A stretch of 64,000 bases of DNA from a virus, in IMG/VR virus record IMGVR_UViG_3300035703_000044, positions 29,765 to 93,764 of that record. The stretch is one strand, 5' to 3'. Positions within the stretch are counted from its first letter, which is position 1; each line of letters opens with the position of its first letter. The position numbers and the translations under genes are program-made. Positions 1 through 64,000 of this stretch are shown piece after piece. The notes below the pieces were generated by a model that was given only the letters and a program-made list of their open reading frames with translations, did no database searches and had not been told where the DNA came from.

Positions 1-3
1 CTG

Positions 4-1908
4 ATGAAGCGTAAATATGCTGGACTTGCTAAAACTTTTTTCAATGGATATAAAGAACTAAATGATGATGATTTCTTTCAGATTTCTGATGAGGATACTT
101 CCACTTTCAATCTTGCTGATAGGGTAAATCTTTATTTTAAGATTGGTAATTTCATTACCTTAGATTTCAAACAAGAAGAGAAGGAAATCGTTGATATCAT
201 TGGTGCATGTGAAAGTTTTGCAGACACTCTGATTGCTGCAGAAGAACTCTATAAGTATTGTAAAAAAGAACAAGAACAACAACAGAAGGTTGCTGATTTT
301 GATTCTCACGAGACTCAAGGAAATTCTCAGTCTCCCGCAAGTGATTTTGTGGAGACTAATGACTCCTCTTCAGAACAAGAAGGTGAGAGTGATAAGTCAC
401 AGGAACAACCTGGTGAAACTGACTCTTATGGTGGAACTGCTCATGGTGACGAAATTCAAACCGAAGAAACTAAAGAAGAACCAGAAATTCGAACGGTAGA
501 TTCTCTAGATCAAAAAATTCGTGATCTTGTGAACACTGATGGGTATGAAAATACTTACATCGAAATTCCTAAAGTAAATCTAGATACTATCATTGGTAAG
601 AACTCTGAGGTTCATAAAGACATTGATGATTCTTTTGCACATCAACAAAAGATTCATAATGAACATGCCCAAGACAAAGGATATACTCCTGTAAATCTTT
701 ATAAAGAAGTTGATACCGAATTTAAGAAGTTTAAGTCCTCTGCTCAGAAGGAAGTCAATTATCTAGTCAAAGAGTTTGAGTGTCGAAAGGCAGCAGACCA
801 GTATGCTCGTGCATCAACTGCTCGCACTGGTGTTCTTGACACTACTCGTCTTCATACTTACAAATATAATGAAGACTTATTCAAGAAGGTTTCTGTGATT
901 CCTGATGGTAAGAATCATGGTCTTGTGTTTGTACTAGACTGGAGTGTGTCAATGGCAGATGTGATGATTGATACTTGTAAACAACTCTTCAACCTTGTTT
1001 GGTTCTGTAAGAAAGTATCCATTCCCTTTGAGGTTTACGCTTTCACGAATGAGTGGCGTCGTGGTGAATATGACTATGAGAATGACCGTTATCTCGCTGC
1101 GGATCGAACTCCTCACTATGAGAAGAAAGATGGTCTTCTTGTAATTGATGAGACCTTTTCTATGATGAACATTCTTACCAGTAAAGTTTCTGGTAGTGTT
1201 CTTGAACATCAAATGTTGAACATCTGGAGGCTCGCTTATTGTTTTGGTAGGTCTTATAGTTCTCATTACACTTATTCGAGTCGTATGTGTCTTTCTGGCA
1301 CACCCTTGAATGAAGCACTGATTACTCTTCATCAGATTCTTCCTAAGTTTCAGAAAGAGAACAAACTGCAAAAAGTTCAATGTATTGTTCTAACTGATGG
1401 TGAAGCAAACCAACTTGTACACCATAAAGAAGTTCAACGCCGATGGGAAAAAGGTCCAACTCTTGGTACTGGATATATTAATCCGATGAGTACATTTCTT
1501 CGTGATCGTAAACTGGGAACCACCTACAGAATTGGATATGGTTATCATGAGTTTACTGATGTTCTCCTTAAGAACTTGAAAGACAAGTTCTCTTCAACAA
1601 ACTTTATTGGTATTCGTGTTCTTGAAAGTAGAAATGCAAGTCGATTTATTCAAATGTACCATTCTCATAATGACAAAGAATATGAAAAAATTCAGAACGA
1701 TTGGAAAAAACTAAAAAGTTTTACCATCACAAACTCTGGATATGATGCATACTTTGGAATGTCTGCAACTGCACTGTCCCAAGACTCTGAGTTTGAAGTT
1801 GCTGAATGTGCAACTAAGTCTCAAATCAAATCTGCTTTTGTTAAGTCTCTGAAAACCAAAAAACTAAATAAGAAAGTTCTTGGTGAATTTATTTCTTTGG
1901 TTGCATGA
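4..1908 (+). CDS. cobT-like: CobT-like VWA-domain protein (possibly 5'-truncated)
   Basis: A 634-residue protein whose C-terminal half is a von Willebrand factor A domain. The MIDAS motif DWSVS is at about residues 312-316, a TP motif lies in SGTPLNEAL, and the acidic residue in LTDGEAN is at about 465. Residues 85-165 form a low-complexity acidic, Ser/Glu-rich linker, as in CobT-type proteins. CobT is the large partner of the AAA+ protein CobS in cobaltochelatase, and the CobS-like gene follows directly. In phages the substrate of this MoxR/VWA-like pair is not established, so a cobalamin role is an inference. The first ATG lies 4 bases into the window, so the true start may be upstream. Confidence 0.82.
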   Translation: MKRKYAGLAKTFFNGYKELNDDDFFQISDEDTSTFNLADRVNLYFKIGNFITLDFKQEEKEIVDIIGACESFADTLIAAEELYKYCKKEQEQQQKVADFDSHETQGNSQSPASDFVETNDSSSEQEGESDKSQEQPGETDSYGGTAHGDEIQTEETKEEPEIRTVDSLDQKIRDLVNTDGYENTYIEIPKVNLDTIIGKNSEVHKDIDDSFAHQQKIHNEHAQDKGYTPVNLYKEVDTEFKKFKSSAQKEVNYLVKEFECRKAADQYARASTARTGVLDTTRLHTYKYNEDLFKKVSVIPDGKNHGLVFVLDWSVSMADVMIDTCKQLFNLVWFCKKVSIPFEVYAFTNEWRRGEYDYENDRYLAADRTPHYEKKDGLLVIDETFSMMNILTSKVSGSVLEHQMLNIWRLAYCFGRSYSSHYTYSSRMCLSGTPLNEALITLHQILPKFQKENKLQKVQCIVLTDGEANQLVHHKEVQRRWEKGPTLGTGYINPMSTFLRDRKLGTTYRIGYGYHEFTDVLLKNLKDKFSSTNFIGIRVLESRNASRFIQMYHSHNDKEYEKIQNDWKKLKSFTITNSGYDAYFGMSATALSQDSEFEVAECATKSQIKSAFVKSLKTKKLNKKVLGEFISLVA

Positions 1909-1931
1909 TGGACAGTTTGCAAACTGTCCAT
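1908..1931. repeat. 24-nt perfect palindrome at the cobT-cobS junction
   Basis: The 24 bases starting at the last base of the cobT ATG/TGA overlap read identically on both strands, with TTTGCAAA at the centre. The palindrome begins within the cobT-like stop codon. A TATAAT box follows at 1961-1966. It could be a protein-binding operator, a terminator-like hairpin without a clear U tract, or an mRNA processing site. Confidence 0.75.
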
Positions 1932-1991
1932 TGGGGTCTCAAGAGTACCCTTTTTTCGTCTATAATGACTAGGTTGAAACGAAACAAACGA

Positions 1992-3095
1992 ATGGCACTC
2001 TCCTCTGACTACATCCGCACGTCTCTTCAGAACCTCTACGGCAACAACGTTAGTGGTGCTGATATTCGTGCTTGGTGTAACATGAATGATGCTAACTATC
2101 AAACTGTAACTAAGAAACTTGACCAATTCAAAGTTGGTCGTGGTAAATGGAATCTTGAAGTGACTCAACAAAAGGTGGAAGAAATCGAACGTACTTTTCA
2201 ATCGCCTGCTGTGGTTCCTCCTATCGAACAAAATCTTATTCCTGATAAAGATGATACCTTCGTCAAGTTTGGTAACTTTGGTGATATTAAAAAAATTATC
2301 CAGTCCCGTCTTTTTTATCCAACGTTCATTACGGGTTTGTCGGGTAACGGTAAAACGTTCTCGGTGGAACAAGCGTGTGCCCAACTCAAACGTGAACTAA
2401 TCCGTGTAAACATTACGATTGAAACTGATGAAGATGACCTTATTGGTGGTTTCCGTCTTGTTGATGGTGCCACTGTTTGGCACAACGGTCCTGTTATTGA
2501 AGCACTCCAACGTGGAGCGATCCTGCTCCTTGACGAGATTGACCTTGCCTCCAACAAAATCCTTTGCCTACAGTCCGTGTTAGAGGGTAAAGGTGTATTC
2601 CTAAAAAAAATTGGTCGGTTTGTAAAACCTTCTGATGGGTTTAACGTCATCGCAACTGCTAATACCAAAGGTAAGGGTTCTGATGATGGCCGCTTTATTG
2701 GTACCAACGTGCTAAACGAGGCATTCCTTGAGCGTTTCCCAGTGACTTTTGAACAGTCCTATCCTGCTCCTGTCACTGAACAAAAGATTCTAGAAGGTGT
2801 TGCCTTGGATCTACAGGTAGAAGACCGAGACTTCTGCAAGCGTCTTGTAGACTGGGCAGATATCATTCGTAAGACTTTCTACGATGGTGGTATTGAGGAG
2901 ATCATCAGCACACGTCGTCTTGTACATATCATTCGTGCCTACAGCATCTTTGGTAACAAAGCAAAGGCAATTGATGTTTGCACTGCACGATTTGATGATG
3001 AAACTAAGCAAGCATTCATTGAACTTTATGATAAGGTGGACGCTGATTTCCAAATGCCTTCTGAAGAATCCATTGACACATACCAGTCTGTTTGA
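1992..3095 (+). CDS. cobS: CobS-like AAA+ ATPase (MoxR family)
   Basis: A 367-residue AAA+ ATPase. Walker A is GLSGNGKT at about residues 115-122 and Walker B is LLLDEID at about 178-184, followed by a sensor-1-like TANT and an arginine-rich C-terminal part. CobS is the ATPase subunit of aerobic cobaltochelatase and is a widely shared cyanophage gene. The ATG at 1992 (MALSSDYIR) is preferred. An open extension to 1905 exists, but it would translate through the palindrome and a TATAAT box. It follows the VWA partner and is closed by a terminator. The 2300-2780 stretch uses more C-ending codons than the flanking genes. Confidence 0.88.
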   Translation: MALSSDYIRTSLQNLYGNNVSGADIRAWCNMNDANYQTVTKKLDQFKVGRGKWNLEVTQQKVEEIERTFQSPAVVPPIEQNLIPDKDDTFVKFGNFGDIKKIIQSRLFYPTFITGLSGNGKTFSVEQACAQLKRELIRVNITIETDEDDLIGGFRLVDGATVWHNGPVIEALQRGAILLLDEIDLASNKILCLQSVLEGKGVFLKKIGRFVKPSDGFNVIATANTKGKGSDDGRFIGTNVLNEAFLERFPVTFEQSYPAPVTEQKILEGVALDLQVEDRDFCKRLVDWADIIRKTFYDGGIEEIISTRRLVHIIRAYSIFGNKAKAIDVCTARFDDETKQAFIELYDKVDADFQMPSEESIDTYQSV

Positions 3096-3103
3096 TAGAA
3101 TAT

Positions 3104-3129
3104 GGGGAGGTAAAAATATCTCCCCTTTT
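3104..3129 (+). terminator. Rho-independent terminator after cobS
   Basis: A 6-bp stem GGGGAG / CTCCCC with a 10-nt loop, followed by TTTT. Confidence 0.7.
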
Positions 3130-3132
3130 ATT

Positions 3133-3627
3133 ATGAAGAAAAATTATGATGGAGTTTATAATTTCAATTCCAGTATAAACTCCGAAAATTTTGAAACCCT
3201 TTACTCTTCAAATAATACTGATGTAATTCATTTTTCTGAAATTACTCTTCCAGCAATGAACTTTGAAATTTCTGACTCCACTCCTTCAACATTTAATTTG
3301 AATATGAATACTACTAATCATCTTTGGAAATACGATGAAGATAAAATCCTGAAAGATATTCAGGAATATGTTACCGGCACATATAAGAGTCATTATTGTG
3401 GTCAGGAAGCAAACTACAAAGACATTCAAACTATTGATCTGATGGCAGCAAAAGAACTTGCTGCAAACTTCTGCCAAGCAAACATTCTCAAGTATGGTAG
3501 TCGTTATGGATCAAAGGATGGTCGTAATAAGATTGACCTTATGAAAGTTATCCATTATTCTATGCTTCTTCTGCATTTTGATGGACATTATTCTCGAAAA
3601 GATAATGGTCTGACTGAATTCCGTTGA
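3133..3627 (+). CDS. Conserved hypothetical protein
   Basis: A 164-residue protein starting at MKKNYDGVYNF just downstream of the cobS terminator. The open frame continues upstream only as a shadow of cobS, so ATG 3133 is chosen. No motif was recognised. It is mixed alpha/beta with a few cysteines and no membrane segment. Its stop (TGA) is just upstream of the sliding-clamp gene, so it may be co-transcribed with the replication genes. Confidence 0.7.
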   Translation: MKKNYDGVYNFNSSINSENFETLYSSNNTDVIHFSEITLPAMNFEISDSTPSTFNLNMNTTNHLWKYDEDKILKDIQEYVTGTYKSHYCGQEANYKDIQTIDLMAAKELAANFCQANILKYGSRYGSKDGRNKIDLMKVIHYSMLLLHFDGHYSRKDNGLTEFR

Positions 3628-3650
3628 TTATGAAACTCCAAGACAAAACT

Positions 3651-4316
3651 ATGAAACTCTCTGACAAAACTCTGACTCTTCTCAAGAACTTTTCTTCCAT
3701 CAATCAATCCATTCTTTTCAAGGAGGGAAATTGTCTTCGTACAATTTCTGTGATGAAGAACATTCTTGCCGAAGCTACAATTGAAGAAGAACTCCCTAAA
3801 GATTTTGGTATCTATGATCTGAATCAGTTTCTGAATGGACTCAATCTTCATCAGAACGCAGAACTTGATTTCCAGAATGATGGATATGTAGTAATCAAAG
3901 AAGGTAAGTCTCGCTCAAAGTATTTCTTTGCAGATCCTAATGTAATTGTTACTCCTCCAGAAAAGGATATTGTTCTGCCTAGTGAAGATGTTTGTTTCCT
4001 TCTTGATACCAAAGAACTTGATAAACTCCTTAAGGCTGCTGCTGTTTATCAACTGCCTGACTTGTCTGTGGTTGGTGAAGCTGGTGTGGTGAAACTGGTG
4101 GTTCGTGATAAGAAGAACGATACGTCTAATGATTTTTCCGTGATTGTTGGTGAAACTGATGAAGTGTTTACCTTCAACTTTAAGGTTGAAAACATCAAGA
4201 TTCTTCCTGGTTCCTACGAGGTAGTCATCTCTCGTAAACTTCTGTCACGATTCAAGAATACTGGGTTCAATGTGACTTATCATATTGCTATGGAGCCTGA
4301 TTCTACATTTGGTTGA
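3651..4316 (+). CDS. 45: DNA polymerase sliding clamp (gp45)
   Basis: A 221-residue homologue of T4 gp45, the trimeric ring that tethers gp43 polymerase to DNA and also activates late transcription with gp33 and gp55. The start MKLSDKTLTLLKNFSSIN lines up directly with the N-terminus of T4 gp45. The segments IYDLNQFL and the C-terminal MEPDSTFG are also clamp-like. An upstream ATG at 3630 would add seven residues. The end overlaps the next gene (TGATG). Confidence 0.93.
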   Translation: MKLSDKTLTLLKNFSSINQSILFKEGNCLRTISVMKNILAEATIEEELPKDFGIYDLNQFLNGLNLHQNAELDFQNDGYVVIKEGKSRSKYFFADPNVIVTPPEKDIVLPSEDVCFLLDTKELDKLLKAAAVYQLPDLSVVGEAGVVKLVVRDKKNDTSNDFSVIVGETDEVFTFNFKVENIKILPGSYEVVISRKLLSRFKNTGFNVTYHIAMEPDSTFG

Positions 4317-4828
4317 TGAACATCTTTGTCACTTCCCCCTGGCCTGCTGAGAGTGCCATCTGTCTTCCAGACAAACACATCGTTAAGATGCCCCTAGAAT
4401 GCTGCCAGATGCTCTCTATCGTGGCATCAGAGAAGTGGGGACATGGGTATGGCACTCTCCCTAAGACCGATGGAACCCCCTACAAGACCGATAAAGGAGC
4501 ATTCCGCAATCATCCCTGCACTAAGTGGGCATTGGAGAGCATCCATAATGCCTACTGGTTAATCAAATGGGGATTGAACTTGTCCGATGAATACTGCCTG
4601 AGGTATAATAAAACTCACTCCTGTTACAAAACTCTTGTGGATGCATACTATTTGTTTCCCAAAGGTAAGATTACAGAGGTGACTCCATTTGCTCGTGCTA
4701 TGCCTGAGGAATGGAAGTTTGACGACACTATTGATACATTTGAAGCATACAAAAGATACATCGCATCCAAACCTTGGGTGAAGGACAACTACCTCCGTAT
4801 GCCTGAAAGGCGACCATCTTGGGTGTAA
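4316..4828 (+). CDS. Conserved cyanophage protein, possible DNA-glycosylase-like
   Basis: A 170-residue protein translationally coupled to gp45. The N-terminal pattern MNIFVTSPWPAESA, then DKHIVKMPLECCQMLS, is shared by a family common in T4-like cyanophages. It resembles the layout of the small pyrimidine-dimer glycosylase-like family (conserved D-K/R-R near the start, then KxxxE). No catalytic assignment is certain. The gene sits in the replication cluster and ends before a strong terminator. Confidence 0.72.
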   Translation: MNIFVTSPWPAESAICLPDKHIVKMPLECCQMLSIVASEKWGHGYGTLPKTDGTPYKTDKGAFRNHPCTKWALESIHNAYWLIKWGLNLSDEYCLRYNKTHSCYKTLVDAYYLFPKGKITEVTPFARAMPEEWKFDDTIDTFEAYKRYIASKPWVKDNYLRMPERRPSWV

Positions 4829-4865
4829 TAAATAATAATGCCTGGTTTGTTCGCACTTTTCAGGT

Positions 4866-4888
4866 GGGAGAGTATTTTACTCTCCCTT
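4866..4888 (+). terminator. Terminator upstream of GIY-YIG gene
   Basis: A 9-bp stem GGGAGAGTA / TACTCTCCC with a TTT loop and a short T run. It ends the clamp operon just before a late promoter. Confidence 0.7.
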
Positions 4889-4895
4889 ATAAATA
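4888..4895 (+). promoter_or_regulatory. T4-type late promoter TATAAATA
   Basis: An exact TATAAATA box, the gp55/gp33-dependent late promoter sequence, abutting the preceding terminator. It would drive only the GIY-YIG endonuclease gene. Confidence 0.72.
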
Positions 4896-4922
4896 GTAAT
4901 GCGAACAAACAACAGAGCAGAA

Positions 4923-5492
4923 ATGTATTACACTTACGCCTATTTGCGTGAAGATGGAACTCCTTATTATGTTGGTAAAGGTAAAGGAGACCGTGCATAT
5001 AGAAAAGTAGGAAAACCTTGTGCTACTCCAAAGGATAAAAGTAAAATAATATATCTCAAAACAAATCTTACAGAAGAACAATCATTCAACCACGAAAGAT
5101 ATATGATTTTTATTCTTGGTAGGAAAGATTTGGGAACTGGTATTTTATTAAACAAATCTGATGGTGGAGAAGGTGCAAGTGGGTGTATTCCAAGTGAAGA
5201 AACCAGAAGAAAAAGAAGTGTAAAAATGAAGGGGGAAAATAATCCTTTGTATGGTAAAAGAGGTAAAGATAGTCCTCGTTATGGTAAAAAACATACACAA
5301 GAAACAAAGGATAAAATAAGAAAATCTTTACAAGGTAATGTCATTTCGGAAGAAACTAGAATAAAGATTAGTGAAAAAAATAAACTAAATCGTCTTGGAG
5401 AAAAAAATCCTTTTTATGGAAGAAAACATAGTGAGGAGACAAAACAAAAAATGAAGGAGGCGGCAAAAAGAAGAAAAGAAAAAGGTGATTGA
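4923..5492 (+). CDS. GIY-YIG homing endonuclease with NUMOD3 repeats
   Basis: A 189-residue free-standing endonuclease. The GIY-YIG module occupies the N-terminus: YTYAYL then YYVGKGKG, with an Arg and Glu downstream. Several NUMOD3-type DNA-binding repeats (ENNPLYGK, DSPRYGKKHTQET, KNPFYGRKHSEET) follow. Such enzymes cut intronless alleles and spread by gene conversion. The ATG at 4923 is chosen because the upstream ATG at 4899 lies within a few bases of the late promoter. The gene is Lys-rich and more AT-rich than its neighbours, consistent with mobility. It separates gp45 from gp44. Confidence 0.85.
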   Translation: MYYTYAYLREDGTPYYVGKGKGDRAYRKVGKPCATPKDKSKIIYLKTNLTEEQSFNHERYMIFILGRKDLGTGILLNKSDGGEGASGCIPSEETRRKRSVKMKGENNPLYGKRGKDSPRYGKKHTQETKDKIRKSLQGNVISEETRIKISEKNKLNRLGEKNPFYGRKHSEETKQKMKEAAKRRKEKGD

Positions 5493-5537
5493 TTTCTACT
5501 GATTTGTATGATAAACTAAACCTGATTGGATTTGATT

Positions 5538-5981
5538 ATGACTAACATAGAAACCTATGCGATTGATGAACTCACCAGAATTGGAATGTATAGTTCTGGT
5601 GATGAGATGAATGATGCGATGTGCGAACACATTCTTAAAATTGTGAATGTCTTTGCCGAAGAAGGACACTCTGGATTTTCGGCAAATTATGCTATCAATA
5701 TTCTTCAAAAACTTCTACGATTTGAACCACTTTCTCCTTTGACTGGTGAGGATGATGAGTGGAAATTGTGTGAATATAGTGATAGAGAAACCTACCAAAA
5801 CAAAAGATTTAGTAGAGTATTCAAGGAAGGTAAAGACGGACAAGCATATGATATGCAAGGTAAAGTATTTGTAGAACCTAATGGTGCTTCTTATACTAGT
5901 CGTGATAGTTGTGTGTATATTGAGTTTCCTTATACACCTAAAACTGAATATGTGAATGTTGAAAATCAACCTCTGGATTGA
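5538..5981 (+). CDS. Conserved hypothetical protein between gp45 and gp44
   Basis: A 147-residue acidic protein starting MTNIETYAIDEL. The N-terminal 60 residues look helical and the C-terminus is rich in Tyr and Pro. No domain was recognised. The gene ends 8 bases before gp44, which suggests transcription with the clamp loader. Confidence 0.7.
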   Translation: MTNIETYAIDELTRIGMYSSGDEMNDAMCEHILKIVNVFAEEGHSGFSANYAINILQKLLRFEPLSPLTGEDDEWKLCEYSDRETYQNKRFSRVFKEGKDGQAYDMQGKVFVEPNGASYTSRDSCVYIEFPYTPKTEYVNVENQPLD

Positions 5982-5989
5982 ACTAAATT

Positions 5990-6934
5990 ATGGCAAGTGA
6001 ATTTCTTCTCACGGAAAAGTATCGTCCCCAAGTAATTGAGGATTGTATTCTTCCAGATGAAACTAAAAAAACATTTAAGGAGTTTGTAGAGAAGGGTGAG
6101 ATTCCGAATCTCCTTCTTGCAGGACCTCCTGGTATTGGTAAGACAACCATTGCCAAAGCATTATGTAACGAACTGGGTGCAGATTATTATGTCATCAACG
6201 GATCCGACGAAGGACGTTTCCTGGATACTGTACGGAACCAAGCAAAGAACTTTGCTTCGACCGTCTCACTTACGGGATCTTCTAAACACAAGGTCATCAT
6301 CATCGATGAGGCAGATAACACGGGGAACGACGTACAACTCCTTCTACGGGCAAATATTGAGACGTTTTATAACAACTGTCGATTCATCTTCACCTGCAAC
6401 TACAAGAACAAAATCATTGAACCTCTACATTCCCGATGTGCTGTCATTGACTTCACAATCAAAGGAAAACAACGGGTTCAACTTGCAGGAAGTTTCTTTC
6501 AACGACTTCAATCAATCCTGGATCAGGAGAAAATTGAGTATGATCAAAAGGTCGTTGCAGAACTCGTATCCAAGCACTTTCCCGATTTTCGACGTGTTCT
6601 GAATGAGATTCAACGATACTCTACTGGTGGTAAAATTGACTCGGGTATTCTTGCTTCATTCTCTGATGTTTCGATAAATGATCTCGTTAAAAGTCTCAAA
6701 GAAAAGAACTTTGCGGAAGTTCGTAAGTGGGTCGTCAATAATCTTGATAATGACTCTAGTGTATTACTCCGTCGTCTTTACGATGTTTTACTTACATCCC
6801 TTGAAAACCCTAGCATTCCTGCTGCTGTGCTCATTATTGCTAAGTATCAGTATCAAATCGCCTTCGTTGCCGATCAAGAAATTAATCTTTTGGCGGCGTT
6901 AACTGAAATTATGTGTGAGTGTGAATTCAAATGA
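5990..6934 (+). CDS. 44: Clamp loader large subunit (gp44)
   Basis: A 314-residue AAA+ ATPase of the RFC/gp44 type. Walker A is GPPGIGKT at residues 45-52, Walker B is VIIIDEAD, and the arginine-finger motif SRC lies in LHSRCAVIDF. With gp62 it opens the gp45 clamp and places it on primer-template DNA. It is followed with a 4-base overlap by a DUF4338-like gene and then gp62, an insertion relative to the T4 order 44-62. The 6180-6420 stretch has unusually C/G-ending codons. Confidence 0.94.
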   Translation: MASEFLLTEKYRPQVIEDCILPDETKKTFKEFVEKGEIPNLLLAGPPGIGKTTIAKALCNELGADYYVINGSDEGRFLDTVRNQAKNFASTVSLTGSSKHKVIIIDEADNTGNDVQLLLRANIETFYNNCRFIFTCNYKNKIIEPLHSRCAVIDFTIKGKQRVQLAGSFFQRLQSILDQEKIEYDQKVVAELVSKHFPDFRRVLNEIQRYSTGGKIDSGILASFSDVSINDLVKSLKEKNFAEVRKWVVNNLDNDSSVLLRRLYDVLLTSLENPSIPAAVLIIAKYQYQIAFVADQEINLLAALTEIMCECEFK

Positions 6935-8052
6935 TATTGAGTGAAGAAGATGCAATTTATGCAGCGAATAAATTCATCGATTACTTCTCTAATATGGGGA
7001 GAATTGATGAGTATTTACGTAATATTAAACTGGATAGAATGAATCAAATGCCTTCATCCATCTTAGGCATTGGTCCTGAAGATGATATGTTTGATGCATT
7101 TGATATGCACCCTCAAGATATGAACTTTAAGGTTTATACTGCTGGGGAGAAAGGTGGATTTACCAATGAATACTTCAATGAGAGACTTCAGGTTACCACT
7201 TCCCACGCAATTGAGGATAGTATTCCTGGTAAATCTTTAAAGTGGATTGTAATGGAAACCAATACACAAAAGATTGTTGGTTTCTGTCGGTTTGGTTCTC
7301 CTACAATTAATTCAAAACCACGCAATGATTGGCTTGGTCAAACACCAGAACTTTCCCGATTCAATCGTCATGCAATCATGGGATTCATTATTGTTCCCAC
7401 TCAACCTTTTGGATTTAATTATCTTGGAGGTAAACTCCTTGCACTTCTCTGTTGTTCTCACACCGCTCGTGAAACCTTAAATAAGAAGTATGGTGCAGAT
7501 ATTTGTTCTTTTGAGACAACCTCTCTTTATGGATCTACCAAGGCCTCATCTCAGTATGATGGTTTAAAACCGTATATGAGGTATAAGGGACTGACACAGA
7601 GTGACTTTACTCCTCTGCTCCATGACGAAATCTTTCAAGAGTTAAACAAATGGTTTATTCAGAGGAACAACAACCAATCTCTAGTGAAGGAGGATGCATC
7701 CAGTCGCAAACTCAAAACACAACAGAAGATGATTGCAATCATCAAGAAAAGCTTACCTTCTCAAAAGGTTGCGGAGTTCCAGACTGCGATTGTAAATGCA
7801 AAAAATCTAACTGAACAAAAAAGATTTTATATCTCAGACTATGGGTTTGAGAATGCTCGTGAAGTAATTCTTGGACAGGAAGATGTTTTACGTCCTGGTC
7901 AAAATTATGAGAAGTTTCATTTTGATAATCTTGTCAACTGGTGGAAGAAAAAGGCTTCTAATCGATATGAAAGTCTTAAGACTGATGGAAGACTCCGTAC
8001 TGAACTTGAGACTTGGAATAAAAATCCTGATGCAATTGATATTATCCGATGA
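6931..8052 (+). CDS. DUF4338-like protein inserted between gp44 and gp62
   Basis: A 373-residue protein overlapping gp44 (ATGA) and gp62 (ATGA). The central part (IVGFCRFGSP, PRNDWLG, RHAIMGFIIVPTQPFGFNYLGGKLLALLCCS, TTSLYG with SSQYDGLK) resembles the DUF4338 fold found in DruA-like defence proteins and transposon-associated proteins. The biochemical role is unknown. Full integration into the clamp-loader operon suggests a part in DNA metabolism. The family call rests on pattern recognition only. Confidence 0.7.
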   Translation: MILSEEDAIYAANKFIDYFSNMGRIDEYLRNIKLDRMNQMPSSILGIGPEDDMFDAFDMHPQDMNFKVYTAGEKGGFTNEYFNERLQVTTSHAIEDSIPGKSLKWIVMETNTQKIVGFCRFGSPTINSKPRNDWLGQTPELSRFNRHAIMGFIIVPTQPFGFNYLGGKLLALLCCSHTARETLNKKYGADICSFETTSLYGSTKASSQYDGLKPYMRYKGLTQSDFTPLLHDEIFQELNKWFIQRNNNQSLVKEDASSRKLKTQQKMIAIIKKSLPSQKVAEFQTAIVNAKNLTEQKRFYISDYGFENAREVILGQEDVLRPGQNYEKFHFDNLVNWWKKKASNRYESLKTDGRLRTELETWNKNPDAIDIIR

Positions 8053-8423
8053 GTTACGAATTAAAAGATTGGTTGAATTCCGTTAACTTTACAAAAGAAG
8101 ACTTGTCTGAGGATATTAGTTCATATCCACCATTTATCATCAATCGTTGTCTTTCTGGACATATTGACTGTATTCTTTTTGCAAATGAAATGAATATGTA
8201 TTCCTTTCTTGATAAAGATATGCAGTATTATTTCTATCTAAATAGTCTTAGGAAACGGAAGAGATTTTCTCCCTGGCTCCGAAAGGATAAAGTCAAAGAT
8301 TTAGAATGCGTTAAACAATACTATGGTTATAGTAATGAGAAGGCATCTCAAGCTTTGAAGATTCTAAATAAAGAACAACTAGATTTTATTAAACAACGAC
8401 TTGAAACTGGCGGAACAAAATGA
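8049..8423 (+). CDS. 62: Clamp loader small subunit (gp62)
   Basis: A 124-residue protein in the position and size class of gp62 (T4 gp62 is about 187 aa, cyanophage versions are shorter). Aromatic and basic segments such as YYFYLNSLRKRKRFSPW are typical. It overlaps the preceding gene and regA by four bases each, giving translational coupling for the clamp loader. Confidence 0.85.
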   Translation: MSYELKDWLNSVNFTKEDLSEDISSYPPFIINRCLSGHIDCILFANEMNMYSFLDKDMQYYFYLNSLRKRKRFSPWLRKDKVKDLECVKQYYGYSNEKASQALKILNKEQLDFIKQRLETGGTK

Positions 8424-8860
8424 CTACTCAAACAATTGAACCACAAGTAAACTGGTCTCCCGATATGATGGTGGAGGTCGTTTTGAATGAACCTGATGAT
8501 TTTCTGAAAGTTCGTGAAACTTTGACTCGTATCGGAGTTGCATCCCGTAAGGAGAAAAAACTCTATCAATCCTGTCATATTCTCCATAAACAAGGTAGAT
8601 ATTACGTTGTTCACTTCAAAGAGTTGTTTGCTCTTGATGGTAAACATGCAAATCTTACGGTGAATGATGTTCAACGCAGAAACCGTATTACTCGTCTTCT
8701 TTCTGATTGGGGACTGATTACTGTAGTGAAAGAAGACTCTATCTCTGATATTGCACCTCTGAATCAAATCAAGGTTCTTGCATACAAAGATAAGAACGAT
8801 TGGATCCTTGAACAAAAATATAATATTGGTAAGAAGGGAAAGAGTCAGGAAACCGAATAA
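8420..8860 (+). CDS. regA: RegA translational repressor of early mRNAs
   Basis: A 146-residue RegA homologue. The core DFLKVRETLTRIGVA, LYQSCHILHKQGRYYVVHFKE and LLSDWGLI is nearly collinear with T4 RegA. RegA binds the ribosome-binding sites of early replication mRNAs and represses their translation, including its own. It carries about 15 extra N-terminal residues compared with T4. It ends the clamp loader operon before a terminator. Confidence 0.94.
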   Translation: MTTQTIEPQVNWSPDMMVEVVLNEPDDFLKVRETLTRIGVASRKEKKLYQSCHILHKQGRYYVVHFKELFALDGKHANLTVNDVQRRNRITRLLSDWGLITVVKEDSISDIAPLNQIKVLAYKDKNDWILEQKYNIGKKGKSQETE

Positions 8861-8866
8861 TTTTGT

Positions 8867-8891
8867 AGGGAGTTCAACACTCCCTTTTTTT
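8867..8891 (+). terminator. Terminator after regA
   Basis: A 7-bp stem AGGGAGT / ACTCCCT followed by seven T. Confidence 0.8.
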
Positions 8892-8901
8892 ATGAATGTT
8901 G

Positions 8902-8907
8902 TATAAT
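8902..8907 (+). promoter_or_regulatory. -10 box (TATAAT) for hsp20
   Basis: A TATAAT 60 bases upstream of hsp20 with no good -35 at normal spacing. Transcription may need a phage or alternative factor. Confidence 0.4.
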
Positions 8908-8967
8908 TAGTATTGGATGCCGTAAGGATCCACAAAACACAAACTCGCTTTTAAAGGAGCTACAATA

Positions 8968-9402
8968 ATGACTAACCTTGCACGTTATACTGCATCGGAT
9001 CTTCCTACTCTTCTAGATAAGATCACTCGTAACAGTATTGGAATGGATGAGTATCTTGATCGTATTTTCAATGTTCATGAAAGTACATCAAACTATCCAC
9101 CATACAATCTTGTTCAGATAAGTAATGTAGAATCTCATCTAGAGATTGCTCTTGCTGGATTCAAAAAGGAGGAAGTTCATGCGTACACAGAGTATGGAAA
9201 ACTTTATGTCGAAGGACAAAAATCCGATATTGAATCGGACAGGACGTTTATCCACAAGGGTCTGGCTCAAAGAAGTTTTAAACGAGCGTGGACTTTATCC
9301 GACGACACAGAAGTTTCCAACGTCACATTTGAAGATGGACTCCTCAGAATTGAACTGAAAAAAGTAGTTCCTGAACATCATGCACGTAAAGACTATATCT
9401 AA
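8968..9402 (+). CDS. hsp20: Small heat-shock protein Hsp20
   Basis: A 144-residue alpha-crystallin-type chaperone. The beta-sandwich core runs from about residue 48 (VESHLEIALAGFKKEEV) to VTFEDGLLRIELKK, which contains the G-L-L/I motif. Small heat-shock proteins hold unfolding proteins, and almost all T4-like cyanophages carry one, possibly for scaffold assembly or photosystem protection. The start has a strong ribosome-binding site, AAAGGAG. The gene is a monocistronic unit between two terminators. Confidence 0.93.
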   Translation: MTNLARYTASDLPTLLDKITRNSIGMDEYLDRIFNVHESTSNYPPYNLVQISNVESHLEIALAGFKKEEVHAYTEYGKLYVEGQKSDIESDRTFIHKGLAQRSFKRAWTLSDDTEVSNVTFEDGLLRIELKKVVPEHHARKDYI

Positions 9403-9426
9403 ATAGAACTGAATATCGTCGGCGCA

Positions 9427-9467
9427 GGGGAACGACTGGCAAAATCCAGTTGACTTCCCCCTTTTTT
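9427..9467 (+). terminator. Terminator after hsp20, overlapping a promoter
   Basis: An outer stem GGGGAA / TTCCCC with an inner CTGG / CCAG hairpin, then six T. The 3' half contains the -35 of the following promoter. Confidence 0.65.
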
Positions 9468-9478
9468 ATTGGTATACT
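9450..9478 (+). promoter_or_regulatory. Sigma70-like promoter TTGACT-N17-TATACT
   Basis: The -35 is at 9450-9455 and the -10 at 9473-9478, an exact 17-base spacer. The -35 lies within the hairpin region of the preceding terminator. It serves the LSm-like/gp43 operon. Confidence 0.72.
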
Positions 9479-9499
9479 GATTGAAGGCATTGGAGTATT

Positions 9500-9868
9500 A
9501 TGACTGTAAAACTTGCACTTTTAAAGTCTGGTGAGGATGTAATATCTGACATACAGGAGATGGTTGTAGTTGATGATGATGGTAACGAAAAAATAATCGG
9601 GTACTTTTTTACAAAACCATGTGTAGTAAAACTTCTCAATCCAGACAACCTTTCGGATCAAAATGGAAATAAAGCTTTTGAGATAAGTATGTTTCCTTGG
9701 TTCCCTCTTTCAAAAGACACAAAGATTCCAGTTACCGCTGATTGGGTAGTTACTTTGGTAGAACCAATTGAAAAACTAAAAACAATGTATACAGAAGGAG
9801 TTTTAGACTATGGAAAACGTAAAGATTCTAGTTCTAATGAACAATCAAATTCTGATATCTCAGATTGA
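9500..9868 (+). CDS. LSm-like conserved cyanophage protein
   Basis: A 122-residue protein with a short beta-rich core: LALLKSGEDVISDI, then a hydrophobic strand FFTKPCVVKLL, ISMFPWFPLSKDTKIPV and WVVTLVEPIEKLKTMY, followed by a Ser/Asp-rich tail. The strand order is reminiscent of Sm/LSm proteins, but this is inference. The next gene encodes a protein of the same pattern, so the pair may be paralogous. It is first in the operon leading into gp43. Confidence 0.72.
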   Translation: MTVKLALLKSGEDVISDIQEMVVVDDDGNEKIIGYFFTKPCVVKLLNPDNLSDQNGNKAFEISMFPWFPLSKDTKIPVTADWVVTLVEPIEKLKTMYTEGVLDYGKRKDSSSNEQSNSDISD

Positions 9869-10067
9869 AGAAGTTGGAGCTGATATTGGAGAACCAGATT
9901 GTAAATTGATCGAACCATTTGTTCTTGATACTAATACGGAAACTTTGACACCTTGGTTAGTCAATGTTACAAATCAAAATACATTCATGATTAATTCGGA
10001 TAAGATTATTACAATTTCTGATCCCAAACCCACCCTTGTTGAAAAGTACCAGAACTTGATTAAATGA
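9810..10067 (+). CDS. Second LSm-like small protein upstream of gp43
   Basis: An 85-residue protein overlapping the previous gene by 59 bases, with its own RBS (AAGGAG 9 bases before ATG). The pattern MNNQILISQIEEV, CKLIEPFVL, LTPWLVNVT, FMINSDKIITISDPKPTLVEKY mirrors the previous protein (ISDIQEM, PCVVKLL, WFPLS, WVVTLVEP-EKL). The family is common next to cyanophage gp43. Function is unknown. It is coupled to gp43 by ATGA. Confidence 0.75.
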   Translation: MENVKILVLMNNQILISQIEEVGADIGEPDCKLIEPFVLDTNTETLTPWLVNVTNQNTFMINSDKIITISDPKPTLVEKYQNLIK

Positions 10068-12562
10068 GATTTTATACCAACGTGCAAATGATCGGGAACC
10101 AGTTTCTCGTTCGTGGTTATGATAATGGTAAACATGTAATGTTCAAAGAAGAGTTTTCTCCAACTCTTTTTGTTCCTAGTAAAAAAGAATCAAAATATAA
10201 AACTCTTGATGGGGAGAATGTAGAACCTATTGTTCCTGGTTCTGTTCGAGACTGTCGAGAGTTTTACAAAAAATACGATGACGTAGATGGATTCAAGATC
10301 TATGGGAATGATCGTTATGTCTGTCAGTATATTTCTGACAAATATCCTGAGGATGAAATCAAGTTTGATATCTCAAAAATCAAACTGGTAACAGTTGATA
10401 TTGAGGTTGCTTCTGAGAATGGATTTCCAGATACGGAATCCGCATCGGAGGAAATGCTTACTATTACTATCCAAGACTACACCACAAAAAATATTATTAC
10501 TTGGGGTGTAAAACCATTCATCAATAAACAATCAAACGTTAAGTATATTGAATGTGAATCTGAGTATCAATTACTCCAGAGTTTCATGGACTACTGGACT
10601 AGAAATACTCCAGAAGTGATTACTGGATGGAACATTGAATTTTATGATATTCCTTACATTTGTCGTAGGTTGAATCGAGTTCTTGGTGAGAAGGTGATGA
10701 AATCATTTTCTCCTTGGGGGTTGGTTACTGAGAAAGAAGTTTATGTAAATGGTAGGAAACAAATTTGTTATGATATTGGTGGTCTCTCAGTTCTTGATTA
10801 CCTGCACCTGTACAAATGGTCTCCAGGAACTCCCAATCAAGAGAGTTATAGACTGGATTACATTGCTCAACAAGAACTTGGTCAACAGAAACTTGATCAC
10901 TCTGAGTATGATACTTTCAAAGAATTTTATACAAAGGGATGGCAAAAATTTGTTGAGTATAACATCATTGACGTAGAACTTGTAGACAAACTAGAGGATA
11001 AACTAAAGTTAATTGAACTTGCAATTACTCTTGCATATGATGCAAAGGTTAATTATGCAGATATTTTCTATCAAGTTCGAATGTGGGATAATATTATTTA
11101 CAATTATCTTAAAAAGAGGAACATAGTTATTCCCCCAAAGGTTAAGACAGAAAAGAGTGAGAAGTATGCTGGCGCATATGTAAAGGAACCTAAACCAGGA
11201 GTTTATGATTGGGTCGTTAACTTTGACCTTAACTCTCTATATCCTCACCTAATTATGATGTATAACATTTCACCAGAAACTCTGATGGATGAAAGACATC
11301 CTACATCGTCAGTTGATAGAATTCTCAACCAAGAAGTAAGTTTTGAACTGTATAAAAACTATGCAGTTTGTGCAAATGGGGCAATGTTCCGCAAGGATTC
11401 TCGTGGAATGCTTCCAGAACTTATGGAAAAGATGTATAACGAACGTGTTATCTTCAAAAAGAAGATGATTGAGGCAAAGAAAAAGTATGAGAAGACTCCA
11501 ACCAAAGAACTGGAGAAAGAAATCTCTAGGTGTAATAATATCCAGATGGCAAAGAAAATTTCACTTAACTCTGCCTATGGGGCCATTGGAAATCAGTACT
11601 TTCGTTACTATAAACTTGAGAATGCGGAGGCCATTACTCTTAGTGGACAGGTTGCCATCCGATGGATCGAAGGAAAAATGAATACATATCTGAATAAGAT
11701 TCTTAAAACAGAGGATGTGGATTATGTTATTGCTTCAGATACTGATTCTATCTACCTTAATATGGGTCCTTTGGTTGAACGTGTATTCAAAGGAAGAGAG
11801 AAAACTACTGAGGGCATTGTTTCGTTCCTTGATAAGGTCTGTCAAATGGAACTTGAAAAGTATATTGAGGGTTCTTACCAAGAATTGGCTGACTATGTGA
11901 ATGCTTATGATCAGAAGATGTTCATGAAACGTGAAAACATTGCTGATCGTGGTATTTGGACTGCAAAGAAACGTTATATTCTCAATGTATGGGATAGTGA
12001 AGGTGTTCGATACTCTGAACCCAAACTTAAAATCATGGGTATTGAGGCAGTAAAATCATCAACTCCCGCACCTTGTCGTAAGATGATTAAGGATGCACTT
12101 AAACTTATGATGAATGGAACTGAAGATGATGTAATTGACTTCATTGAAAAGAGTAGGAATGAGTTCAAGAAACTTCCTCCAGAACAAATCTCATTTCCGA
12201 GATCAGCTTCTGATGTAACTAAGTATTCTTCTAACTCAACAATCTATGAGAAAGGTACTCCAATCCATGTTAGGGGTGCATTACTCTTCAACTACTACAT
12301 CAAGAAGGAAAACCTCAAAAATAAATACTCTCTTATTCAGAATGGAGAAAAAATCAAGTTCTGTTACTTGAAGAAACCAAATCCAATTTATGAAAATGTG
12401 ATCTCATTCATTCAAGATTTTCCAAAGGAACTCAACCTTGACAAATACATAGACTACGAACTACAATTTGAGAAAGCATTTCTAGAACCCTTGAAAGGCA
12501 TCCTTGATGCTATTGGATGGAATGTAGAAAAAACCGTAAACCTTGATTCATTTTTCTTCTGA
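10064..12562 (+). CDS. 43: Family B replicative DNA polymerase (gp43)
   Basis: An 832-residue polymerase with proofreading exonuclease. Exo I is DIEVAS (acidic residues at about 112 and 114), polymerase motif A is DLNSLYPHL (D388), motif B is [13 protein letters not shown] and motif C is SDTDS (D559, D561). It replicates phage DNA with gp45, gp44/62, gp41/61 and gp32. It is uninterrupted, with no intron or intein. It overlaps uvsX by TGATG. Confidence 0.97.
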
Positions 12563-13569
12563 TGGACTTCTTAAAAGATATTGTAAAAGAAATAGGTGAC
12601 GACTTTACTAAGTTGGCATCAGATATTGACGAAACAGAAACTTATGTTGATACGGGTTCATACATTTTTAATGCACTGGTCTCAGGTAGTGTATTTGGTG
12701 GTGTATCTGGGAATAAGATTACTGCTATTGCTGGAGAGTCTTCTACTGGAAAGACTTTTTTCTCTCTCGCCGTGGTTAAGAACTTTCTTGATTCTAATCC
12801 CGATGGTTACTGTCTCTACTTTGACACTGAAGCTGCTATCACTAAATCACTTATAGAATCCCGTGGAATTGATACTACTCGTCTGGTTGTTGTTAACGTT
12901 GTTACTATTGAGGAGTTTCGTACAAAGGCACTCAAAGCCGTAGATATGTATTTGAAAGCTCCAGTAGAAGATCGCAAACCTTGTATGTTTGTGTTAGACT
13001 CTTTGGGAATGCTTTCTACAACCAAAGAAATTACCGATGCACTGAATGAAAAGGAAGTTCGGGATATGACTAAATCCCAACTTATCAAAGGTGCATTCCG
13101 AATGCTCACACTCAAACTAGGACAAGCAAATGTACCACTCATTGTCACAAATCATACATACGATGTCATCGGAGCTTATGTACCAACGAAAGAAATGGGG
13201 GGAGGTTCTGGACTCAAATACGCAGCAAGTACGATCATTTATCTCAGCAAGAAAAAAGAAAAGGATGGAACGGAAGTGGTCGGAAATATTATCAAGGCTA
13301 AGACTGCTAAATCGCGTTTGAGTAAAGAGAATAAAGATGTTGAAGTTCGTCTTTACTACGATGAGCGTGGTCTTGATCGTTACTATGGTCTTCTTGAACT
13401 CGGTGAGATTGGTGGACTTTGGAAGAATGTAGCCGGTCGATATGAGATTGATGGTAAGAAGATTTATGCTAAACAGATTCTAAAGGAACCTGAACTATAC
13501 TTCACAGAAGAAGTAATGCAACAACTGGATCAAATCGCACGTAAGGAATTTAGTTATGGAGAAAGTTGA
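12562..13569 (+). CDS. uvsX: UvsX RecA-like recombinase
   Basis: A 335-residue strand-exchange ATPase. Walker A is GESSTGKT at about residues 58-65, and the Walker B region is [11 protein letters not shown]. The glycine-rich DNA-binding loop lies around [13 protein letters not shown]. It carries out recombination-dependent replication and repair with gp32. It is about 50 residues shorter than T4 UvsX. It overlaps gp41 by 14 bases. Confidence 0.95.
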
Positions 13570-14932
13570 GTTTCTAATTCTTAGGAACCTATTACATAAT
13601 GAAGAATACATTCGTAAGGTAATACCATTTCTAAAATCTGAGTATTTTGAAGATACAAATCAAAGAATTGTCTTTGAAGAAATTCTATCCTTCATCCAAG
13701 AATACAATCAACCTGCAACTAAAGAAGTTCTTTGTATTGAGGTAGAAAATCGTAAAGACATTAATGACACTTCTTTTAAGGAAATCGTTCATCTTATCAA
13801 TAATTTGGATAATGTTCCTGTTGAACTGGAGTGGTTGATTGATACTACTGAAAAGTGGTGTCGTGATCGTGCAATCTACATCGCACTTATGGAATCAATC
13901 CATATTGCAGATGGTAAAGATGAGAAAAAGAATCGTGATAGTATTCCAAGTATTCTTTCAGATGCCTTATCAGTATCTTTCGATACACACATCGGACACG
14001 ATTATCTGTTAGACTACGAACAACGTTATGAGTCCTATCATAGAAAGGAAGAGAAAATTGAATTCGACCTTGAATATTTTAACAAGATCACAAAAGGTGG
14101 TTTACCTAATAAGACTCTTAATATCGCTCTGGCTGGTACGGGTGTCGGAAAGAGTCTCTTTATGTGCCATGTTGCTTCTTCCGTCTTATTGCAAGGCCGC
14201 AACGTTCTCTACATCACTCTTGAGATGGCGGAGGAACGAATTGCTGAAAGAATTGATGCAAACCTCCTGAACGTTCCTATTCAAGATATTGGTAACCTTC
14301 CAAAACAGATGTTTGAAAGTAAGGTAACCAATCTTTCCAAGAAAACTCAAGGTACTTTGATTATTAAAGAGTACCCTACTGCATCTGCACACTCTGGACA
14401 TTTCAAGTCTCTTCTGAATGAACTTGCATTGAAGAAGTCTTTCCGTCCTGATATCATCTTTATTGACTATCTGAACATCTGTGCATCTTCGAGATACAAA
14501 GGTAATCTTTCTGTGAACTCTTATTCTTATATTAAGGCAATTGCAGAAGAACTTCGTGGTCTTGCAGTGGAGTTTAATGTTCCTATTGTAAGTGCCACTC
14601 AGACAACTCGTTCTGGTTATGGTAGTTCTGATGTGGAACTGACTGATACCTCAGAAAGTTTTGGTCTCCCTGCTACTGCTGACTTGATGTTTGCGTTGAT
14701 TTCTACAGAAGATTTGGAAGGTCTTGGTCAAATTCTAGTCAAACAACTTAAGAACCGATATAATGACCCTACCATTCATAAGCGTTTCGTGATTGGTATT
14801 GATCGCGCTAAGATGCGTCTTTATGACTGCGAACAATCTGCTCAACAAGATATCCTTGACAATGGAAAGGATGAGGAGTATGATTATGAAGAAAAGAAAC
14901 CAAAGAAAACATTTGAGGGATTTAAATTCTGA
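13556..14932 (+). CDS. 41: Replicative DNA helicase (gp41, DnaB-like)
   Basis: A 458-residue hexameric 5'-3' helicase. Walker A is AGTGVGKS with the lysine at about residue 199. Walker B is [11 protein letters not shown], with the downstream glutamine motif SATQTT and an arginine-finger segment near the C-terminus. It works with primase gp61 and loader gp59, both encoded in this window. It has a short acidic/basic tail. The start is internal to uvsX, with upstream GTAAGGA as ribosome-binding site. Confidence 0.95.
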
Positions 14933-14933
14933 T

Positions 14934-15347
14934 ATGACACAAGTTATTGATACAAACAAATATATTGAATTCGTTCGCCAAACTACAAGTCCTGCAAGCA
15001 GTGACTTTGCTCAACTTCTTTCTCGTCTGACTGAACTTGAAGCAACTGCTGATGCTGATGTTCCTCGCCTTCTTACTGCTGCTCTTGGTATGAGTGCTGA
15101 ATGTGGAGAACTGGTAGAAATTATCAAGAAAATTCTACTGCAGGGAAAATCTTATAATGAAGACAATGTTATTCATATGAAAAAAGAAGCAGGTGATGTA
15201 CTTTGGTATATGTCTCAACTTTGTATTGCTCTTGATACTACATTTGAAGAACTGATGGAAATCAATTATCAAAAACTATCGGCAAGATATCCAGAAGGAA
15301 CTTTTTCTGTCTATAAGTCAGAAAATAGGGCAGAAGGGGATATTTGA
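14934..15347 (+). CDS. mazG: MazG-like nucleotide pyrophosphohydrolase
   Basis: A 137-residue all-alpha NTP-PPase domain. The metal-binding pattern is SAECGELVEIIKK followed by KKEAGDVLWYMSQL. Cyanophage MazG has been proposed to act on (p)ppGpp or dGTP/dCTP pools and to keep the host in a growth state. The ATG at 14934 is chosen because upstream open frame is a shadow of gp41. It is the last gene of the replication operon before a terminator. Confidence 0.9.
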   Translation: MTQVIDTNKYIEFVRQTTSPASSDFAQLLSRLTELEATADADVPRLLTAALGMSAECGELVEIIKKILLQGKSYNEDNVIHMKKEAGDVLWYMSQLCIALDTTFEELMEINYQKLSARYPEGTFSVYKSENRAEGDI

Positions 15348-15352
15348 TTTAT

Positions 15353-15376
15353 GGAGGTTGAAAAACCTCCTTTTTT
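15353..15376 (+). terminator. Terminator after mazG
   Basis: A 7-bp stem GGAGGTT / AACCTCC with a GAAA tetraloop and six T. Confidence 0.88.
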
Positions 15377-15400
15377 GTTATTTCTATAATCTCTATAATT

Positions 15401-15408
15401 TATAAATA
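15401..15408 (+). promoter_or_regulatory. T4-type late promoter TATAAATA
   Basis: An exact TATAAATA just upstream of the second GIY-YIG gene. Two TATAAT boxes (15385-15390 and 15394-15399) precede it. Confidence 0.72.
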
Positions 15409-15429
15409 ATGATAGAGTTAAAGTCAATT

Positions 15430-16158
15430 ATGAATTATATTGTGTATGCATATTGTAATGAATTTGGAAAATTTTATTATATTGGTAGAGGGAGAGTAGG
15501 TAGAGAAATTGAAAATCATAAAAGGATAAAAGTTCCTCCTAGAGAAAGAATTTTAATACTCCATAAAAATCTAACTAAACAAGAAAGTGTTGATTATGAA
15601 AAAGGTTTAATTAAATTTTATGGAAGAAAAATTGATGGTGGAATATTAGAAAATTTAAGTATAGGTGGGCATTGTGGTTCTGAAGGAGTTCCTCCTTGGA
15701 ATAAAGGTAAAAAATGTGAATATATTTCAGAATCAAATAGTAGAAGAATTGGTGAATTGCATCCTTTTTATGGAAAACCTTTACCAAAAAAGATGAGAGA
15801 TAAGATTAGCCAATCCAACAAAGGAAAAAAACATACTGAAGAATCAAAAAATAAAATTAGTGAGAGTAATCTTGGAATTAAAAAAACAGAGGAACACAGA
15901 AAAAATATAAGTAAAGGTAAAAAAGGTATGAAGCAATCTGAAACTCATAGACAAAATAATTCTAAAAGTAAGTGTAAGTTTTTATATAAAATTGAAACTC
16001 CCACTGGAGAAATTGTTGAAACTGAAAATATGAGGAAATTTAGTATTGAAAATAATCTACCTCCAGCATCTATGCATAGGTTATCTACTGGTCAGTATAT
16101 TGAATATCGTGGATATAAATTAGTTGATAAGATTGAGTTAATAGTGAAACCAACTTGA
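15430..16158 (+). CDS. GIY-YIG homing endonuclease, NUMOD3 and NUMOD1-like
   Basis: A 242-residue endonuclease. The N-terminal GIY-YIG module is IVYAYC ... FYYIGRGRVGREI. NUMOD3-like repeats (LHPFYGK, DKISQSNKGKKHTEES, NKISESNLGIKKTEEH) follow. The C-terminal segment (KIETPTGEIVETENMRKFSIENNL, SMHRLSTG) looks like a NUMOD1 helix-turn-helix. It is strongly AT-rich compared with mazG, consistent with lateral mobility. Like the copy at 4923 it follows a terminator and late promoter. A longer start at 15409 is possible. Confidence 0.85.
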   Translation: MNYIVYAYCNEFGKFYYIGRGRVGREIENHKRIKVPPRERILILHKNLTKQESVDYEKGLIKFYGRKIDGGILENLSIGGHCGSEGVPPWNKGKKCEYISESNSRRIGELHPFYGKPLPKKMRDKISQSNKGKKHTEESKNKISESNLGIKKTEEHRKNISKGKKGMKQSETHRQNNSKSKCKFLYKIETPTGEIVETENMRKFSIENNLPPASMHRLSTGQYIEYRGYKLVDKIELIVKPT

Positions 16159-16183
16159 CTTTATTTTTTTTGTGTGGTATAAT
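16155..16183 (+). promoter_or_regulatory. Sigma70-like promoter TTGACT-N17-TATAAT
   Basis: The -35 overlaps the stop codon of the endonuclease gene. Spacer is exactly 17 bases. It drives the two small genes that follow. Confidence 0.8.
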
Positions 16184-16203
16184 CAAACAGAAAAGGAGAA
16201 AAT

Positions 16204-16392
16204 ATGAAAACACTAACATCTTTTATTGCTCCAGAAAAATCAAAGTTTATGTTCCAAAATACCCCTCAAGGACCTGTGATGTGGGTTGTGTCTGATGAAG
16301 GCAACCAGAAACTTTTTAGATTTCGTGGAAAAACAATCCGTGATACTAACAAAAACTTTTTACACATGAAATATTATTTGGAGGAAGTATGA
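16204..16392 (+). CDS. Small conserved hypothetical protein
   Basis: A 62-residue protein (MKTLTSFIAPEKSKFMF). The RBS AAAAGGAG and the promoter just upstream support expression. It overlaps the next gene by ATGA. No motif was recognised. Confidence 0.72.
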   Translation: MKTLTSFIAPEKSKFMFQNTPQGPVMWVVSDEGNQKLFRFRGKTIRDTNKNFLHMKYYLEEV

Positions 16393-16574
16393 GTAAAGAA
16401 AAGCAAGTAACTGTTAAAATGGATGCTCGTACTGCGGCTGCAGTTCGTCAAGTTTTATTTGATTCTCAAAAAGGATACACTTATGATGAAGTAAGTGTTC
16501 CTCCTCGAATTTCTGATATTCGTGGAGTTATTGTGCAACTTGATGAAAGTATTGGTACTGCTCTTGGTGTTTGA
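16389..16574 (+). CDS. Small conserved hypothetical protein
   Basis: A 61-residue protein (MSKEKQVTVKMDARTAAAV). The VKMDARTAAAVRQVL segment is helical and could fit a ribbon-helix-helix-like fold, which is inference. It is coupled to the upstream gene and followed at once by a UUCG-capped terminator. Confidence 0.72.
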   Translation: MSKEKQVTVKMDARTAAAVRQVLFDSQKGYTYDEVSVPPRISDIRGVIVQLDESIGTALGV

Positions 16575-16594
16575 CCCTTCGGGGTCTTTTTTTT
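16573..16594 (+). terminator. Terminator with TTCG tetraloop
   Basis: GACCC-TTCG-GGGTC followed by eight T. The stem begins inside the stop codon of the preceding gene. Confidence 0.9.
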
Positions 16595-16601
16595 ATAAAT
16601 A
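16594..16601 (+). promoter_or_regulatory. T4-type late promoter TATAAATA
   Basis: An exact TATAAATA starting in the terminator T run. It drives the virion-type gene at 16624. Confidence 0.75.
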
Positions 16602-16623
16602 ACTAAAAAAGTATTTGCAAAAA

Positions 16624-17295
16624 ATGGATACCAAAGATCTTAAGGGTTTGATGGAAGCATATTCTGAAGTTTATGCTCCTCAAGAAGTTGATGAAGCACT
16701 AGATAAGAGATTTGATTCAATGAGAAAGCGTGGTGGAAGAAGTGCTCCTCCAGAAGAGCGTTCTGTTGGTGGTGAAATGAATAGAAAAAATAAAGATTAT
16801 TGGGCAGATACTCTAGGTAAAGGTAGAGATAGAGGAAAGGGCAGTAAAGCAGCAAGAAGAGTAGCAGCACTTAAGAATGAAGAACTTGATATCTTTGACG
16901 TGGTTCTTGAGTTTCTCCAAGTAGAAGGGTTTGCAGAAACTCTGGAAGAAGCAGAGTGGATGATGGCGAATGTGATTGATGAGGAAGCAATTGGTATTAT
17001 TCTTGGTGAAGCTAATAAAGAAAATAAGCAAAAAAAGAACGATGCTATTTCTAAAATAATTCAGAAAAAACTTCATCCTTCAGTTTTACCATCATTAACT
17101 TATGGTAGAAGAGAATTGAAAAAAGAAGATTATGTAAATGAAGCACAACACGCTCGTGAGAACCCAGAGAAGTATGAAAGAGAGCAGGCAAAGAAATCTG
17201 CTCCTGTTCGTGGAGAAAGAACTCCTATGCCACCAAGAGGTGATAAGCGTAGAGAGGACTTTGAGAAGTGGTATGCTAAACAGATGGGTCGCTGA
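16624..17295 (+). CDS. Probable virion-associated protein
   Basis: A 223-residue charged protein. The N-terminus MDTKDLKGLMEAYSEVY is a motif repeated in many cyanophage structural proteins. It contains L-M-E-A, which fits the T4 prohead protease gp21 consensus (I/L-x-E before A/G/S). Residues 30-80 are basic and Arg/Gly/Lys-rich, and the middle is an acidic helix. It is expressed from a late promoter. A role inside the head is inference. Confidence 0.7.
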   Translation: MDTKDLKGLMEAYSEVYAPQEVDEALDKRFDSMRKRGGRSAPPEERSVGGEMNRKNKDYWADTLGKGRDRGKGSKAARRVAALKNEELDIFDVVLEFLQVEGFAETLEEAEWMMANVIDEEAIGIILGEANKENKQKKNDAISKIIQKKLHPSVLPSLTYGRRELKKEDYVNEAQHARENPEKYEREQAKKSAPVRGERTPMPPRGDKRREDFEKWYAKQMGR

Positions 17296-17318
17296 TAAAT
17301 AAATCGGAAGGTTGCTCT

Positions 17319-17347
17319 AACCCCTTGACTTTTTAGTTGAGGGGTTT
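17319..17347 (+). terminator. Terminator, overlapping a tRNA promoter
   Basis: An 11-bp stem with two G-U pairs (AACCCCTTGAC / GTTGAGGGGTT), a 6-base loop and a T run. TTGACT of the next promoter begins in its 5' arm. Confidence 0.7.
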
Positions 17348-17353
17348 TATAAT
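17325..17353 (+). promoter_or_regulatory. Sigma70-like promoter TTGACT-N17-TATAAT for tRNA-Ala
   Basis: The -35 is at 17325-17330 and the -10 at 17348-17353, with an exact 17-base spacer, 10 bases upstream of the tRNA. Confidence 0.8.
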
Positions 17354-17362
17354 GTCTTTATT

Positions 17363-17436
17363 GGGGGATTAGCTCAGTTGGTAGTAGCGCATCCTTTGCA
17401 AGGATGATGTCATCGGTTCGAGTCCGATATCTTCCA
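17363..17436 (+). tRNA. tRNA-Ala (UGC)
   Basis: Acceptor GGGGGAT / ATCTTCC (two G-U pairs). The anticodon stem is CATCC / GGATG with loop TTTGCAA, anticodon TGC. The T arm is ATCGG-TTCGAGT-CCGAT. The D stem has one mismatch and an extra base. CCA is not encoded. Confidence 0.9.
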
Positions 17437-17467
17437 CTTCTAAATACTTGAAAGAGTATTTCTATAG

Positions 17468-18862
17468 ATGTCTAGATTTTCTGGTAAGGATACAGAAACT
17501 TATACTGAGATCTTAGCTCAAGTTTGCTTAGCATATTCTATATCTACAAATAAACCATTAACAAAAGGTGAGTTAATAACGGGATCAACTTTAAATCCAA
17601 AAGTTGTTTCTTTAATTAGTAGGTATATGATAACTCAATCTAGTGTTAATCTAACAAGAACTAGTTTTACTTCCGGATTTGTTGAATATATTAAAGGTGA
17701 TGTTAGTTCTGGATTAAATTGGGTAGATGCTCAAGGTAGAAATATGATGGAGGTAAAGAAGAGATTTAAAATAGGAACAAAACATAAAGTTTATAATGAT
17801 AAACTTTTTGAAGGAGGGCAGTCGGATAATAATCCATATACTGCATTTTTGAGAGCAAAAACTGGAGCAAAAACTGATAAATGGAATCCTGCTGATATTT
17901 GGGTGATGAATTTGGAGGGAAGACAAGCATTAAAAAGATTGAATAGGAGAGTTCAAACAAGATCAAAAGTATCTCTTGAATATTGTAATCAATTTTTGGC
18001 AGATCAATTTTCTAAAGGTAATATCATTCCAATTTCTTTAAAAAAACCTCAAAAAACTCCACATATTGATATTGTTAATAGTAACGAATATGTAACTAGA
18101 ATTTCTCTTGGAAAGTCTCCTAATCCTACAATTGAATATGACTATGGAAATAAAGATGTGAAAATTAATTTTACTATTGAAACTGTTGAACTTGCCAAAG
18201 GACAAAAAGCATCAACAGCAAGAAGAAATCCGAATAGCATCACAGGTAAAGTAGTTCCTGGATCCGAAAAGCATATCAGGTTAAAATATCACGTAGACAA
18301 TAAAAAAGTAGAACTTGAATATTCTCAAACTGGAAAGGGAATGAATTATGCTGCTGCAAAGATGGGAAATCTTGGTGCAGATAATTTTCAAAAAATTATT
18401 AATCAAACTTCAAGGCAGGGGGTAAATAAACTTAATAACATTCAATCAAAATATGATGATATTGATATCAAAACTAATCCTTGGTTTAATGGAAAACAAC
18501 TTGGTGTTGTTAAAGCAAGAAAAGAAGTTTCAAAAATTGCTCCACATTATGATAGAATTGCAGAATATGTTGGTGAAATATGGAAAGAAATTAATGGAAA
18601 CAATTTTGATTCTGGAAAAATGCGTGAACCAGACGCAATTTGGAGTAAAGCAAGAGCTGGTGAATTGGGATTATCTATACATTCCATTTCAAATGAGCAA
18701 GTTAAAAAACGAGTAATTCAAAATTTATATGAAGCAGCTGCTTCCATTAGTTACGTTACTGGATTAAATAAAGACGAAATGGAATTGGAGAAAGAAGTTG
18801 GTATGGATCCTTCTCCAAGAAAAACTAATTTTAATGCTAGTGTCTACGTAAAAGTATATTAA
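17468..18862 (+). CDS. Conserved hypothetical protein, possibly nuclease-like
   Basis: A 464-residue, AT-rich gene downstream of tRNA-Ala. A KTDKWNPADIWVMN segment lies around residues 138-151, and the C-terminal half has conserved-looking blocks (GKGMNYAAAKMGNLG, MREPDAIWSKARAGELGLSIHSIS). The NPADIW pattern recalls the Asp motif of some PD-(D/E)XK proteins, but no complete active site was seen. It could equally be structural. The function is unassigned. Confidence 0.65.
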   Translation: MSRFSGKDTETYTEILAQVCLAYSISTNKPLTKGELITGSTLNPKVVSLISRYMITQSSVNLTRTSFTSGFVEYIKGDVSSGLNWVDAQGRNMMEVKKRFKIGTKHKVYNDKLFEGGQSDNNPYTAFLRAKTGAKTDKWNPADIWVMNLEGRQALKRLNRRVQTRSKVSLEYCNQFLADQFSKGNIIPISLKKPQKTPHIDIVNSNEYVTRISLGKSPNPTIEYDYGNKDVKINFTIETVELAKGQKASTARRNPNSITGKVVPGSEKHIRLKYHVDNKKVELEYSQTGKGMNYAAAKMGNLGADNFQKIINQTSRQGVNKLNNIQSKYDDIDIKTNPWFNGKQLGVVKARKEVSKIAPHYDRIAEYVGEIWKEINGNNFDSGKMREPDAIWSKARAGELGLSIHSISNEQVKKRVIQNLYEAAASISYVTGLNKDEMELEKEVGMDPSPRKTNFNASVYVKVY

Positions 18863-18888
18863 TAAATATAAGTATATCAAGATAAACC

Positions 18889-20181
18889 ATGAAGAGTTTT
18901 TTCCAATTTCTAACTGAGGCAAAAGAATCGCAAGCATCCGCTCAAGCGAGGAAACTCAACCTCAAGAGTGATGGACACGGGGGATGGTATGATTCCCGTG
19001 GAGAATTTGTTGCGAAAACAGAAGCAGGAAAACTCAAGTTTTATGATAAGGGAGAAAAGGTAGGTCAGAAGGATCAACCAAAGGAACCCGCAGAAAAGGC
19101 AAAACCTGCAAAGAAACCAACTGCAAAACCACAACCAACTACAACAACTCAAAAGAAATCTCCAGCAAAACCAGAAGGAGAAGGTGGAACTGGAGAGATT
19201 AGTGATACTTTAACTGTTGCTTTTGGACGTTTCAATCCACCAACAGTAGGACATGAGAAACTTTTAAAGTCTGCTAGTAAGGTTGCTACTGGTGGAGATC
19301 TTAAGATTTATCCTTCAAGAACTCAGGATCCTAAGAAGAATCCATTAGATCCTGATATGAAGATCTCGTTTATGAAAAAGATGTTCCCCGATTTTGAAGA
19401 TAATATTATTAATGATGATGAGATGAAATCAATCTTTAATGTATTGATTGCAGCAGCAGAAGCAGGATATGCAAATGTTAATATTGTTGTAGGTTCTGAT
19501 CGTCAAGCAGAATTTGAGAACCTTGCACAGAAATACAATGGTGATCTTTATGACTTTGATCTTATTCGTGTCATCTCTGCAGGTGTGAGAGATGCTGATG
19601 CGGAGGGTGTATCGGGAATGTCTGCTTCCAAGATGAGAAAGGCTGTGATGGATGATGACTTTGAATCATTCCGTAAAGGAACTCCCAAGACTCTTGATGA
19701 TGGTGATGCACGTTCTTTATTTGATGCAGTCCGTCAAGGAATGGGCGCAAAGAAATCTAAAGTTCAGAAAGAAGGATATGCTCTCTGGGAGATTGCTCCT
19801 AAGTTTGATATGTGGAATCTCCGTGAACATTATGTCACCAAGAAAATCTTTAGAATTGGTGATATTGTTGAGAACTTAAACACTGGATTGGTTGGTGAAA
19901 TCATTCGTAGAGGTGCAAATCATCTTATTTGTGTAACTGAAGAGGGTTGGATGTTTAAGTCTTGGATTAAAGATGTGATGGAATATAATGAAGTTAAGAT
20001 GGAAAGAAAGATGAGAGTTCCTGGAAAGCCAAACACTTTGGTTGGAACTGGTGGATACTTTAAATATGTTGCTGATATGACTCCTGGATTTAATAAAGGT
20101 GACAAGATGAATCTTCAACCTGGAGCAAAACCTTATAGTGGTATTAAGAATTTCATAAATAAGTATAAGGTCAAGAAGTAA
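18889..20181 (+). CDS. Nucleotidyltransferase-domain virion protein with capsid-targeting-like N-terminus
   Basis: A 430-residue protein. Residues 1-10 (MKSFFQFLTE, then A) closely resemble the capsid targeting sequence of T4 internal proteins (MKTYQEF..E cut before A). A Pro/Ala/Lys-rich linker spans about 60-105. A cytidylyltransferase-like domain starts at FGRFNPPTVGH (TxGH at about 119-122), with VVGSDRQ and SGMSASKMR in place of the ISSTxxR motif. The tail (about 310-430) has a KOW-like IFRIGDIVENLNTGLVGEI segment. A weak late promoter (TATAAGTA) lies upstream. An enzyme packaged in the head is the inference. Confidence 0.78.
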   Translation: MKSFFQFLTEAKESQASAQARKLNLKSDGHGGWYDSRGEFVAKTEAGKLKFYDKGEKVGQKDQPKEPAEKAKPAKKPTAKPQPTTTTQKKSPAKPEGEGGTGEISDTLTVAFGRFNPPTVGHEKLLKSASKVATGGDLKIYPSRTQDPKKNPLDPDMKISFMKKMFPDFEDNIINDDEMKSIFNVLIAAAEAGYANVNIVVGSDRQAEFENLAQKYNGDLYDFDLIRVISAGVRDADAEGVSGMSASKMRKAVMDDDFESFRKGTPKTLDDGDARSLFDAVRQGMGAKKSKVQKEGYALWEIAPKFDMWNLREHYVTKKIFRIGDIVENLNTGLVGEIIRRGANHLICVTEEGWMFKSWIKDVMEYNEVKMERKMRVPGKPNTLVGTGGYFKYVADMTPGFNKGDKMNLQPGAKPYSGIKNFINKYKVKK

Positions 20182-20194
20182 CACACTTATACTC

Positions 20195-21382
20195 ATGTCA
20201 ATGAACATCCTTAACGATATTTCTGCAGTCTATCTTCAACAGGTTGCTGAGAAGAAAGATGATTCATATCTTGAGAAAGATATGAAGAAACGTCACGAGA
20301 ATAACGAGAAGGCTCGTGAAGAAATGAAGAGGACTAAGGCAAATAAGGATATGGTGAAGGCTGCCAGAAAGTCTATGGGTGTTGAAGATGATGATGACGA
20401 TGATGATATCAACGAAGCAGTAAAAGGTGTTGATACTGGAATGAGAAAAGCAGCATCTGCCGAAAGAAGATCGGGAGATAAGAGACTTGCTCCTTCTAAA
20501 GGAAAGGGGTATGCGGATCAACAAAAACAAAGTATTGCCTACATGGATAAGGTAACGAAGAAAAATAAAAATGTTGTTGGATTAGTAACTAAGGAAGCAC
20601 TTGATCCAGTAGGGAAAGAGGATTCTGATATTGATAATGATGGTGATACTGATAGTTCAGATAAGTATCTTCATAAGAGAAGAAAGGCAATTGGTAAGGC
20701 AATGAAAAAAGAAAAGATGAAAGAGTCTTTTTCAAACTGGAGACAAGATCTTGCTGAAGTGATGGGTGATGTTGAATCAAACAAAGAAGTTAAAGAAAAG
20801 AAGGTCAATAATAAGATTAAGATTAATCCAGAGATGAAGGAGGCAGTTGAGGAACTTGGTGGTGAACTGATTGAGATGGTTGAACTTGATGAGAAGGCAC
20901 TCAGCAAGCAACAACAAAAGTTTATGGGAATGGTTTATGCTGTAAAGAAGGGTGAGATGAAAGCACCATCACCTGAAGTTGCAAAGGCAGCTGCAGGTAT
21001 GAGTAAGAAATCTGCAAGAGACTTTGCAAAGACTAAACATAAAGGACTCCCTCAAGTTAAAGAAGATGTTCTTAATGAAAGAGAACATGATGAACCAGGA
21101 GAAGGTCCAAGACAAAAATATGGCGATATGCGTGGTATAGATAGAGGAACTGGTAATGAAGTAAAATTTGGTGGAAAGTGGCAAAGTAAAGAAAGAAAAG
21201 AAGCTGGTGCTGCAGCACTTGCTAAACTGAAGTCTAAAGAAAATGGAATACGTGAAATGGAAGAACCTACCATGGAACCATCACAAGATAAAACTAGTGA
21301 TATGCAAAAGAAAAAAATTCAGGTTCAAAAGGTAAGAGACTTAACAACCAGATTACAGGCTGCAAGAAAAGGAGTTTATTAA
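20195..21382 (+). CDS. Virion-type protein with EF-hand-like loop and DUF3008 segment
   Basis: A 395-residue, highly charged protein. At residues 145-156 the loop DIDNDGDTDSSD places Asp at all six calcium-ligand positions of an EF-hand/dockerin loop. Near residues 235-285 a DUF3008-like segment begins (LSKQQQKFMGMVYAVKKGE) and ends in ARDFAKTKHKGLP. Most of the rest is predicted coiled or disordered. It lies 13 bases after the nucleotidyltransferase gene, so it is likely co-expressed late. Confidence 0.78.
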   Translation: MSMNILNDISAVYLQQVAEKKDDSYLEKDMKKRHENNEKAREEMKRTKANKDMVKAARKSMGVEDDDDDDDINEAVKGVDTGMRKAASAERRSGDKRLAPSKGKGYADQQKQSIAYMDKVTKKNKNVVGLVTKEALDPVGKEDSDIDNDGDTDSSDKYLHKRRKAIGKAMKKEKMKESFSNWRQDLAEVMGDVESNKEVKEKKVNNKIKINPEMKEAVEELGGELIEMVELDEKALSKQQQKFMGMVYAVKKGEMKAPSPEVAKAAAGMSKKSARDFAKTKHKGLPQVKEDVLNEREHDEPGEGPRQKYGDMRGIDRGTGNEVKFGGKWQSKERKEAGAAALAKLKSKENGIREMEEPTMEPSQDKTSDMQKKKIQVQKVRDLTTRLQAARKGVY

Positions 21383-21441
21383 TCTCTTTTTAAGAGTAAT
21401 ATTTTCTAAATAACTTTGAATCCACTTATACGGAGGTTATT

Positions 21442-21612
21442 ATGGGCGTACTTGTAGAGGTTGTAAAACCAATTATTCTTGCTGCATTAAACTCTTGTCA
21501 TACTAAGCGTCTTGTGGTTGAACTACTTGAACGTTATGTAAAGACTACTGATAATGACATCGATGATGTTATTGCTGGATCAGTAAGAACAGCACTTTTA
21601 AAGAACTGCTGA
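21442..21612 (+). CDS. Small conserved protein (56 aa)
   Basis: A 56-residue ORF, MGVLVEVVKPIILAALNSC onward, with a good RBS (CGGAGG 7 bases upstream). It has an amphipathic N-terminal helix and ends LLKNC. The gene lies between the virion-type gene and a terminator. Function is unknown. Confidence 0.6.
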   Translation: MGVLVEVVKPIILAALNSCHTKRLVVELLERYVKTTDNDIDDVIAGSVRTALLKNC

Positions 21613-21640
21613 TTAAATAAAATTAAATTAATATGAGGTG

Positions 21641-21671
21641 GGGAGACGAAAAGTAAAAGTCTCCCTTTTTT
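21641..21671 (+). terminator. Terminator
   Basis: A 7-bp stem GGGAGAC / GTCTCCC followed by six T, running directly into a late promoter. Confidence 0.8.
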
Positions 21672-21678
21672 ATAAATA
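21671..21678 (+). promoter_or_regulatory. T4-type late promoter TATAAATA
   Basis: An exact TATAAATA 32 bases upstream of the virion protein gene. Confidence 0.78.
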
Positions 21679-21709
21679 TTATTAGCAAATATTTTTACGG
21701 AAAAGAAAC

Positions 21710-22231
21710 ATGGCACTCTGGGGAAACAATGATAATGTTGGTGCTGGTGGTTCAGTATCATTAAATTATTCTACCGGTGTTGTAACGGGAACTGGAACCA
21801 CTTTTGGGCAGGTGGGAGCTGCAGCGACTGGTGATATAATTAGATTTGGAAGTCGCTCTGGTATCTATTTCGGAGATGCTGTAATTGTTGGAATTGCTAG
21901 CACGACTCAACTTACTATTGGATCAACTGCTGGTCTTAGTGGTGCTGCAATTGCTTCTACATCATTTAGAGTAAGTCAACTTCCCAAGTATACTGTACTT
22001 GATTCTAAGTATAGTGAAGCTTCCTGGGGAACTGATGATTCATATGTATATGGTGTCGCTGAAGGTGGACTGACGGCGGCAACTGGAACTTCATATGCAC
22101 TTACCCATGGGGGTTGGGTTGGAGTTACCACTTATGTTGATGCCAATGGATCACTGAGAGTTAAATCTGAGACTCTCGTTGCAATGTCTGGTATCACTAC
22201 TGGAAACACACCAGTATTTCCCCCTGCATGA
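21710..22231 (+). CDS. Virion structural protein, beta-rich
   Basis: A 173-residue Gly/Ser/Thr-rich protein beginning MALWGNNDNV, a signature of a common cyanophage virion protein family. It contains repeated beta segments (STGVVTGTGTTFG, FGDAVIVGIASTTQLTIGSTAGLSG). It is driven by a late promoter. The exact position in the particle is not known; capsid decoration or a tail surface protein are options. Confidence 0.78.
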   Translation: MALWGNNDNVGAGGSVSLNYSTGVVTGTGTTFGQVGAAATGDIIRFGSRSGIYFGDAVIVGIASTTQLTIGSTAGLSGAAIASTSFRVSQLPKYTVLDSKYSEASWGTDDSYVYGVAEGGLTAATGTSYALTHGGWVGVTTYVDANGSLRVKSETLVAMSGITTGNTPVFPPA

Positions 22232-22237
22232 TAATAT

Positions 22238-22630
22238 ATGATCTTCAATGAATTGAATGAGGACAACTTCCTCCTTTTTGCCATTAAGAATTATGAGAAT
22301 CCTCAGGCCGTAACAAAAGAAGATTTTGATAAAGATCTAAATCATTTCAAGTACATCAAAAGACTTTTGAAACGATATAGAAACACTGGGGAACTTAAGG
22401 TTCCCCTTTTGATCAATCACTTTATTGTTCTGTATAATATCTTTGGTGAAGCAGCAACTCCGATGCTCTTTTTTAAGATAGAACGAGAACTCTGGTCCAC
22501 GATGAAAACTTTTATATTATTCTTAAACAAGATACCAGAATATCCAAAATGTTATCTTCACGATATTCCCGTTGACTTAGATTGTTTAAAAGAACTCCAG
22601 AAGATTTTTAGGACAAATGAACAAACTTGA
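22238..22630 (+). CDS. Conserved marine-phage protein
   Basis: A 130-residue, largely helical protein (MIFNELNEDNFLLFAIKNYENP). The segment KYIKRLLKRYRNTGELK ... LLINHFIVLYNIFGEAATPMLFFKIE is characteristic of a family seen across marine T4-like phages. No function is known. The end overlaps the next gene by 14 bases. Confidence 0.75.
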   Translation: MIFNELNEDNFLLFAIKNYENPQAVTKEDFDKDLNHFKYIKRLLKRYRNTGELKVPLLINHFIVLYNIFGEAATPMLFFKIERELWSTMKTFILFLNKIPEYPKCYLHDIPVDLDCLKELQKIFRTNEQT

Positions 22631-22832
22631 TAGAATTATTCGAATGATTCGTGAGCAGATGGTTGCAAATGCTCCTGGTACTTCTGGTGGTTTTACTGGT
22701 GCAGCAGATCCTAAAGGTCCAGTTGCTGGTTATGATCCAACAATGAAGAGAAGAAAGTATGCTACAGGTGGAATTGGTAGTAGAAAACGCTGGTTAGATT
22801 ACCTCAAATCCTCCAATGGCAGAAGAAATTAG
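22617..22832 (+). CDS. Small conserved protein
   Basis: A 71-residue basic protein. It has an amphipathic start (MNKLDRIIRMIREQMVANAPG), then a Gly-rich GTSGGFTGAADPKGP and a basic tail. This arrangement is typical of a small cyanophage structural or assembly protein. It overlaps both neighbours, indicating translational coupling. Confidence 0.72.
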   Translation: MNKLDRIIRMIREQMVANAPGTSGGFTGAADPKGPVAGYDPTMKRRKYATGGIGSRKRWLDYLKSSNGRRN

Positions 22833-23199
22833 AGTCGCAGTACTAGAACAAAAACTAGAAGACTTAAAAGACATCATCGTCAAGATAGATGATGCTATCG
22901 AAAAGTTAAGTGAAGTAAATAGTAATGTAACTAAGATGCTCGCAGTCCATGAGCAAAGGATCTCCAAGCAAGAGGAAACCGACTCTGTACTCTTTGCTAA
23001 AATTGACAAACTCCGTGATAAAGTTGACAGGGATTATGACGCACTTGTGTCACGAGTACAAACGATAGAGAAAAGGGTCTGGATGGCCATTGGGGCCATT
23101 GCATGTATATCCTTTTTAATGAACAATACTCGTGTTATAGAAATCTTGACACCAGAACCTCAGGCATCTATAATAGAGCAACGCAACTTTAAGGTTTGA
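22816..23199 (+). CDS. Coiled-coil membrane protein (XhlA-like architecture)
   Basis: A 127-residue protein. Residues 1-90 form heptad-rich coiled coil (VAVLEQKLEDLKDIIVKID and so on). One transmembrane segment follows at about 92-106 (WMAIGAIACISFLMN), with a short C-terminal tail. The layout resembles XhlA-type lysis-associated membrane proteins. A lysis or envelope role is inference. Confidence 0.7.
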   Translation: MAEEIRVAVLEQKLEDLKDIIVKIDDAIEKLSEVNSNVTKMLAVHEQRISKQEETDSVLFAKIDKLRDKVDRDYDALVSRVQTIEKRVWMAIGAIACISFLMNNTRVIEILTPEPQASIIEQRNFKV

Positions 23200-23201
23200 T
23201 T

Positions 23202-24170
23202 ATGGATTTTGTTGATGTTAAGTACATCAATTTGATTTCTCCACGACTACAAAAATTCAAAAGAGTAAAGAGTAATCTATACAATTTTCGTTGTCCAATC
23301 TGTGGTGATTCTCAAAGAAACAAAAACAAAGCGAGAGGATATCTATATCAGGTAAAGAATAATACAAACTTTAAGTGTCATAATTGTGGATTGAATATAT
23401 CTTTCAACAACTTCTTAAAACAAGTAGATATCAATACACATAAACAATATACGTTTGAAAAATTTAAAGAGGGTAATACTGGTAAAAACTTTGTTATTGA
23501 TGAACCAGAGTTTAAGTTTGAAACTCCAAAATTCAAGACAAAGTTAGATCTTCCCAGGGCATCAGAAAATCCTGATGCAAAGACATACCTGGAAAAAAGA
23601 AAATTAAACCCACATAAATTTTATTACACTGAAAAATTTAAGGAGTGGACTAACTCCCTAAAACCTACATTTGACTCCACTATTAAAGATGAACCAAGGA
23701 TTATTATTCCCTTGTTTTATCAAGATACACTAGTCGGATTTCAGGGTAGGGCATTAGGTCCATCAAAAGTTAAATACATTACTGTAATGATTACTGATGA
23801 CGCACCAAAAATCTATGGTCTCGATGAAATACAAAAAGACAAAACTGTCTATGTCACAGAAGGTCCCTTCGACTCAACTTTCATTTGCAATGCGATTGCT
23901 CTTTGTGGAGCTGACGGTGATCTTGGTAAGTGGGGCATTGACAATCCTGTTTGGATCTATGATAACGAACCACGTAATGGAGAAATCGTCAGGCGAATCC
24001 AATCTAAAATTGAGAGTGGAGAGTCCGTCGTCATTTATCCAAAGTCAGTAACTGAAAAGGACATTAATGACATGGTTTTATCTGGACTTGATGTGCAATC
24101 TATGATAGAATCAAATACTTACTCTGGTTTAGAAGCAAAACTTAAATTTACTACCTGGAAGAAAATATGA
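23202..24170 (+). CDS. 61: DNA primase (gp61)
   Basis: A 322-residue primase. An N-terminal zinc ribbon (CPICGDSQ ... CHNCG, four cysteines at about residues 28-63) is followed by a Toprim-like core (VYVTEGPFDSTF, then WIYDNEP). It lays RNA primers for lagging-strand synthesis with helicase gp41. ATG 23202 is chosen over an upstream TTG. It overlaps nrdA by ATGA. Confidence 0.92.
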   Translation: MDFVDVKYINLISPRLQKFKRVKSNLYNFRCPICGDSQRNKNKARGYLYQVKNNTNFKCHNCGLNISFNNFLKQVDINTHKQYTFEKFKEGNTGKNFVIDEPEFKFETPKFKTKLDLPRASENPDAKTYLEKRKLNPHKFYYTEKFKEWTNSLKPTFDSTIKDEPRIIIPLFYQDTLVGFQGRALGPSKVKYITVMITDDAPKIYGLDEIQKDKTVYVTEGPFDSTFICNAIALCGADGDLGKWGIDNPVWIYDNEPRNGEIVRRIQSKIESGESVVIYPKSVTEKDINDMVLSGLDVQSMIESNTYSGLEAKLKFTTWKKI

Positions 24171-26467
24171 GTAACGGTTTAAAGGTTCAAAAGAGAAATG
24201 GGTCAATTGAGAGTATTGACCTTGATAAGATGCATGTGATGGTTGAAGAGGCGTGTAGGGGTCTTGCAGGAGTCTCTGCGAGTCAAGTTGAGATGAAGTC
24301 TGGTATTCAATTCTATGATGGAATTACAACCTCCGAGATTCAAGAAATTTTGATTCGTAGTGCGAGTGATCTAATTGATCTGGATCACCCTAACTACCAA
24401 TATGTTGCTGCACGTCTTCTTCTCTTTTCTGTAAGAAAACAACTTTATGGGAAGATGAAAGAACTTCCCACTCTAGAACAACACATTATTGATTGTGTAT
24501 CTGCAGAGGTTTATGATAGTGATATCTACAATAAGTATTCTCAGGAAGAGATTGAACGTGCAGATTCCTTTATTGACCATGATCGTGACTTCTTGTTCAC
24601 ATATGCAGGCCTTCGTCAGGTAGTTGATAAGTATTTGGTACAGGATAGGAGTTCTGGTGGAGTGTATGAAACTCCACAATTCATGTACATGATGATTGCT
24701 CTGACTATCTTTGCAGAGTATCCAAAAGAAACTAGGATGTCATACGTCAAGAGGTATTATGACGCAATCTCAAAACACAAAATCAACATTCCCACACCTA
24801 TCATGGCGGGGGTTAGAACTCCACTTCGACAATTTGCAAGCTGTGTTCTTGTTGATGTTGATGACTCCCTCGATAGCATCTTTAGCAGTGATATGGCTAT
24901 CGGCCGCTATGTTGCACAACGTGCGGGAATCGGTATCAACGCAGGTCGAATCCGCGGCATCAACAGCAAAATACGAGGTGGCGAGGTTCAGCACACGGGT
25001 GTTGTACCGTTCCTCAAAAAGTTTGAAGCGACTGTCCGATGTTGTACTCAAAATGGCATACGCGGTGGATCCGCCACCGTACACTTCCCAATCTGGCACC
25101 AAGAAATCGAAGACATCTTAGTTCTCAAGAACAACAAAGGAACCGAAGATAACCGAGTTCGTAAACTTGATTATTCTATTCAGATTTCTAAGTTGTTCTA
25201 TGAGAGATTCATTCGCAATGAAGAAGTATCTCTCTTCTCACCGCATGATGTTCCTGGACTCTATGAGGCATTTGGAACAGATAGGTTTGATGAGTTGTAT
25301 TTGAGGTATGAGAATGATCCTTCTACCAAGAAAAAGACCATTGGTGGACAAGAACTTATTCTTAATCTCTTGAAAGAACGTGCTGAGACTGGTCGTATTT
25401 ACATTATGAATATTGATCATTGTAACTCACACTCATCATTCAAAGATAAGATTGAAATGTCCAATCTTTGTCAGGAAATCACCCTTCCAACTTATCCAAT
25501 TCAACACATTGATGATGAGAGTGGAGAGATTGCTCTTTGTATTCTTTCCGCAATCAATGTTGGTAAAGTAAAGTCTGATGAAGAACTGGAAGAACTCTGT
25601 GAACTTTCTGTTCGTGGATTGGATGAACTGATTGATTATCAGAAGTATCCAGTACGTGCTGCAGAACTCGCCACGAAGGCGCGTAGATCCCTTGGAATCG
25701 GTTACATTGGTCTTGCACACTATCTTGCTAAACTTGGGTATTCATATGAATCTCAAGAGGCCTGGGATGCAGTTCATGGACTCTCAGAATCTTTTCAGTA
25801 TTACCTGTTGAAAGCTTCTAACAAACTTGCAAAAGAAAAAGGTCATTGTGAAAACTTTGGTCGTACTAAGTATGCTGATGGAATTCTTCCAATCGATACT
25901 TATAAAAAAGATGTAGACGAAATTTCATCGATTCCATACCAACATGATTGGGAAACTCTTAGGACATCTATCCTGGAACATGGTCTCAGGCACTCAACAC
26001 TGTCCGCACAAATGCCATCGGAGAGCAGTTCCGTTGTGTCAAACGCCACAAATGGAATCGAACCTCCCCGTGGATTCTTGTCCATTAAGAAATCCAAGAA
26101 GGGACCTCTTAAACAGATTGTTCCCCAATATGCAACGTTGAAGAACCACTACACGTTGTTGTGGGACATGAAGAGTAATGAAGGTTACATCAAGATTGTT
26201 GCAATGATGCAAAAGTTCTTTGATCAGGCTATTTCTGGTAACTGGAGTTACAATCCAGAAAACTATCCAGACAATGAAGTTCCAGTGTCAGTTATGGCAA
26301 ATGACTTCTTGACTACATACAAGTACGGATGGAAAACTTCCTATTATCAGAATACTTACGATATCAAGACTGATGAAGTGGTGGAAGAAAAGAAATCCGA
26401 ATTGGAAAATCTAATTAATGAGTTAAGTTCAGTAGAGGAGGGAGAGTGTGAATCCTGTGCAGTTTAA
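24167..26467 (+). CDS. nrdA: Ribonucleotide reductase class I alpha subunit
   Basis: A 766-residue NrdA. An ATP-cone begins at residue 5 (VQKRNGSIESIDLDKM), the barrel contains the NCH..C pattern region (NLCQEITLPT), and a C-terminal redox pair CESC lies in the last six residues. It reduces ribonucleotides to deoxyribonucleotides for phage DNA synthesis with NrdB. The 24890-25110 stretch, encoding the segment around GIGINAGRIRGINSKIRGG, is noticeably richer in G/C-ending codons than the rest of the gene. Confidence 0.96.
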   Translation: MSNGLKVQKRNGSIESIDLDKMHVMVEEACRGLAGVSASQVEMKSGIQFYDGITTSEIQEILIRSASDLIDLDHPNYQYVAARLLLFSVRKQLYGKMKELPTLEQHIIDCVSAEVYDSDIYNKYSQEEIERADSFIDHDRDFLFTYAGLRQVVDKYLVQDRSSGGVYETPQFMYMMIALTIFAEYPKETRMSYVKRYYDAISKHKINIPTPIMAGVRTPLRQFASCVLVDVDDSLDSIFSSDMAIGRYVAQRAGIGINAGRIRGINSKIRGGEVQHTGVVPFLKKFEATVRCCTQNGIRGGSATVHFPIWHQEIEDILVLKNNKGTEDNRVRKLDYSIQISKLFYERFIRNEEVSLFSPHDVPGLYEAFGTDRFDELYLRYENDPSTKKKTIGGQELILNLLKERAETGRIYIMNIDHCNSHSSFKDKIEMSNLCQEITLPTYPIQHIDDESGEIALCILSAINVGKVKSDEELEELCELSVRGLDELIDYQKYPVRAAELATKARRSLGIGYIGLAHYLAKLGYSYESQEAWDAVHGLSESFQYYLLKASNKLAKEKGHCENFGRTKYADGILPIDTYKKDVDEISSIPYQHDWETLRTSILEHGLRHSTLSAQMPSESSSVVSNATNGIEPPRGFLSIKKSKKGPLKQIVPQYATLKNHYTLLWDMKSNEGYIKIVAMMQKFFDQAISGNWSYNPENYPDNEVPVSVMANDFLTTYKYGWKTSYYQNTYDIKTDEVVEEKKSELENLINELSSVEEGECESCAV

Positions 26468-27635
26468 GATTTCTTCTACGGAAGAAACCACACAAATTAA
26501 AGGAATGACGGTTTTTAACACTGAAAAAGTTGATACTAAGAAACAACCAATGTTTTTTGGTAAACCCCTTGGAGTCCAGAGATATGATTCATACAAATAT
26601 CCTGTATTCGATAAACTGACCACTCAACAATTAGGATACTTCTGGAGACCCGAAGAGGTGTCTCTCCAGAAGGATCGTGGAGATTATCAAACACTACGTC
26701 CAGAACAGAAACATATCTACACTTCTAATCTGAAGTATCAGATTATGCTTGATTCTGTTCAGGGACGTGGACCTGGAATGGCATTTATTCCTTATTGTTC
26801 TTTGCCAGAACTTGAGGCATGTATGGAAGTATGGGGATTTATGGAGATGATCCATAGTCGTTCATACACTTATATCATCAAGAATGTATACTCGGATCCT
26901 TCTGAGGTATTTGATACTATTATTACAGATAATCGCATTCTTGAACGTGCCAAGAGTGTAACTGAATCGTATGATGACTTTATTCAATCAGCACAATCTT
27001 ATGGTACATCCAATGCATGGATGCACAATCTTGAAGGAGTTTCATACGCAAGAGAAACAATTAACGATGTTAAAAGAAAACTCTATAGAGCAGTCGCAAA
27101 CGTTAACATTCTTGAAGGTATTCGCTTCTACGTTAGTTTTGCATGTTCTTTCGCATTCGGTGAACTTAAGCTCATGGAAGGATCCGCTAAGATCATCTCT
27201 CTTATCGCAAGAGACGAAAATCAACACTTAGCAATCACTCAAAATATTCTGAATAAGTGGAAAGAAGGTGATGATCCTGAGATGCGTCAGATCGCAAAAG
27301 AAGAAGAAGAGTGGGTTTATGCAATGTTTGATCGTGCAGTAAATGAAGAAAAGAAATGGGCAGATTATCTGTTCAAAGATGGAAGCATGATTGGACTTAA
27401 TGATAAACTTCTTCAACAGTACGTTGAATGGATTGCAAACAGAAGACTTAAAGCAATTGGGATGAAACCCCAGTACGATATTTCAGCAAACAATAATCCA
27501 CTTCCTTGGACTCAGCACTGGATTTCCTCTAAAGGTCTCCAGGTGGCTCCCCAAGAAACGGAAGTTGAAAGTTATGTGGTAGGTGGAATTAAACAAGATG
27601 TGAAAACAGACACATTTAGTGGTTTCAAACTGTAA
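26448..27635 (+). CDS. nrdB: Ribonucleotide reductase class I beta subunit
   Basis: A 395-residue di-iron radical subunit. The ligand-bearing helices include WGFMEMIHSRSYTYI (E..H) and IARDENQHLAITQ (E..H). A GTG start at 26448 has a strong RBS (GGAGGGAG) and overlaps nrdA by 20 bases. An ATG at 26505 (MTVFNTEKVDTKKQPMFFG) aligns exactly with the start of T4 NrdB but has the AAAGGA abutting it, so either is possible. A 7-bp hairpin lies between the two candidates. Confidence 0.94.
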   Translation: MNPVQFKISSTEETTQIKGMTVFNTEKVDTKKQPMFFGKPLGVQRYDSYKYPVFDKLTTQQLGYFWRPEEVSLQKDRGDYQTLRPEQKHIYTSNLKYQIMLDSVQGRGPGMAFIPYCSLPELEACMEVWGFMEMIHSRSYTYIIKNVYSDPSEVFDTIITDNRILERAKSVTESYDDFIQSAQSYGTSNAWMHNLEGVSYARETINDVKRKLYRAVANVNILEGIRFYVSFACSFAFGELKLMEGSAKIISLIARDENQHLAITQNILNKWKEGDDPEMRQIAKEEEEWVYAMFDRAVNEEKKWADYLFKDGSMIGLNDKLLQQYVEWIANRRLKAIGMKPQYDISANNNPLPWTQHWISSKGLQVAPQETEVESYVVGGIKQDVKTDTFSGFKL

Positions 27636-27660
27636 TAATATAATAAAATTTTATAGATAG

Positions 27661-27682
27661 GGGAGAGTAATCTCCCTTTTTT
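27661..27682 (+). terminator. Terminator after nrdB
   Basis: GGGAGA-GTAA-TCTCCC followed by six T. Confidence 0.85.
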
Positions 27683-27683
27683 A

Positions 27684-27839
27684 ATGCCTAAAAATCAACT
27701 CACTAAAGACGAACTGAAGGTTCGTGTATTAAAACTAAAAGATAGATTGCACAAGGACCAACCAAGTTGGGACTCTAAAGGACTTGCTCATAAATATCTG
27801 AATGAAGTTCTTGACATTATTGATGAGTATAGGTACTAG
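27684..27839 (+). CDS. Small conserved protein (51 aa)
   Basis: A 51-residue basic helical protein (MPKNQLTKDELKVRVLKLKD ... LNEVLDIIDEYRY) beginning right after the nrdB terminator. It overlaps the start of the next gene by 17 bases. Unknown function. Confidence 0.62.
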   Translation: MPKNQLTKDELKVRVLKLKDRLHKDQPSWDSKGLAHKYLNEVLDIIDEYRY

Positions 27840-28281
27840 TTGCAGTTATAATAATGGGTGGAAATATAAGAAACCTGAAGGACAATGTTTCGAGTCTGAA
27901 GACATAGGGGATAATTTTGGGTTTGTTTATCTCATTACAAACAAGATAAACTCCAAACAATACATAGGACGGAAATATTTCTGGCAGTTTAGGACCCCCA
28001 AAGGGAAAAAACGTAAAGTAAAATCAGAGTCTAATTGGAAGGATTACTATGGGTCTTGCCCAGAACTTAAAGAAGATATTGAAAAATACGGCAGAGAAAA
28101 TTTTGTTAGAGTTATTCTCTCATTACATAAAACAAAGGGCAAAACAAACTTTGAAGAGACAAGACAACTCTTCTGCCACAACGTCCTCACGGAATCACTT
28201 GACAACGGGGAACCAGCCTTCTACAATAGCAACATCCTCAACAGGTACTTCCGAAAAGATTACTATGGAAACACAGATTGA
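27823..28281 (+). CDS. GIY-YIG-like putative endonuclease
   Basis: A 152-residue protein. A GIY-YIG-like core is seen in FGFVYLITNKINSKQYIGRKYFW, followed by KSESNWKDYYGSCPELKEDIEKYGRENFV. No NUMOD repeats are present, unlike the two homing endonucleases in this window. It may be a resident endonuclease rather than a mobile one. The upstream ATG at 27802 is possible. Confidence 0.72.
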   Translation: MSIGTSCSYNNGWKYKKPEGQCFESEDIGDNFGFVYLITNKINSKQYIGRKYFWQFRTPKGKKRKVKSESNWKDYYGSCPELKEDIEKYGRENFVRVILSLHKTKGKTNFEETRQLFCHNVLTESLDNGEPAFYNSNILNRYFRKDYYGNTD

Positions 28282-28483
28282 ACCAGTGCCTTATGTGAGG
28301 GAGTGGTGTATTAATCGAATCCATTACCTTGCAGATCATGGTGGATTGGAAGATCAGTTCAATGCCGTCGCTCTTGCTGAAGAGTTTGATGAATGGATCA
28401 ACATTCCAGAAGGAGTTCAAGAACTTGATTATCTCTGTCTTGAAGAAGAAGGTTGGGGGGATCAAGAGGTTGATATTCGGTAA
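28265..28483 (+). CDS. Small acidic conserved protein
   Basis: A 72-residue protein (METQIEPVPYVREWCINRIH), acidic toward the C-terminus. It overlaps the endonuclease gene by 17 bases. No motif was recognised. Confidence 0.62.
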   Translation: METQIEPVPYVREWCINRIHYLADHGGLEDQFNAVALAEEFDEWINIPEGVQELDYLCLEEEGWGDQEVDIR

Positions 28484-28492
28484 ACCAAACAC

Positions 28493-28521
28493 TTGACTTT
28501 TACTAAATATTAACTTATTAT
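28493..28521 (+). promoter_or_regulatory. Sigma70-like promoter TTGACT-N17-TATTAT
   Basis: A well-spaced promoter whose predicted start point falls at the base of the terminator immediately downstream (28525-28553). Confidence 0.62.
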
Positions 28522-28524
28522 GTA

Positions 28525-28553
28525 AAATCCCACTCCAAAAGGGTGGGATTTTT
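28525..28553 (+). terminator. Terminator just downstream of a promoter
   Basis: An 11-bp stem AAATCCCACTC / GGGTGGGATTT (one G-U) and a T run. Confidence 0.8.
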
Positions 28554-28580
28554 ATTATTAGACTTTGATTTGATTTAGAG

Positions 28581-28620
28581 CCCAGGAAGGTGCCCCCCGA
28601 GAGGGGCGGTGTACCCCCCT
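28581..28620 (+). other. GC-rich structured leader upstream of rlpA-like gene
   Basis: Within an AT-rich genome this stretch holds runs of C6, G4 and C6. GCCCC (28592-28596) can pair with GGGGC (28603-28607). The same G4 can pair instead with the later C6 run. A switch-like or protein-bound leader for the following gene is possible. Confidence 0.45.
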
Positions 28621-28651
28621 TCTATTGGGATGTAGAGTTCTATTAAATTTA

Positions 28652-29014
28652 ATGCTTTTTAAAACACTTTCAATTCTTGTCTTTGGTCTTGTCGGACTGG
28701 CACCCGTAACAGCAAAGGCAGCGAGCGGATGTTCCCTCGCATCACATTATGGAGTCGGTGATGGATATCACGGGCAGACAACTGCCAATGGTGAAAGATA
28801 CAATGCTTATGGTAAATCAGTAGCACATAAAACACTTCCTTTTGGAACTAGATTGCGTGTAACCAATCAATCAAACGGTAAGTCTGTGATTGTGCGTGTA
28901 AATGATCGCGGTCCTTATATCGCGGGTAGAGACCTTGACTTGTCTTACGGTGCATTCTCTACTATTGCTTCACCCGGTCAAGGTGTTGCTAGGATTTGTT
29001 ACTCGCGGGTATGA
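28652..29014 (+). CDS. RlpA-like secreted double-psi beta-barrel protein
   Basis: A 120-residue protein. Residues 1-24 (MLFKTLSILVFGLVGLAPVT, AKAA) form a signal peptide. The mature part has the RlpA/expansin-like core: ASHYGVGDGYHGQTTANGER, THKTLPFGT-like AHKTLPFGTRLRV, and VNDRGPYIAGRDLDLS with the conserved Asp. RlpA-family proteins bind or cleave denuded peptidoglycan glycan strands in the periplasm. In a phage it could help lysis or remodel the wall. It is flanked by terminators. Confidence 0.85.
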   Translation: MLFKTLSILVFGLVGLAPVTAKAASGCSLASHYGVGDGYHGQTTANGERYNAYGKSVAHKTLPFGTRLRVTNQSNGKSVIVRVNDRGPYIAGRDLDLSYGAFSTIASPGQGVARICYSRV

Positions 29015-29038
29015 CGATCTGAAAAACTGAATAAATAG

Positions 29039-29067
29039 AGAGGAGTGGTTGCTACTCCTCTTTTTTT
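29039..29067 (+). terminator. Terminator
   Basis: An 8-bp stem AGAGGAGT / ACTCCTCT with a 7-base loop and seven T. Confidence 0.85.
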
Positions 29068-29478
29068 ATGTTTAATTTTAACTTCGGTAAGAAGAAACCA
29101 GATAAGAAGAAGATATTCATCATAAGTCTCGTACTCAGTGGTATCGTAGCAACCCTCTCACAATGCACAGGAGTGTCCCAGAAGACCCTGTGGGACCTTC
29201 TAGACGAGGTACAGAGGACTCTGTTCCCTCAGACCATAATCAATGATGTTCTGATCCAAGATCCAGACATCATAAAGAGAAGAGTTGAAAGGGATGTAGA
29301 CAGAGCCATAAGAGAATATGAGGACTTGACAAGAGACTCAGAACCACCTAGAGTACCTTTGCCACGGTTGATAGAGAAAGCTCCAGATGAAGCTTTATGT
29401 TATTCTGAAGAGTGTAAGAAACTTGGAGGAGAAATGAGACTCTGTGCCCCATGGCTTGACACCTGTAAAGAGGAGTGA
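29068..29478 (+). CDS. Membrane-anchored conserved protein
   Basis: A 136-residue protein with a basic N-terminus (FGKKKPDKKK), one hydrophobic segment (IFIISLVLSGIVATL, about residues 16-30) and a charged periplasmic-type remainder containing four cysteines near the C-terminus. The SQC after the segment is a poor lipobox. It starts immediately after a terminator and precedes the tRNA cluster. Confidence 0.68.
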   Translation: MFNFNFGKKKPDKKKIFIISLVLSGIVATLSQCTGVSQKTLWDLLDEVQRTLFPQTIINDVLIQDPDIIKRRVERDVDRAIREYEDLTRDSEPPRVPLPRLIEKAPDEALCYSEECKKLGGEMRLCAPWLDTCKEE

Positions 29479-29501
29479 TATACTAAACAAGTAAACAACA
29501 A

Positions 29502-29573
29502 GGGCTCATAGTTAAGCGGATATAACTACCGCCTTCTAAGCGGTCGTCCCTGGTTCGATTCCAGGTGAGCCTG
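29502..29573 (+). tRNA. tRNA-Arg (UCU)
   Basis: Acceptor GGGCTCA / TGAGCCT. The anticodon stem is ACCGC / GCGGT with loop CTTCTAA, anticodon TCT. The T arm is CCTGG-TTCGATT-CCAGG. Confidence 0.92.
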
Positions 29574-29602
29574 TTGACAATTATACTCAATTACTCTATA
29601 AT
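29574..29602 (+). promoter_or_regulatory. Consensus promoter TTGACA-N17-TATAAT between tRNA genes
   Basis: A perfect consensus with a 17-base spacer, starting directly after the discriminator base of tRNA-Arg and ending 9 bases before tRNA-Gly. Confidence 0.88.
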
Positions 29603-29611
29603 TGTCTTATT

Positions 29612-29682
29612 GCGAGTGTGGTGTAGTGGTAACATGCGAGCCTTCCAAGCTCTTGTCACGGGTTCGAACCCCGTCACTCGCT
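29612..29682 (+). tRNA. tRNA-Gly (UCC)
   Basis: Acceptor GCGAGTG / CACTCGC. The anticodon loop is CTTCCAA, anticodon TCC, on a GAGC / GCTC stem. The T arm is ACGGG-TTCGAAC-CCCGT. Confidence 0.93.
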
Positions 29683-29684
29683 CT

Positions 29685-29756
29685 CCTCTGGTAGTCTATT
29701 GGTAAGGACACCCCGACAAGGGAGTTGGAAATTGGGTTCGATTCCCAGACAGAGGT
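29685..29756 (+). tRNA. Degenerate tRNA-like element (anticodon uncertain)
   Basis: The acceptor (CCTCTG / CAGAGG), D arm (GTCT / GGAC) and T arm (TTGGG-TTCGATT-CCCAG) are recognisable and in the correct order. The middle does not fold into a 5-bp stem with a 7-base loop and U33. The best pairing is CCC / GGG around CGACAA, which would suggest GAC (Val), but a Val tRNA (UAC) lies nearby. It may be a decaying tRNA gene, a tRNA with a non-standard anticodon arm, or a sequence error. Confidence 0.5.
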
Positions 29757-29760
29757 ACAT

Positions 29761-29836
29761 TCCCCTATAGCTCAATTGGCAGAGCACGGAGCTGTTAACT
29801 CTGGGGTTGTTAGTTCGAGTCTAACTGGGGGAGCCA
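29761..29836 (+). tRNA. tRNA-Asn (GUU)
   Basis: Acceptor TCCCCTA / TGGGGGA. The anticodon loop is CTGTTAA, anticodon GTT. A CCA is encoded after the discriminator G, unlike most of its neighbours. Confidence 0.93.
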
Positions 29837-29837
29837 C

Positions 29838-29910
<73 letters not shown>

Positions 29911-29931
29911 CATAAATATTTCAAAAAGATA

Positions 29932-30369
29932 ATGGACGAGTTATACCAGTCATTACACAAAGCACAAACAAGTCTTTTTTGTTTAATGCAAAAGACTTGG
30001 GTATATCATTGGAATGTGGTTGGTTCGGATTTCTTTGAACTTCATGAAGCATTTGGTGAACAATATACTACAATGCAAGGTGAACTAGATAGATTGACTG
30101 AACATATGAGATATCTTCGCATGAAAGCTATCTCACCAATCAGTAGAGTCATTGAAACATGCGAGATTCCAGAAGCATCATCAAACCCAACTGATAAATC
30201 TATGGTTTCTCAGTTGCTTGCAGACAATAAAAAGATGATTGAACTTCTCACTTCTGTTGTAGAAGAATCTGAAAAAACAAAACAATATACTACATCAAAT
30301 ATTGCTCAGGATTTAATTGAAACACATGGCAAATTTGTTTGGATGTTACGATCGTATTTGAAAGAATGA
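29932..30369 (+). CDS. Dps-like ferritin with intact ferroxidase site
   Basis: A 145-residue four-helix protein of the Dps/ferritin superfamily. The signature YHWNVVGSDFFELHEAFGEQY is followed by GELDRLTEH. The potential iron ligands H26, H38, D53 and E57 have the same spacing (12, 15, 4) as H51, H63, D78 and E82 of E. coli Dps. It may protect DNA or the photosynthetic host from iron and peroxide. A CATAAATA element lies upstream. It follows the tRNA cluster and overlaps the next gene by ATGA. Confidence 0.85.
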   Translation: MDELYQSLHKAQTSLFCLMQKTWVYHWNVVGSDFFELHEAFGEQYTTMQGELDRLTEHMRYLRMKAISPISRVIETCEIPEASSNPTDKSMVSQLLADNKKMIELLTSVVEESEKTKQYTTSNIAQDLIETHGKFVWMLRSYLKE

Positions 30370-30539
30370 AAAAGAAAACCTTTAACAAACTTATTCAAAA
30401 ACCTTTGAGGTTTCATCATCAAGATATTCATGAGGAACTTGATATTATTAAGTTAGAACTATTAGAGATTAGGAGATTATTGCAAGATGTTAATCGTGAG
30501 ATGCCGAGATTGCAACAAGGAGATAACCAGCACGAATAA
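30366..30539 (+). CDS. Small hypothetical protein (57 aa)
   Basis: A 57-residue protein (MKKKTFNKLIQKPLRFHHQD) with a helical heptad segment LDIIKLELLEIRRLLQDV. It is coupled to the Dps gene and overlaps the next gene by 53 bases. Unknown function. Confidence 0.6.
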   Translation: MKKKTFNKLIQKPLRFHHQDIHEELDIIKLELLEIRRLLQDVNREMPRLQQGDNQHE

Positions 30540-30732
30540 AACTCAGGTGTGTGGTTGTCCAAATACTATGACTGTCAAAGGTGACAGTGTTTCAGCTGTT
30601 GACTTAAGTAGAGTAGTTATGGTAAACTCTACACAGAAAGAACAAAGAAATGTTCTGACTTCTCAAGATCTTGCTTTTCAGGAAGCAAGGAGACAACGCA
30701 AAGTTCGTAAACTGGACTTTGAGATTCGATAG
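30487..30732 (+). CDS. Small zinc-ribbon-like protein
   Basis: An 81-residue protein starting MLIVRCRDCNKEIT with CxxC and then CGCP, a likely metal-binding knuckle. The rest is charged, with a basic ARRQRKVRKL near the end. It ends one base inside tRNA-Ser. The family is common in cyanophages, function unknown. Confidence 0.68.
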   Translation: MLIVRCRDCNKEITSTNKTQVCGCPNTMTVKGDSVSAVDLSRVVMVNSTQKEQRNVLTSQDLAFQEARRQRKVRKLDFEIR

Positions 30733-30818
30733 GAAGGTCAAGCCGATAGGTGACGGCAGCTGTCTTGAAAACAGTCGAGGTGTTAAAGCCCTTAGGCGTT
30801 CGATTCGCCTACCTTCCG
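30732..30818 (+). tRNA. tRNA-Ser (UGA)
   Basis: Acceptor GGAAGGT / ACCTTCC. The anticodon stem is CTGT / ACAG with loop CTTGAAA, anticodon TGA. It has the long variable arm expected for Ser. Confidence 0.93.
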
Positions 30819-30889
30819 TTACATAAGATACAGATTTAAGATTTTGTTTCGTTTTCTGTATCGCAGTGTTACAGAATCCTGACATATAG

Positions 30890-30920
30890 TTGACTTTGAA
30901 AAACCAGTGATTAGTATATA
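30890..30920 (+). promoter_or_regulatory. Possible promoter TTGACT-N19-TATATA
   Basis: TTGACT at 30890-30895 and TATATA at 30915-30920 lie just upstream of a 49-aa ORF. The 19-base spacing is longer than at the other promoters here. Confidence 0.4.
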
Positions 30921-30941
30921 TTAGTAATACGAATCACAGAC

Positions 30942-31091
30942 ATGGACCAACATACCTATAATAATTGGGTCCGTATAAAGGAAACATTTGAAGCATCTGG
31001 TAATACAGATAATATGTTTTACAAGAGATCAGTGGAGATAGTTAAGACTAGAAGAGATCCCTTGGCAAAGTTTCTTGGAGATGAAAAGTAA
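30942..31091 (+). CDS. Small hypothetical protein (49 aa)
   Basis: A 49-residue ORF, MDQHTYNNWVRIKETFEASG onward, ending LAKFLGDEK, with balanced codon use and a promoter-like sequence upstream. The NNWVRIKETFE and KRSVEIVKTRRDPLAKFLG segments look protein-like. Confidence 0.6.
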   Translation: MDQHTYNNWVRIKETFEASGNTDNMFYKRSVEIVKTRRDPLAKFLGDEK

Positions 31092-31109
31092 GATTATACA
31101 TAGAGTACG

Positions 31110-31223
31110 ATGAGACATCTTGTTGTGGAATTACTTAATAATAATCTGTTCTTATTCATCTTGTGTTACCTCTTGACAATGGTTCCAATCTTGGGTATAA
31201 TGATCATACACAAAAACAAATAA
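31110..31223 (+). CDS. Possible 37-aa membrane peptide
   Basis: A 37-codon ORF encoding one transmembrane helix (LFLFILCYLLTMVPILGIMII), ending exactly one base before tRNA-Pro. It overlaps the tRNA promoter at 31173-31201, so the reading frame could be chance. The RBS is weak. Confidence 0.35.
   Translation: MRHLVVELLNNNLFLFILCYLLTMVPILGIMIIHKNK
31173..31201 (+). promoter_or_regulatory. Consensus promoter TTGACA-N17-TATAAT for tRNA-Pro
   Basis: A perfect consensus with a 17-base spacer, ending 22 bases before tRNA-Pro. Confidence 0.85.
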
Positions 31224-31297
31224 CGGGGTGTAGCTCAGTTTGGTAGAGCGCTGCTTTTGGGAAGCAGAAGTCGTAGGTTCGAATCCTGTCACCCCGA
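31224..31297 (+). tRNA. tRNA-Pro (UGG)
   Basis: Acceptor CGGGGTG / CACCCCG. The anticodon stem is CTGCT / AGCAG with a loop carrying TGG. The T arm is GTAGG-TTCGAAT-CCTGT (one wobble). Confidence 0.94.
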
Positions 31298-31313
31298 TCA
31301 TAAAACTCACTTT

Positions 31314-31541
31314 ATGAAAATGCAAGAAATTTCTGAACTTCAATCATTCACTGTAGAAGAGTTTCAAACTGACTTTGATAATCTTATGGATAGAGTAGAA
31401 CAAGGAGAATCGTTTATCATAACAAGTGAACATGGTAGTGCAGTTATGGTGCCATATAAAGAAGTGGTAGAAGTATTTGAAGAATGTGGTGTGAGTGAGG
31501 ATATAATACGCATTCACACCAACCACGAAGAAGGTTCATAA
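31314..31541 (+). CDS. Phd/YefM-like antitoxin domain protein (orphan)
   Basis: A 75-residue protein with the pattern of Phd/YefM antitoxins: FTVEEFQTDFDNLMDRVEQGESFIITSEHGSAVMVPYKEV. These proteins bind DNA and neutralise a cognate toxin. No toxin-like gene is adjacent, since both neighbours are tRNAs. It could block a host toxin or act as a regulator. The protein is acidic at the C-terminus (NHEEGS). Confidence 0.72.
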   Translation: MKMQEISELQSFTVEEFQTDFDNLMDRVEQGESFIITSEHGSAVMVPYKEVVEVFEECGVSEDIIRIHTNHEEGS

Positions 31542-31548
31542 TTTTCTC

Positions 31549-31620
31549 GGGACTGTCGCCTATTGGCTAAGGCCCACTGCTTATAACGGTGTGAACTGGG
31601 TTCAATTCCCAGCAGTCCTA
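31549..31620 (+). tRNA. tRNA-Ile (UAU)
   Basis: Acceptor GGGACTG / CAGTCCT. The anticodon stem is CACTG / CGGTG with loop CTTATAA, anticodon TAT, reading the AUA codon. Confidence 0.88.
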
Positions 31621-31623
31621 CTT

Positions 31624-31696
31624 GCTCCTTTAGCTCTCTGGTGAAAGCACTCTGCTCATAACAGAAGAAAGGTCAGTTCGATCCTGACAAGGAGCA
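31624..31696 (+). tRNA. tRNA-Met (CAU), elongator type
   Basis: Acceptor GCTCCTT / AAGGAGC. The anticodon stem is TCTG / CAGA with loop CTCATAA, anticodon CAT. It lacks the initiator-type acceptor end. A lysidine-modified Ile tRNA cannot be excluded from sequence. Confidence 0.88.
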
Positions 31697-31699
31697 CTA

Positions 31700-31719
31700 G
31701 GACAGAAACTCTTCTGTCC
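31700..31719 (+). terminator. Hairpin downstream of tRNA-Met
   Basis: GGACAGAA-ACTC-TTCTGTCC, an 8-bp stem. No U tract follows, so it may act as a processing signal or weak terminator. Confidence 0.45.
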
Positions 31720-31722
31720 ATC

Positions 31723-31751
31723 TTGACTTCTCCAAGTCAAACCCTTATAAT
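31723..31751 (+). promoter_or_regulatory. Promoter TTGACT-N17-TATAAT
   Basis: An exact 17-base spacer. The -35 lies in a second small hairpin (TTGACTT-CTCC-AAGTCAA). It drives the following small genes. Confidence 0.8.
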
Positions 31752-31773
31752 ACTAAGGTCAACATTCAAAACA

Positions 31774-31989
31774 ATGACTCTCAATTCCAAATTCAAGAAA
31801 GACATCCAAACCCTTCGTGGTGCAGCAAACGGTGAATTTTATCTTGATGTGAAGAATCCGAAACTTTACAAAAAGGTTCGTCGGTACTATGAAAGTGAAG
31901 GTGTAGTATTCTCTGGTGATCCTCTGGATGATTATGAAATGCTTATGGAATATGTGTATAGTGACCTTGAATCTGTGGAAGTAGCATGA
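31774..31989 (+). CDS. Conserved hypothetical protein (71 aa)
   Basis: A 71-residue protein (MTLNSKFKKDIQTLRGAANG). The motif KLYKKVRRYYESEGVVFSGDPLDDYEML is compact and well conserved in style with other cyanophage small genes. It overlaps the next gene by ATGA. Confidence 0.68.
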   Translation: MTLNSKFKKDIQTLRGAANGEFYLDVKNPKLYKKVRRYYESEGVVFSGDPLDDYEMLMEYVYSDLESVEVA

Positions 31990-32234
31990 CAACACGACTT
32001 CCTAAAGTTCTTTTGGAACGAGAAGGATATCGTTTCGTTGAAGTGGGTATTCTTGAAATCAACGGTAAACCTGATTACCGTATGCAAAAACAAAACGAAT
32101 ACACCAAACGTTGGAATGACATTTATCTTTTTGATAATGTTCTACAATGTTCTACTGCAATGGAAGATATTGAGTATGCGAAATGGTTAGATCCAGATCG
32201 TGTTCCTTGTTATGTGAGAGATGATGATGAGTAA
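31986..32234 (+). CDS. Conserved hypothetical protein (82 aa)
   Basis: An 82-residue protein (MTTRLPKVLLEREGYRFVEV), acidic at the C-terminus (RDDDE). No motif was recognised. It is coupled to the upstream gene. Confidence 0.66.
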   Translation: MTTRLPKVLLEREGYRFVEVGILEINGKPDYRMQKQNEYTKRWNDIYLFDNVLQCSTAMEDIEYAKWLDPDRVPCYVRDDDE

Positions 32235-32282
32235 ATAGTCACGGATGGACTATAACAGCACTGGTCGGGAGCAAAACCCCTT

Positions 32283-32516
32283 ATGTCTAAATCTGATATT
32301 CTCAGATACATTGGTAATGTTCTTCTCTTATCAGGATACTTTTTCCTTTTATGGGGAGATCCAAAATCTGGGTTATTAGTTAAGTGTATAGGAAATGCAT
32401 TTGTAATTCCCTTTGCACTTAAGTATAAGTTCTGGGACATTTTAATTCTATGTGGTTTTTATGCCGCGATTGAGATACCAAAACTTATACAACTTTTCTT
32501 AGTTTCTCAAAACTGA
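32283..32516 (+). CDS. Small integral membrane protein
   Basis: A 77-residue protein with about three hydrophobic segments (YIGNVLLLSGYFFLLW, LVKCIGNAFVIPFAL, WDILILCGFYAAIEI). Function is unknown. It precedes a structured non-coding stretch. Confidence 0.68.
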   Translation: MSKSDILRYIGNVLLLSGYFFLLWGDPKSGLLVKCIGNAFVIPFALKYKFWDILILCGFYAAIEIPKLIQLFLVSQN

Positions 32517-32539
32517 GTGGTGGAGTCAAATGACCCCTA

Positions 32540-32627
32540 TGAGTTTCTTGCTTCTCTCAAGAGCAAGTGGTGCGGATGGAGGTTACTCCCGCTGAGTTTC
32601 TTGTTTTCTCGTACTCAAAACAAGTGG
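32540..32627 (+). repeat. Two tandem hairpin repeats upstream of the glycan operon
   Basis: Unit 1 (32540-32570) and unit 2 (32593-32627) both begin TGAGTTTCTTG and end CAAGTGG. Each forms a hairpin, CTTGCT / AGCAAG in unit 1 and an 8-bp CTTGTTTT / AAAACAAG in unit 2. The different stems preserve pairing, which suggests a structured RNA. It resembles the context described for the cyanophage wcaG RNA motif, which I could not verify. Confidence 0.55.
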
Positions 32628-32644
32628 CGAGCCTGAGTTACATA

Positions 32645-32673
32645 AGAGGAGTTGCATAAACTCCTCTTTTTTT
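32645..32673 (+). terminator. Terminator before the glycan operon
   Basis: A 9-bp stem AGAGGAGTT / AACTCCTCT with loop GCATA and seven T. Confidence 0.88.
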
Positions 32674-32680
32674 GTATAAT
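32652..32680 (+). promoter_or_regulatory. Promoter TTGCAT-N17-TATAAT for the glycan operon
   Basis: The -10 TATAAT is at 32675-32680 and a 4/6 -35 is 17 bases upstream, inside the terminator hairpin. Confidence 0.5.
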
Positions 32681-32707
32681 AGATAGTACAGAGATTATTC
32701 ATTTTCT

Positions 32708-33754
32708 ATGAGTCAATATGTAAAGAAGGCACTTGTGCTTGGTGCTGGTGGTTTTATTGGAAGTCATATGGTGAAGAGACTTCGTTCGGAAGGATATTGG
32801 GTTCGTGGTGTGGACCTAAAATATCCAGAATTTTCTGGGACTGAAGCCAATGAATTTGTTATTGGTGATCTGAGAGATGTTTCTTTTGTAGAACGAGTCA
32901 TTCAATATAAAGGTGATCGTGGAAACTTTTATAAGTTTGTTCCATCCAGATATCTTCAGGCATTTGATGAAATTTATCAGTTTGCTGCTGATATGGGTGG
33001 TGCTGGATTTGTTTTTAGTGGAGAAAATGATGCAGATATTATGCATAACTCCGCTACAATTAATCTAAATGTTCTTGAGTCTGTAAGAAAGTTTAATGAC
33101 TTTCTTGGCAAAAATGTAACCAAAGTTTTCTATTCTGGATCTGCTTGCATGTATCCAGAACATAATCAGTTAGATCCAGACAACCCCGATTGTCGTGAAG
33201 AGTCTGCATATCCCGCTAACCCAGATTCAGAATATGGATGGGAAAAACTCTTTTCTGAACGTCTGTACTTTGCTTATCATCGCAACTATGGTATTCCTGT
33301 ACGTGTTGCTCGATACCACAATATTTTTGGACCAGAAGGGACTTGGACTGGTGGTAGGGAAAAGGCCCCTGCAGCTATTTGTCGCAAAGTAGCAGAACTT
33401 CCTGATCTTGGTGGAACGATTGAAGTGTGGGGTGATGGAGAACAGACACGTTCATTCCTTTATGTTGATGAGTGTATTGAAGCAACTCGTCGCATGATGG
33501 ATTCCAATTTCATTGGACCAGTGAATATTGGTTCCGAAGAGATGGTGACGATTAATCAACTCGTAGATACTGTTTCTAAGGTTGCTGGCATCCCTGTAAA
33601 GAGACAACATAAACTTGATGCTCCTCTTGGTGTTCGTGGTCGCAACTCTAATAATGATCTGATTCGTGAAAAATTAGGTTGGGATTATGAACAGACTCTT
33701 GAAGAAGGCATTCGCAAAACATATTTCTGGATCAAAGAACAACTGCAAAAATGA
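32708..33754 (+). CDS. GDP-mannose 3,5-epimerase-like (extended SDR)
   Basis: A 348-residue NAD-dependent epimerase. It has GxxGxxG (GAGGFIGSH), the FAADMGGAGF segment, catalytic-type SSA/YG..K (SGSACMYPE, YGWEK), TGGREKAPAAICRK and VRGRNSNNDLI. These blocks match plant GDP-mannose 3,5-epimerase closely, which makes GDP-L-galactose or GDP-L-gulose. In bacteria the same family serves polysaccharide synthesis. It is the first gene of a ten-gene overlapping operon. Confidence 0.85.
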   Translation: MSQYVKKALVLGAGGFIGSHMVKRLRSEGYWVRGVDLKYPEFSGTEANEFVIGDLRDVSFVERVIQYKGDRGNFYKFVPSRYLQAFDEIYQFAADMGGAGFVFSGENDADIMHNSATINLNVLESVRKFNDFLGKNVTKVFYSGSACMYPEHNQLDPDNPDCREESAYPANPDSEYGWEKLFSERLYFAYHRNYGIPVRVARYHNIFGPEGTWTGGREKAPAAICRKVAELPDLGGTIEVWGDGEQTRSFLYVDECIEATRRMMDSNFIGPVNIGSEEMVTINQLVDTVSKVAGIPVKRQHKLDAPLGVRGRNSNNDLIREKLGWDYEQTLEEGIRKTYFWIKEQLQK

Positions 33755-34548
33755 CTATCAGTTTTAACCTTTTGGGACATCATGGTAGACTCGGTAACCA
33801 GATGTTCCAGTATGCAACTTTAAAATCTATTGCTACAAAACACGGATACGAGTTTACGATCCCTCCAAGTGATTTCAATGATCCTTGGCACGATCATCAA
33901 CTCTTTGAGGGATTTGAACTTTATTCTCTACCAAAAGAGAATATTGGGTATAATCAAACAGATAAGAGAGTTGAGGAAGGTCACTTTCATTTCAATCAAG
34001 AACTTTATGAAAGTTGTCCTGATGATATAGATCTTTTTGGATACTTTCAAACTGAAAAGTATTTCTCAGACATCAAAGAAGATGTAAAAAAAGATTTTAC
34101 ATTTAAAGAAAATATTCTTTCAGTCGCAAAAGATTACAGAAGTCAAATTGAGAGTGATGAAGTTATCTCATTACATGTTCGTAGAGGAGATTATGTAAAT
34201 CAACCTTGGCATGGATGTTGTCCCCTTGAATATTATCAAGAAGCTCTTTCTATGATTGACTCTAATATTCCCGTTATTATTTTTACTGACGATCCAAAGT
34301 GGGCATTGAATCAAAACATTTTTGGATCGGATAGATTCTATGTCTCACAAGGTAATAGTAATCTATTTGATATGTGTCTGATGTCTTTATGTGATTATCA
34401 CATTATTGCAAACTCATCATTCTCTTGGTGGGGAGCCTGGTTATCTAATAGTAAAAAAATCATTGCTCCTAAGAGATGGTTCGGTCCACCATTGAGTGAT
34501 CAAAACGATACTAAAGATTTGGTTCCTGATAGGTGGATTAAGATATGA
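33751..34548 (+). CDS. GT11-family alpha-1,2-fucosyltransferase-like
   Basis: A 265-residue glycosyltransferase. GT11 motifs are GRLGNQMFQYA near the N-terminus, LHVRRGDYVN for donor binding, and SSFSWWGAWL near the C-terminus. It would transfer fucose (or a related 6-deoxy or galactose-type sugar) from a GDP-sugar, which suits the upstream GDP-sugar epimerase. It overlaps its neighbours by four bases. Confidence 0.87.
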   Translation: MTISFNLLGHHGRLGNQMFQYATLKSIATKHGYEFTIPPSDFNDPWHDHQLFEGFELYSLPKENIGYNQTDKRVEEGHFHFNQELYESCPDDIDLFGYFQTEKYFSDIKEDVKKDFTFKENILSVAKDYRSQIESDEVISLHVRRGDYVNQPWHGCCPLEYYQEALSMIDSNIPVIIFTDDPKWALNQNIFGSDRFYVSQGNSNLFDMCLMSLCDYHIIANSSFSWWGAWLSNSKKIIAPKRWFGPPLSDQNDTKDLVPDRWIKI

Positions 34549-35417
34549 TAGACTTAAGTAATGTAACTTTTATTATTCCATTAAGGATTGATAGTGATGA
34601 TAGACTTCGTAATATCATCCTATCAACCTCTTTTTTGTTAAGTAAGTTTGACTGTAAGGTTATTATTAAAGAATCTGATGATATGTCCAAGTTCAATACT
34701 TGGGCTAGACCTTTGATTGAATCAATAGTTGATACAAAGAATCTGATTTATATCTTTGAGGAAAATTATGATGAACACTTTCATCGTACTAGACTATTAA
34801 ATGAAATGATCTTAGAAACCACGACTGATATTGTGGTTAACTATGACTCTGATATTATTCTTCCAGTTGATTCTTATGTAAAATCAAAAGAGATGTTGGA
34901 CTCTGGTAAGTATGATGTTGTTTACCCTTATAGATTTGGTGAGAAGGGTGAACGTAAGGTAGTTCTTGATACCAAAGTCGAAGATGAAAATGATTTGAAA
35001 TGTCTTCTAGATTTTCCACTAATCAAAGAGTTTATTTCAAATTTGAATCCAGAAACTTTTGATAAGTCATATGGATACGCTCAGAATGTGAACGGACTTG
35101 GATGGGCTGAGTATGGAATGGTTCAGTTTTTCAATACTCAGGTTTATAAGGATGGATATCTGGAGAATGAAAACTTCATTGCATATGCTCCGGAAGATGT
35201 TGAGAGACATCACAGATGGAATATTTTAGGATATACAATCGGTAGAGTTGATAATCATGCATATCATCTAGAACATAAAAGAACTCAAAATTCTTGGTTC
35301 AATAATCCATTCATGCAAAAGAATAATCAACTTTGGGAATATTTGAAGGAACTTTCCAAAGATCAAGTTATAGAGTATTATGAGAATCAAGAGTATGTGA
35401 AGGAGAAATTAAAATGA
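34545..35417 (+). CDS. Glycosyltransferase (GT-A fold, GT2-like)
   Basis: A 290-residue protein. The N-terminus VTFIIPLRIDSDDRLRNI and the DxD-like VVNYDSDIILP fit a GT-A glycosyltransferase. The C-terminal half contains NVNGLGWAEYGMVQFF and APEDVERHHRW, resembling galactosyltransferase-type acceptor segments. The acceptor and donor are unknown. It is part of the glycan operon. Confidence 0.78.
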   Translation: MIDLSNVTFIIPLRIDSDDRLRNIILSTSFLLSKFDCKVIIKESDDMSKFNTWARPLIESIVDTKNLIYIFEENYDEHFHRTRLLNEMILETTTDIVVNYDSDIILPVDSYVKSKEMLDSGKYDVVYPYRFGEKGERKVVLDTKVEDENDLKCLLDFPLIKEFISNLNPETFDKSYGYAQNVNGLGWAEYGMVQFFNTQVYKDGYLENENFIAYAPEDVERHHRWNILGYTIGRVDNHAYHLEHKRTQNSWFNNPFMQKNNQLWEYLKELSKDQVIEYYENQEYVKEKLK

Positions 35418-36151
35418 GTTGGCATCTAGTAAATTATGCAGATGAAAAGTTTCGAGATGATCAATCTTTTATAGAAAGAGTTCACTCTAAAAACTTCAAT
35501 GTTATTTCTTACAACAGAGACTGGTTGATTTCTACTGATTTTTATAAGGATAATCAAAGTCTTCTTGATGAAGAAACTGGTGGAGGTTGGTGGGTTTGGA
35601 AACCTTATGTGATTCTTGATGCTCTTTTAAAGGTTGATGAAAATGACTATGTAATCTACTGTGATTGTGGAGACATAATATCACCTAACATAAAATCATA
35701 TGTAGAGAATACTTTGTCTGAGGATGAGTTTTGTCTTCTTCTTCTAGGAAACAATAAGAATAGTGATTACACAAAAAGAGATTGTTTCATTTTGATGGAT
35801 TGTGATGAAGAAGATTATTGGGACTCAAATCAATTGGAAGCCGGAGTTCAAGTTTGGAAGAAAACTGAACAGTCTATCAATATCATTTCTGATTGGATGA
35901 AGTTCTGTTTAGATTCTAGAATTATTAAAAATGATCCCAGTTCTTTGGGTGAAGAACTATCTACATTTAGAGAACATCGTAATGATCAAAGTGTATTGAC
36001 CAATATTGCAATACGAGAAGGTCTGAGTGTTAGTAATCAACAATTTAGGAACTTTATTGAATGTGATTATGACTATTGGTACGAAAGATATCCAGGTTCA
36101 AATCTTGGAAGAGATATTGATCGATTCTTAGTGGAGATTAAGAATGCATAG
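35414..36151 (+). CDS. Glycosyltransferase-like protein
   Basis: A 245-residue protein. GGGWWVWKPYVI is followed by a DxD-type YCDCGD, and later by HRNDQSVLTNIA. This layout matches small GT-A-like sugar transferases in capsule and LPS clusters. Substrates are not predictable. It overlaps both neighbours. Confidence 0.72.
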   Translation: MSWHLVNYADEKFRDDQSFIERVHSKNFNVISYNRDWLISTDFYKDNQSLLDEETGGGWWVWKPYVILDALLKVDENDYVIYCDCGDIISPNIKSYVENTLSEDEFCLLLLGNNKNSDYTKRDCFILMDCDEEDYWDSNQLEAGVQVWKKTEQSINIISDWMKFCLDSRIIKNDPSSLGEELSTFREHRNDQSVLTNIAIREGLSVSNQQFRNFIECDYDYWYERYPGSNLGRDIDRFLVEIKNA

Positions 36152-36959
36152 TATTATCTTAACTATTCATAATAAAGAGTGGTTGGTTCAACAAGTCCTT
36201 GATGGAATTACAAAAAACACCAGGGGTAAGTATGAATTGATCGTAGTTCTTGATGGTTGTACTGATAAGTCTTTTGATATTGTAGAAGATTACTTTTACG
36301 GAAAAAGTCATGATGTTACCATAGCAACCACTCCAGATGTATACGAAACTAAAGCAAACAATGTTGGATTGAAAAGTGCATCTGGAGAGTATGTAATCAT
36401 CGTTCAAGATGATATGATTATCAAAGAAGATGGTTGGAATCTCAGAATGCAAAAACCATTTGATGCCTTTGATGATGTGTTTGCAGTTACTTCAAGAACT
36501 GCACATGGTTGGGAGTTCAATCACAGTACAAAACACCTAGGAATGAAAGAAGATCTAGATGACTGTTGGTGTGATATTTGTATACATACTAATCATGCGG
36601 ATAGGACAAATATCTCAAGAGATACTTTTGCTGTTCGTGCCTCAGTAAATAGAGGTCCTTTGATGATTAATCATGAAGACTTGAAGAAGTTAAATTATCT
36701 TGATGAAGAATTTTCTCCACAGGATATGGATGATCATGATTTGATGTATAGAATGCATAAAGAACTGGATAAAGTTTGTGGTTGTTATTGGATTGATTTT
36801 GAGTCAAAAGATGAGTGGGGTGGAACTAGAGTATCTGGTTCTCCAGCTCCTTGGTTACTCAAAGCAAATCATAAGAATATGAAAATATTCTATGAACGTC
36901 ACAAAGATCTTATTAATTTGGAGTATCAAAACGAAGACAGGAGGTTACTAGATGGTTGA
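36144..36959 (+). CDS. Glycosyltransferase family 2
   Basis: A 271-residue GT2 enzyme. The N-terminal nucleotide-binding pattern is SIILTIHNKEWLVQQVLDGI and ELIVVLDGCTDKS. A DxD-like motif lies in IIVQDDMII and a catalytic acidic segment in EEFSPQDMDDHDLMYR. It is probably a beta-glycosyltransferase using a nucleotide sugar. It belongs to the glycan operon. Confidence 0.85.
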   Translation: MHSIILTIHNKEWLVQQVLDGITKNTRGKYELIVVLDGCTDKSFDIVEDYFYGKSHDVTIATTPDVYETKANNVGLKSASGEYVIIVQDDMIIKEDGWNLRMQKPFDAFDDVFAVTSRTAHGWEFNHSTKHLGMKEDLDDCWCDICIHTNHADRTNISRDTFAVRASVNRGPLMINHEDLKKLNYLDEEFSPQDMDDHDLMYRMHKELDKVCGCYWIDFESKDEWGGTRVSGSPAPWLLKANHKNMKIFYERHKDLINLEYQNEDRRLLDG

Positions 36960-37572
36960 AGTTATCAGTCAAGAAAGATGGGAAGAAGCTCAATCTGGAG
37001 AGATTAATCACTATGATTATGGTAATGAAGAGAACTATAAGAACTCTGCATACATCATTCTGAGAGATCATTTTAATATTGATCCTGAGAATGATCTTGT
37101 TGGCAAAAAGATTTTAGAATCGGGTGGTGGTTGTTATCCATCAACTTATTTCTGTAAAGGTTTGAAGAAAGCTGTTAACGTCGAACCACTTTCTGATAAG
37201 TTTCCAGACAACGTAAAATCTAGACTTAACAATGCAAATGTAGAGTGTGTTTCTGTTGGATTTGAGGATTATAAAGGACGTTTAAAATTTGATGAAGTGT
37301 GGTTTTTTAATGTTCTTCAACATGTAAGAGATCCATACTTACAAATTGAAAATGCAAAACGAATTGCAAATGTGGTTAGGGTTTTTGAACCTATTGATAC
37401 TGCAATTAATAATGAACATCCACATAGTTTTAACATGCAATTCTTTAAAGAACAGTTTCCAGATGCTGAAGTTAAGATGTATCAAGGTGGTTCTGTTGCG
37501 AGATTTCATGGAGCAAACTGTGTATATTTGACTTGGACTAAAAATGACAAAAAGAAAACTACTAAATCTTGA
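36952..37572 (+). CDS. SAM-dependent methyltransferase-like
   Basis: A 206-residue protein. The SAM-binding motif I is KKILESGGGCYPSTYF. Acidic motif II is around NVEPLSD, with a motif IV-like DEVWFFNVLQHVRDP. It resembles class I methyltransferases that modify sugars or amino-sugars. It overlaps the next gene by 29 bases. Confidence 0.75.
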   Translation: MVEVISQERWEEAQSGEINHYDYGNEENYKNSAYIILRDHFNIDPENDLVGKKILESGGGCYPSTYFCKGLKKAVNVEPLSDKFPDNVKSRLNNANVECVSVGFEDYKGRLKFDEVWFFNVLQHVRDPYLQIENAKRIANVVRVFEPIDTAINNEHPHSFNMQFFKEQFPDAEVKMYQGGSVARFHGANCVYLTWTKNDKKKTTKS

Positions 37573-38251
37573 TCTAATTTCCATCAATTGTGTTGACCCT
37601 TATCAATCTGCTGCAGCAATAAATTATTGCCAAAAGTTTTTTGAATTTGGGAAAAGTATTCTAGTTACACATCAGGATATTGATGTGCATGATATTGAAC
37701 TACACATCATTGACAAACTGGATTGGTATCAATATAATGACCATGTACTTAGTTTAATTGAACACACAGATAATGAATATGTGATGTTGATTCAGGATGA
37801 TGGTCATCCAATCAATCCTGAACTTTGGGATGATGAATATCTAGAATATGATTACATTGGAGCTCCATGGCCTGGTGAAGAGAGTTGGATTAGTCTTCAA
37901 CATAAAGATCAACAAGATTATATTAGAAAAAACTTTCCAAAGAATAGAGTTGGAAATGGTGGATTTTGTATAAGAAGTAGAAAGTTCTTAGAATTTTCTG
38001 CACAGTATGATTCTTGTAATGGTCTTGGGGAAGACAGTTTTCTTTGTACTCGAAAATATGAAGAAGCAATTGCATATGGAATCAAATTTGCTCCTCTTGA
38101 ATTAGCTTCTAAATTTTCATATGAGAATCCATGCATAGAATTTGGTACGTCATGGAATCAACAAGTAGTTCTTGATAAATCAAAACACTTTGGATGGCAT
38201 GGTAAAAACTTTTTAAACACTCAAGAATTAATGTCTTTAAAATATACGTGA
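37544..38251 (+). CDS. DUF5672-family glycosyltransferase-like
   Basis: A 235-residue protein. Characteristic pieces are VMLIQDDGHPINPELWDDEYLEYDYIGAPW (DxD-type QDDG), VGNGGFCIRSRKFLE and the acidic EDSFLC. This is the pattern of DUF5672, a putative glycosyltransferase family. It begins inside the methyltransferase gene. Confidence 0.8.
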   Translation: MTKRKLLNLDLISINCVDPYQSAAAINYCQKFFEFGKSILVTHQDIDVHDIELHIIDKLDWYQYNDHVLSLIEHTDNEYVMLIQDDGHPINPELWDDEYLEYDYIGAPWPGEESWISLQHKDQQDYIRKNFPKNRVGNGGFCIRSRKFLEFSAQYDSCNGLGEDSFLCTRKYEEAIAYGIKFAPLELASKFSYENPCIEFGTSWNQQVVLDKSKHFGWHGKNFLNTQELMSLKYT

Positions 38252-38252
38252 T

Positions 38253-39242
38253 ATGAAAGTACTTGTAACTGGAACTGCTGGTTTACTTGGAGCAAATTAC
38301 TCTAGGCACCTTCTTGCAAATGGTCATACTGTAATTGGTATTGATAATTTCTCTGGAGGATATAAAGCTTTTCTTCCCAAGAATGATAACTTAAAATTTT
38401 ACAAAGTTAATCTGGAAAATAGAAAAAAAGTAAAAGATATATTTGAGTTAGAGAAACCAGATGTAGTATATCACTTTGCTGCATATGCTGCTGAAGGTTT
38501 ATCTCCATTCATTCGTAACTACAACTACAGAAACAATGTAATTTGTTCTGCAAATATTATTAATGAGTGTATTAACTATAATAGTAAATTGGTCTTTACC
38601 TCAAGTATGGCTGTTTATGGAGAACAACAACCTCCATTTACAGAGGACTTGAGACCTATGCCTGTTGACCCATATGGTGTCGCAAAGTATTCTGTTGAGG
38701 TAGATATTAAACTTGCTGGAGAACAATTTGGTCTTCCTTACAATATCATCAGACCACATAATGTCTTGGGTAAGTATCAGAATATCTGGGACAGATATCG
38801 TAATGTGATTGGTATTTTCATTCGTAAAGCAATTACTGGGCAACCTCTTTTAGTTTATGGTGATGGAGAACAAACTAGAGCATTCTCCGACATCAAGTAT
38901 TACATGGAGCCATTTGATAAACTTCTCACTGATTATAGTGGAGAGTTGTTTAATATTGGTGCCGACAAATACTTTACTATCAATGAGGCTGCAGAGACTG
39001 TAAAAAAAGTTGCATCTAAGTATGGATATAATGCAACTATTGAACATGGTGAACCAAGACATGAAGTTAAACATGCATACTGCGATCATACAAAGGCAAA
39101 AACTTTTCTAAACTTTGTTGATGAAACTGAGTTGGAACCTCTGATTGATAGTATGTTTGAGTGGGCAGTTAAACAACCAAATAGGAAAGTGAAAGATATG
39201 GAATACGAAGTAACAAAAGACATTTACGATTATTGGAAATGA
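38253..39242 (+). CDS. NAD-dependent epimerase/dehydratase (GalE-like SDR)
   Basis: A 329-residue extended SDR. NAD-binding GTAGLLG is at the N-terminus. Catalytic SSMAVYGE and YGVAK (Tyr-x3-Lys) are present, along with YGDGEQTRAF. It most resembles UDP-glucose or UDP-GlcNAc 4-epimerases. It is a second, distinct epimerase in the same operon as the GDP-mannose epimerase-like gene. Confidence 0.85.
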   Translation: MKVLVTGTAGLLGANYSRHLLANGHTVIGIDNFSGGYKAFLPKNDNLKFYKVNLENRKKVKDIFELEKPDVVYHFAAYAAEGLSPFIRNYNYRNNVICSANIINECINYNSKLVFTSSMAVYGEQQPPFTEDLRPMPVDPYGVAKYSVEVDIKLAGEQFGLPYNIIRPHNVLGKYQNIWDRYRNVIGIFIRKAITGQPLLVYGDGEQTRAFSDIKYYMEPFDKLLTDYSGELFNIGADKYFTINEAAETVKKVASKYGYNATIEHGEPRHEVKHAYCDHTKAKTFLNFVDETELEPLIDSMFEWAVKQPNRKVKDMEYEVTKDIYDYWK

Positions 39243-39943
39243 AACCCATTCAAGTATTCATGAGACACTGTTATTATTCTCCAAACAGTGCTCTCCCAAA
39301 TAGACATAGACCAGATTGGTTTGATAAGATTAAACTCTTTGAAAATTTTAAGAGAACAATTAATCCCGAACTTGCTGATTATACTATTGTGTATGATGAA
39401 AAGTTTGGACCAATCTCTGATACTTTCTTAAAAGATGAGGAGAATGTTGAGATTATTAATTTTGGGTATGAAGCAGGAAGTTTTTCTCGCTCTGTGGACA
39501 TTGCATTAGAAAAAAACTTTTCTAATGATACCATTGTTTATTTTCTTGAAGATGATTATTTACATCAACCTGGATGGTGTGAAATTCTTTTGGAAGGATT
39601 TACTCTTCCAACACATTATATCTCATTGTATGATCACCTAGACAAGTATATTGATTCTGGATATGACAATCTTGTATCAAAGGTAATGGTGAGTGATTCA
39701 GTTCATTGGAGAACTGTACCATCAACTTGTAACACATATGCTGCAAGAGTTAGAGATCTAAAAGAAGACTATAATATTCATAAACATTATAGTGATGCAT
39801 CTCCTGATGGGATTTCAATGGATCATGCAAAGTTCGTACATCTTGGTAATATTGGGAAGAGACTGATTACGTCAATTCCAGGATATGCAACTCATTGTGA
39901 TCATCTCCAGTCCCCAGTAATTGATTGGAAGAAATATCTATGA
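39239..39943 (+). CDS. Glycosyltransferase-like protein
   Basis: A 234-residue protein (MKPIQVFMRHCYYSPNSALP). An acidic DxD-type element occurs in IVYFLEDDYLHQPGW, and SPDGISMDHAKFVH looks like an active-site segment. It probably belongs to a GT-A family. It overlaps the SDR gene by four bases. Confidence 0.7.
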   Translation: MKPIQVFMRHCYYSPNSALPNRHRPDWFDKIKLFENFKRTINPELADYTIVYDEKFGPISDTFLKDEENVEIINFGYEAGSFSRSVDIALEKNFSNDTIVYFLEDDYLHQPGWCEILLEGFTLPTHYISLYDHLDKYIDSGYDNLVSKVMVSDSVHWRTVPSTCNTYAARVRDLKEDYNIHKHYSDASPDGISMDHAKFVHLGNIGKRLITSIPGYATHCDHLQSPVIDWKKYL

Positions 39944-40725
39944 ATTGTATATTGTACCTTGTTAGGTCTTCTGAGGAGGACTTGAATGATTTCAATAAAT
40001 CATTGTCTTTACTAGAAACTAACCTCATTCCATTTACAAAAGAGGTTGATCTAGTAGTTTTTTGTGAAGAATCATTCGAAGAGTATAAGTCAAAAGTAGA
40101 AACTGAACTTAATATAAAGTATCAACTAATTGAATTTGATGTTCCCGATTACCCAAAAGAAATTGTAGACAACATACCAGAATTTTTTCCACATCCAACT
40201 CATGGAAATGGTCCAGTTGCTTGGGGGCATCCTGGATTTTCTATGGGATATCGACATATGTGTAGATTTTTTTCTGGACAAATGTATAAGTTTGATATTC
40301 TCAAACAGTATGACTATTACTTAAGACTGGATACAGACTCTTTTATTCATACTTCACTCAACTATGATATTTTTGAATGGGCTAAAACTAATGATTGTTA
40401 TTATGGATTCATTGCACCAGCAGTTCAACAAGATAATGAGAAAGTCGTTGAAGGACTATGGGATTATGTAAACGAGGCATACCCAAATAATATTCCTGAC
40501 GGATTGATGTTTTATACAAACTTTGAGTTGGGCAAAACATCTTGGTTCTTGACAAGTGAGTACATGAACTTCTATAATTATATTGATAAGTGTGGTGGAA
40601 TTTATACTAAGAGGTGGGGAGATGCTCCTATTAAGTTTCTTGGTATTAATTTATTCATGAATCAAAAGAATATTATTCCAGTTCAAGGATTCACGTATCA
40701 ACATGGAGCAATCTATACAGTATAA
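39940..40725 (+). CDS. GT15-like (KRE2/KTR-type) mannosyltransferase
   Basis: A 261-residue protein. The blocks GYRHMCRFFSGQMYKFDIL, YDYYLRLDTDSFIH and YGFIAPA closely follow GT15 alpha-1,2-mannosyltransferases, a family best known from fungi. ATG 39940 is used rather than an upstream TTG. Its donor would be GDP-mannose, which links to the GDP-mannose epimerase at the operon start. Confidence 0.82.
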   Translation: MNCILYLVRSSEEDLNDFNKSLSLLETNLIPFTKEVDLVVFCEESFEEYKSKVETELNIKYQLIEFDVPDYPKEIVDNIPEFFPHPTHGNGPVAWGHPGFSMGYRHMCRFFSGQMYKFDILKQYDYYLRLDTDSFIHTSLNYDIFEWAKTNDCYYGFIAPAVQQDNEKVVEGLWDYVNEAYPNNIPDGLMFYTNFELGKTSWFLTSEYMNFYNYIDKCGGIYTKRWGDAPIKFLGINLFMNQKNIIPVQGFTYQHGAIYTV

Positions 40726-41522
40726 TGGATAAAAACAAGTCAACATATAAACTTAAAAACTTTGGTCCCATATACTATCTTAATCTTGACGGACAACCAG
40801 AAAGAAGAGAGTATATGGAGAACCAATTTAAGTATTGGGAAATTGAAAACTATACTCGCATTTCTGCATATGATGGTAGAGATGATGATTTGAGTGATAT
40901 TGTTAAGGGTAGATATCCTGAGATGATGACTTCTGGTGAGATTGGATGTGTAACTTCTCACCTTAAAGCCATTAAACATTGGTATGAAACATCTGATAGT
41001 CCTTATGCAGTCATCATGGAAGATGATTGTAATTTGGATTTAGTAAAGTATTGGAACTTCACTTGGGATGACTTCTACTGCAGAATCCCTTATGATTGGG
41101 ATGTTGTACAGATTGCAATTATCTGTACGGGCGATATTCATATCAAGATTCACAAAAGATTTGTCAATGAATTTTCCACTGCGTGTTACATCATCACAAG
41201 GCATCATGCAGAAAAACTTTTGAAACTTCATGTCCGTGGCGATAAGTATAAACTGGACAATGGTGTAAGACCCAGACCAGTTGCAGATGATTTAATCTAC
41301 AACGCTGGTAATACTTATAGTGTTCCTCTTCTTCTTTATAGAATTGAACTTGGATCTTCTATTCACCCAGAACACATTGATGCATTTCATCGTGGAAATT
41401 ATGATGGTCAAATGAACTTCTGGAGTCAAAAAGGTGCTCAATTGAGTGTTGAAGAACTAACTGACTATGATCCATACCTCGGAAGAGTAATTGAAAGTTC
41501 GGTAACTCCACCAAGTGCTTGA
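40725..41522 (+). CDS. GT25-like LPS glycosyltransferase
   Basis: A 265-residue protein of the glycosyltransferase family 25 pattern. It has IYYLNLDGQPERREYMENQF, GEIGCVTSHLKAIKHW, the metal-binding YAVIMEDDC, and STACYIITRHHAEKLL. GT25 enzymes add galactose-type sugars to LPS. It is the last gene of the glycan operon, which has no internal terminators. Confidence 0.87.
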   Translation: MDKNKSTYKLKNFGPIYYLNLDGQPERREYMENQFKYWEIENYTRISAYDGRDDDLSDIVKGRYPEMMTSGEIGCVTSHLKAIKHWYETSDSPYAVIMEDDCNLDLVKYWNFTWDDFYCRIPYDWDVVQIAIICTGDIHIKIHKRFVNEFSTACYIITRHHAEKLLKLHVRGDKYKLDNGVRPRPVADDLIYNAGNTYSVPLLLYRIELGSSIHPEHIDAFHRGNYDGQMNFWSQKGAQLSVEELTDYDPYLGRVIESSVTPPSA

Positions 41523-41547
41523 CACACCTTCAGTGATCCCTTATACT
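41519..41547 (+). promoter_or_regulatory. Promoter TTGACA-N17-TATACT for the porin gene
   Basis: The -35 overlaps the stop of the GT25-like gene, and the spacer is exactly 17 bases. The leader to the porin ATG is about 60 bases. Confidence 0.85.
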
Positions 41548-41611
41548 AAATAAGTACTTAAGAATTCTGTTGTAATTCTTAATCTTTGTCCTATAGTACA
41601 AACAACAATCT

Positions 41612-43075
41612 ATGAAACTCAAACAACTGATGCTTGCACCTGTTGCTCTGGGAATGGTTACTCCTGCTGCGATTGCCGCAGATCTTAATATGAACGGAGT
41701 GAACCAATATTCTTCGGAACAGGTCACAAGTGTCACCCAATTCTCTGATGTGCAACCCACCGACTGGGCATATCAAGCACTCTCGCAACTTGTGGAACGT
41801 TATGGTTGCGTTGCTGGTTATCCTAACGGTACTTTCCGTGGTGGTCGTGCAATGACTCGTTATGAGGCCGCAGCACTTCTGAATGCTTGCCTGGATCGTG
41901 TGACTGAAGTTACCGACGAACTTAAGCGTCTTACCAAAGAGTTTGCTGCTGAACTGGCAGTTCTCAAAGGTCGTGTGGATGGTCTGGAAGCACAAGTTAC
42001 CGAACTGGAAGCAACTCAGTTCTCTACCACTACCAAACTGCGTGGTGAAGCAAACTTTGTGCTTGGTGGTGTTGACGATTACCAGACCAAAGGTGGTGAT
42101 GTAACTCATACTGCATTCAACTACGATCTGCGTCTGAACCTGGATACTTCGTTTACTGGTGCTGATCTTCTCCGCACTCGTCTGCGTTCTGCTAACTTCA
42201 GCAGCAATCCTTTCGGTTCCAGTTCTTCCATCTTCAAACTGGATAAGGCAGATAACACCTCCGGTGCAAATGGCAACAACGTTGTTATCGACCGTTTGTA
42301 TTACCAGTTCCCTGTGTTTAACGGTAGTACCACTCTGACTGCTGGTGCTCTTGTTCGTAACACTGAGATTGCCTGGATTCCTACCGCATATAAGTCGAAC
42401 ATTCTTGACTTCTTCCAAGTAGCAGGTGCTCCTGGTGTGTATAACAAGGCAGTTGGTTCTGGTTTCGGTATTCAGTATGGAAACAAAGGTCTTGTTGCTG
42501 GTGTAAACTATGTGGCACAGAATGGTGATGATAGTTCTACTGGTGAGTTTGATCGTTCTGGTGCTTTGAATACCCTTGCACAAATCGGTTATCGTGGTGA
42601 TAACTGGGGTGCTGCTTTCGGTTATCGTTATGGTACTGAAGGCACCCGTGTTCGCACTTACAATGGTCTGAAAGGTGCTTCTGGTACTCTGGTTCCTGGT
42701 CAAACCTCTAACGGTTATGCACTGAATGCTTACTGGCAGCCCACTCAATCTGGTTGGGTTCCTTCAATCTCAGCAGGTTACGGTTGGAACACTGTAAGTG
42801 GTACTCCTAGTGCTGCTACTAATAGTCAGTCCTGGTTTGCTGGTCTGACTTGGGAAGATGTATTTGTTGATGGTAACTCTGCTGGCGTTGCTATCGGTCA
42901 GGCACCTACTGGTGAGAACCTTGAGAAGTCTACCATGCTTGAGATCTTCTATAAGTATCAAGTCTCTGATAACATCAGTGTCACTCCTGCTATCATCTAC
43001 GGTAGTGACAACCAACGTCTTGTTGGCAACTCTTCCAATTGGGGCGGCGTGATCCAAACTACGTTCAAGTTCTGA
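41612..43075 (+). CDS. Cyanobacterial outer-membrane porin (SLH + OprB-type)
   Basis: A 487-residue porin of the Som/iron-uptake-porin type of cyanobacteria. A signal peptide (about residues 1-23, ending AAIAA) is followed by an SLH domain (FSDVQPTDWAYQALSQL ... MTRYEAAALLNACL), a short coiled coil (about 108-142) and a beta-barrel ending in a C-terminal Phe, as in outer-membrane proteins. Its codon use and GC are richer than the flanking genes, suggesting recent acquisition from a host and strong expression. A consensus promoter precedes it and a terminator follows. Confidence 0.9.
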   Translation: MKLKQLMLAPVALGMVTPAAIAADLNMNGVNQYSSEQVTSVTQFSDVQPTDWAYQALSQLVERYGCVAGYPNGTFRGGRAMTRYEAAALLNACLDRVTEVTDELKRLTKEFAAELAVLKGRVDGLEAQVTELEATQFSTTTKLRGEANFVLGGVDDYQTKGGDVTHTAFNYDLRLNLDTSFTGADLLRTRLRSANFSSNPFGSSSSIFKLDKADNTSGANGNNVVIDRLYYQFPVFNGSTTLTAGALVRNTEIAWIPTAYKSNILDFFQVAGAPGVYNKAVGSGFGIQYGNKGLVAGVNYVAQNGDDSSTGEFDRSGALNTLAQIGYRGDNWGAAFGYRYGTEGTRVRTYNGLKGASGTLVPGQTSNGYALNAYWQPTQSGWVPSISAGYGWNTVSGTPSAATNSQSWFAGLTWEDVFVDGNSAGVAIGQAPTGENLEKSTMLEIFYKYQVSDNISVTPAIIYGSDNQRLVGNSSNWGGVIQTTFKF

Positions 43076-43103
43076 TAAGTCAGAGAATCTAAACAAAACC
43101 TAA

Positions 43104-43130
43104 AGAGGGTCTTGACAGACCCTCTTTTTT
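43104..43130 (+). terminator. Terminator after porin, with the hli -35 in its loop
   Basis: A 9-bp stem AGAGGGTCT / AGACCCTCT with loop TGAC and a T run. Confidence 0.88.
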
Positions 43131-43140
43131 CATATATACT
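43112..43140 (+). promoter_or_regulatory. Promoter TTGACA-N17-TATACT for hli
   Basis: TTGACA at 43112-43117 spans the loop of the terminator hairpin. TATACT is at 43135-43140, a 17-base spacer. Confidence 0.85.
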
Positions 43141-43166
43141 GTTGTTGTAAATCTTTACAAAAGATA

Positions 43167-43376
43167 ATGACTGTTACAAAAAATGAGTTTGGGCAAATGA
43201 ATATGTTTGCTAAAGAACCTTCGATGTATATGACCAAGGAAGACCTTGAACGTTATGGTATCGAACCTTATGCTGAAAAGGCGGAGAAAATGAATGGACG
43301 TTGGGCTATGGTCGGTATTGTTGCTGGGGTTATTTCTTATGCTCTCACTGGTAAACTCTTCTTCGGCGTCTTCTGA
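43167..43376 (+). CDS. hli: High-light-inducible protein (Hli)
   Basis: A 69-residue single-helix chlorophyll-binding protein. The signature AEKMNGRWAMVGIVAGVISYALTG contains the ExxNGRxAM chlorophyll-binding motif. Hli proteins protect photosystems from excess light and are host-derived in cyanophages. It overlaps the next ORF by TGATG. Confidence 0.96.
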   Translation: MTVTKNEFGQMNMFAKEPSMYMTKEDLERYGIEPYAEKAEKMNGRWAMVGIVAGVISYALTGKLFFGVF

Positions 43377-43462
43377 TGACTGAACTTATTTTTACCGTAA
43401 CAACTATTGCTTTTTTCGTAATTCTGGGTTATGCTGTAAATCAACTCTCTGAGACTTATTGA
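43376..43462 (+). CDS. 28-aa membrane peptide in hli operon
   Basis: A 28-residue ORF (MTELIFTVTTIAFFVILGYA, then VNQLSETY), essentially one transmembrane helix. It is translationally coupled on both sides (TGATG with hli, TGATG with the next gene), which argues against chance. Its size recalls small photosystem subunits, but no family was recognised. Confidence 0.6.
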   Translation: MTELIFTVTTIAFFVILGYAVNQLSETY

Positions 43463-43773
43463 TGATTGGGAATCTTGAACCCGAAGAAAACGTTATGAAT
43501 ACTGGTGGTATGTTAGGGCAGTTTGCAATTGCTCTTGAAACACTTGGATGGGACAAAGATGATGACATCTCAGTTGAAATTGGTGGCGTAGCAGTCACAG
43601 GAACTGTTACTAGTCCAACAGCAAACCCAAAATGGGCAAAACCATTTGGAACAGTCACTTATCAAAATGATGCTTTCATCGTAATTAAAAACAAGTCAAG
43701 GAATCCAGTTGTTCCTTCACAATCAAATCCTGAACTTAAACAAAAACATTCTTATCAAGGAGAAAAACAATGA
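43462..43773 (+). CDS. Hypothetical protein in hli operon
   Basis: A 103-residue protein (MIGNLEPEENVMNTGGMLG). The middle region (DDDISVEIGGVAVTGTVTSP) is beta-rich. No family recognised. It lies between two hli genes and overlaps the second by ATGA. Confidence 0.65.
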   Translation: MIGNLEPEENVMNTGGMLGQFAIALETLGWDKDDDISVEIGGVAVTGTVTSPTANPKWAKPFGTVTYQNDAFIVIKNKSRNPVVPSQSNPELKQKHSYQGEKQ

Positions 43774-43877
43774 ATGAAAGAGCTGAGCGTATTAATGGTT
43801 GGGCAGCAATGATTGGTATTGTTGCCGCAATGGGTTCTTATGCCCTGACTGGGCAGATTATTCCGGGTATTTGGTGA
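43770..43877 (+). CDS. hli: Second, minimal Hli protein (35 aa)
   Basis: A 35-residue ORF, MNERAERINGWAAMIGIVAA then MGSYALTGQIIPGIW. It keeps the ERxNGxxAMxGxxA chlorophyll-binding helix of Hli proteins with almost nothing else. The RBS AAGGAG lies upstream. It ends overlapping the in-frame upstream ATG of the peroxiredoxin. Confidence 0.85.
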   Translation: MNERAERINGWAAMIGIVAAMGSYALTGQIIPGIW

Positions 43878-43888
43878 TGGAGGTTACT

Positions 43889-44416
43889 ATGCGTAAAGAA
43901 CAGTATGAAGTTCCCCAAGTACAATTTGTATTTCGTGAGAATGGAGAGTTTGTGATTCGTACTACTTCAGAACTTTTCGATAAAAAACGTGTGGTCATTT
44001 TTAGCCTGCCTGGTGCTTTCACTCCTACTTGCAGTGCCTATCAGTTACCTGGATTTGAAGAGAAATACGAAGACTTTATTGGTAGTGGCATCGACGCTAT
44101 TTACTGCATCTCTGTTAATGATGGGTTTGTGATGAATGCCTGGGCACAAGACCAAAACATCAAGAATGTCCAACTCATTCCTGATGGTAATGCATACTTT
44201 ACACGTTCTATGGGACAACTTGTGATGAAGTCTAATCTTGGTTTTGGTGAACGTTCCTGGAGATATGCTGCAGTTGTAGATAAGGGTATTATCGAAAAAC
44301 TTTTTGAAGAACCTGGTAAATCGGATAATGCATCTGATGATCCTTATGGAGAAACAACTCCAGAAAAAGTTTTGGAGTATGTGAAATCTACAGCACGCGA
44401 AACAGTTGCTGCTTGA
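43889..44416 (+). CDS. Peroxiredoxin (Prx5/AhpC-TSA type)
   Basis: A 175-residue peroxiredoxin. The peroxidatic cysteine is C48 in PGAFTPTCSAY (PxxxTxxC). The active-site arginine is likely in SWRYAAVV. It reduces H2O2 and alkyl hydroperoxides, with glutaredoxin or thioredoxin as reductant. A glutaredoxin is encoded at 47.7 kb. The ATG at 43889 has GGAGG just upstream. It closes the hli/photoprotection operon. Confidence 0.88.
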   Translation: MRKEQYEVPQVQFVFRENGEFVIRTTSELFDKKRVVIFSLPGAFTPTCSAYQLPGFEEKYEDFIGSGIDAIYCISVNDGFVMNAWAQDQNIKNVQLIPDGNAYFTRSMGQLVMKSNLGFGERSWRYAAVVDKGIIEKLFEEPGKSDNASDDPYGETTPEKVLEYVKSTARETVAA

Positions 44417-44421
44417 TTGGT

Positions 44422-44445
44422 GGAGGGATAAAACCCTCCTTTTTT
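44422..44445 (+). terminator. Terminator after peroxiredoxin
   Basis: GGAGGG-ATAAAA-CCCTCC and six T. A near-late promoter CATAAATA (44446-44453) follows. Confidence 0.85.
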
Positions 44446-44476
44446 CATAAATATATCGCAGGGTTTGGATGCAATA

Positions 44477-45175
44477 ATGTTCATAGATCTTCATAACTTT
44501 TTCAAGTTTTACGACGAGAAAAATCCAAAGCACGTTGCTGCAGTTGAACAACTTGAAAAAGATTTGCAATTGAAGTCTCAGGATCTGTTGGAAGATGAAT
44601 CAAATTGGGTAAGAATCTATAGAACTAAACAAGACAAACCTCAATCATCAATTTTACCCGTTCCTTTCTATCCACAAACAGACAACTATAGGGATGCAAA
44701 TAGAACTTGTAACTCTTCTGCTTGTGCAATGTGCCTTGAGTATTTCAAACCTGGTACACTAAAAGGACCTAAGGGCGATGACGCCTATGTACAAAAAGTT
44801 TTCTCAATCGGTGACACAACTGATCACTTGGTTCAGACCAAGGTTCTTGCGTCATACGGCATTAAATCCAGTTTTTCCTACAGTCTTACTTTTGCTGATC
44901 TTGATAGAGAGCTTGCCTCTGGTAGACCTGTTGTTATTGGTATTCTTCATCGCGGTCCTCTATCTAACCCCACAGGAGGGCACATGGTAGTAGTGATCGG
45001 CAAAACTCCATCTGGCGATTATGTTGTCAATGATCCATATGGTTCATTGAATGATGGGTACACTGGTTCAGTTAATAATGGAAAGGGTGCTGTTTATAAG
45101 AGAAGTGATCTATCTCGCAGATGGGTGCCAAAAGGAAATGATGGTTGGGGTAGAATCTTTGATGCAAAAAAGTAG
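44477..45175 (+). CDS. C39-like cysteine peptidase (endolysin N-terminal module)
   Basis: A 232-residue peptidase_C39_2-type domain. The catalytic Cys is C78 in NRTCNSSACAMC, His is H169 in GGHMVVVIG, and Asp is D186 in NDPYG. The zero frame stops at TAG 45173-45175 right after a run of six A. A GH24 lysozyme is encoded immediately downstream in the -1 frame with no start codon of its own, so this gene probably yields both a short peptidase and a frameshifted two-domain endolysin. Confidence 0.82.
   Translation: MFIDLHNFFKFYDEKNPKHVAAVEQLEKDLQLKSQDLLEDESNWVRIYRTKQDKPQSSILPVPFYPQTDNYRDANRTCNSSACAMCLEYFKPGTLKGPKGDDAYVQKVFSIGDTTDHLVQTKVLASYGIKSSFSYSLTFADLDRELASGRPVVIGILHRGPLSNPTGGHMVVVIGKTPSGDYVVNDPYGSLNDGYTGSVNNGKGAVYKRSDLSRRWVPKGNDGWGRIFDAKK
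45166..45172 (+). promoter_or_regulatory. Putative -1 frameshift site (A AAA AAG)
   Basis: The canonical slippery heptamer A AAA AAG is in the correct zero-frame phase (codons AAA AAG, then TAG). A 7-base spacer separates it from a 9-bp hairpin at 45180-45207. A -1 slip bypasses the TAG and enters the lysozyme frame. Confidence 0.78.
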
Positions 45176-45651
45176 AAACGCCAACTAATAATATTTCTTT
45201 AGTTGGCATTGATTTGATAAAAGAGTTTGAAGGGTGTCATCTAAATGCTTATCCTGACCCATTGACTGGCAAAGAACCAATAACTATTGGTTGGGGAAGT
45301 ACTAAGGATTTCAATGGACAACCATTTAGACTTGGTAAAAGAATTACTCAAGAGTATGCTGATAAACTTTTGATTTTTGATATCGAACAAAGATTTATTC
45401 CTTCTCTACAAAAAATACCTTATTGGGGTGAGATGAATGACAACCAAAGAGGGGCTTTACTTTCTTTTGCTTATAATCTTGGTGCAGGTTTTTATGGTGG
45501 TAGCAACTTCAATACTATTACGAGGGTCTTGAAGAACAAGGAATGGGACAAAGTTCCTGATGCTCTTTATCTTTATCGTAATCCAGGAACTAAAGTAGAA
45601 ACAGGTCTTGCTCGTAGACGGAAGGCAGAAGGAAAACTTTGGTCTTCTTAA
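45172..45651 (+). CDS. GH24 lysozyme (endolysin C-terminal module, read after -1 frameshift)
   Basis: The -1 frame from 45172 encodes 159 residues. The lysozyme domain starts at NISLVGIDLIKEFEG, matching the GH24 N-terminus. The catalytic Glu is in FEG and an Asp is nine residues later (NAYPD), as in T4 lysozyme, with a late GLARRRKAEGKLW. No ATG/GTG/TTG occurs before the TTG at 45214, which lies inside the conserved domain. Frameshifting from the peptidase is the best explanation. The fusion would be about 391 residues. Confidence 0.78.
   Translation, partial: VETPTNNISLVGIDLIKEFEGCHLNAYPDPLTGKEPITIGWGSTKDFNGQPFRLGKRITQEYADKLLIFDIEQRFIPSLQKIPYWGEMNDNQRGALLSFAYNLGAGFYGGSNFNTITRVLKNKEWDKVPDALYLYRNPGTKVETGLARRRKAEGKLWSS
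45180..45207 (+). other. Stem-loop stimulating the putative -1 frameshift
   Basis: GCCAACTAA (45180-45188) pairs perfectly with TTAGTTGGC (45199-45207) around a 10-base loop. No U tract follows, so it is not a terminator. Confidence 0.78.
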
Positions 45652-45974
45652 TCTTCTACTCTTGTTCTTAATGCAATTACTGTAGTTAGAATAGTCAATA
45701 AAGTTTCAAATCCTCTTCTTTCAGATTCTTTGCAATCTAAAGGGGGAGGATTTTTTAGTCCACCTAAAAGGTTTGCATGATTTGTTGTACCTGGAATCAT
45801 AAAGTTGCAAGCAATAAAGTTTAATCCAACAAACCCAATTATAGATGCACAGATAATAAAGATCAGTTTATTCAATAAAGAACCGTGTTTTTTTCCTACC
45901 GCGTTTTGCTGGTCTTCGGATGAATCTGATGACTTCTGTTGGTTGTCTTTTTGGTTGTGGTCTTCTTCCTTCAT
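45648..45974 (-). CDS. Small membrane protein on minus strand
   Basis: A 108-residue protein. The N-terminal 35 residues are charged and Gln/Ser-rich. A transmembrane segment (LIFIICASIIGFVGLNFIA) lies at about residues 37-55. The C-terminus (GTTNHANLLGGLKNPPPLDCKESERRGFETLLTILTTV) is distinctive. A GAGGGA RBS precedes the ATG. Its stop shares TTAA with the lysozyme stop (convergent). A holin or lysis-regulator role is possible from position. Confidence 0.7.
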   Translation of the reverse strand: MKEEDHNQKDNQQKSSDSSEDQQNAVGKKHGSLLNKLIFIICASIIGFVGLNFIACNFMIPGTTNHANLLGGLKNPPPLDCKESERRGFETLLTILTTVIALRTRVED

Positions 45975-46038
45975 TGAATATTCCCTCGTTGGTAATTAGT
46001 CTCATCACTAATAATCCAAGGAGAAGTGTAGATTTCAT
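45868..46038 (-). CDS. Small overlapping minus-strand protein (56 aa)
   Basis: A 56-residue ORF with a hydrophobic start (MKSTLLLGLLVMRLITNEG) and a basic Arg/Lys-rich remainder. It has a good RBS (AAGAAGGAAG), overlaps the upstream minus gene by ATGA, and overlaps the 108-aa gene by about 107 bases in another frame. The nested layout recalls spanin pairs, which is inference. Confidence 0.5.
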   Translation of the reverse strand: MKSTLLLGLLVMRLITNEGIFNEGRRPQPKRQPTEVIRFIRRPAKRGRKKTRFFIE

Positions 46039-46226
46039 CTTCCTTCTTGATTATGAATCCAGGTTTTTAATTCTGTCAGATATTTTCTTAACATATCTGC
46101 TTTTTCTAAATGCCATTTGTCACCACTCTTGAAATATTCTTGAGTGTGATTATCTATTGCTTTGAGTGTATTATGTATTGGTGCGTTCCAAGGTTCCCTA
46201 ATGGGAGTGTTCCATTCCCGTGGCAT
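46035..46226 (-). CDS. Conserved small protein on minus strand
   Basis: A 63-residue protein (MPREWNTPIREPWNAPIHNT). The segment HNTLKAIDNHTQEYFKSGDKWHLEKADMLRKYL is typical of a family common in T4-like cyanophages. It is the first gene of the minus-strand trio upstream of the lysis region, transcribed toward the lysozyme. Confidence 0.68.
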   Translation of the reverse strand: MPREWNTPIREPWNAPIHNTLKAIDNHTQEYFKSGDKWHLEKADMLRKYLTELKTWIHNQEGR

Positions 46227-46260
46227 CTGGGTGGGAAAGCAGTTTTAAGTATTTATGGTC

Positions 46261-46289
46261 TTGACAGGGTTTCAAAACAATGTTATGAT
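46261..46289 (+). promoter_or_regulatory. Promoter TTGACA-N17-TATGAT for psbA
   Basis: An exact -35 and a 5/6 -10 with a 17-base spacer. It precedes a 160-base structured leader. Confidence 0.8.
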
Positions 46290-46327
46290 AAATACATCAA
46301 CACGTTAAGGAATGTTACAGTTCTTTA

Positions 46328-46429
46328 ATGTTTGCAACTCCCGTTAACCGAGACCTATGGGAGTATAAGAACGTCTCTCATATCCCCGCTGAGGGTGCGG
46401 GGAGCATAGTAACTCCACCATTTCCCTGA
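46328..46429 (+). other. psbA leader with possible 33-aa upstream ORF and GC hairpin
   Basis: An ATG-TGA frame encodes 33 residues (MFATPVNRDLWEYKNVSHIP, then AEGAGSIVTPPFP). A perfect hairpin CCCCGC / GCGGGG (46384-46402) lies within it. It may be a conserved psbA leader RNA or a small gene. It ends 24 bases before psbA. Confidence 0.45.
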
Positions 46430-46453
46430 TGGTCTTACTAACTGTCTAAAAAA

Positions 46454-47533
46454 ATGACTGCTACAATTTCACAACAACGACAATCGAATACTTGGGAACA
46501 GTTTTGCAACTGGGTTACTTCTACCGATAATCGTCTTTATGTCGGTTGGTTCGGAGTCTTGATGATTCCTTGTCTGCTTGCTGCTACGACTTGTTTCATC
46601 ATCGCCTTCATCGGTGCTCCCCCTGTGGACATTGATGGAATTCGTGAACCTGTTTCTGGTTCTCTTATGTGGGGTAACAACATCATCTCTGGTGCTGTTG
46701 TTCCTTCGTCTAATGCTATTGGACTGCACTTTTACCCCATCTGGGAAGCTGCCTCTCTTGATGAGTGGCTATATAATGGTGGACCTTTCCAACTGGTCGT
46801 CTTCCATTTTCTGATTGGTATCTATGCTTACATGGGCCGCGAATGGGAACTTTCTTACCGACTCGGTATGCGTCCTTGGATTTGTGTTGCCTACTCTGCA
46901 CCCGTTGCTGCTGCTAGCGCAGTTTTTCTGGTCTATCCCTTCGGTCAAGGATCCTTCTCTGATGCGATGCCTCTGGGGATTTCGGGAACTTTCAACTACA
47001 TGCTTGTTTTCCAGGCAGAACACAACATTCTCATGCATCCTTTCCACATGTTGGGAGTTGCTGGTGTCTTCGGTGGTTCTCTTTTCTCTGCTATGCATGG
47101 ATCTCTTGTCACCTCTTCTCTCGTCCGTGAGACGACAGAGAATGAGTCACAGAACTATGGATACAAGTTCGGACAAGAAGAAGAGACCTACAACATTGTA
47201 GCTGCTCATGGTTACTTTGGTCGTCTGATCTTCCAATACGCATCGTTCAACAACTCACGTTCATTGCACTTCTTCCTTGCTGCGTGGCCTGTAGTTGGTA
47301 TCTGGTTTGCTGCCTTGGGCGTTTCAACAATGGCGTTCAACCTCAACGGATTCAACTTCAACCAGTCTCTTCTTGATAGTCAGCACCGTGTCATCAACAC
47401 TTGGGCAGACATCCTCAACCGTGCTAACCTCGGTTTTGAGGTGATGCACGAGCGCAATGCTCACAACTTCCCTCTCGATCTTGCATCAGTTGAAGCAACT
47501 CCTGTTGCCTTGACTGCTCCAACTATCGGTTGA
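46454..47533 (+). CDS. psbA: Photosystem II D1 protein
   Basis: A 359-residue D1 with five transmembrane helices. The Tyr-Z/His and Mn-ligand segments are present ([21 protein letters not shown]). The protein ends in [18 protein letters not shown], with Ala344-type processing expected. Residue 130 is Glu (YMGREWEL), the form linked to high-light D1 in cyanobacteria. Phage D1 replaces damaged host D1 during infection. The gene is intron-less and richer in GC than its neighbours. Confidence 0.98.
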
Positions 47534-47559
47534 CATCTTAGTTAAAACTAGATAAAGTA

Positions 47560-47581
47560 GGAGGGGAAACCCTCCTTTTTT
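47560..47581 (+). terminator. Terminator after psbA
   Basis: GGAGGG-GAAA-CCCTCC followed by six T. Confidence 0.92.
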
Positions 47582-47681
47582 AATGATTAGTTCCGAGACA
47601 CCTTATAAACTTGCTGAGATTATCAGAGATACTTGGCCTCAGTTATACACACTAAATAATTTTCAAAACTTAACAAATGTT

Positions 47682-47918
47682 ATGAAGTTTACAGTTTATT
47701 CAAAAGATGGTTGTCCATATTGCACAAAAGTAGAACAGGTGTTACAATTAGCAGACCTACAACATGTAGTATACAAATTGAATACCGACTTTACTAAAGA
47801 AGAATTCTATGCAGAATTTGGTGAGGGTTCTACATTTCCTCAAGTAATTGTAAATGATCAACACATCGGTGGATGCACCGATACGGTGAAGTATCTAAAG
47901 GAGCAAAACTTAGTTTAA
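47682..47918 (+). CDS. grx: Glutaredoxin
   Basis: A 78-residue glutaredoxin. The redox motif CPYC is at residues 11-14. The cis-Pro segment is TFPQVIVNDQHIGG. It reduces disulfides with glutathione and could support NrdA or the peroxiredoxin. An in-frame upstream extension to ATG 47583 (33 residues) remains open just after the psbA terminator. It may be a longer form or a separate peptide. It overlaps the next gene by TAATG. Confidence 0.9.
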   Translation: MKFTVYSKDGCPYCTKVEQVLQLADLQHVVYKLNTDFTKEEFYAEFGEGSTFPQVIVNDQHIGGCTDTVKYLKEQNLV

Positions 47919-48277
47919 TGGAAACTAATTTTCACGAAGTCTACAACGATGTTGAGAAGGCAATTGATTATGCATTTCAGGGTAAGTTTGTTCTGAAATT
48001 TTATGATTACCTTAAAGTAAAAGGTGTTAGGAAGTTTGAAGTAGAAGAGTTTATTGAAAGTTCAACTGCATCAAACATTAATAATGTTGTCATGGATTTA
48101 GATGACTATCTTGAAGGTGGTGCTGACGAGATGCATAAACAACTTCGTGAAGCTTATGGTCATATATCAAAACCAGAAGCAAGAAAAATAAGAAACTATT
48201 TGTATGGCATCTTAGAAGATGCATGGAAGTATAACCATGACAAAAGAAAGGGGAGACGCAAAAAAGAAACTAAATAA
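47918..48277 (+). CDS. Conserved hypothetical protein
   Basis: A 119-residue helical protein (METNFHEVYNDVEKAIDYAF) with a basic C-terminal tail (RKGRRKKETK). It is coupled to grx. No motif was recognised. Confidence 0.7.
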   Translation: METNFHEVYNDVEKAIDYAFQGKFVLKFYDYLKVKGVRKFEVEEFIESSTASNINNVVMDLDDYLEGGADEMHKQLREAYGHISKPEARKIRNYLYGILEDAWKYNHDKRKGRRKKETK

Positions 48278-48443
48278 CTCTGAACCCGAAATCAATCGGG
48301 GTGTGGAATTATTGTTAAGAACAAGGAGGAAGAAATCTGAAAAGCCAAAAACATTTCAAATGAGATTTGGTAAAATGATTTCTCTCCTTAAAAGAGAGAT
48401 ACACATACTATTCGAATTTCATTTGGACATTCGGAAAAAGTAA
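48237..48443 (+). CDS. Small basic conserved protein
   Basis: A 68-residue, Lys/Arg-rich protein (MTKERGDAKKKLNNSEPEIN). The motif RGVELLLRTRRKKSEKPKTFQMRFG belongs to a family seen in several marine phages. It overlaps the previous gene by 41 bases. Confidence 0.65.
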   Translation: MTKERGDAKKKLNNSEPEINRGVELLLRTRRKKSEKPKTFQMRFGKMISLLKREIHILFEFHLDIRKK

Positions 48444-48459
48444 CTCTCGGAGAAAAAAA

Positions 48460-48687
48460 ATGTTAGCAGTAACTCTGACCATCGGTACTCTTGTTTCAGT
48501 GATGTTCTTTTTTGTTGGTGGAGTAATAGGATGGATGGCAAAGCAACATTTCTATGAGAGCTCATATCCCTCTTATACACACCCAGAAATGTTTGATCAA
48601 CATGGGAATGTAATTCCTGACGAAATTTTAGCAGTGAGATTTGAAAATGACTACGAATACGACGACGAAGAAGAGGACGACGACTAG
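48460..48687 (+). CDS. Small membrane protein with acidic tail
   Basis: A 75-residue protein with one N-terminal transmembrane helix (VTLTIGTLVSVMFFFVGGVIG) and an acidic tail ending in Glu/Asp repeats. Conserved in style among cyanophages. It overlaps the next gene by about 41 bases. Confidence 0.68.
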   Translation: MLAVTLTIGTLVSVMFFFVGGVIGWMAKQHFYESSYPSYTHPEMFDQHGNVIPDEILAVRFENDYEYDDEEEDDD

Positions 48688-49177
48688 AACTAAAAAACCT
48701 GCAGTCAGTTCTACTCAACCAAAAGAAATTAAAAAACTTCCACCAAATCCTTTTATGAATGAGATTCTCGATCTCGTTCATGAACAAGATTCTGAAGAAG
48801 ATAAGATTAAAGTTCTACAAACATATGAGAATGATGCACTGAAGACTCTTCTTATTTGGAACTTTGATGAGAGTATTATTTCCCTACTTCCTCAGGGTGA
48901 AGTTCCCTATCAACCCAATGAAAGTCCTTTGGGAGTAGAACATTCTTCTTTACGTAGAGACTACAAGAATCTTTATAACTTTGTAAAAGGTGGTAATGAT
49001 TCACTCTCCAAGATTCGTAGAGAAACAATCTTTATTCAGATTCTTGAGTCTCTTCATCCAAATGAAGCTGAAGTTCTAATTCTTGTAAAGGATAAGAAAC
49101 TTTCAGATAAATACGATATCACTCTTGATGTTGTACAAAAAGCATATCCTGATATTCGATGGGGTAATCGTTCGTGA
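48647..49177 (+). CDS. Conserved cyanophage protein
   Basis: A 176-residue protein. The N-terminus is Thr/Lys-rich (MTTNTTTKKRTTTRTKKPAV). A helical core follows (NPFMNEILDLVHEQ, VLQTYENDALKTLLIWNFDESI, IRRETIFIQILESLHPNEAEVL). This gene is conserved in T4-like cyanophages, function unknown. Confidence 0.75.
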   Translation: MTTNTTTKKRTTTRTKKPAVSSTQPKEIKKLPPNPFMNEILDLVHEQDSEEDKIKVLQTYENDALKTLLIWNFDESIISLLPQGEVPYQPNESPLGVEHSSLRRDYKNLYNFVKGGNDSLSKIRRETIFIQILESLHPNEAEVLILVKDKKLSDKYDITLDVVQKAYPDIRWGNRS

Positions 49178-49197
49178 GTGTAGTTGCGGAGAGAAAA

Positions 49198-49506
49198 ATG
49201 GCAGATTCAAAAAAAGTAAACACAAGATATCTGCCTCATGAGTATGGATGTGAGATTCTCTTTGAAAGAGCAACTATGATTCAAGCAAAAGATTCATCAC
49301 TTCCAAATGATGCATACCTTATTTGGTATGACGTGGATGGTGAAACCTTCATGGATGTAACTCGTTGTAGAAAGAGAGTTGACTTATTTGATTTTTATTA
49401 TGATAAGTATGGTCCAGGATCAGTTCGTAAGATTGATTTTGGATATGGAAGAGTAAACCCAAAACTGTGGGGATATAAAGCACCAGAGAAAAAGAAAAAG
49501 AGATGA
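49198..49506 (+). CDS. Conserved hypothetical protein
   Basis: A 102-residue protein (MADSKKVNTRYLPHEYGCEI). An RBS (GGAGAG) precedes ATG 49198. A GTG at 49174 overlapping the previous stop is possible. YLIWYDVDGETFMDVTRC and a basic C-terminus are visible. Unknown function. Confidence 0.68.
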   Translation: MADSKKVNTRYLPHEYGCEILFERATMIQAKDSSLPNDAYLIWYDVDGETFMDVTRCRKRVDLFDFYYDKYGPGSVRKIDFGYGRVNPKLWGYKAPEKKKKR

Positions 49507-49685
49507 GTGAAGGTTTTAGTGAAGAGAAGATTGATGTTGCCATCAATAAAGATGAAGTAAAAAATCTTCTCAAAAAATATAAGAAAATAAAAAAATATAT
49601 GAGGTCTCCTTTGTTTACTGTCAAGGAAATGGATGGAACCGAAAAACTTGTCAGTGACTTGTTAAAGGAAGTTGAGAATGGGTAA
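49503..49685 (+). CDS. Small hypothetical protein (60 aa)
   Basis: A 60-residue charged helical protein (MSEGFSEEKIDVAINKDEVK), coupled by ATGA to the previous gene and overlapping speD by 8 bases. Unknown function. Confidence 0.65.
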   Translation: MSEGFSEEKIDVAINKDEVKNLLKKYKKIKKYMRSPLFTVKEMDGTEKLVSDLLKEVENG

Positions 49686-50004
49686 GCATTATCTCTTGAA
49701 TCTTTATGGATGTTCATTTGTTCTTTTGGATGATGAACGTGTTCTTATTGACTTATTAGAAAGTGCTGCCATTGCAAGTGGCGCCACTGTGGTTCAGACT
49801 ATTTCAAAAAAGTTTGAACCACAAGGAGTCACTGTAATCTGTTTATTGTCGGAAAGTCATATTAGTATTCACACTTGGCCTGAGGAGGGTAAGGCTGCAG
49901 TGGATGTTTATACTTGTGGCGATTGTAATCCAAAGATTGGATGTGACATGATTATTCATCAACTCTATGCTCAGGATCATACCCTGAGTTATATTGAACG
50001 GTAA
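49678..50004 (+). CDS. speD: S-adenosylmethionine decarboxylase proenzyme
   Basis: A 108-residue bacterial-type SpeD. Autocleavage would occur before Ser60 in LLSESHISIHTWPEEG, giving the pyruvoyl cofactor. A CGDCNP block follows. It makes decarboxylated SAM for spermidine synthesis, a known cyanophage auxiliary function. The ATG at 49678 has AAGGAA upstream. Confidence 0.93.
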   Translation: MGKHYLLNLYGCSFVLLDDERVLIDLLESAAIASGATVVQTISKKFEPQGVTVICLLSESHISIHTWPEEGKAAVDVYTCGDCNPKIGCDMIIHQLYAQDHTLSYIER

Positions 50005-50035
50005 CAAAAAATACAAAAAATAATTTCTATATAAA

Positions 50036-50135
50036 CAACGTTCATCGGAGTAATCCGACGCAAGTAGGACGGCGGAACGGATCGTTCATTCGTTATTCGG
50101 AAATAACGAACGCAAACCGCCCAAAGGAACGGGAA
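50036..50135 (+). ncRNA. Glutamine riboswitch (Downstream-peptide/glnA-type)
   Basis: A compact three-way fold. P1 is CGTTC (50039-50043) with GAACG (50127-50131). P2 is CGGA / TCCG (50045-50056 region), followed by the characteristic GACGCAAGTAGGA bulge. P3 is GGCGG (50071-50075) with CCGCC (50117-50121), enclosing a 9-bp hairpin TTCGTTATT / AATAACGAA (50089-50110). These elements match the glutamine-sensing Downstream-peptide motif. It sits just upstream of a DUF4278 peptide gene. Confidence 0.82.
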
Positions 50136-50163
50136 ATAAAAATCTCATTCTGGAGGAAACCCA

Positions 50164-50295
50164 ATGACTAAAGTAGTATATCGTGGTGTAGAATATGACA
50201 CCGAAGTTCGTCGCCAACAACAGGCACAACAACAACCACAACAATACAATGAAACTTATCGTGGTGTTAAGTTTGTAAAAGAGGGACACAAATGA
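50164..50295 (+). CDS. DUF4278 / PirA-like small peptide
   Basis: A 43-residue peptide (MTKVVYRGVEYDTEVRRQQ, a Gln-rich linker, then YRGVKFVKEGHK). The YRGV-x-Y repeat is the mark of DUF4278 proteins, including PirA, which binds the nitrogen regulator PII and controls arginine synthesis in cyanobacteria. The RBS GGAGG lies 8 bases upstream. The gene is placed directly under the glutamine riboswitch. The name rests on sequence pattern and context. Confidence 0.75.
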   Translation: MTKVVYRGVEYDTEVRRQQQAQQQPQQYNETYRGVKFVKEGHK

Positions 50296-50390
50296 AAAAA
50301 CTCAACGTACTTCAACTCATTAAAGAAAAGAAACAAAAAGAGGATCGTCGTCATAAGGCATCTCTTGCATCTCTGATGACATCAAAATAA
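50292..50390 (+). CDS. 32-aa basic peptide coupled to DUF4278 gene
   Basis: A 32-residue ORF (MKKLNVLQLIKEKKQKEDRR, then HKASLASLMTSK) overlapping the DUF4278 gene by ATGA and ending just before a terminator. It would share the riboswitch control. Confidence 0.55.
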   Translation: MKKLNVLQLIKEKKQKEDRRHKASLASLMTSK

Positions 50391-50393
50391 TTT

Positions 50394-50420
50394 AGAGGGG
50401 CCTTGACACCCCTCTTTTTT
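50394..50420 (+). terminator. Terminator with a -35 box in its loop
   Basis: A 7-bp stem AGAGGGG / CCCCTCT with loop CCTTGACA and a T run. Confidence 0.88.
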
Positions 50421-50430
50421 TACTTATAAT
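50403..50430 (+). promoter_or_regulatory. Promoter TTGACA-N16-TATAAT
   Basis: TTGACA (50403-50408) occupies the terminator loop. TATAAT is at 50425-50430. It drives the thyX/phoH operon. Confidence 0.82.
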
Positions 50431-50453
50431 TACCTTTGTGGAGGTTCAATGAG

Positions 50454-50624
50454 ATGGACAAAGAAAAGCTTAAGCTAATTATTAGGAATCTGGAATCTCT
50501 AGTTGATTGTTTAAAATCAGAAGTTTATTCTGATACTGATTCCTACCTAAACTATGAGGATGTTGCTCCTCACCTTTCCGACTACGATGAAATCTTTGAA
50601 GACGATGATGGATACCCAGACTGA
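50454..50624 (+). CDS. Small acidic conserved protein (56 aa)
   Basis: A 56-residue protein (MDKEKLKLIIRNLESLVDCL), acidic C-terminus (EIFEDDDGYPD), with GGAGG upstream. Likely overlaps or abuts thyX. Unknown function. Confidence 0.65.
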   Translation: MDKEKLKLIIRNLESLVDCLKSEVYSDTDSYLNYEDVAPHLSDYDEIFEDDDGYPD

Positions 50625-50634
50625 TTTTGAGTTT

Positions 50635-51324
50635 ATGAAACCAGAAGTAAAACTCATTAGTGTTACTCCTGATGCTGAGAAACACATGGCATATTGTGCT
50701 CGTGTAAGCAATCCTGCAAATCAAGAGAATGAAAAGTTTTCTGGACTTCTTAAGTATTGTATTCAACATCAACACTGGTCAATTTTTGAACAGGCCAGTA
50801 TGACTGTGGAGATCAATACAACAAGAGGTATTGCAGCCCAGATCTTGCGTCATAGGAGTTTTACATATCAAGAGTTTTCTCAACGATATGCTGATACGAA
50901 TCTCTTAGGTAAGACGATTCCTCTCCCAGAACTACGTCGTCAGGATACTAAGAATCGTCAGAATAGTATCGATGATATTCCTGATTCTTTGAAACTGACT
51001 CTGACAGAAGATATTCGCATTCATTTTGAACAGGCCCTACGACTCTATGATCGTCTTCTAGAGAAAGGTGTCGCAAAGGAGTGTGCAAGGTTTGTACTCC
51101 CCTTGGCGACCCCTACAAGACTCTATATGACGGGTTCTGTAAGGTCTTGGATCCATTACATTGATCTTCGTTCTGCACATGGTACACAGAAGGAACATAT
51201 GGAAATTGCAGAACTAGTACGTTGCATCTTTACGTGTCAGTTCCCTGCAGTATCAGAAGCACTTGGTTGGACTCGTGAAGGATGTTCCGAGTGTTCTGAT
51301 GCACCTTCTATTACTATCGAATAA
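50635..51324 (+). CDS. thyX: Flavin-dependent thymidylate synthase
   Basis: A 229-residue ThyX. The signature RHRSFTYQEFSQRY corresponds to the RHRxxSxNExSxRY motif (with Thr for the first Ser). ECARFVLPLATPTRLYMTGS and RSWIHYIDLRSAHGTQKEH are other conserved blocks. It makes dTMP with FAD and methylenetetrahydrofolate. ATG 50635 (MKPEVKLISVTPDAEK) is preferred; 50608 would add nine residues. Confidence 0.94.
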   Translation: MKPEVKLISVTPDAEKHMAYCARVSNPANQENEKFSGLLKYCIQHQHWSIFEQASMTVEINTTRGIAAQILRHRSFTYQEFSQRYADTNLLGKTIPLPELRRQDTKNRQNSIDDIPDSLKLTLTEDIRIHFEQALRLYDRLLEKGVAKECARFVLPLATPTRLYMTGSVRSWIHYIDLRSAHGTQKEHMEIAELVRCIFTCQFPAVSEALGWTREGCSECSDAPSITIE

Positions 51325-51349
51325 ATATCCCTATACATTATTCTTAACA

Positions 51350-51598
51350 ATGCCAGTATATCCAGTTAAAAATTTAAAGACAGGTGATACACAAGAACTT
51401 GTCATGTCAGTTGCTGACTATGAACAATGGAGAAAAGATAATCCAGATTGGGACAAAGATTGGTCTCAAGGATGTGCAGGAGTCGGTGAGATTGGTGAGT
51501 GGCAAGAGAAACTCGTAAAGAAAAATCCAGGATGGAATGAAGTTCTTCGAAGAACTTCAAAAATGCCTGGAGCAACTGTAAAACCTTTTAAAATTTAA
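51350..51598 (+). CDS. Conserved cyanophage protein
   Basis: An 82-residue protein (MPVYPVKNLKTGDTQELVMS). The block DNPDWDKDWSQGCAGVGEIGEW is shared by a family common next to phoH in cyanophages, sometimes labelled FmdB-like regulatory protein. The usual cysteines of a FmdB zinc ribbon are missing, so the function is open. An ATAAATAT sequence lies upstream. Confidence 0.72.
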   Translation: MPVYPVKNLKTGDTQELVMSVADYEQWRKDNPDWDKDWSQGCAGVGEIGEWQEKLVKKNPGWNEVLRRTSKMPGATVKPFKI

Positions 51599-51601
51599 TA
51601 T

Positions 51602-52351
51602 ATGGCACGTAAAAGAGCACCGAATCCTGTACCATTTGGAATGAGCAACAGACAAATGAAACGCAAGAAGCCAATCAATCTTGATATCATGAAGACGATT
51701 GAACCGTTGACAGATAATCAAGAGGCATTATTCAAACAATATAAACTTCAACAGAATATTGTAGCTTACGGTGCTGCTGGTACTGGTAAGACATTCATTA
51801 CTCTCTACAATGCACTGCGTGATGTTCTGGATGAGAAGACGCCTTATGAAAAGATCTATCTTGTAAGATCTCTGGTTGCAACAAGAGAGATTGGTTTCCT
51901 TCCTGGAGATCATGAAGATAAGTCAAGTCTTTATCAGATTCCTTATAAGAACATGGTGAAATACATGTTCGAGATGCCTGATGACTCTGCATTCGAGATG
52001 CTCTATGGAAATCTTAAAACTCAAGGCACTATTAGTTTTTGGAGCACTTCTTTTATTCGGGGAACTACTCTGGATAATGCAATCATTATCGTAGATGAAT
52101 TTCAAAACTTGAACTTCCACGAACTTGATAGTATCATTACTCGTGTTGGTGAGAACTCTAAGATTATGTTCTGTGGTGATGCAACTCAATCTGACCTCGT
52201 GAAGACTAACGAACGTAATGGTATTGTTGACTTCATGAGGATTCTGCGAGTCATGCCTTCAATGTCGATGGTTGAGTTTGGTGTAGAAGATATTGTTCGT
52301 TCTGGACTCTGTAAGGAATATCTGGTTGCTAAGATGGAATTGAATCTCTGA
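51602..52351 (+). CDS. phoH: PhoH-like ATPase
   Basis: A 249-residue P-loop protein. Walker A is GAAGTGKT at residues 57-64. Walker B is AIIIVDEFQNLN, followed by FCGDATQSD. phoH is a marker gene of marine phages. A role in RNA helicase or phosphate stress is proposed but not settled. It overlaps the exonuclease gene by TGATG. Confidence 0.93.
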   Translation: MARKRAPNPVPFGMSNRQMKRKKPINLDIMKTIEPLTDNQEALFKQYKLQQNIVAYGAAGTGKTFITLYNALRDVLDEKTPYEKIYLVRSLVATREIGFLPGDHEDKSSLYQIPYKNMVKYMFEMPDDSAFEMLYGNLKTQGTISFWSTSFIRGTTLDNAIIIVDEFQNLNFHELDSIITRVGENSKIMFCGDATQSDLVKTNERNGIVDFMRILRVMPSMSMVEFGVEDIVRSGLCKEYLVAKMELNL

Positions 52352-53028
52352 TGTTTAATCATGTTGAATTGAATCTCCCTCAACTTGAGAGGGAGACTAT
52401 TGATGGAGTCCGTTATTATAAAGTTCCCTCTCTAGAAGAACTTCAAAAGTTTGTTTCCATCACTTCTGTTATTAGTCATTTCAATAAAGAGAAGTTTGCT
52501 TCTTGGAGACAGAGAGTTGGTGATGAAGAGGCAGATCGTGTAACTCGTCGGGCAACTGCTCGTGGAACAGATACTCATACATTAATTGAACAGTATCTTA
52601 GGAACATGGATTGTAACTCCGATGTTCTTCCTATTTCAGAACATCTCTTTCAAGTTGCAGTTCCTGCTCTGGATCGTATAAATAATATCCATGCACTTGA
52701 AGGCTCTCTTTATAGTCAATACTTAGGTATTGCGGGCACTGTTGATTGTATCGCAGAGTTTGATGGAGAACTTTCAATCATCGATTTTAAGACTTCCAAA
52801 CAACCAAAACCACGAGAGTGGATTGATGGATACTTCGTTCAGTGTTGTGCATATGCATGTATGCTTCATGAACTCACTGGACTCTCAGTTAAAAAGTTTG
52901 TGATCATCATGACTTGTGAGAATGGAGAAGTAGAAGTCTATGAAGAATACGATAAGAAAAAATACATAAGATTACTCACACAATACGTCAAGAAATTTGT
53001 TAATGATAAACTTCAACAAGTTTCTTGA
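52351..53028 (+). CDS. PD-(D/E)XK exonuclease (MGME1/PDDEXK_1-like)
   Basis: A 225-residue nuclease. The core is GIAGTVDCIAEFDGELSIIDFKTSKQPK (Asp ... D-x-K), and the downstream helix has FVQCCAYACMLHELTG. RGTDTHTLIEQYL is an N-terminal marker of this exonuclease family. It may process recombination or replication ends. It is coupled to phoH. Confidence 0.85.
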   Translation: MFNHVELNLPQLERETIDGVRYYKVPSLEELQKFVSITSVISHFNKEKFASWRQRVGDEEADRVTRRATARGTDTHTLIEQYLRNMDCNSDVLPISEHLFQVAVPALDRINNIHALEGSLYSQYLGIAGTVDCIAEFDGELSIIDFKTSKQPKPREWIDGYFVQCCAYACMLHELTGLSVKKFVIIMTCENGEVEVYEEYDKKKYIRLLTQYVKKFVNDKLQQVS

Positions 53029-53052
53029 CTTTTTATTCCCTTGTGTTAGAAT
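53025..53052 (+). promoter_or_regulatory. Promoter TTGACT-N16-TAGAAT for gp33
   Basis: The -35 overlaps the exonuclease stop codon. The -10 is at 53047-53052. Confidence 0.68.
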
Positions 53053-53098
53053 GAATAAAAGTTGAGGAAAAAGATTGTACATCACTGTGTTAGGTCAA

Positions 53099-53356
53099 AT
53101 GGAGAATGAATTAGAAAAAGCACTAGAGAATAAGTTTTTCTGTCCTTCTCGATTTGCCCAAGAGATCGAGAATCTCGTACAACATAATGAAGATATGAAT
53201 TACATCGATGCTATCGTTCACTTCTGTGAGAAGAATAGTATTGATGTTGAATCTGTTCCGAAACTTATTTCAAAACCATTGAAGGAAAAGATCAAGTATG
53301 AAGCCATGGAGTTGAACTTCTTAAAGAAGACTTCTCGGGCCAGATTGGTCTTTTAA
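53099..53356 (+). CDS. 33: Late transcription coactivator (gp33)
   Basis: An 85-residue protein matching cyanophage gp33 (MENELEKALENKFFCPSRFA, INYIDAIVHFCEKN-type middle, KPLKEKIKYEAMELNFLKKTSRARLVF). gp33 joins RNA polymerase with sigma gp55 and clamp gp45 at TATAAATA promoters. A TTG at 53075 has a better RBS (GAGGA) and would add eight residues. Confidence 0.84.
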   Translation: MENELEKALENKFFCPSRFAQEIENLVQHNEDMNYIDAIVHFCEKNSIDVESVPKLISKPLKEKIKYEAMELNFLKKTSRARLVF

Positions 53357-53411
53357 TTCCATTTTAGTCGGAAAAATTTTCCCGGTAAAAATTCCTATAT
53401 TACTTTTTTGA

Positions 53412-54002
53412 ATGGTGCCTTTTGATATTTATAAGACTTACCTTGCCCTGAAGAATCACTTTACAAAAGATTCTTATGATTATCACAAGTATCAAGGTAA
53501 GAGTCGTGCATCGTTACAATCCTTTTATAAACGAAAGGATAGATACTGGTTTGAGAAGTTATCCAGACAAAAAGAAGACAAAGAAGTTATAGATTTCTTT
53601 GTTGCAAACTTTATCAGTTGCACTGATCCCCAGACAGTATGGATCGGTGAACTGATTAAAGAAGGTGAAACAAGATACAAGTCTTGGCAGAAAAGAATAC
53701 AGTCTCTTTCTTATTTGTTTAAGGAAGAGTCTCAACAACTATTTGAAAATAAATTTGAAGAAGTCTTTGACTGTTCTAAGGGACATCCGCCCCTTTTGAA
53801 AAGTTTCCTGGTCGGGAACATTAGTATAGAAACTCTAGTGATATACGATAAGATATTCCTGTTCGGGAAAAACTTTGACAAGAAACTAAAAGATCCTGTG
53901 TGGGAAACCGTCAGTTTAAAAATAAAAAAGTATGCACCGTTCCTACATATAGATGTATTCCATTACAGAAAAATACTTAAAGAAGTTGTTGGAGGAAAAT
54001 GA
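53412..54002 (+). CDS. 59: Helicase loader (gp59)
   Basis: A 196-residue homologue of T4 gp59. The N-terminus VPFDIYKTYLALKNHFTKDSYDYHKY with RKDRYWFEKLSRQ and the region VANFISCTDPQTVWIGEL matches T4 gp59 in order. gp59 loads gp41 onto forks and recombination intermediates. It is followed by a DUF1825 protein with an ATGA overlap. Confidence 0.9.
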   Translation: MVPFDIYKTYLALKNHFTKDSYDYHKYQGKSRASLQSFYKRKDRYWFEKLSRQKEDKEVIDFFVANFISCTDPQTVWIGELIKEGETRYKSWQKRIQSLSYLFKEESQQLFENKFEEVFDCSKGHPPLLKSFLVGNISIETLVIYDKIFLFGKNFDKKLKDPVWETVSLKIKKYAPFLHIDVFHYRKILKEVVGGK

Positions 54003-54343
54003 GTTTTTTTGATTCTGAAGTCGTCCGTGCTGAGATGACTGAAATTTCTGATCTTCAGGAAGATATCTACAGAAATGTTTTTGAGTTTCCTCGAATGAAT
54101 CGAGAGGAAAAATTATTTCATGTTGCTCTGTTGGAGAAACTGTTGAACAAACAACAGATTCTTTATACTCGTTTGAAACTTTCTGATGACCCTCAGGCTA
54201 TTCAGATGAAAGAACGAATTAAGGAATCTGCTCAGATGATGGGACTTCCTCCAAACGTTGATATGAATGTTATTTTTAACAATATGACGCAACTTCTTGA
54301 AACCATGAAAGAACGCATTGACAAGACTGGTTCAGACCTGTAA
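53999..54343 (+). CDS. DUF1825-like protein (cyanobacterial family)
   Basis: A 114-residue helical protein. MSFFDSEVVRAEMTEISDLQEDIY and the middle FPRMNREEKLFHVALLEKLLNKQQILYTRLKLSDD follow the cyanobacterial DUF1825 pattern (FFDSEIVQ ... FELSED). Function is unknown. It sits between gp59 and gp32, hinting at replication. Confidence 0.78.
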   Translation: MSFFDSEVVRAEMTEISDLQEDIYRNVFEFPRMNREEKLFHVALLEKLLNKQQILYTRLKLSDDPQAIQMKERIKESAQMMGLPPNVDMNVIFNNMTQLLETMKERIDKTGSDL

Positions 54344-54346
54344 ACT
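54318..54346 (+). promoter_or_regulatory. Promoter TTGACA-N17-TAAACT for gp32
   Basis: A consensus -35 in the end of the DUF1825 gene with a weaker -10 at 54341-54346 and exact 17-base spacing, 45 bases before gp32. Confidence 0.55.
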
Positions 54347-54391
54347 GATGGGGTACACAAAGGCCAAATCCAAACAATCCGAGGTATACAA

Positions 54392-55327
54392 ATGTCTTTT
54401 GAAAATCTGAAAAAACAATCCAAACTGGGTTCTCTCACTGAGAAACTGGTGAAGGAAGTAGAGAAAATGAACACCGGTTCTGGTGGTGCTGATGAACGTT
54501 TCTGGAAACCAGAAATGGATAAGACTGGTGTTGGTTCCGCAATCATTCGTTTCCTTCCTGCACCTGAAGGTGAAGAACTGCCCTGGGTAAAAATGTACTC
54601 TCATGCATTCCAAGGTCCTGGTGGTTGGTACATTGAGAACTCTCTGACTACTATTGGTCAGAAGGATCCTGTTTCCGAACACAATCGTGAACTGTGGAAC
54701 AGTGGTAGTGAGAAAGATAAGGAGACCGTTCGTAAACAGAAACGCAAACTGTCTTACTACAGCAACATTTATGTTGTAAAGGATCCTGCACATCCCGAGA
54801 ACGAAGGTAAGGTCTTCCTGTTCAAGTTCGGTAAAAAGATCTTTGATAAGATCCTGAATGCAATGCAACCTGAGTTTGAAGATGAAGAACCAATCAACCC
54901 CTTTGACTTCTGGGGTGGTGCTAACTTCCGTCTGAAGATTCGTAAGGTTGAAGGTTACTGGAACTATGATAAGTCTGAGTTTGATTCTTCCTCTGCACTG
55001 ATGGATGATGATGACGCACTGGAAGCACTGTGGAAGAAAGAGTATTCTCTCTCTGCAATCGTTGCTCCTGATCAGTTCAAGTCTTATGAGGATCTTGAGA
55101 AGCGTCTCAAGTATGTTCTAGGTCAAAAGTCTGCTCGTGCAGCAGTCCAAGAACAAGAGGATGATTATGAGTCTTATACACAAACTCCTTCTAAAGAAGA
55201 GAGTGTGATTGCAGAACTCGAAGAGTCCTTTGCTCGTAGTAAGTCTCCATCACTTCCGAAGATTGAAACTCCCGATGAAGATGAGGATGATGCTCTGAGT
55301 TACTTCCAGAGGTTGGCAGAAGACTGA
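54392..55327 (+). CDS. 32: Single-stranded DNA-binding protein (gp32)
   Basis: A 311-residue SSB of the T4 gp32 type. Matching blocks are AIIRFLPAPEGEE, GGWYIENSLTTIG, KRKLSYYSNIYVVKDPAHPENEGKVFLFKFGKKI, and an acidic tail (DEDEDDALSYFQRLAED) that recruits partners. No cysteine is present anywhere, so the zinc site of T4 gp32 is absent. It coats ssDNA in replication and recombination. It ends convergently with the baseplate gene cluster. Confidence 0.95.
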   Translation: MSFENLKKQSKLGSLTEKLVKEVEKMNTGSGGADERFWKPEMDKTGVGSAIIRFLPAPEGEELPWVKMYSHAFQGPGGWYIENSLTTIGQKDPVSEHNRELWNSGSEKDKETVRKQKRKLSYYSNIYVVKDPAHPENEGKVFLFKFGKKIFDKILNAMQPEFEDEEPINPFDFWGGANFRLKIRKVEGYWNYDKSEFDSSSALMDDDDALEALWKKEYSLSAIVAPDQFKSYEDLEKRLKYVLGQKSARAAVQEQEDDYESYTQTPSKEESVIAELEESFARSKSPSLPKIETPDEDEDDALSYFQRLAED

Positions 55328-56341
55328 TTACTCAAACAGTCTAATATTGTCTCCCCTCTTCAGGGTAGCACTCACGTATTGAGTGCTACCTTTTTTGTAT
55401 GGCATGATATCATCAATGTCATTAAAGACTACATTGAGATACTCTGGTTTGAGTGCAAAAATGTTTCTCTTGTTATCTTCTATCTCAGATTCATACTGAT
55501 AGTTTGTAACTGCAACAACTATTTCTGTGGAGGGTAACGTCACATAATATCCAAGACCATCATCATAGTACTCATAGTAATATGCGTTACCAACTCCAAG
55601 GTTTCCTTCTACAGTAAACAGAACTTCTTCTGTTCCATTGATTGTTGGATCTGCAACTGCAGGAACAGATGGTAATTCATAAGTAAATACGACAGCGATA
55701 TCATCGAATGGAGCCAAAACTGAAGTTACTACAAATCTACCATTGAATACAGATTCTGATACGTTGTTTATACTTACTTGATCACCAACACTTAATCCTT
55801 GAATACCATTGTTTAGAGTTACCGTAACAGTTGTGGATGCAACTCCAGCACTACCCGCAAAGATTTGACTGATAGATGTCTTAGTTACTTGAATAAAGTT
55901 TCCATTTGTTCTCCATGTATTTGGAGTTTGGAATCCTGCAGGAAGAACAGTAATACCTCTAGAGTTTTTAACTTCTACTGTTTCATAGTGATGAACTCCG
56001 GAGTATAGATTTTCATAAGAACCATACTTATCCAAGAGTATTTGATCGAAGGATGTCTGGGGTAGGGGCCATTCTGTTTGAATGTTGAGAATATTATTTG
56101 ATAAAAGAACAACCCAATCCAATGTTGAATCCTTGTAAAGTTTATATGCAACATTATCTGGTCTTTCGTCACCAATAATCTTATACTTTGTAAAGAAGTT
56201 TAAGTTACCAAAAATATCTGGACGAAGTTTTCCTTTCTTGAAAAGGTTCTTTACTTCAATGTAATTTGAGATGTCAAGATTGTCTGCATTACGATTGACA
56301 TATTCAAAGTTTGGTACTTGTCTGAAGTAAGGTCTTGTCAT
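55328..56341 (-). CDS. 53: Baseplate wedge subunit (gp53)
   Basis: A 337-residue protein. The N-terminal gp53-type domain (NFEYVNRN, RPDIFGNLNFFTKYKI, DERPDNVAYKLYKDSTLDWVVLLSNNI) matches T4 gp53 in arrangement. The C-terminal two thirds are beta-rich and longer than in T4. It forms part of the wedge under the tail. It lies next to gp48 in the same minus-strand operon. Confidence 0.88.
   Translation of the reverse strand: MTRPYFRQVPNFEYVNRNADNLDISNYIEVKNLFKKGKLRPDIFGNLNFFTKYKIIGDERPDNVAYKLYKDSTLDWVVLLSNNILNIQTEWPLPQTSFDQILLDKYGSYENLYSGVHHYETVEVKNSRGITVLPAGFQTPNTWRTNGNFIQVTKTSISQIFAGSAGVASTTVTVTLNNGIQGLSVGDQVSINNVSESVFNGRFVVTSVLAPFDDIAVVFTYELPSVPAVADPTINGTEEVLFTVEGNLGVGNAYYYEYYDDGLGYYVTLPSTEIVVAVTNYQYESEIEDNKRNIFALKPEYLNVVFNDIDDIMPYKKGSTQYVSATLKRGDNIRLFE
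55364..55396 (+). terminator. gp32 terminator inside the gp53 coding region
   Basis: A perfect 11-bp stem GGTAGCACTCA / TGAGTGCTACC, loop CGTAT, and six T. It overlaps the 3' end of the minus-strand gp53 gene. Confidence 0.9.
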
Positions 56342-56343
56342 TT

Positions 56344-57564
56344 TTAGTAACCCATTCCTTGTGAACCTATAGGAGTATCGTAGTCGTCTGCATAAATTGG
56401 AGTCAATTCAGAAAACTGCATTGATATGGAATATGATGTCATTGATCCATCTTTATAAGTCATGTAACTACCGTCTGGTGTATACTCAACATTTAAGTTT
56501 GTCAGAGCACAAGGTTTTATTTTATTTAAGAATGGGTGTTCTCCACCTTCAGAATAAATGTAACTTAATTTAAAAACATATGGGGTTTGTAAAAATAATC
56601 CAACATCATCTCTTCTCACTGCCATGTGTTTTTTAAAATGTCTTATAATTCTTTTAACTACTGCAGCTTCTTGAGAACTTCTAGGAGTAAATGTGTAGTT
56701 ATAATTGAAAGATCTAAGTTGAGGACCTCTGAATAATAGTTCTAGGTTGGGGTTGATAACTTTTCCAGTAGAACGAGTAAAAATGTTTGCACCAACTGCT
56801 TGTCCTGCAAAATATGATACAATATCACTTGGATCTATTGATAATCCAGCTTGACTTAGACTTGATCTTATACTTTCTAAAGCACCAGACCCTGCAGCAC
56901 CAAAGTTAAATTTTGAAAGATTTTCTATTAAACCAGCACCCAATCTTGCACCAGCTAATTGAAGTGGATTTAGTTGATCAGCACCCCAGTCAACAGAATT
57001 GTTGTCAGAAATTCCTGGTTGCATTGGAAGAGAAATTACAGATCCTATAGATCTACTAAGTCTTTCATCTGGACTTTGTAATTTAAATCCTTGTTGACCT
57101 TCTCCAAGTAAGCTTTCAAACCTTTCCAATTCGTGTGTGGATATCTTTAAGAAATCATAGTTACCATCATTACTTAATGGATATCTTAATGATTGTGGAT
57201 CTGGAGTTGTTAATGATTGATTTGCGTCTCTATCAATTAAGTTTGCTGATGATAATACTTGTGCAGTTTGATCATTAAAAGATACGTTAGCTATTGACCC
57301 ACCTGTTGATTGGTTAATTGTATTCCAGTAATTTGGATTAGATACTAAAGATTGTTTGAAGACATCAGTAGCTCCTAGGAATTCATAATCACCTTTTCCA
57401 AATACATTGACATAGTTAATTGACCCATCTTGATTCAAGTATCCTTGTGCAGCAGCTGCCGCGGTTTCACTTGATGGTATTGGAATTTGTGGAGTTCTTT
57501 GTACCGTAAAATCATCGGTTACAAATGACCCGTTTCCAAGAGAATACGGTCTACTACGTGCCAT
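56344..57564 (-). CDS. 48: Baseplate tail-tube cap (gp48)
   Basis: A 406-residue protein of the gp48 type. The C-terminal half (LRSFNYNYTFTPRSSQEAAVVKRIIRHFKKHM, PYVFKLSYIYSEGGEHPFLNKIKPCALTNLNVEYTPDG) is conserved in tube-cap proteins. It caps the baseplate hub and starts the tail tube with gp54. An overlapping TAAATAG-type late element lies near the start. Confidence 0.87.
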   Translation of the reverse strand: MARSRPYSLGNGSFVTDDFTVQRTPQIPIPSSETAAAAAQGYLNQDGSINYVNVFGKGDYEFLGATDVFKQSLVSNPNYWNTINQSTGGSIANVSFNDQTAQVLSSANLIDRDANQSLTTPDPQSLRYPLSNDGNYDFLKISTHELERFESLLGEGQQGFKLQSPDERLSRSIGSVISLPMQPGISDNNSVDWGADQLNPLQLAGARLGAGLIENLSKFNFGAAGSGALESIRSSLSQAGLSIDPSDIVSYFAGQAVGANIFTRSTGKVINPNLELLFRGPQLRSFNYNYTFTPRSSQEAAVVKRIIRHFKKHMAVRRDDVGLFLQTPYVFKLSYIYSEGGEHPFLNKIKPCALTNLNVEYTPDGSYMTYKDGSMTSYSISMQFSELTPIYADDYDTPIGSQGMGY

Positions 57565-57579
57565 TATAGACTTTTTTAT

Positions 57580-57960
57580 CTATTTAGTCCTGATTTTCCC
57601 ATAAGGTAATGAACGTAGGTAATCAATTTCATTTGGTCTCACCAAGTGAAGTGCTCCTGCAACTTCTTGCCATGTATAGTTTCTCATCATTCTCCAATGA
57701 TAGTTGAAACCTTTGAATCCCCATCGTTGAACCTCTGTTACTGCAACTAATGGATGTTCATCGTAAGTAATCTCTGGAGTTTTTGGTATGTATATAAAGG
57801 TATAATAATTTCCAGGGTCTGGGACATATTCTATCTCCCTAAACACTTCCATAATGCTCATCATAATCAGATCGGCATCTTCGGATCCATCTAACTTTCT
57901 TTTCAGTTGCGATACTCTCGGTGATTGAGTTTGAATATTTTGTCCAAAACCTTTTGACAT
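57580..57960 (-). CDS. Conserved baseplate-region protein
   Basis: A 126-residue protein between gp48 and gp4 (MSKGFGQNIQTQSPRVSQL). VPDPGNYYTFIYIPKTPEITYDEHPLVAV and QRWGFKGFNYHWRMMRNYTW are striking blocks. It is common in T4-like cyanophages in this position. Probably structural. Coupled to gp4 by a one-base overlap. Confidence 0.75.
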   Translation of the reverse strand: MSKGFGQNIQTQSPRVSQLKRKLDGSEDADLIMMSIMEVFREIEYVPDPGNYYTFIYIPKTPEITYDEHPLVAVTEVQRWGFKGFNYHWRMMRNYTWQEVAGALHLVRPNEIDYLRSLPYGKIRTK

Positions 57961-58406
57961 TAACCTATACCCAGTTCGTTCTCTGTGATAATACGAAACT
58001 CAAGCATTCTATCTGCACACCATTCTTTTGCAGCTTTCCATTTTGCCTCATTCACCGCATAAGTTTTAACTTCGTTGATGAATGTTCTTATTCTCTTTTT
58101 ACTTGTTTGAACAGGAGGCATTGTTTGTCTCTTTGGTTTAATTTCAATCACATACTTTTTGATCTCACCAGACTGTTCACGAACTTTGATAATGAAGTCT
58201 GGAAAGTATCTTCTGACTCTACTAGTGGTAGGATCAAAATAAGGAATAAAGAACTCTTCTGATCCCCATTCTAAGATGTTCTCATTTAAATCACACCACC
58301 GACAGAAACGACGTTCCCAACTACTACGACAGATGATATTATTGGGGTCACCCTTGTACTTTCTTGGATACTCTGGTTTATAACGACTCTTTATGCTTTC
58401 TGCCAT
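57960..58406 (-). CDS. 4: Head completion protein (gp4)
   Basis: A 148-residue protein matching T4 gp4 (KYKGDPNNIICRSSWERRFCRWCDLN, WGSEEFFIPYFDP, PDFIIKV...KKYVIEIKPKRQTMPP, EAKWKAAKEWCADR). It has a PD-(D/E)XK-type core (D ... E-x-K). It completes filled heads for tail attachment. It is first in the minus-strand late operon. Confidence 0.92.
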   Translation of the reverse strand: MAESIKSRYKPEYPRKYKGDPNNIICRSSWERRFCRWCDLNENILEWGSEEFFIPYFDPTTSRVRRYFPDFIIKVREQSGEIKKYVIEIKPKRQTMPPVQTSKKRIRTFINEVKTYAVNEAKWKAAKEWCADRMLEFRIITENELGIG

Positions 58407-58429
58407 TATACATAATATATCGGTAGAAG

Positions 58430-58437
58430 TATTTATA
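58430..58437 (-). promoter_or_regulatory. T4-type late promoter TATAAATA (minus strand)
   Basis: The exact octamer on the minus strand, 24 bases before gp4, between two divergent virion genes. Confidence 0.75.
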
Positions 58438-58438
58438 G

Positions 58439-59311
58439 ATGGCAGGTATCCGCCCAGACAGATTATCGGTAAGTGATATCAAATCTAGGTTGTTAAATGT
58501 TGCACACACTTCTTTATATCGTTTAACAATTCCGGTTCCTGCTGGGGTTAGAACCTTTGTAGCTCAAAGAGGAATCAGTACATTAGACATTGATAATATT
58601 TCTTTATTGTGTACAGAAGCAAATCTTCCTGGATCAACTTTAGCAACACATGATGTCACAAACGATTATCATGGTGTGAGTGAGAAGATGGTCTATCGTA
58701 GAATGTATGATGAAACTGCTGACATGACTTTCTATGTGGATAGAGATTATAAAGTTGTTGAATTCTTTGAGAGTTGGATAGATTATATCACTGGAATTGG
58801 AGATACTTTTACAAGAGAAGAATTTAAGAGTCCATACGTTCATCATCGTATGGAGTATGCTGAAAATTACAAGATAAATTTTTATCTCTCAAAGTTTGAA
58901 AAAGATCATCACTTTAATGGATCAAGTAAAACATTAGATTATACTTTTGTTTATGGATTTCCGATTAGCATTACTGCAATGCCTGTTTCTTATGATCAAA
59001 GTCAGGTATTGAAGTGTAATATATCATTCTCATTCATTCGTTATGTAATGCAGAGAAGTGGAACTTCTGATGTTTCAGTTATTAGAAATGCAAATGCTCC
59101 TGGTGTCGGTGAACTTGGACAGTTTGATATTGGAAATGATCCTAGATTTGAAATCCCCGTAACAGAATTCAATACTTCGAAGATAGGTCGAACAATTACA
59201 AATGAATATTATAATAATGGAATCATTAGAGGATTAACTCCAAGTCAACAACGTCAAGGTCCAGGTCAAAGACAACAAGATGCAACGAATTTTACCAGAG
59301 ACATTGCATAA
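58439..59311 (+). CDS. 54: Baseplate tail-tube initiator (gp54-like)
   Basis: A 290-residue protein of the tail-tube fold (YRLTIPVPAGVRTF, LCTEANLPGSTLATHDVTNDYHG, MVYRRMYDETADMTFYVDRDY, YTFVYGFPISITAMPVSYD). This is the tube-initiator arrangement, related to tube protein gp19. It polymerises on the hub to start the tail tube. Divergent from gp4. Confidence 0.85.
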   Translation: MAGIRPDRLSVSDIKSRLLNVAHTSLYRLTIPVPAGVRTFVAQRGISTLDIDNISLLCTEANLPGSTLATHDVTNDYHGVSEKMVYRRMYDETADMTFYVDRDYKVVEFFESWIDYITGIGDTFTREEFKSPYVHHRMEYAENYKINFYLSKFEKDHHFNGSSKTLDYTFVYGFPISITAMPVSYDQSQVLKCNISFSFIRYVMQRSGTSDVSVIRNANAPGVGELGQFDIGNDPRFEIPVTEFNTSKIGRTITNEYYNNGIIRGLTPSQQRQGPGQRQQDATNFTRDIA

Positions 59312-59344
59312 TAAATATCATTACTGAAACTTCTATAGGTCATT

Positions 59345-60064
59345 ATGCCTTTACCAACTATTGCAACACCAACTTATGAACTTGAGTTGCCATCTACAGG
59401 AAAACCAATCAAGTACAGACCATTCTTAGTTAAAGAAGAGAAACTATTGGTCTTGGCACTTGAGACGGAAGATACGAAAGAAATTTCAAATGCAATTAAA
59501 GCAGTATTAAAGAATTGTATTCAGACAAAAGGTATTAAAGTAGAGTCACTTCCCACCTTTGATATTGAATACTTGTTCTTGAACATTCGTGGTAAGTCCG
59601 TTGGTGAACAGATTGAAGTTAATCTGATTGCACCTGATGATGGAGAAACATCAGTACCTGTAACGATCAATATTGATGAGATTAAAGTTCAAAAGGCAGA
59701 GGACCATACTAACAAGATTAGACTCGATGATAATCTGATGATGGAAATGAAGTATCCATCACTTGATCAGTTCATCAAGAACAACTTTGATATGTCAGGA
59801 AATGTTGGTATCGATCAGTCTTTTGATTTGATTGCTTCTTGCGTAGATAAGATTTATAGTGAAGAGGAAGTTTGGGTTGCTGCTGATGTAACCAAAAAGG
59901 AATTGGTTGAGTTTTTAGAACAGATGAATTCAATCCAGTTTAAAGAGGTTGAAAAGTTCTTTGAGACAATGCCTAAGTTATCTCATGAGATTACGTTTAC
60001 AAATCCAAAGACAAAAGTAGAAAGTACTGTAGTATTAGAAGGGTTATCAAGTTTTTTCGCATAG
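59345..60064 (+). CDS. 26: Baseplate hub assembly protein (gp26, T4_baseplate family)
   Basis: A 239-residue protein with the gp26-type pattern (LPTIATPTYELELPSTGKPIKYRPFLVKEEKLLVLALE ... LEGLSSFFA). gp26 acts in baseplate hub assembly. The end T TTT TTC GCA TAG contains a slippery heptamer for -1 frameshifting into the next short ORF. Confidence 0.88.
   Translation: MPLPTIATPTYELELPSTGKPIKYRPFLVKEEKLLVLALETEDTKEISNAIKAVLKNCIQTKGIKVESLPTFDIEYLFLNIRGKSVGEQIEVNLIAPDDGETSVPVTINIDEIKVQKAEDHTNKIRLDDNLMMEMKYPSLDQFIKNNFDMSGNVGIDQSFDLIASCVDKIYSEEEVWVAADVTKKELVEFLEQMNSIQFKEVEKFFETMPKLSHEITFTNPKTKVESTVVLEGLSSFFA
60052..60058 (+). promoter_or_regulatory. Putative -1 frameshift site (T TTT TTC) at end of gp26
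   Basis: T TTT TTC in zero-frame phase, six bases before the gp26 stop codon's end. The -1 frame reads straight into the gp51-like ORF. A palindromic hairpin GGTCC-ATAT-GGACC (60069-60082) begins 10 bases downstream. Confidence 0.65.
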
Positions 60065-60066
60065 GA

Positions 60067-60240
60067 ATGGTCCATATGGACCTTGAGAACTATTATAAGA
60101 TTAACTTTGCTTTGATGCAGTTCCATAAATATTCATTAACAGAGGTTGAAAACTTGATCCCTTGGGAACGAGATGTCTATATTGGTTTATTACAACAACA
60201 TCTGGAAGATGAAAAACTAAGACAACAGCAGAATGGCTGA
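60067..60240 (+). CDS. 51: gp51-like tail/hub assembly protein (57 aa)
   Basis: A 57-residue protein (MVHMDLENYYKINFALMQFH) with LTEVENLIPWERDVYIGLLQQHLEDEK, like the short downstream partner of tail assembly chaperones. It can start at its own ATG or be fused to gp26 by -1 frameshift, in the manner of lambda G/GT. It overlaps the next gene by 8 bases. Confidence 0.68.
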   Translation: MVHMDLENYYKINFALMQFHKYSLTEVENLIPWERDVYIGLLQQHLEDEKLRQQQNG

Positions 60241-62470
60241 TAACATCCCCAGTTTAGACGATCTACTTAAGAACATTCAAGAAGAGGGTGATGATAACAT
60301 CCCTGGATTGGATGATTTGTTGGAGAGTATTAAAAATGAGGATGCGCCACGATCATCCTCTGCACTTGCTGTTGTTCCCAAGAAACCAGAGGACCTCGTA
60401 GAGGAAGACATAGACTCTCAAATTCTTTCCATCTTGGGATTGGAAGATGTTTTTGATTTAACTTATGAGGAGTATGCATCTCTTCTTAAGGAAGCATCTG
60501 TCAAAGCAAGAATGCCAGGTTCTCAGATGTCAACTGAGAGTGTGGAATTGATCACTGATGAATTTAAGAGAGTTAGGAATAAGACTGGTAGATTTAAAGT
60601 TAAACCTAAAAAGGTTGATATTAATAAGGTATTAGATCGTAAACAACCAACTCCTCCTGGTGCAATCGTAAAGGCTGAAAAGTTAATACCAACTGCTCCA
60701 GAAGTATCACCAGAACAACAAAAAACTACAGTTGATACCGAAAACTTACAAGGAGATCTTATTGATGGTATTGGTAATATTTTAGAGTCTCTGATTACTA
60801 TCAGAACTCTACTGCAAAGTCAAGGTAAGATAGAACAAAAGTCTGCACAAGAAGATAGAAAAGAGACTGAAAAGAAAAAGAAAAAGGAAAGAGAGGCAAC
60901 TCTGGAGAAGAAGAAACCAAAGTTACCGATAATAAAATCACTCACAAAACCCGTTGATGATTTCTTTAGTGCGATTAAAAGATTCTTTACAAATGTTCTC
61001 TTGGGTTCTGTTGTTCTTGGAATGTTTAAGTGGTTAAAAGATCCTAAGAATCAAAAAGCAATTGATGATTTTACCAACTTTATAGAAAATAATCTTGATA
61101 AAATATTTAATGGTATACTTGCTCTTATTGGATTGAGAATTGGATGGAATGTATTTAAGTGGACCCGAAGGTTATATAAAGCATTTGATTTTCTAAAGAA
61201 CAAATTGCCTGGTGGAAAACCAAAACCTTCTGCTTCAGGTGCTCCAACTGGTGGAGTTAAACCTGGAGTTACTTCATCACAATCAAGACCACCAGCTGGT
61301 AGTGGGGGTGCTAAAATAACAGGTAGTGGAGGTGAGGTAATAAGAAGAGGTTTACCTAAAGGTGGGGGCGCAAGAGGTGGAGTTGGATCTCTAATAGTTG
61401 GTACTGTTCTTGGATCTGCTATGGATAAATTTATTTCTCAACCAATAGAACAAAAAATACTTGATGGAAAAATAAATCAATACAAATCTTTACCTGAAGA
61501 AAAAAAGAGTGAGTTTAGAAATTCTTTAGTTCAAAGAATATTTGAACAAGAGAATTCCATTAATAGCCCTGCAAACAAATTGAATAGGGCTATGGAAACT
61601 TTATTAGACCCTGTTGGCGCGGCCACAGGTACTACAACAACTATGTTGGAAAGAGATCTTGCAAGAAATTTGGCACTTTATGAATCAATAAAAGAAGTTG
61701 ATGAAAAAATAGAACAAAAACAAAAACTTAAGGTTAAACCACAAACACCAAAAACTACAGATTATGTAAGTCCTTTTGCAGGAGCAAGAGATAGAGAAAT
61801 ATTAAAAGCAAGTAAAATAACTGGAAATGCTCCGATTACTATTGGGGAGAAAGCATCTGCATATAGTGTATCTAGAGGAAGACCGCATCGTGGAAGAGAT
61901 ATTGCTGCACCATCGGGAACTGGTTTAACAGTTCCATCAGAGTCTGTTATTACTGACAAAGGTGTGGAGGGTGGATATGGAAATTATGTTGTATTTAAAG
62001 ATTCTAGTGGTGTTGAACATTTTTATGGACATATGATAGAACAATCTCCACTTAATGTTGGAGATACAGTATCTCCGGGAGATATTATTGGTAGAGTTGG
62101 ATCTACAGGACAAAGCACTGGGCCTCATCTTCATTGGGAAGTTTCTAGAGTGATGGGTGAAGTTGGAAGGCCAAGGGCAAATGTTATTGACCCTATTGAG
62201 ATGGGTTTTCCTGCTCAGGCGCCTTTTACGGGAAAAGTAGAGTCTTCTGAAATAGCAAAAATAGCAAAAACTCCTGTACCAACACCATCAATACCTTCAC
62301 CAACTGGTAGGGGTAATATTGTTCCTCTTCCAATACCAGTTGGTGGTGGACAACAACAAATATCAAGTGGTTCCGCACCAAATCAAGCACCAGTTTCAAG
62401 GTTCTCTTCCGAGGATCCGAATAACGCAACTACTATGGTTGTCAGAGCAATCTATAACATCGTAGGATAA
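60233..62470 (+). CDS. Large virion protein with C-terminal M23 peptidase
   Basis: A 745-residue protein. The N-terminus has two similar acidic repeats (IPSLDDLLKNIQEE, IPGLDDLLESIKNE). A basic Lys-rich coiled stretch and hydrophobic helices (FFTNVLLGSVVLGMF, ILALIGLRIGWNVF, SLIVGTVLGSAM) fill the middle. The C-terminus is a LytM/M23 metallopeptidase (H552 and D556 in PHRGRDIA, H632 and H634 in GPHLHWE). It probably opens the cell wall during DNA entry. It follows the hub genes and a paralogue follows it. Confidence 0.85.
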   Translation: MADNIPSLDDLLKNIQEEGDDNIPGLDDLLESIKNEDAPRSSSALAVVPKKPEDLVEEDIDSQILSILGLEDVFDLTYEEYASLLKEASVKARMPGSQMSTESVELITDEFKRVRNKTGRFKVKPKKVDINKVLDRKQPTPPGAIVKAEKLIPTAPEVSPEQQKTTVDTENLQGDLIDGIGNILESLITIRTLLQSQGKIEQKSAQEDRKETEKKKKKEREATLEKKKPKLPIIKSLTKPVDDFFSAIKRFFTNVLLGSVVLGMFKWLKDPKNQKAIDDFTNFIENNLDKIFNGILALIGLRIGWNVFKWTRRLYKAFDFLKNKLPGGKPKPSASGAPTGGVKPGVTSSQSRPPAGSGGAKITGSGGEVIRRGLPKGGGARGGVGSLIVGTVLGSAMDKFISQPIEQKILDGKINQYKSLPEEKKSEFRNSLVQRIFEQENSINSPANKLNRAMETLLDPVGAATGTTTTMLERDLARNLALYESIKEVDEKIEQKQKLKVKPQTPKTTDYVSPFAGARDREILKASKITGNAPITIGEKASAYSVSRGRPHRGRDIAAPSGTGLTVPSESVITDKGVEGGYGNYVVFKDSSGVEHFYGHMIEQSPLNVGDTVSPGDIIGRVGSTGQSTGPHLHWEVSRVMGEVGRPRANVIDPIEMGFPAQAPFTGKVESSEIAKIAKTPVPTPSIPSPTGRGNIVPLPIPVGGGQQQISSGSAPNQAPVSRFSSEDPNNATTMVVRAIYNIVG

Positions 62471-64000
62471 TGTTACCAGCACTCGCAGGATTTGCCGCAA
62501 AGGCATTACTACCATCAGAAAAGAAAATAAACAAAGACAAGTTCTTTGATAAGAAAGAAAGTTCTGCGATCAAAAAAGTTGATGATCAAAGTAGTGTTGT
62601 AAAAGAACCAATAATTAAAAAGAAAACTATATCAACTAATCTATTTCTTCCACCAGCAGAAATCAAAGCACTTCCCCCTGCCGCTGAGGTAAAGAAAGAT
62701 GTAAAGTCTGGTAGATTAGATGATATTTTTGATAGAGTCGGTGAGACTCTTCAAGGTATTATTGATACTTTAAAGAATAGAAATCAAACTCAAAAAGAAG
62801 AAGAGTCCAATAAAAAACAAGAAGAAAGAGTAGATGAGAAAAAGAAAAGAGAAGAAAAATTAGAAAAGGACTCGAAGAAAAAACCGTTCAAGATGCCAAA
62901 TATAAAGGCACCTGAAGATAAATTTAATCTAATGAGATTCTTTGGTAATGTTTTACTTGGATCTCTTGCTCTTGCAATCTTCAATAATCTTGAACAGATT
63001 ATTGATACTTTAAAGAATGTATTTCAAACTATTAAAGATTTCATCATTAAAGTTGGTGAGTTCTTTAGTCCTGTTTGGAATGGGTTAAAATGGATTACTG
63101 AAACTGGAATGGACTTAGTGGATAAAATTAAAAAGTTTTTTAAAGTGGATGGAAAAACTGAAGATGAGGAGTATTCTGAAAAGTCAAAAAAAGAATTAAA
63201 AAAAATTGATGATCTTTGGAAAACAATATCTGAATTTTTTGGATCAGACGCTTCCGATGAAGAATCTGATATGGAAATTCCCGATAGTGTAGAACCGTAT
63301 GAAACATCTCCACCAATATCTGGTGGTGGATCTGATTTTTGGACATTAGTTGCAGTAGCTTCTAGAGAAGATGGAGATCCTCAAGGAAGAGCTGATGTTG
63401 CACAATCAATTTACAATAGACTTGCATCTGGTGCATATGCTGGAAAAACTATAAGAGAGTTAATTCTAGCAAAAACTCAATTTCAACCAACTTGGGACTA
63501 TCCTAATAAGGGTAAATATGGAACTCCAAATCCAGAATGGTACAACATAACAGATGCAAAATCTGCAGCAAAAGCCACTGGAATGAGTGAGGGTGCAATG
63601 AATTCTGTTGCTAATCAATTGATGAATCCAACACTACAAAAAAATGCAGCAGAATTTGTTGGAGGAAGAACGGATTTTACTGGATATTCGAAATCACAAT
63701 CAGAAAGACAGGGACAAATTCTGAGAAAGTCTGGTGATAATTATTTTGGTTGGGATTGGAATTATCGCGGAACTAAAGTTGCTTCAGTACCAAAATTTGA
63801 TATTTCTTCTCCACAATTATCTGCACAACAACAGAAACAACAACAAGCAGATATGGTTGCATCACAGGCCGCGCAACAATCTTCAACTCAAAACATTACT
63901 TCTCAACAATCCCAAACAAATATCCAACAATCTTCAACTCAAAACATCACGTCTCAACAATCACTAACACAACTATCAACTATACCAATAGCACAAGTAT
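62470..64000 (+). CDS. Large virion protein with SleB-like hydrolase (partial)
   Basis: At least 510 residues, running off the window. The N-terminus (MLPALAGFAAKALLPSEKKI) leads to a coiled basic stretch and FFGNVLLGSLALAIF, which matches the FFTNVLLGSVVLGMF segment of the preceding gene. Residues about 290-350 (LVAVASREDGDPQGRADVAQ and SIYNRL, then TQFQPTW) fit the SleB/Hydrolase_2 cell-wall hydrolase family. A Gln/Ser/Thr-rich tail with a 38-base direct repeat follows. It is a paralogue of the upstream gene with a different hydrolase. Confidence 0.8.
   Translation, partial: MLPALAGFAAKALLPSEKKINKDKFFDKKESSAIKKVDDQSSVVKEPIIKKKTISTNLFLPPAEIKALPPAAEVKKDVKSGRLDDIFDRVGETLQGIIDTLKNRNQTQKEEESNKKQEERVDEKKKREEKLEKDSKKKPFKMPNIKAPEDKFNLMRFFGNVLLGSLALAIFNNLEQIIDTLKNVFQTIKDFIIKVGEFFSPVWNGLKWITETGMDLVDKIKKFFKVDGKTEDEEYSEKSKKELKKIDDLWKTISEFFGSDASDEESDMEIPDSVEPYETSPPISGGGSDFWTLVAVASREDGDPQGRADVAQSIYNRLASGAYAGKTIRELILAKTQFQPTWDYPNKGKYGTPNPEWYNITDAKSAAKATGMSEGAMNSVANQLMNPTLQKNAAEFVGGRTDFTGYSKSQSERQGQILRKSGDNYFGWDWNYRGTKVASVPKFDISSPQLSAQQQKQQQADMVASQAAQQSSTQNITSQQSQTNIQQSSTQNITSQQSLTQLSTIPIAQV
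63874..63962 (+). repeat. 38-base direct repeat in Gln-rich tail coding region
   Basis: Two copies (63874-63911 and 63925-63962) encode QQSSTQNITSQQS. They differ at only a few third positions. Confidence 0.75.

Follow-up and report, generated by a model that had tools for sequence, protein, structure and literature searches.

Why should a cyanophage carry the gene for an outer-membrane porin, and what would the protein do in an infected cell? The question is raised by a 64,000-nucleotide stretch of DNA (the window) taken from a 93.8-kb IMG/VR contig, a record that is probably incomplete. A gp43-like DNA polymerase, UvsX, NrdA/NrdB and a baseplate tail-tube-cap protein, all T4-like, are encoded in the window together with ten tRNA genes and psbA, which has the PhotoRC-II RNA ahead of it; based on this gene content, the source was identified as a T4-like cyanophage. 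The porin gene and its immediate surroundings comprise the following features:

40725..41522, + strand: family-25 glycosyltransferase gene, upstream neighbour of the porin and last of a run of glycan genes (family match)
41519..41547, + strand: sigma-70 consensus promoter TTGACA-N17-TATACT, 64 nt before the porin ATG, conserved in phage relatives
41612..43075, + strand: SLH-OprB porin gene, 487 aa, ATG to TGA (open reading frame, domain matches and predicted model)
43102..43127, + strand: intrinsic terminator directly after the porin, an 11-pair stem (AAAGAGGGTCT/AGACCCTCTTT) followed by a T run
43112..43140, + strand: consensus promoter TTGACA-17-TATACT of the hli-like gene, overlapping the porin terminator
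43167..43376, + strand: hli-like gene, downstream neighbour of the porin (chlorophyll a/b-binding family, weak match)

The porin gene and its predicted product

The initial annotation had read 41612–43075 as a complete host-type SLH-OprB porin. Its coordinates match those of the open reading frame, whose product ends in ...QTTFKF, and the identification was borne out by profile searches. Pfam SLH (residues 44–87, 37 bits) and Pfam OprB (residues 103–464, 54 bits) both scored above their cut-offs, and the NCBIfam model NF033921 (por_somb, "iron uptake porin") was matched over its full length (1–485 of 485) with a score of 295 bits (cut-off, 100). A terminal Phe is present in every complete phage copy. 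The product is an intact cyanobacterial SLH-OprB (Som/NF033921) porin. Its N-terminus (MKLKQLMLAPVALGMVTPAAIAA) has the look of a signal peptide, judged by eye only, with an n-region, a hydrophobic stretch and an AxA-like site; the putative peptide spans residues 1–24. In a PHROGs profile search with the porin, no phage family was found below E 0.18, and no structural (tail or adsorption) family was matched. A 385-aa open reading frame on the minus strand (41591–42748), which overlaps the gene, was rejected as a by-product of the porin reading frame, because it is the + frame that carries the domain matches and the purifying selection.

For structural characterization, an AlphaFold2 model was generated from an alignment of 66 phage and host relatives, with S-SRM01 left out. 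Mean pLDDT was 79, with values mostly of 80–97 in the barrel and low confidence in the SLH region and signal peptide. A long helix, corresponding to a coiled coil, occupies about residues 83–136, and 16 strands lie within residues 140–486. Taken together with the Pfam matches, the predicted domain order is SLH, coiled coil and barrel, the SLH part of the model being of low confidence. Structure comparison of the barrel returned OprB (4gey, Z 25.9), the anion porin Omp32 (Z 23.5), the phosphate porins OprO/OprP (Z 22.6–22.9) and OmpM1 (Z 21); as far as the model goes, this likeness is that of a common fold and says nothing about substrate. Anion selectivity inferred from the net charge of the barrel was also considered and rejected: charge does not track the presence of pstS, and host values range from −21 to +17. 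OmpM1 of Veillonella parvula (8BYM) likewise combines an SLH domain, a coiled-coil stalk and a 16-strand barrel, and its SLH and stalk could be matched by sequence. It differs in that it comes from another phylum and is only ~15% identical; trimer formation and tethering have been demonstrated for OmpM1, whereas the phage porin is known from sequence and model.

The consensus promoter that the initial annotation had placed over the porin was confirmed, and its −35 element shares bases with the stop codon of the glycosyltransferase gene upstream. Of the 144 dereplicated phage porins whose upstream sequence was long enough, 93 have a promoter with at least 10 of 12 matches, compared with 5.8% of shuffles, and these promoters mostly lie 50–100 nt from the start codon; host porins showed no promoter excess of this kind. 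Terminator-like hairpins follow 93 of 154 phage porin copies. With a promoter and a terminator of its own, the gene probably forms a transcription unit by itself, read by host-type RNA polymerase. No structured leader was detected 5' of the porin (z = 0.13), and the only Rfam family found over the region was PhotoRC-II. This RNA (46325–46417) lies in the leader of psbA, which occupies 46261–47533 with a promoter TTGACA-17-TATGAT. At 43102–43140, the −35 element of the hli-like gene promoter falls inside the stem-loop of the porin terminator.

Codons ending in G or C had been described as more frequent in the porin than in the flanking glycan genes. As an observation this stands (GC3 of 0.37 against 0.19–0.28), but it does not serve as a mark of host origin. 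The value is matched or exceeded by nrdA (0.37), ORF 54392 (0.40) and psbA (0.45); the porin does not stand out among them and gives no sign of recent transfer. Codon positions 1 and 2, and hence protein composition, account for most of its high GC. Recent transfer from a host was rejected on the basis of this phage-range GC3 and of membership in one old phage clade, described below.

Relatives among phages and picocyanobacteria

Among 50,697 phage records, a full-length relative was found in one only, Synechococcus phage S-SRM01, an isolate from a freshwater reservoir, whose gp283 (NC_070963.1) is annotated "porin" and is 71–73% identical. It is a single copy and belongs to the same clade, but the locus differs from that of the window: Dps lies downstream of the porin, the glycan genes are further off, and pstS is absent from the complete genome. 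The porin is not mentioned in the S-SRM01 paper (PMC8557907).

In the same search, S-PM2 and S-CREM1 had only the SLH part in common with the porin. Their proteins, a "putative S-layer protein" (S-PM2, L003:4932-5771) and an "iron uptake porin" (S-CREM1, L002:5935-6813), are 41–60% identical over about 90–110 aa of the SLH region but only about 280–292 aa long, with a much smaller C-terminal part. They are not porins of the window type and make up a separate SLH family of their own in cyanophages. Two phage porins (L069:158-1618 and L079:1281-2741) carry another signal peptide, like that of these small SLH proteins, a difference that suggests recombination at the 5' end.

Searches of IMG/VR with two queries returned 178 and at least 400 related stretches, counts that are redundant and include fragments. 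The 160 full-length phage copies are at least 64.5% identical among themselves. Of 16 long phage records, 15 have a single porin and the remaining one has two; two porin genes ~15 kb apart were observed on a single phage contig of 87,628 bases (L206 and L221).

On the host side, an exact peptide-pattern search of 84,980 species genomes yielded no close copy, and an alignment-based search recovered picocyanobacterial porins at no more than 57% identity. Two of the contigs with cyanobacterial porins (L110 and L126) came from bins labelled "Bifidobacterium breve", which are probably mislabelled or contaminated. Host porins linked to pstS were then sought in 20 picocyanobacterial genomes. Five of these, of freshwater type, have a porin gene as the immediate upstream, co-oriented neighbour of pstS, and these five porins are 50–60% identical to that of the window (four of them at 56–60%).

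Phage porins formed one clade, with support of 99 (SH-aLRT) in a tree of 112 rows and 100/100 in a more careful tree of 79 rows; the sample for these trees was drawn without marine Synechococcus porins and without PMM0709 of Prochlorococcus MED4. The five pstS-linked host porins, together with another porin encoded at the end of a contig, also formed a clade (100/99), which joins the phage clade and one Cyanobium porin at a node of 94/92, support that is good but not overwhelming. Within this group the placement of one host porin (L085_h0) is weak (93/62). The remaining 53 picocyanobacterial porins, the sampled Prochlorococcus porins among them, fall on the opposite side (99/96).

By its placement in these trees, the window's porin comes from one old phage-only clade. 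Such a clade, deep and containing tail proteins, was the outcome named in the initial annotation as speaking against a host-type porin; the clade does consist of phage sequences alone, yet these are porins, and host porins form its sister group. The phage porin probably derives from, or has common ancestry with, the freshwater Cyanobium/Synechococcus subgroup encoded directly upstream of pstS. Members of that subgroup, such as the porin of Synechococcus sp. GFB01 (L086_h0), have the same predicted fold and domain order as the phage copies, and pstS stands directly downstream in these hosts and in many phages. Phage copies differ from them in their own consensus promoter, which replaces the host one, in diverged loops and in the frequent lack of pstS.

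Linkage to pstS and a phosphate reading

In phage relatives, the neighbour of the porin is a phosphate-binding-type protein (Pfam PF12849, 144 bits), taken as PstS. Of 133 dereplicated phage loci, 46 have its gene in one of the three positions following the porin, and no copy was found elsewhere in the flanks covered. The rate is alike in two genomic settings, one resembling the window, with hli, peroxiredoxin, C39 and lysozyme genes (27 of 72 loci), and one with Dps (18 of 50). The order glycosyltransferase–porin–hli, which the initial annotation had taken for an envelope and energy module, is thus only one of at least two settings and is not fixed; in many relatives, pstS stands between the porin and the hli-like gene. 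In the reverse test, among the 64 phage pstS loci with enough upstream sequence, a porin lies within 1.2 kb upstream in 54, slightly further away in 9 and is missing in 1. Of 15 long IMG/VR records (87–284 kb), 6 were without pstS; in each of the other 9 it follows the porin at a distance of no more than 1.4 kb.

At roughly two in three phage loci the porin has no pstS next to it, and this holds for the window, in which the hli-like gene comes next and no PF12849 match could be found over the 93.8-kb record. On the porin tree the presence of pstS changes 34 times, so pstS comes and goes quickly and the porin stays. In one locus (G025:C1:215550-216513), the phage pstS beside the porin is broken across two frames, which may reflect decay of this copy or an error in sequencing. 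Phage PstS proteins from these loci form one clade (98 SH-aLRT), separate from the sampled host PstS. In isolated cyanophages, pstS occurs without conserved synteny (PMC10976474), and the linkage to a porin therefore appears to be new.

Near-perfect tandem Pho-box pairs (at least 15/16) were predicted before 12 of 47 dereplicated phage pstS genes (0.9% of shuffles) and before 5 of 144 phage porins (0.4% of shuffles). In several phage porin promoters, the predicted Pho box, of the form CTTAACC(A/T)NNNCTTAATTGACA, runs into the −35 element (CTTAACCAAATCTTAATTGACA-17-TAAGAT). The window's porin promoter has no Pho box, and none was detected upstream of the five freshwater host porins; host Pho boxes lie before pstS in several genomes. 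Predicted phage Pho boxes have been described as unreliable without binding tests (PMC10976474).

Nutrient uptake was one of three roles suggested in the initial annotation, and it alone has gained evidence, through the linkage to pstS in phage relatives and nearest hosts. As the porin comes from a branch encoded beside a host phosphate-capture gene, the virus probably keeps phosphate entering the infected cell. We consider it likely that the protein is a viral PhoE-like porin that sustains entry of phosphate or other nutrients across the outer membrane during infection. After infection, host RNA polymerase would transcribe the gene alone from its strong sigma-70-type promoter; the protein would be exported and inserted in the outer membrane, with the SLH domain and coiled coil tethering it to peptidoglycan as in OmpM (PMC10628300). 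The barrel would then add hydrophilic channels, sustaining or raising the entry of phosphate, and probably of other small ions too, while host expression shuts down. The phage need met in this way would be phosphorus for DNA. Many sister phages carry the gene for the next step, PstS, directly downstream, and the phage of the window, with a porin-only record, would rely on host PstS. The window copy has no pstS partner, and a phosphate role for this particular phage therefore rests on its relatives.

Published work on hosts and phages is consistent with this reading. Porin PMM0709 (phoE) of Prochlorococcus MED4 is 10–700-fold up under phosphorus starvation and is numbered beside pstS, PMM0710 (PMC5451487, PMC1906773), and phosphate entry has been proposed as its function (PMC5451487). 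It serves here as a functional comparison only; it stands outside the tree, and the sampled Prochlorococcus porins belong to the other Som group. For Synechococcus, outer-membrane porins have been suggested to limit Pi entry (PMC7250820), and phages with pstS escape the delay in lysis seen in phosphorus-depleted hosts (PMC10976474). Against the phosphate reading count the lack of pstS and of a Pho box in the window, the lack of pstS in S-SRM01 and at most other phage loci, a barrel charge that does not follow pstS, the moderate strength of the 94/92 node, the family name "iron uptake porin", a Dps/ferritin gene nearby in half of the loci of one setting, and the link of the Synechocystis homologue Slr1908 to iron uptake.

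A wider reading, towards which we lean slightly, is that porin and PstS constitute a two-step phosphate-capture cassette that came from freshwater picocyanobacteria and is carried by a widespread group of T4-like cyanophages, sometimes under host Pho control. The cassette would move between genomic places and often lose PstS, so that viruses remodel the nutrient permeability of the outer membrane; the window would hold the porin-only version.

Alternative roles and known systems

The strongest alternative is general maintenance of the outer membrane, whereby a phage copy stands in for the bulk Som porin and its peptidoglycan tether as host synthesis stops; overall permeability and an intact envelope would be kept up to the point of lysis, and phosphate would play no particular part. 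That the porin occurs with no pstS at most loci, as it does in S-SRM01, would fit, as would the SLH domain being the best conserved between phage and host (identity of 0.79–0.81). Precedents also exist: homologous OmpM is both tether and nutrient channel (PMC10628300), and SLH/OprB proteins of Synechocystis affect outer-membrane stability and vesiculation (PMC8707739). What maintenance leaves unexplained is why the phage porins group with pstS-linked host porins and not with the more numerous other Som porins, and why pstS, where present, adjoins the porin (63 of 64 loci; 9 of 9 long records). We regard it as unlikely, though deserving of some weight.

Entry of iron or another metal into infected cells is a less probable role for the porin. 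Besides the NF033921 name, it draws on the report of Slr1908 as an iron-selective porin and on Dps and ferredoxin genes, found within five genes downstream of the porin in 65 and 50 of 189 loci, respectively. The family name, however, derives from distant relatives. Dps is confined to one setting and follows also when pstS intervenes, and in hosts as in both phage settings it is pstS, and no gene for an iron-binding protein, that keeps close to the porin. A ferritin/Dps-like open reading frame is present in the window at 30016–30369, far from the porin; in many relatives, Dps follows the porin.

Phage-encoded porins with a role in receptor change or exclusion are known from lambdoid phages, and the initial annotation had named replacement of a phage receptor, to exclude superinfection, among the possible roles. 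On this view a host porin used as receptor would be displaced or masked by the phage porin, whose surface loops differ. Its strong sigma-70 promoter would fit early action, and its extracellular loops except L3 are far from those of the nearest hosts (identity of 0.1–0.4, compared with 0.66 for the constriction loop L3). Host porins, however, diverge equally from one another in the same loops (0.06–0.33). In the window's porin clade, dN/dS was 0.15 overall, 0.10 in the strands, 0.16 in L3, 0.16 in the other loops and 0.17 in SLH plus coil. The loops are under purifying selection, with no sign of an arms race. In the absence of loop-specific diversification the sequences do not support receptor replacement; in addition, literature evidence for porins as receptors of these phages was not found, and the linkage to pstS would go unexplained. 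This role is accordingly judged highly improbable. Host contamination, or a recently captured and decaying passenger, was suggested by a host-type protein within a metagenomic viral record but is refuted in practice by the isolate genome of S-SRM01 and by selection (dN/dS of 0.15), along with the related stretches, 400 or more, found across viral contigs, the single porin in 15 of 16 long records (two in the other), the conserved promoter and the T4-like core genes in the same window.

Metabolic genes carried by phages are known to serve photosynthesis and the periplasmic and enzymatic steps of phosphate acquisition (psbA, pstS, phoA). Marine cyanophages such as P-SSM2 and S-SM1 likewise carry pstS/phoA with control of the Pho-box type, but they have no porin of the window kind, and their PstS is of another lineage, with no more than 58.5% identity to the phage PstS described here. 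A full-text literature search found no paper on a phage porin with pstS as freshwater auxiliary metabolic genes. The fold, the family, phage phosphate genes and the "porin" annotation of one isolate, S-SRM01, are already known; apparently new are the phage-wide porin clade, the placement of that clade with pstS-linked host porins, and the porin–pstS cassette. In the literature searched, the outer membrane was not known as a viral target, and it is a proposed limit to phosphate entry in picocyanobacteria (PMC7250820). A porin found across hundreds of viral contigs, often beside pstS and with pstS-linked host kin, makes viral control of outer-membrane nutrient permeability a testable question, for which S-SRM01 is a usable isolate.

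Two further observations concern the neighbourhood of the porin. Consecutive genes for a peroxiredoxin, a C39-type peptidase and a phage lysozyme occupy 43799–45651, and the C39/lysozyme pair recurs near other phage porins and in S-SRM01, where there are two endolysin genes. Within the glycan run, 39925–40725 matches Glyco_transf_15 (120 bits), a fungal-type alpha-mannosyltransferase family that is unusual in a phage.

Follow-up and report, generated by a model that had tools for sequence, protein, structure and literature searches.

Evidence for programmed -1 ribosomal frameshifting in a peptidase-muramidase lysin gene of cyanobacterial viruses

We analyzed a window of 64,000 nucleotides from a virus (IMG/VR record IMGVR_UViG_3300035703_000044, positions 29,765 to 93,764), in which a gene for a C39-like peptidase is followed by a GH24 muramidase in the -1 frame. 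Very likely (probability about 0.93), this phage lysin gene uses -1 programmed ribosomal frameshifting (PRF), by which lysin chains carrying the GH24 domain and chains lacking it would be made at a set ratio. The frameshift signal, its conservation, its covariation, and the selection on the GH24 coding frame are shown by comparison with relatives. That both proteins are made, how efficient the shift is, and what it serves (limiting GH24, or the stoichiometry of a lysin complex) are inferred, as there are no protein or reporter data. It is likely that many marine and freshwater cyanobacterial viruses make a lysin with or without a second domain via such slippage, the products again being inferred.

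Reading frames and slip site of the window locus

The peptidase ORF ends in GCA AAA AAG TAG (45164-45175), with six A at 45166-45171 and a G at 45172 (Table 1). The -1 frame remains open until a stop ending at 45651 and would add 159 aa to the peptidase after the shift, giving a predicted fusion (44477-45651) of 232 + 159 = 391 aa with the predicted junction peptide FDAKKVETPTNN. The original prediction had proposed an in-phase A AAA AAG before the TAG and product sizes of 232 and 391 aa, and both the heptamer and the calculated sizes held. Only one GH24 and one C39 were detected in the fragmentary genome to which the window belongs, both of them at this locus.

The window peptidase is C39-like, as the family profile (Pfam Peptidase_C39_2, E 2.8e-13), a Q-C-H-D set (Q67, C78, H169, and D186, invariant across 48 relatives), and a papain-like fold agree. 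The fold is that of an AlphaFold model (pLDDT 83.5), which resembles papain-like/C39 structures (3erv and 6mpz among them); searching PDB sequences with a profile of the peptidase gave no match, and the relation came from fold comparison instead. The -1-frame product matches Pfam Phage_lysozyme (E 3.5e-23) and is related to solved GH24 lysozymes. We take the Glu of its EFEG motif to be the GH24 catalytic Glu, by analogy to T4 lysozyme.

In the proposed mechanism, most ribosomes translating the N-domain-C39 peptidase would stop at the TAG at 45173, while a fraction, aided by the hairpin 7 nt downstream, would slip one base back on A AAA AAG and go on in the GH24 frame to yield a peptidase-muramidase fusion. 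The outcome would be two products with a common N-terminus in a fixed ratio. In E. coli, a lone tRNA-Lys with anticodon UUU is a condition for the slipperiness of A AAA AAG. A sampled marine host-type genome, Synechococcus RCC307, matches this condition, having a single tRNA-Lys (anticodon UUU) among its 41 tRNA genes; the true host of the contig is unidentified.

Table 1. Features of the lysin locus and its upstream flank (window coordinates)
Feature	Position	Strand	Basis or remark
Terminator-like stem-loop before the lysin gene, ending the upstream peroxiredoxin unit	44422..44439	+	Found by pattern alone, with 1 hit against 1.3 expected
ATAAATA, like a T4-type late promoter core	44447..44453	+	Lead only
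Zero-frame ORF: N-terminal helical domain (~residues 1-50) and C39-like peptidase	44477..45175	+	232 aa from ATG 44477
Slippery heptamer A AAA AAG in zero-frame phase (P-site AAA, A-site AAG)	45166..45172	+	Sequence; same junction kept in relatives
-1 frame: linker and complete GH24 muramidase	45172..45651	+	Pfam, third-codon-position substitutions, solved GH24 lysozymes
Zero-frame stop TAG, abutting the heptamer	45173..45175	+	Sequence
Putative stimulatory hairpin, arms 45180-45188 / 45199-45207	45180..45207	+	Folding; conserved and covarying in relatives
TTG, sole early conventional start in the GH24 frame	45214..45216	+	No SD-like sequence; position not conserved

Conservation of the junction in relatives

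Seven IMG/VR scans produced several hundred loci, and removal of identical 180-nt junctions left 207 GH24 loci. These were divided into class P (zero-frame stop at or just past an in-phase heptamer, with GH24 in the -1 frame; 107 non-identical loci), class I (N-domain and GH24 sharing one frame, C39 present or absent; 64 loci), class F (no such signal, GH24 being either in frame or provided with its own start; 28 loci), class O (-1 overlap without a heptamer; 7 loci, all with an ATG/GTG overlapping the stop), and class S (1 locus). Four heptamers occupy the same position in class P, namely A AAA AAG (84 loci, including 15 in which an ATG/GTG overlaps the stop), G GGA AAG (14), C CCA AAG (7), and T TTT TTT (2), and the stop codon (TAG, TAA, or TGA) lies at the same place or one codon on. 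An in-phase heptamer is present in 93 of 96 unique -1 overlaps. Comparison of the heptamer and hairpin with those of other cyanophages had been suggested as a check; both were found, the heptamer in 107 of the 114 -1 overlaps of the larger set. Moreover, 115 of 153 C39 genes with an adjacent GH24 end in a heptamer, compared to 1 of 121 C39 genes without an adjacent GH24. Class P loci share kinship, and these counts are therefore not independent events; nucleotide clustering reduces them to 90 clusters at 90% identity and 51 at 80%.

The junction is also present in isolates. At this site phage S-PM2 reads GCAAAAAAGTAA and has its GH24 in the -1 frame; the 200 nt around the slip site are identical in its separately deposited deletion mutant. 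S-SRM01 has kept the heptamer and has an ATG overlapping the stop, and the heptamer of S-CAM7 is T TTT TTT. The signal is absent in some relatives, which are plain in-frame fusions (L090-L098), separate genes, or GH24-first loci, and a few others (L061, L065, and L076) have seven A and are read through in frame. On the GH24 tree, junction states switch often (34 changes, 8 being the minimum), and few branches are well supported. No such junction was seen in the more distant C39 lysins of MA01, S-CBP2, PSS2, DSL-LC07, and S-CREM2, which are mostly in-frame or joined to other partner domains.

Other arrangements were observed in the survey. L004 and L072 have a swapped domain order, with GH24 followed by N-domain-C39 in a single frame. 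L062, L074, L082, and their relatives have GH24 genes with another N-terminal domain (LPHQxDAWxFLQ...); these genes lack a heptamer, and their ATG start overlaps the stop of C39. In L604 (S-CBP4), an unannotated C39 lysin ORF at about 1200-2150 is broken over two frames, possibly by a sequencing error.

A conserved and covarying hairpin downstream of the heptamer

The perfect 9-bp stem-loop that had been predicted 7 nt past the heptamer held. It encloses a 10-nt loop, and its stem lengthens to 45177-45188 / 45199-45210 if one mismatch is allowed. Within the window alone, however, the fold is unremarkable (101 nt, z = -1.19, with 20 of 200 shuffles equally stable), and thus the case for the hairpin rests on the relatives, in which the spacer between heptamer and hairpin is 2-8 nt.

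For each locus, the best stem starting 1-10 nt past the heptamer was compared with dinucleotide shuffles at the 5% level. Stems exceeded the shuffles in 61 of 63 A AAA AAG loci without an overlapping start and, where one of the remaining heptamers is used, in 10/10, 4/5, and 2/2 loci, compared to merely 4 of 13 loci with an overlapping start codon and to 8/93 and 4/93 control windows placed 150 nt away. The 90% clusters gave a similar result (56/58, 12/12, 6/7, and 2/2 for the A, G, C, and T heptamers, respectively; 6/11 with an overlapping start). The mean MFE z-score was -3.05 at the junction and -0.65 in the controls.

Measured against the codons for EFEG, the hairpin arms are found in registers set apart by whole codons, and the arms show many compensatory changes. 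Within one register, pairing is 96%, compared to 30-52% when the arms are slid, five pairs are altered on both sides, and none of 500 shuffles reaches the covariation score. This set had been preselected for its hairpin register, which favors pairing but not the compensatory pattern. The downstream hairpin is thus conserved with covariation, and its 7-nt distance in the window meets the spacing criterion of about 5-9 nt. An Rfam search returned no match of interest.

Initiation and coding selection in the GH24 frame

Of the A AAA AAG loci that lack an overlapping start (69), 38 have no ATG/GTG/TTG in the GH24 frame until past the catalytic Glu, and just 2 combine a start ahead of the domain with an SD-like sequence. 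In the window, the TTG at 45214 sits within the conserved beginning of the domain (D-L-IKEFEG), 5' of the catalytic Glu, so that the earlier claim that GH24 cannot be fully translated alone was slightly too strong. The -1 GH24 frame is uninterrupted in all 107 class P loci. Substitutions in it amount to 0.25, 0.14, and 0.47 at the three codon positions, and this excess at the third position indicates that the frame is under selection. The annotated S-PM2 'putative lysin' and S-CAM7 'lysin' start at late codons beyond the catalytic Glu and are C-terminal fragments lacking it.

Relatives with reversed polarity

All 64 class I loci have A AAA AAG upstream of GH24, followed precisely one codon on by a stop in the -1 frame. 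In their N-domain-GH24 genes, the codon following KK ends in T without exception; serine in the next codon is AGT in 35 of 35 cases, although elsewhere in the same ORFs the TCN:AGY ratio is 424:120. The T-ending codon and the AGT serines thereby keep the -1 stop one codon past the heptamer, the position that it has in E. coli dnaX. The predicted short product of class I would be the N-domain alone (~51 aa). Stems exceeded shuffles in only 7 of 35 class I clusters, with a mean z of -0.8 compared to -0.94 in controls, and strong downstream stems were seen in individual loci (L167/L187 and L153). Since structure is not above background, frameshifting is less certain here than in class P. From comparison, we infer that class I is likely a dnaX-like case of reversed polarity without clear extra RNA structure.

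The N-domain in the predicted short products

The N-domain is the constant part in every predicted short product of the family, these being N-C39, N alone (the reversed class), and N plus a CPHCGK segment (the G GGA AAG class). Where the heptamer is G GGA AAG, and also in the N-domain-GH24 loci of class I, the C39 peptidase is encoded separately, by a gene immediately 5' that carries an N-domain copy of its own. Members of the G GGA AAG group (L146, L150, L160, L171, and relatives) have a predicted short product whose last segment, CPHCGK(S/P)LGK, is coded immediately 5' of the slip site and resembles half a zinc ribbon.

Neighborhood of the lysin gene

ATAAATA was rejected as a family promoter, its count in the window not being above chance. 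A convergent ORF of 108 aa (45648-45974, - strand) with two hydrophobic segments has its end adjoining the lysin stop and contains the motif ...FVGxNFxxCNFMxPGTxNxAN...KNPPPLDCKESERRGYETLLTILTTVIALRT... It lies beside 39 class P lysins with A AAA AAG and only 2 of class I. It lacks a PHROG and any significant Pfam match, and is a possible candidate for a holin-like protein. Elsewhere in the window, a tRNA-like gene (29685-29756) within a tRNA cluster has an undefined two-letter anticodon 'ca'.

Alternative explanations

The simplest objection is a sequencing or assembly error, the real gene being an in-frame fusion with seven A. Homopolymers are prone to miscalls, and L061, L065, and L076 really have seven A and are read in frame. 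This one-base undercall, raised in the original prediction as the main alternative, is refuted generally by the isolates and all but excluded: the break is common to 107 non-identical loci, S-PM2 and its deletion mutant agree over 200 nt, three other heptamers (G GGA AAG, C CCA AAG, and T TTT TTT) are used, the stops differ, and the hairpin covaries. Transcriptional slippage, in which RNA polymerase would add an A so that some mRNA encodes the fusion, is known in Thermus dnaX (PMC5009743), and it can be said in its favor that the site has an A6 or T8 run and that a one-base insertion would code alike. It is nevertheless very unlikely. Bacterial transcriptional slippage involves runs of 9 A or T (review, PMC5009743), a length that the A6 of the window does not reach; no long run is present where the heptamer is G GGA AAG or C CCA AAG; and the X XXY YYZ phase with a hairpin at 2-8 nt suits ribosomes, not polymerase.

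Termination-reinitiation or an independent start would make GH24 a separate protein begun near the C39 stop. This occurs in part of the family, which includes seven ATGA-type overlaps without a heptamer and 15 heptamer loci with an overlapping ATG/GTG, and the window itself has the TTG at 45214. But most class P loci have no start before the domain, such starts have an SD-like sequence in only 2 of 69 loci, and reinitiation leaves heptamer and hairpin unexplained; for the window locus we consider it very unlikely. Homologs whose two domains are encoded by separate genes, each having a normal start, which the original prediction had named as refuting it, do exist in part of the family, but PRF is not thereby refuted, because loci with overlapping starts mostly lack the hairpin and many N-domain-GH24 genes have their own heptamer and -1 stop. 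Finally, GH24 could be a pseudogene decaying after a frameshift mutation, with the peptidase alone functional, as might be suggested by the annotation of just a C-terminal fragment as lysin in S-PM2 and S-CAM7. The third-position excess contradicts decay, the frame is open in all 107 loci, and heptamer and hairpin are conserved, so that this alternative too can be practically ruled out. The -1 frameshifting reading is therefore supported, and comparison makes its case far stronger than the window alone could, adding four heptamer types, a covarying hairpin, reversed polarity, and a common N-terminal domain.

Comparison with known systems

PRF itself is well known in other genes, and for a phage endolysin no report was located in the literature searched, a lysin reported by Shearman 1994 being a possible but unchecked precedent. 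PRFect (PMC10885494) counts lysins among frameshift-reported genes, citing that work; the claim is taken only from PMC10885494, and the lysin is from a different host and unrelated as far as known. Bacterial dnaX (tau/gamma) is similar in its A AAA AAG, downstream hairpin, and two products with a common N-terminus, and it occurs with both polarities in different bacteria (PMC5009743), as the cyanophage family does. Unlike dnaX, the cyanophage gene encodes a lysin rather than a polymerase subunit, the shift in the window would yield the long product, the family has four heptamers, and no conserved upstream SD-like stimulator has been shown; upstream GGGGAAG/GGGGTAG, inspected by eye, follow from conserved GWGR codons. 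The lambda G/GT type is likewise a phage -1 PRF by which a minority of the chains is extended with a C-terminal domain, and its G GGA AAG is present in one lysin subgroup, but lambda makes a tail assembly chaperone, whereas the lysin would gain an enzymatic muramidase domain.

The two-polypeptide endolysins CTP1L, LysIME-EF1, and phi2638A also make two isoforms from one gene, one without a catalytic domain. There, an internal start gives an N-truncated isoform with a common C-terminus, whereas PRF in the cyanophage lysin would give a C-truncated isoform with a common N-terminus, in cyanobacterial hosts. The window lysin fails the criterion for internal-start endolysins (an in-frame start with an RBS and a common stop), as its predicted isoforms would differ C-terminally by frame. 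For the MS2 lysis gene, a reading-frame change has been proposed in lysis-protein expression (Kastelein 1982, cited in PMC10885494), but MS2 is an RNA phage in which the frameshift brings about a new start on an overlapping gene and no fused lysin results.

Implications for cyanophage lysis

Given PRF, its purpose might be a heteromeric lysin of short and long chains assembled via the N-domain, rather than a mere reduction of muramidase. The N-domain recurs in all predicted short products, and two-isoform lysins that multimerize are known, though these are made by internal starts (PMC9430671, PMC4777826). On the other hand, there are no interaction data, the N-domain might just target or stabilize, and a plain dosage role explains the data equally well, so we lean slightly away from the heteromer. 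A bolder reading, in which Kyanoviridae have a heteromeric lysin with a frameshift-set ratio and evolution swaps heptamers and stop frame while keeping two products, is likewise tentative, the balance tipping a little against it.

Frameshifting would explain the odd reference annotations of the S-PM2 and S-CAM7 lysins. The family also offers a natural experiment, its members differing in heptamer (four types) and polarity, and in whether GH24 is fused in frame, begins at an overlapping start, or has a gene of its own. Should both proteins be made, endolysins would join the short list of phage genes under conserved ribosomal frameshifting, and cyanophage lysis may need peptidase and muramidase in a fixed proportion.
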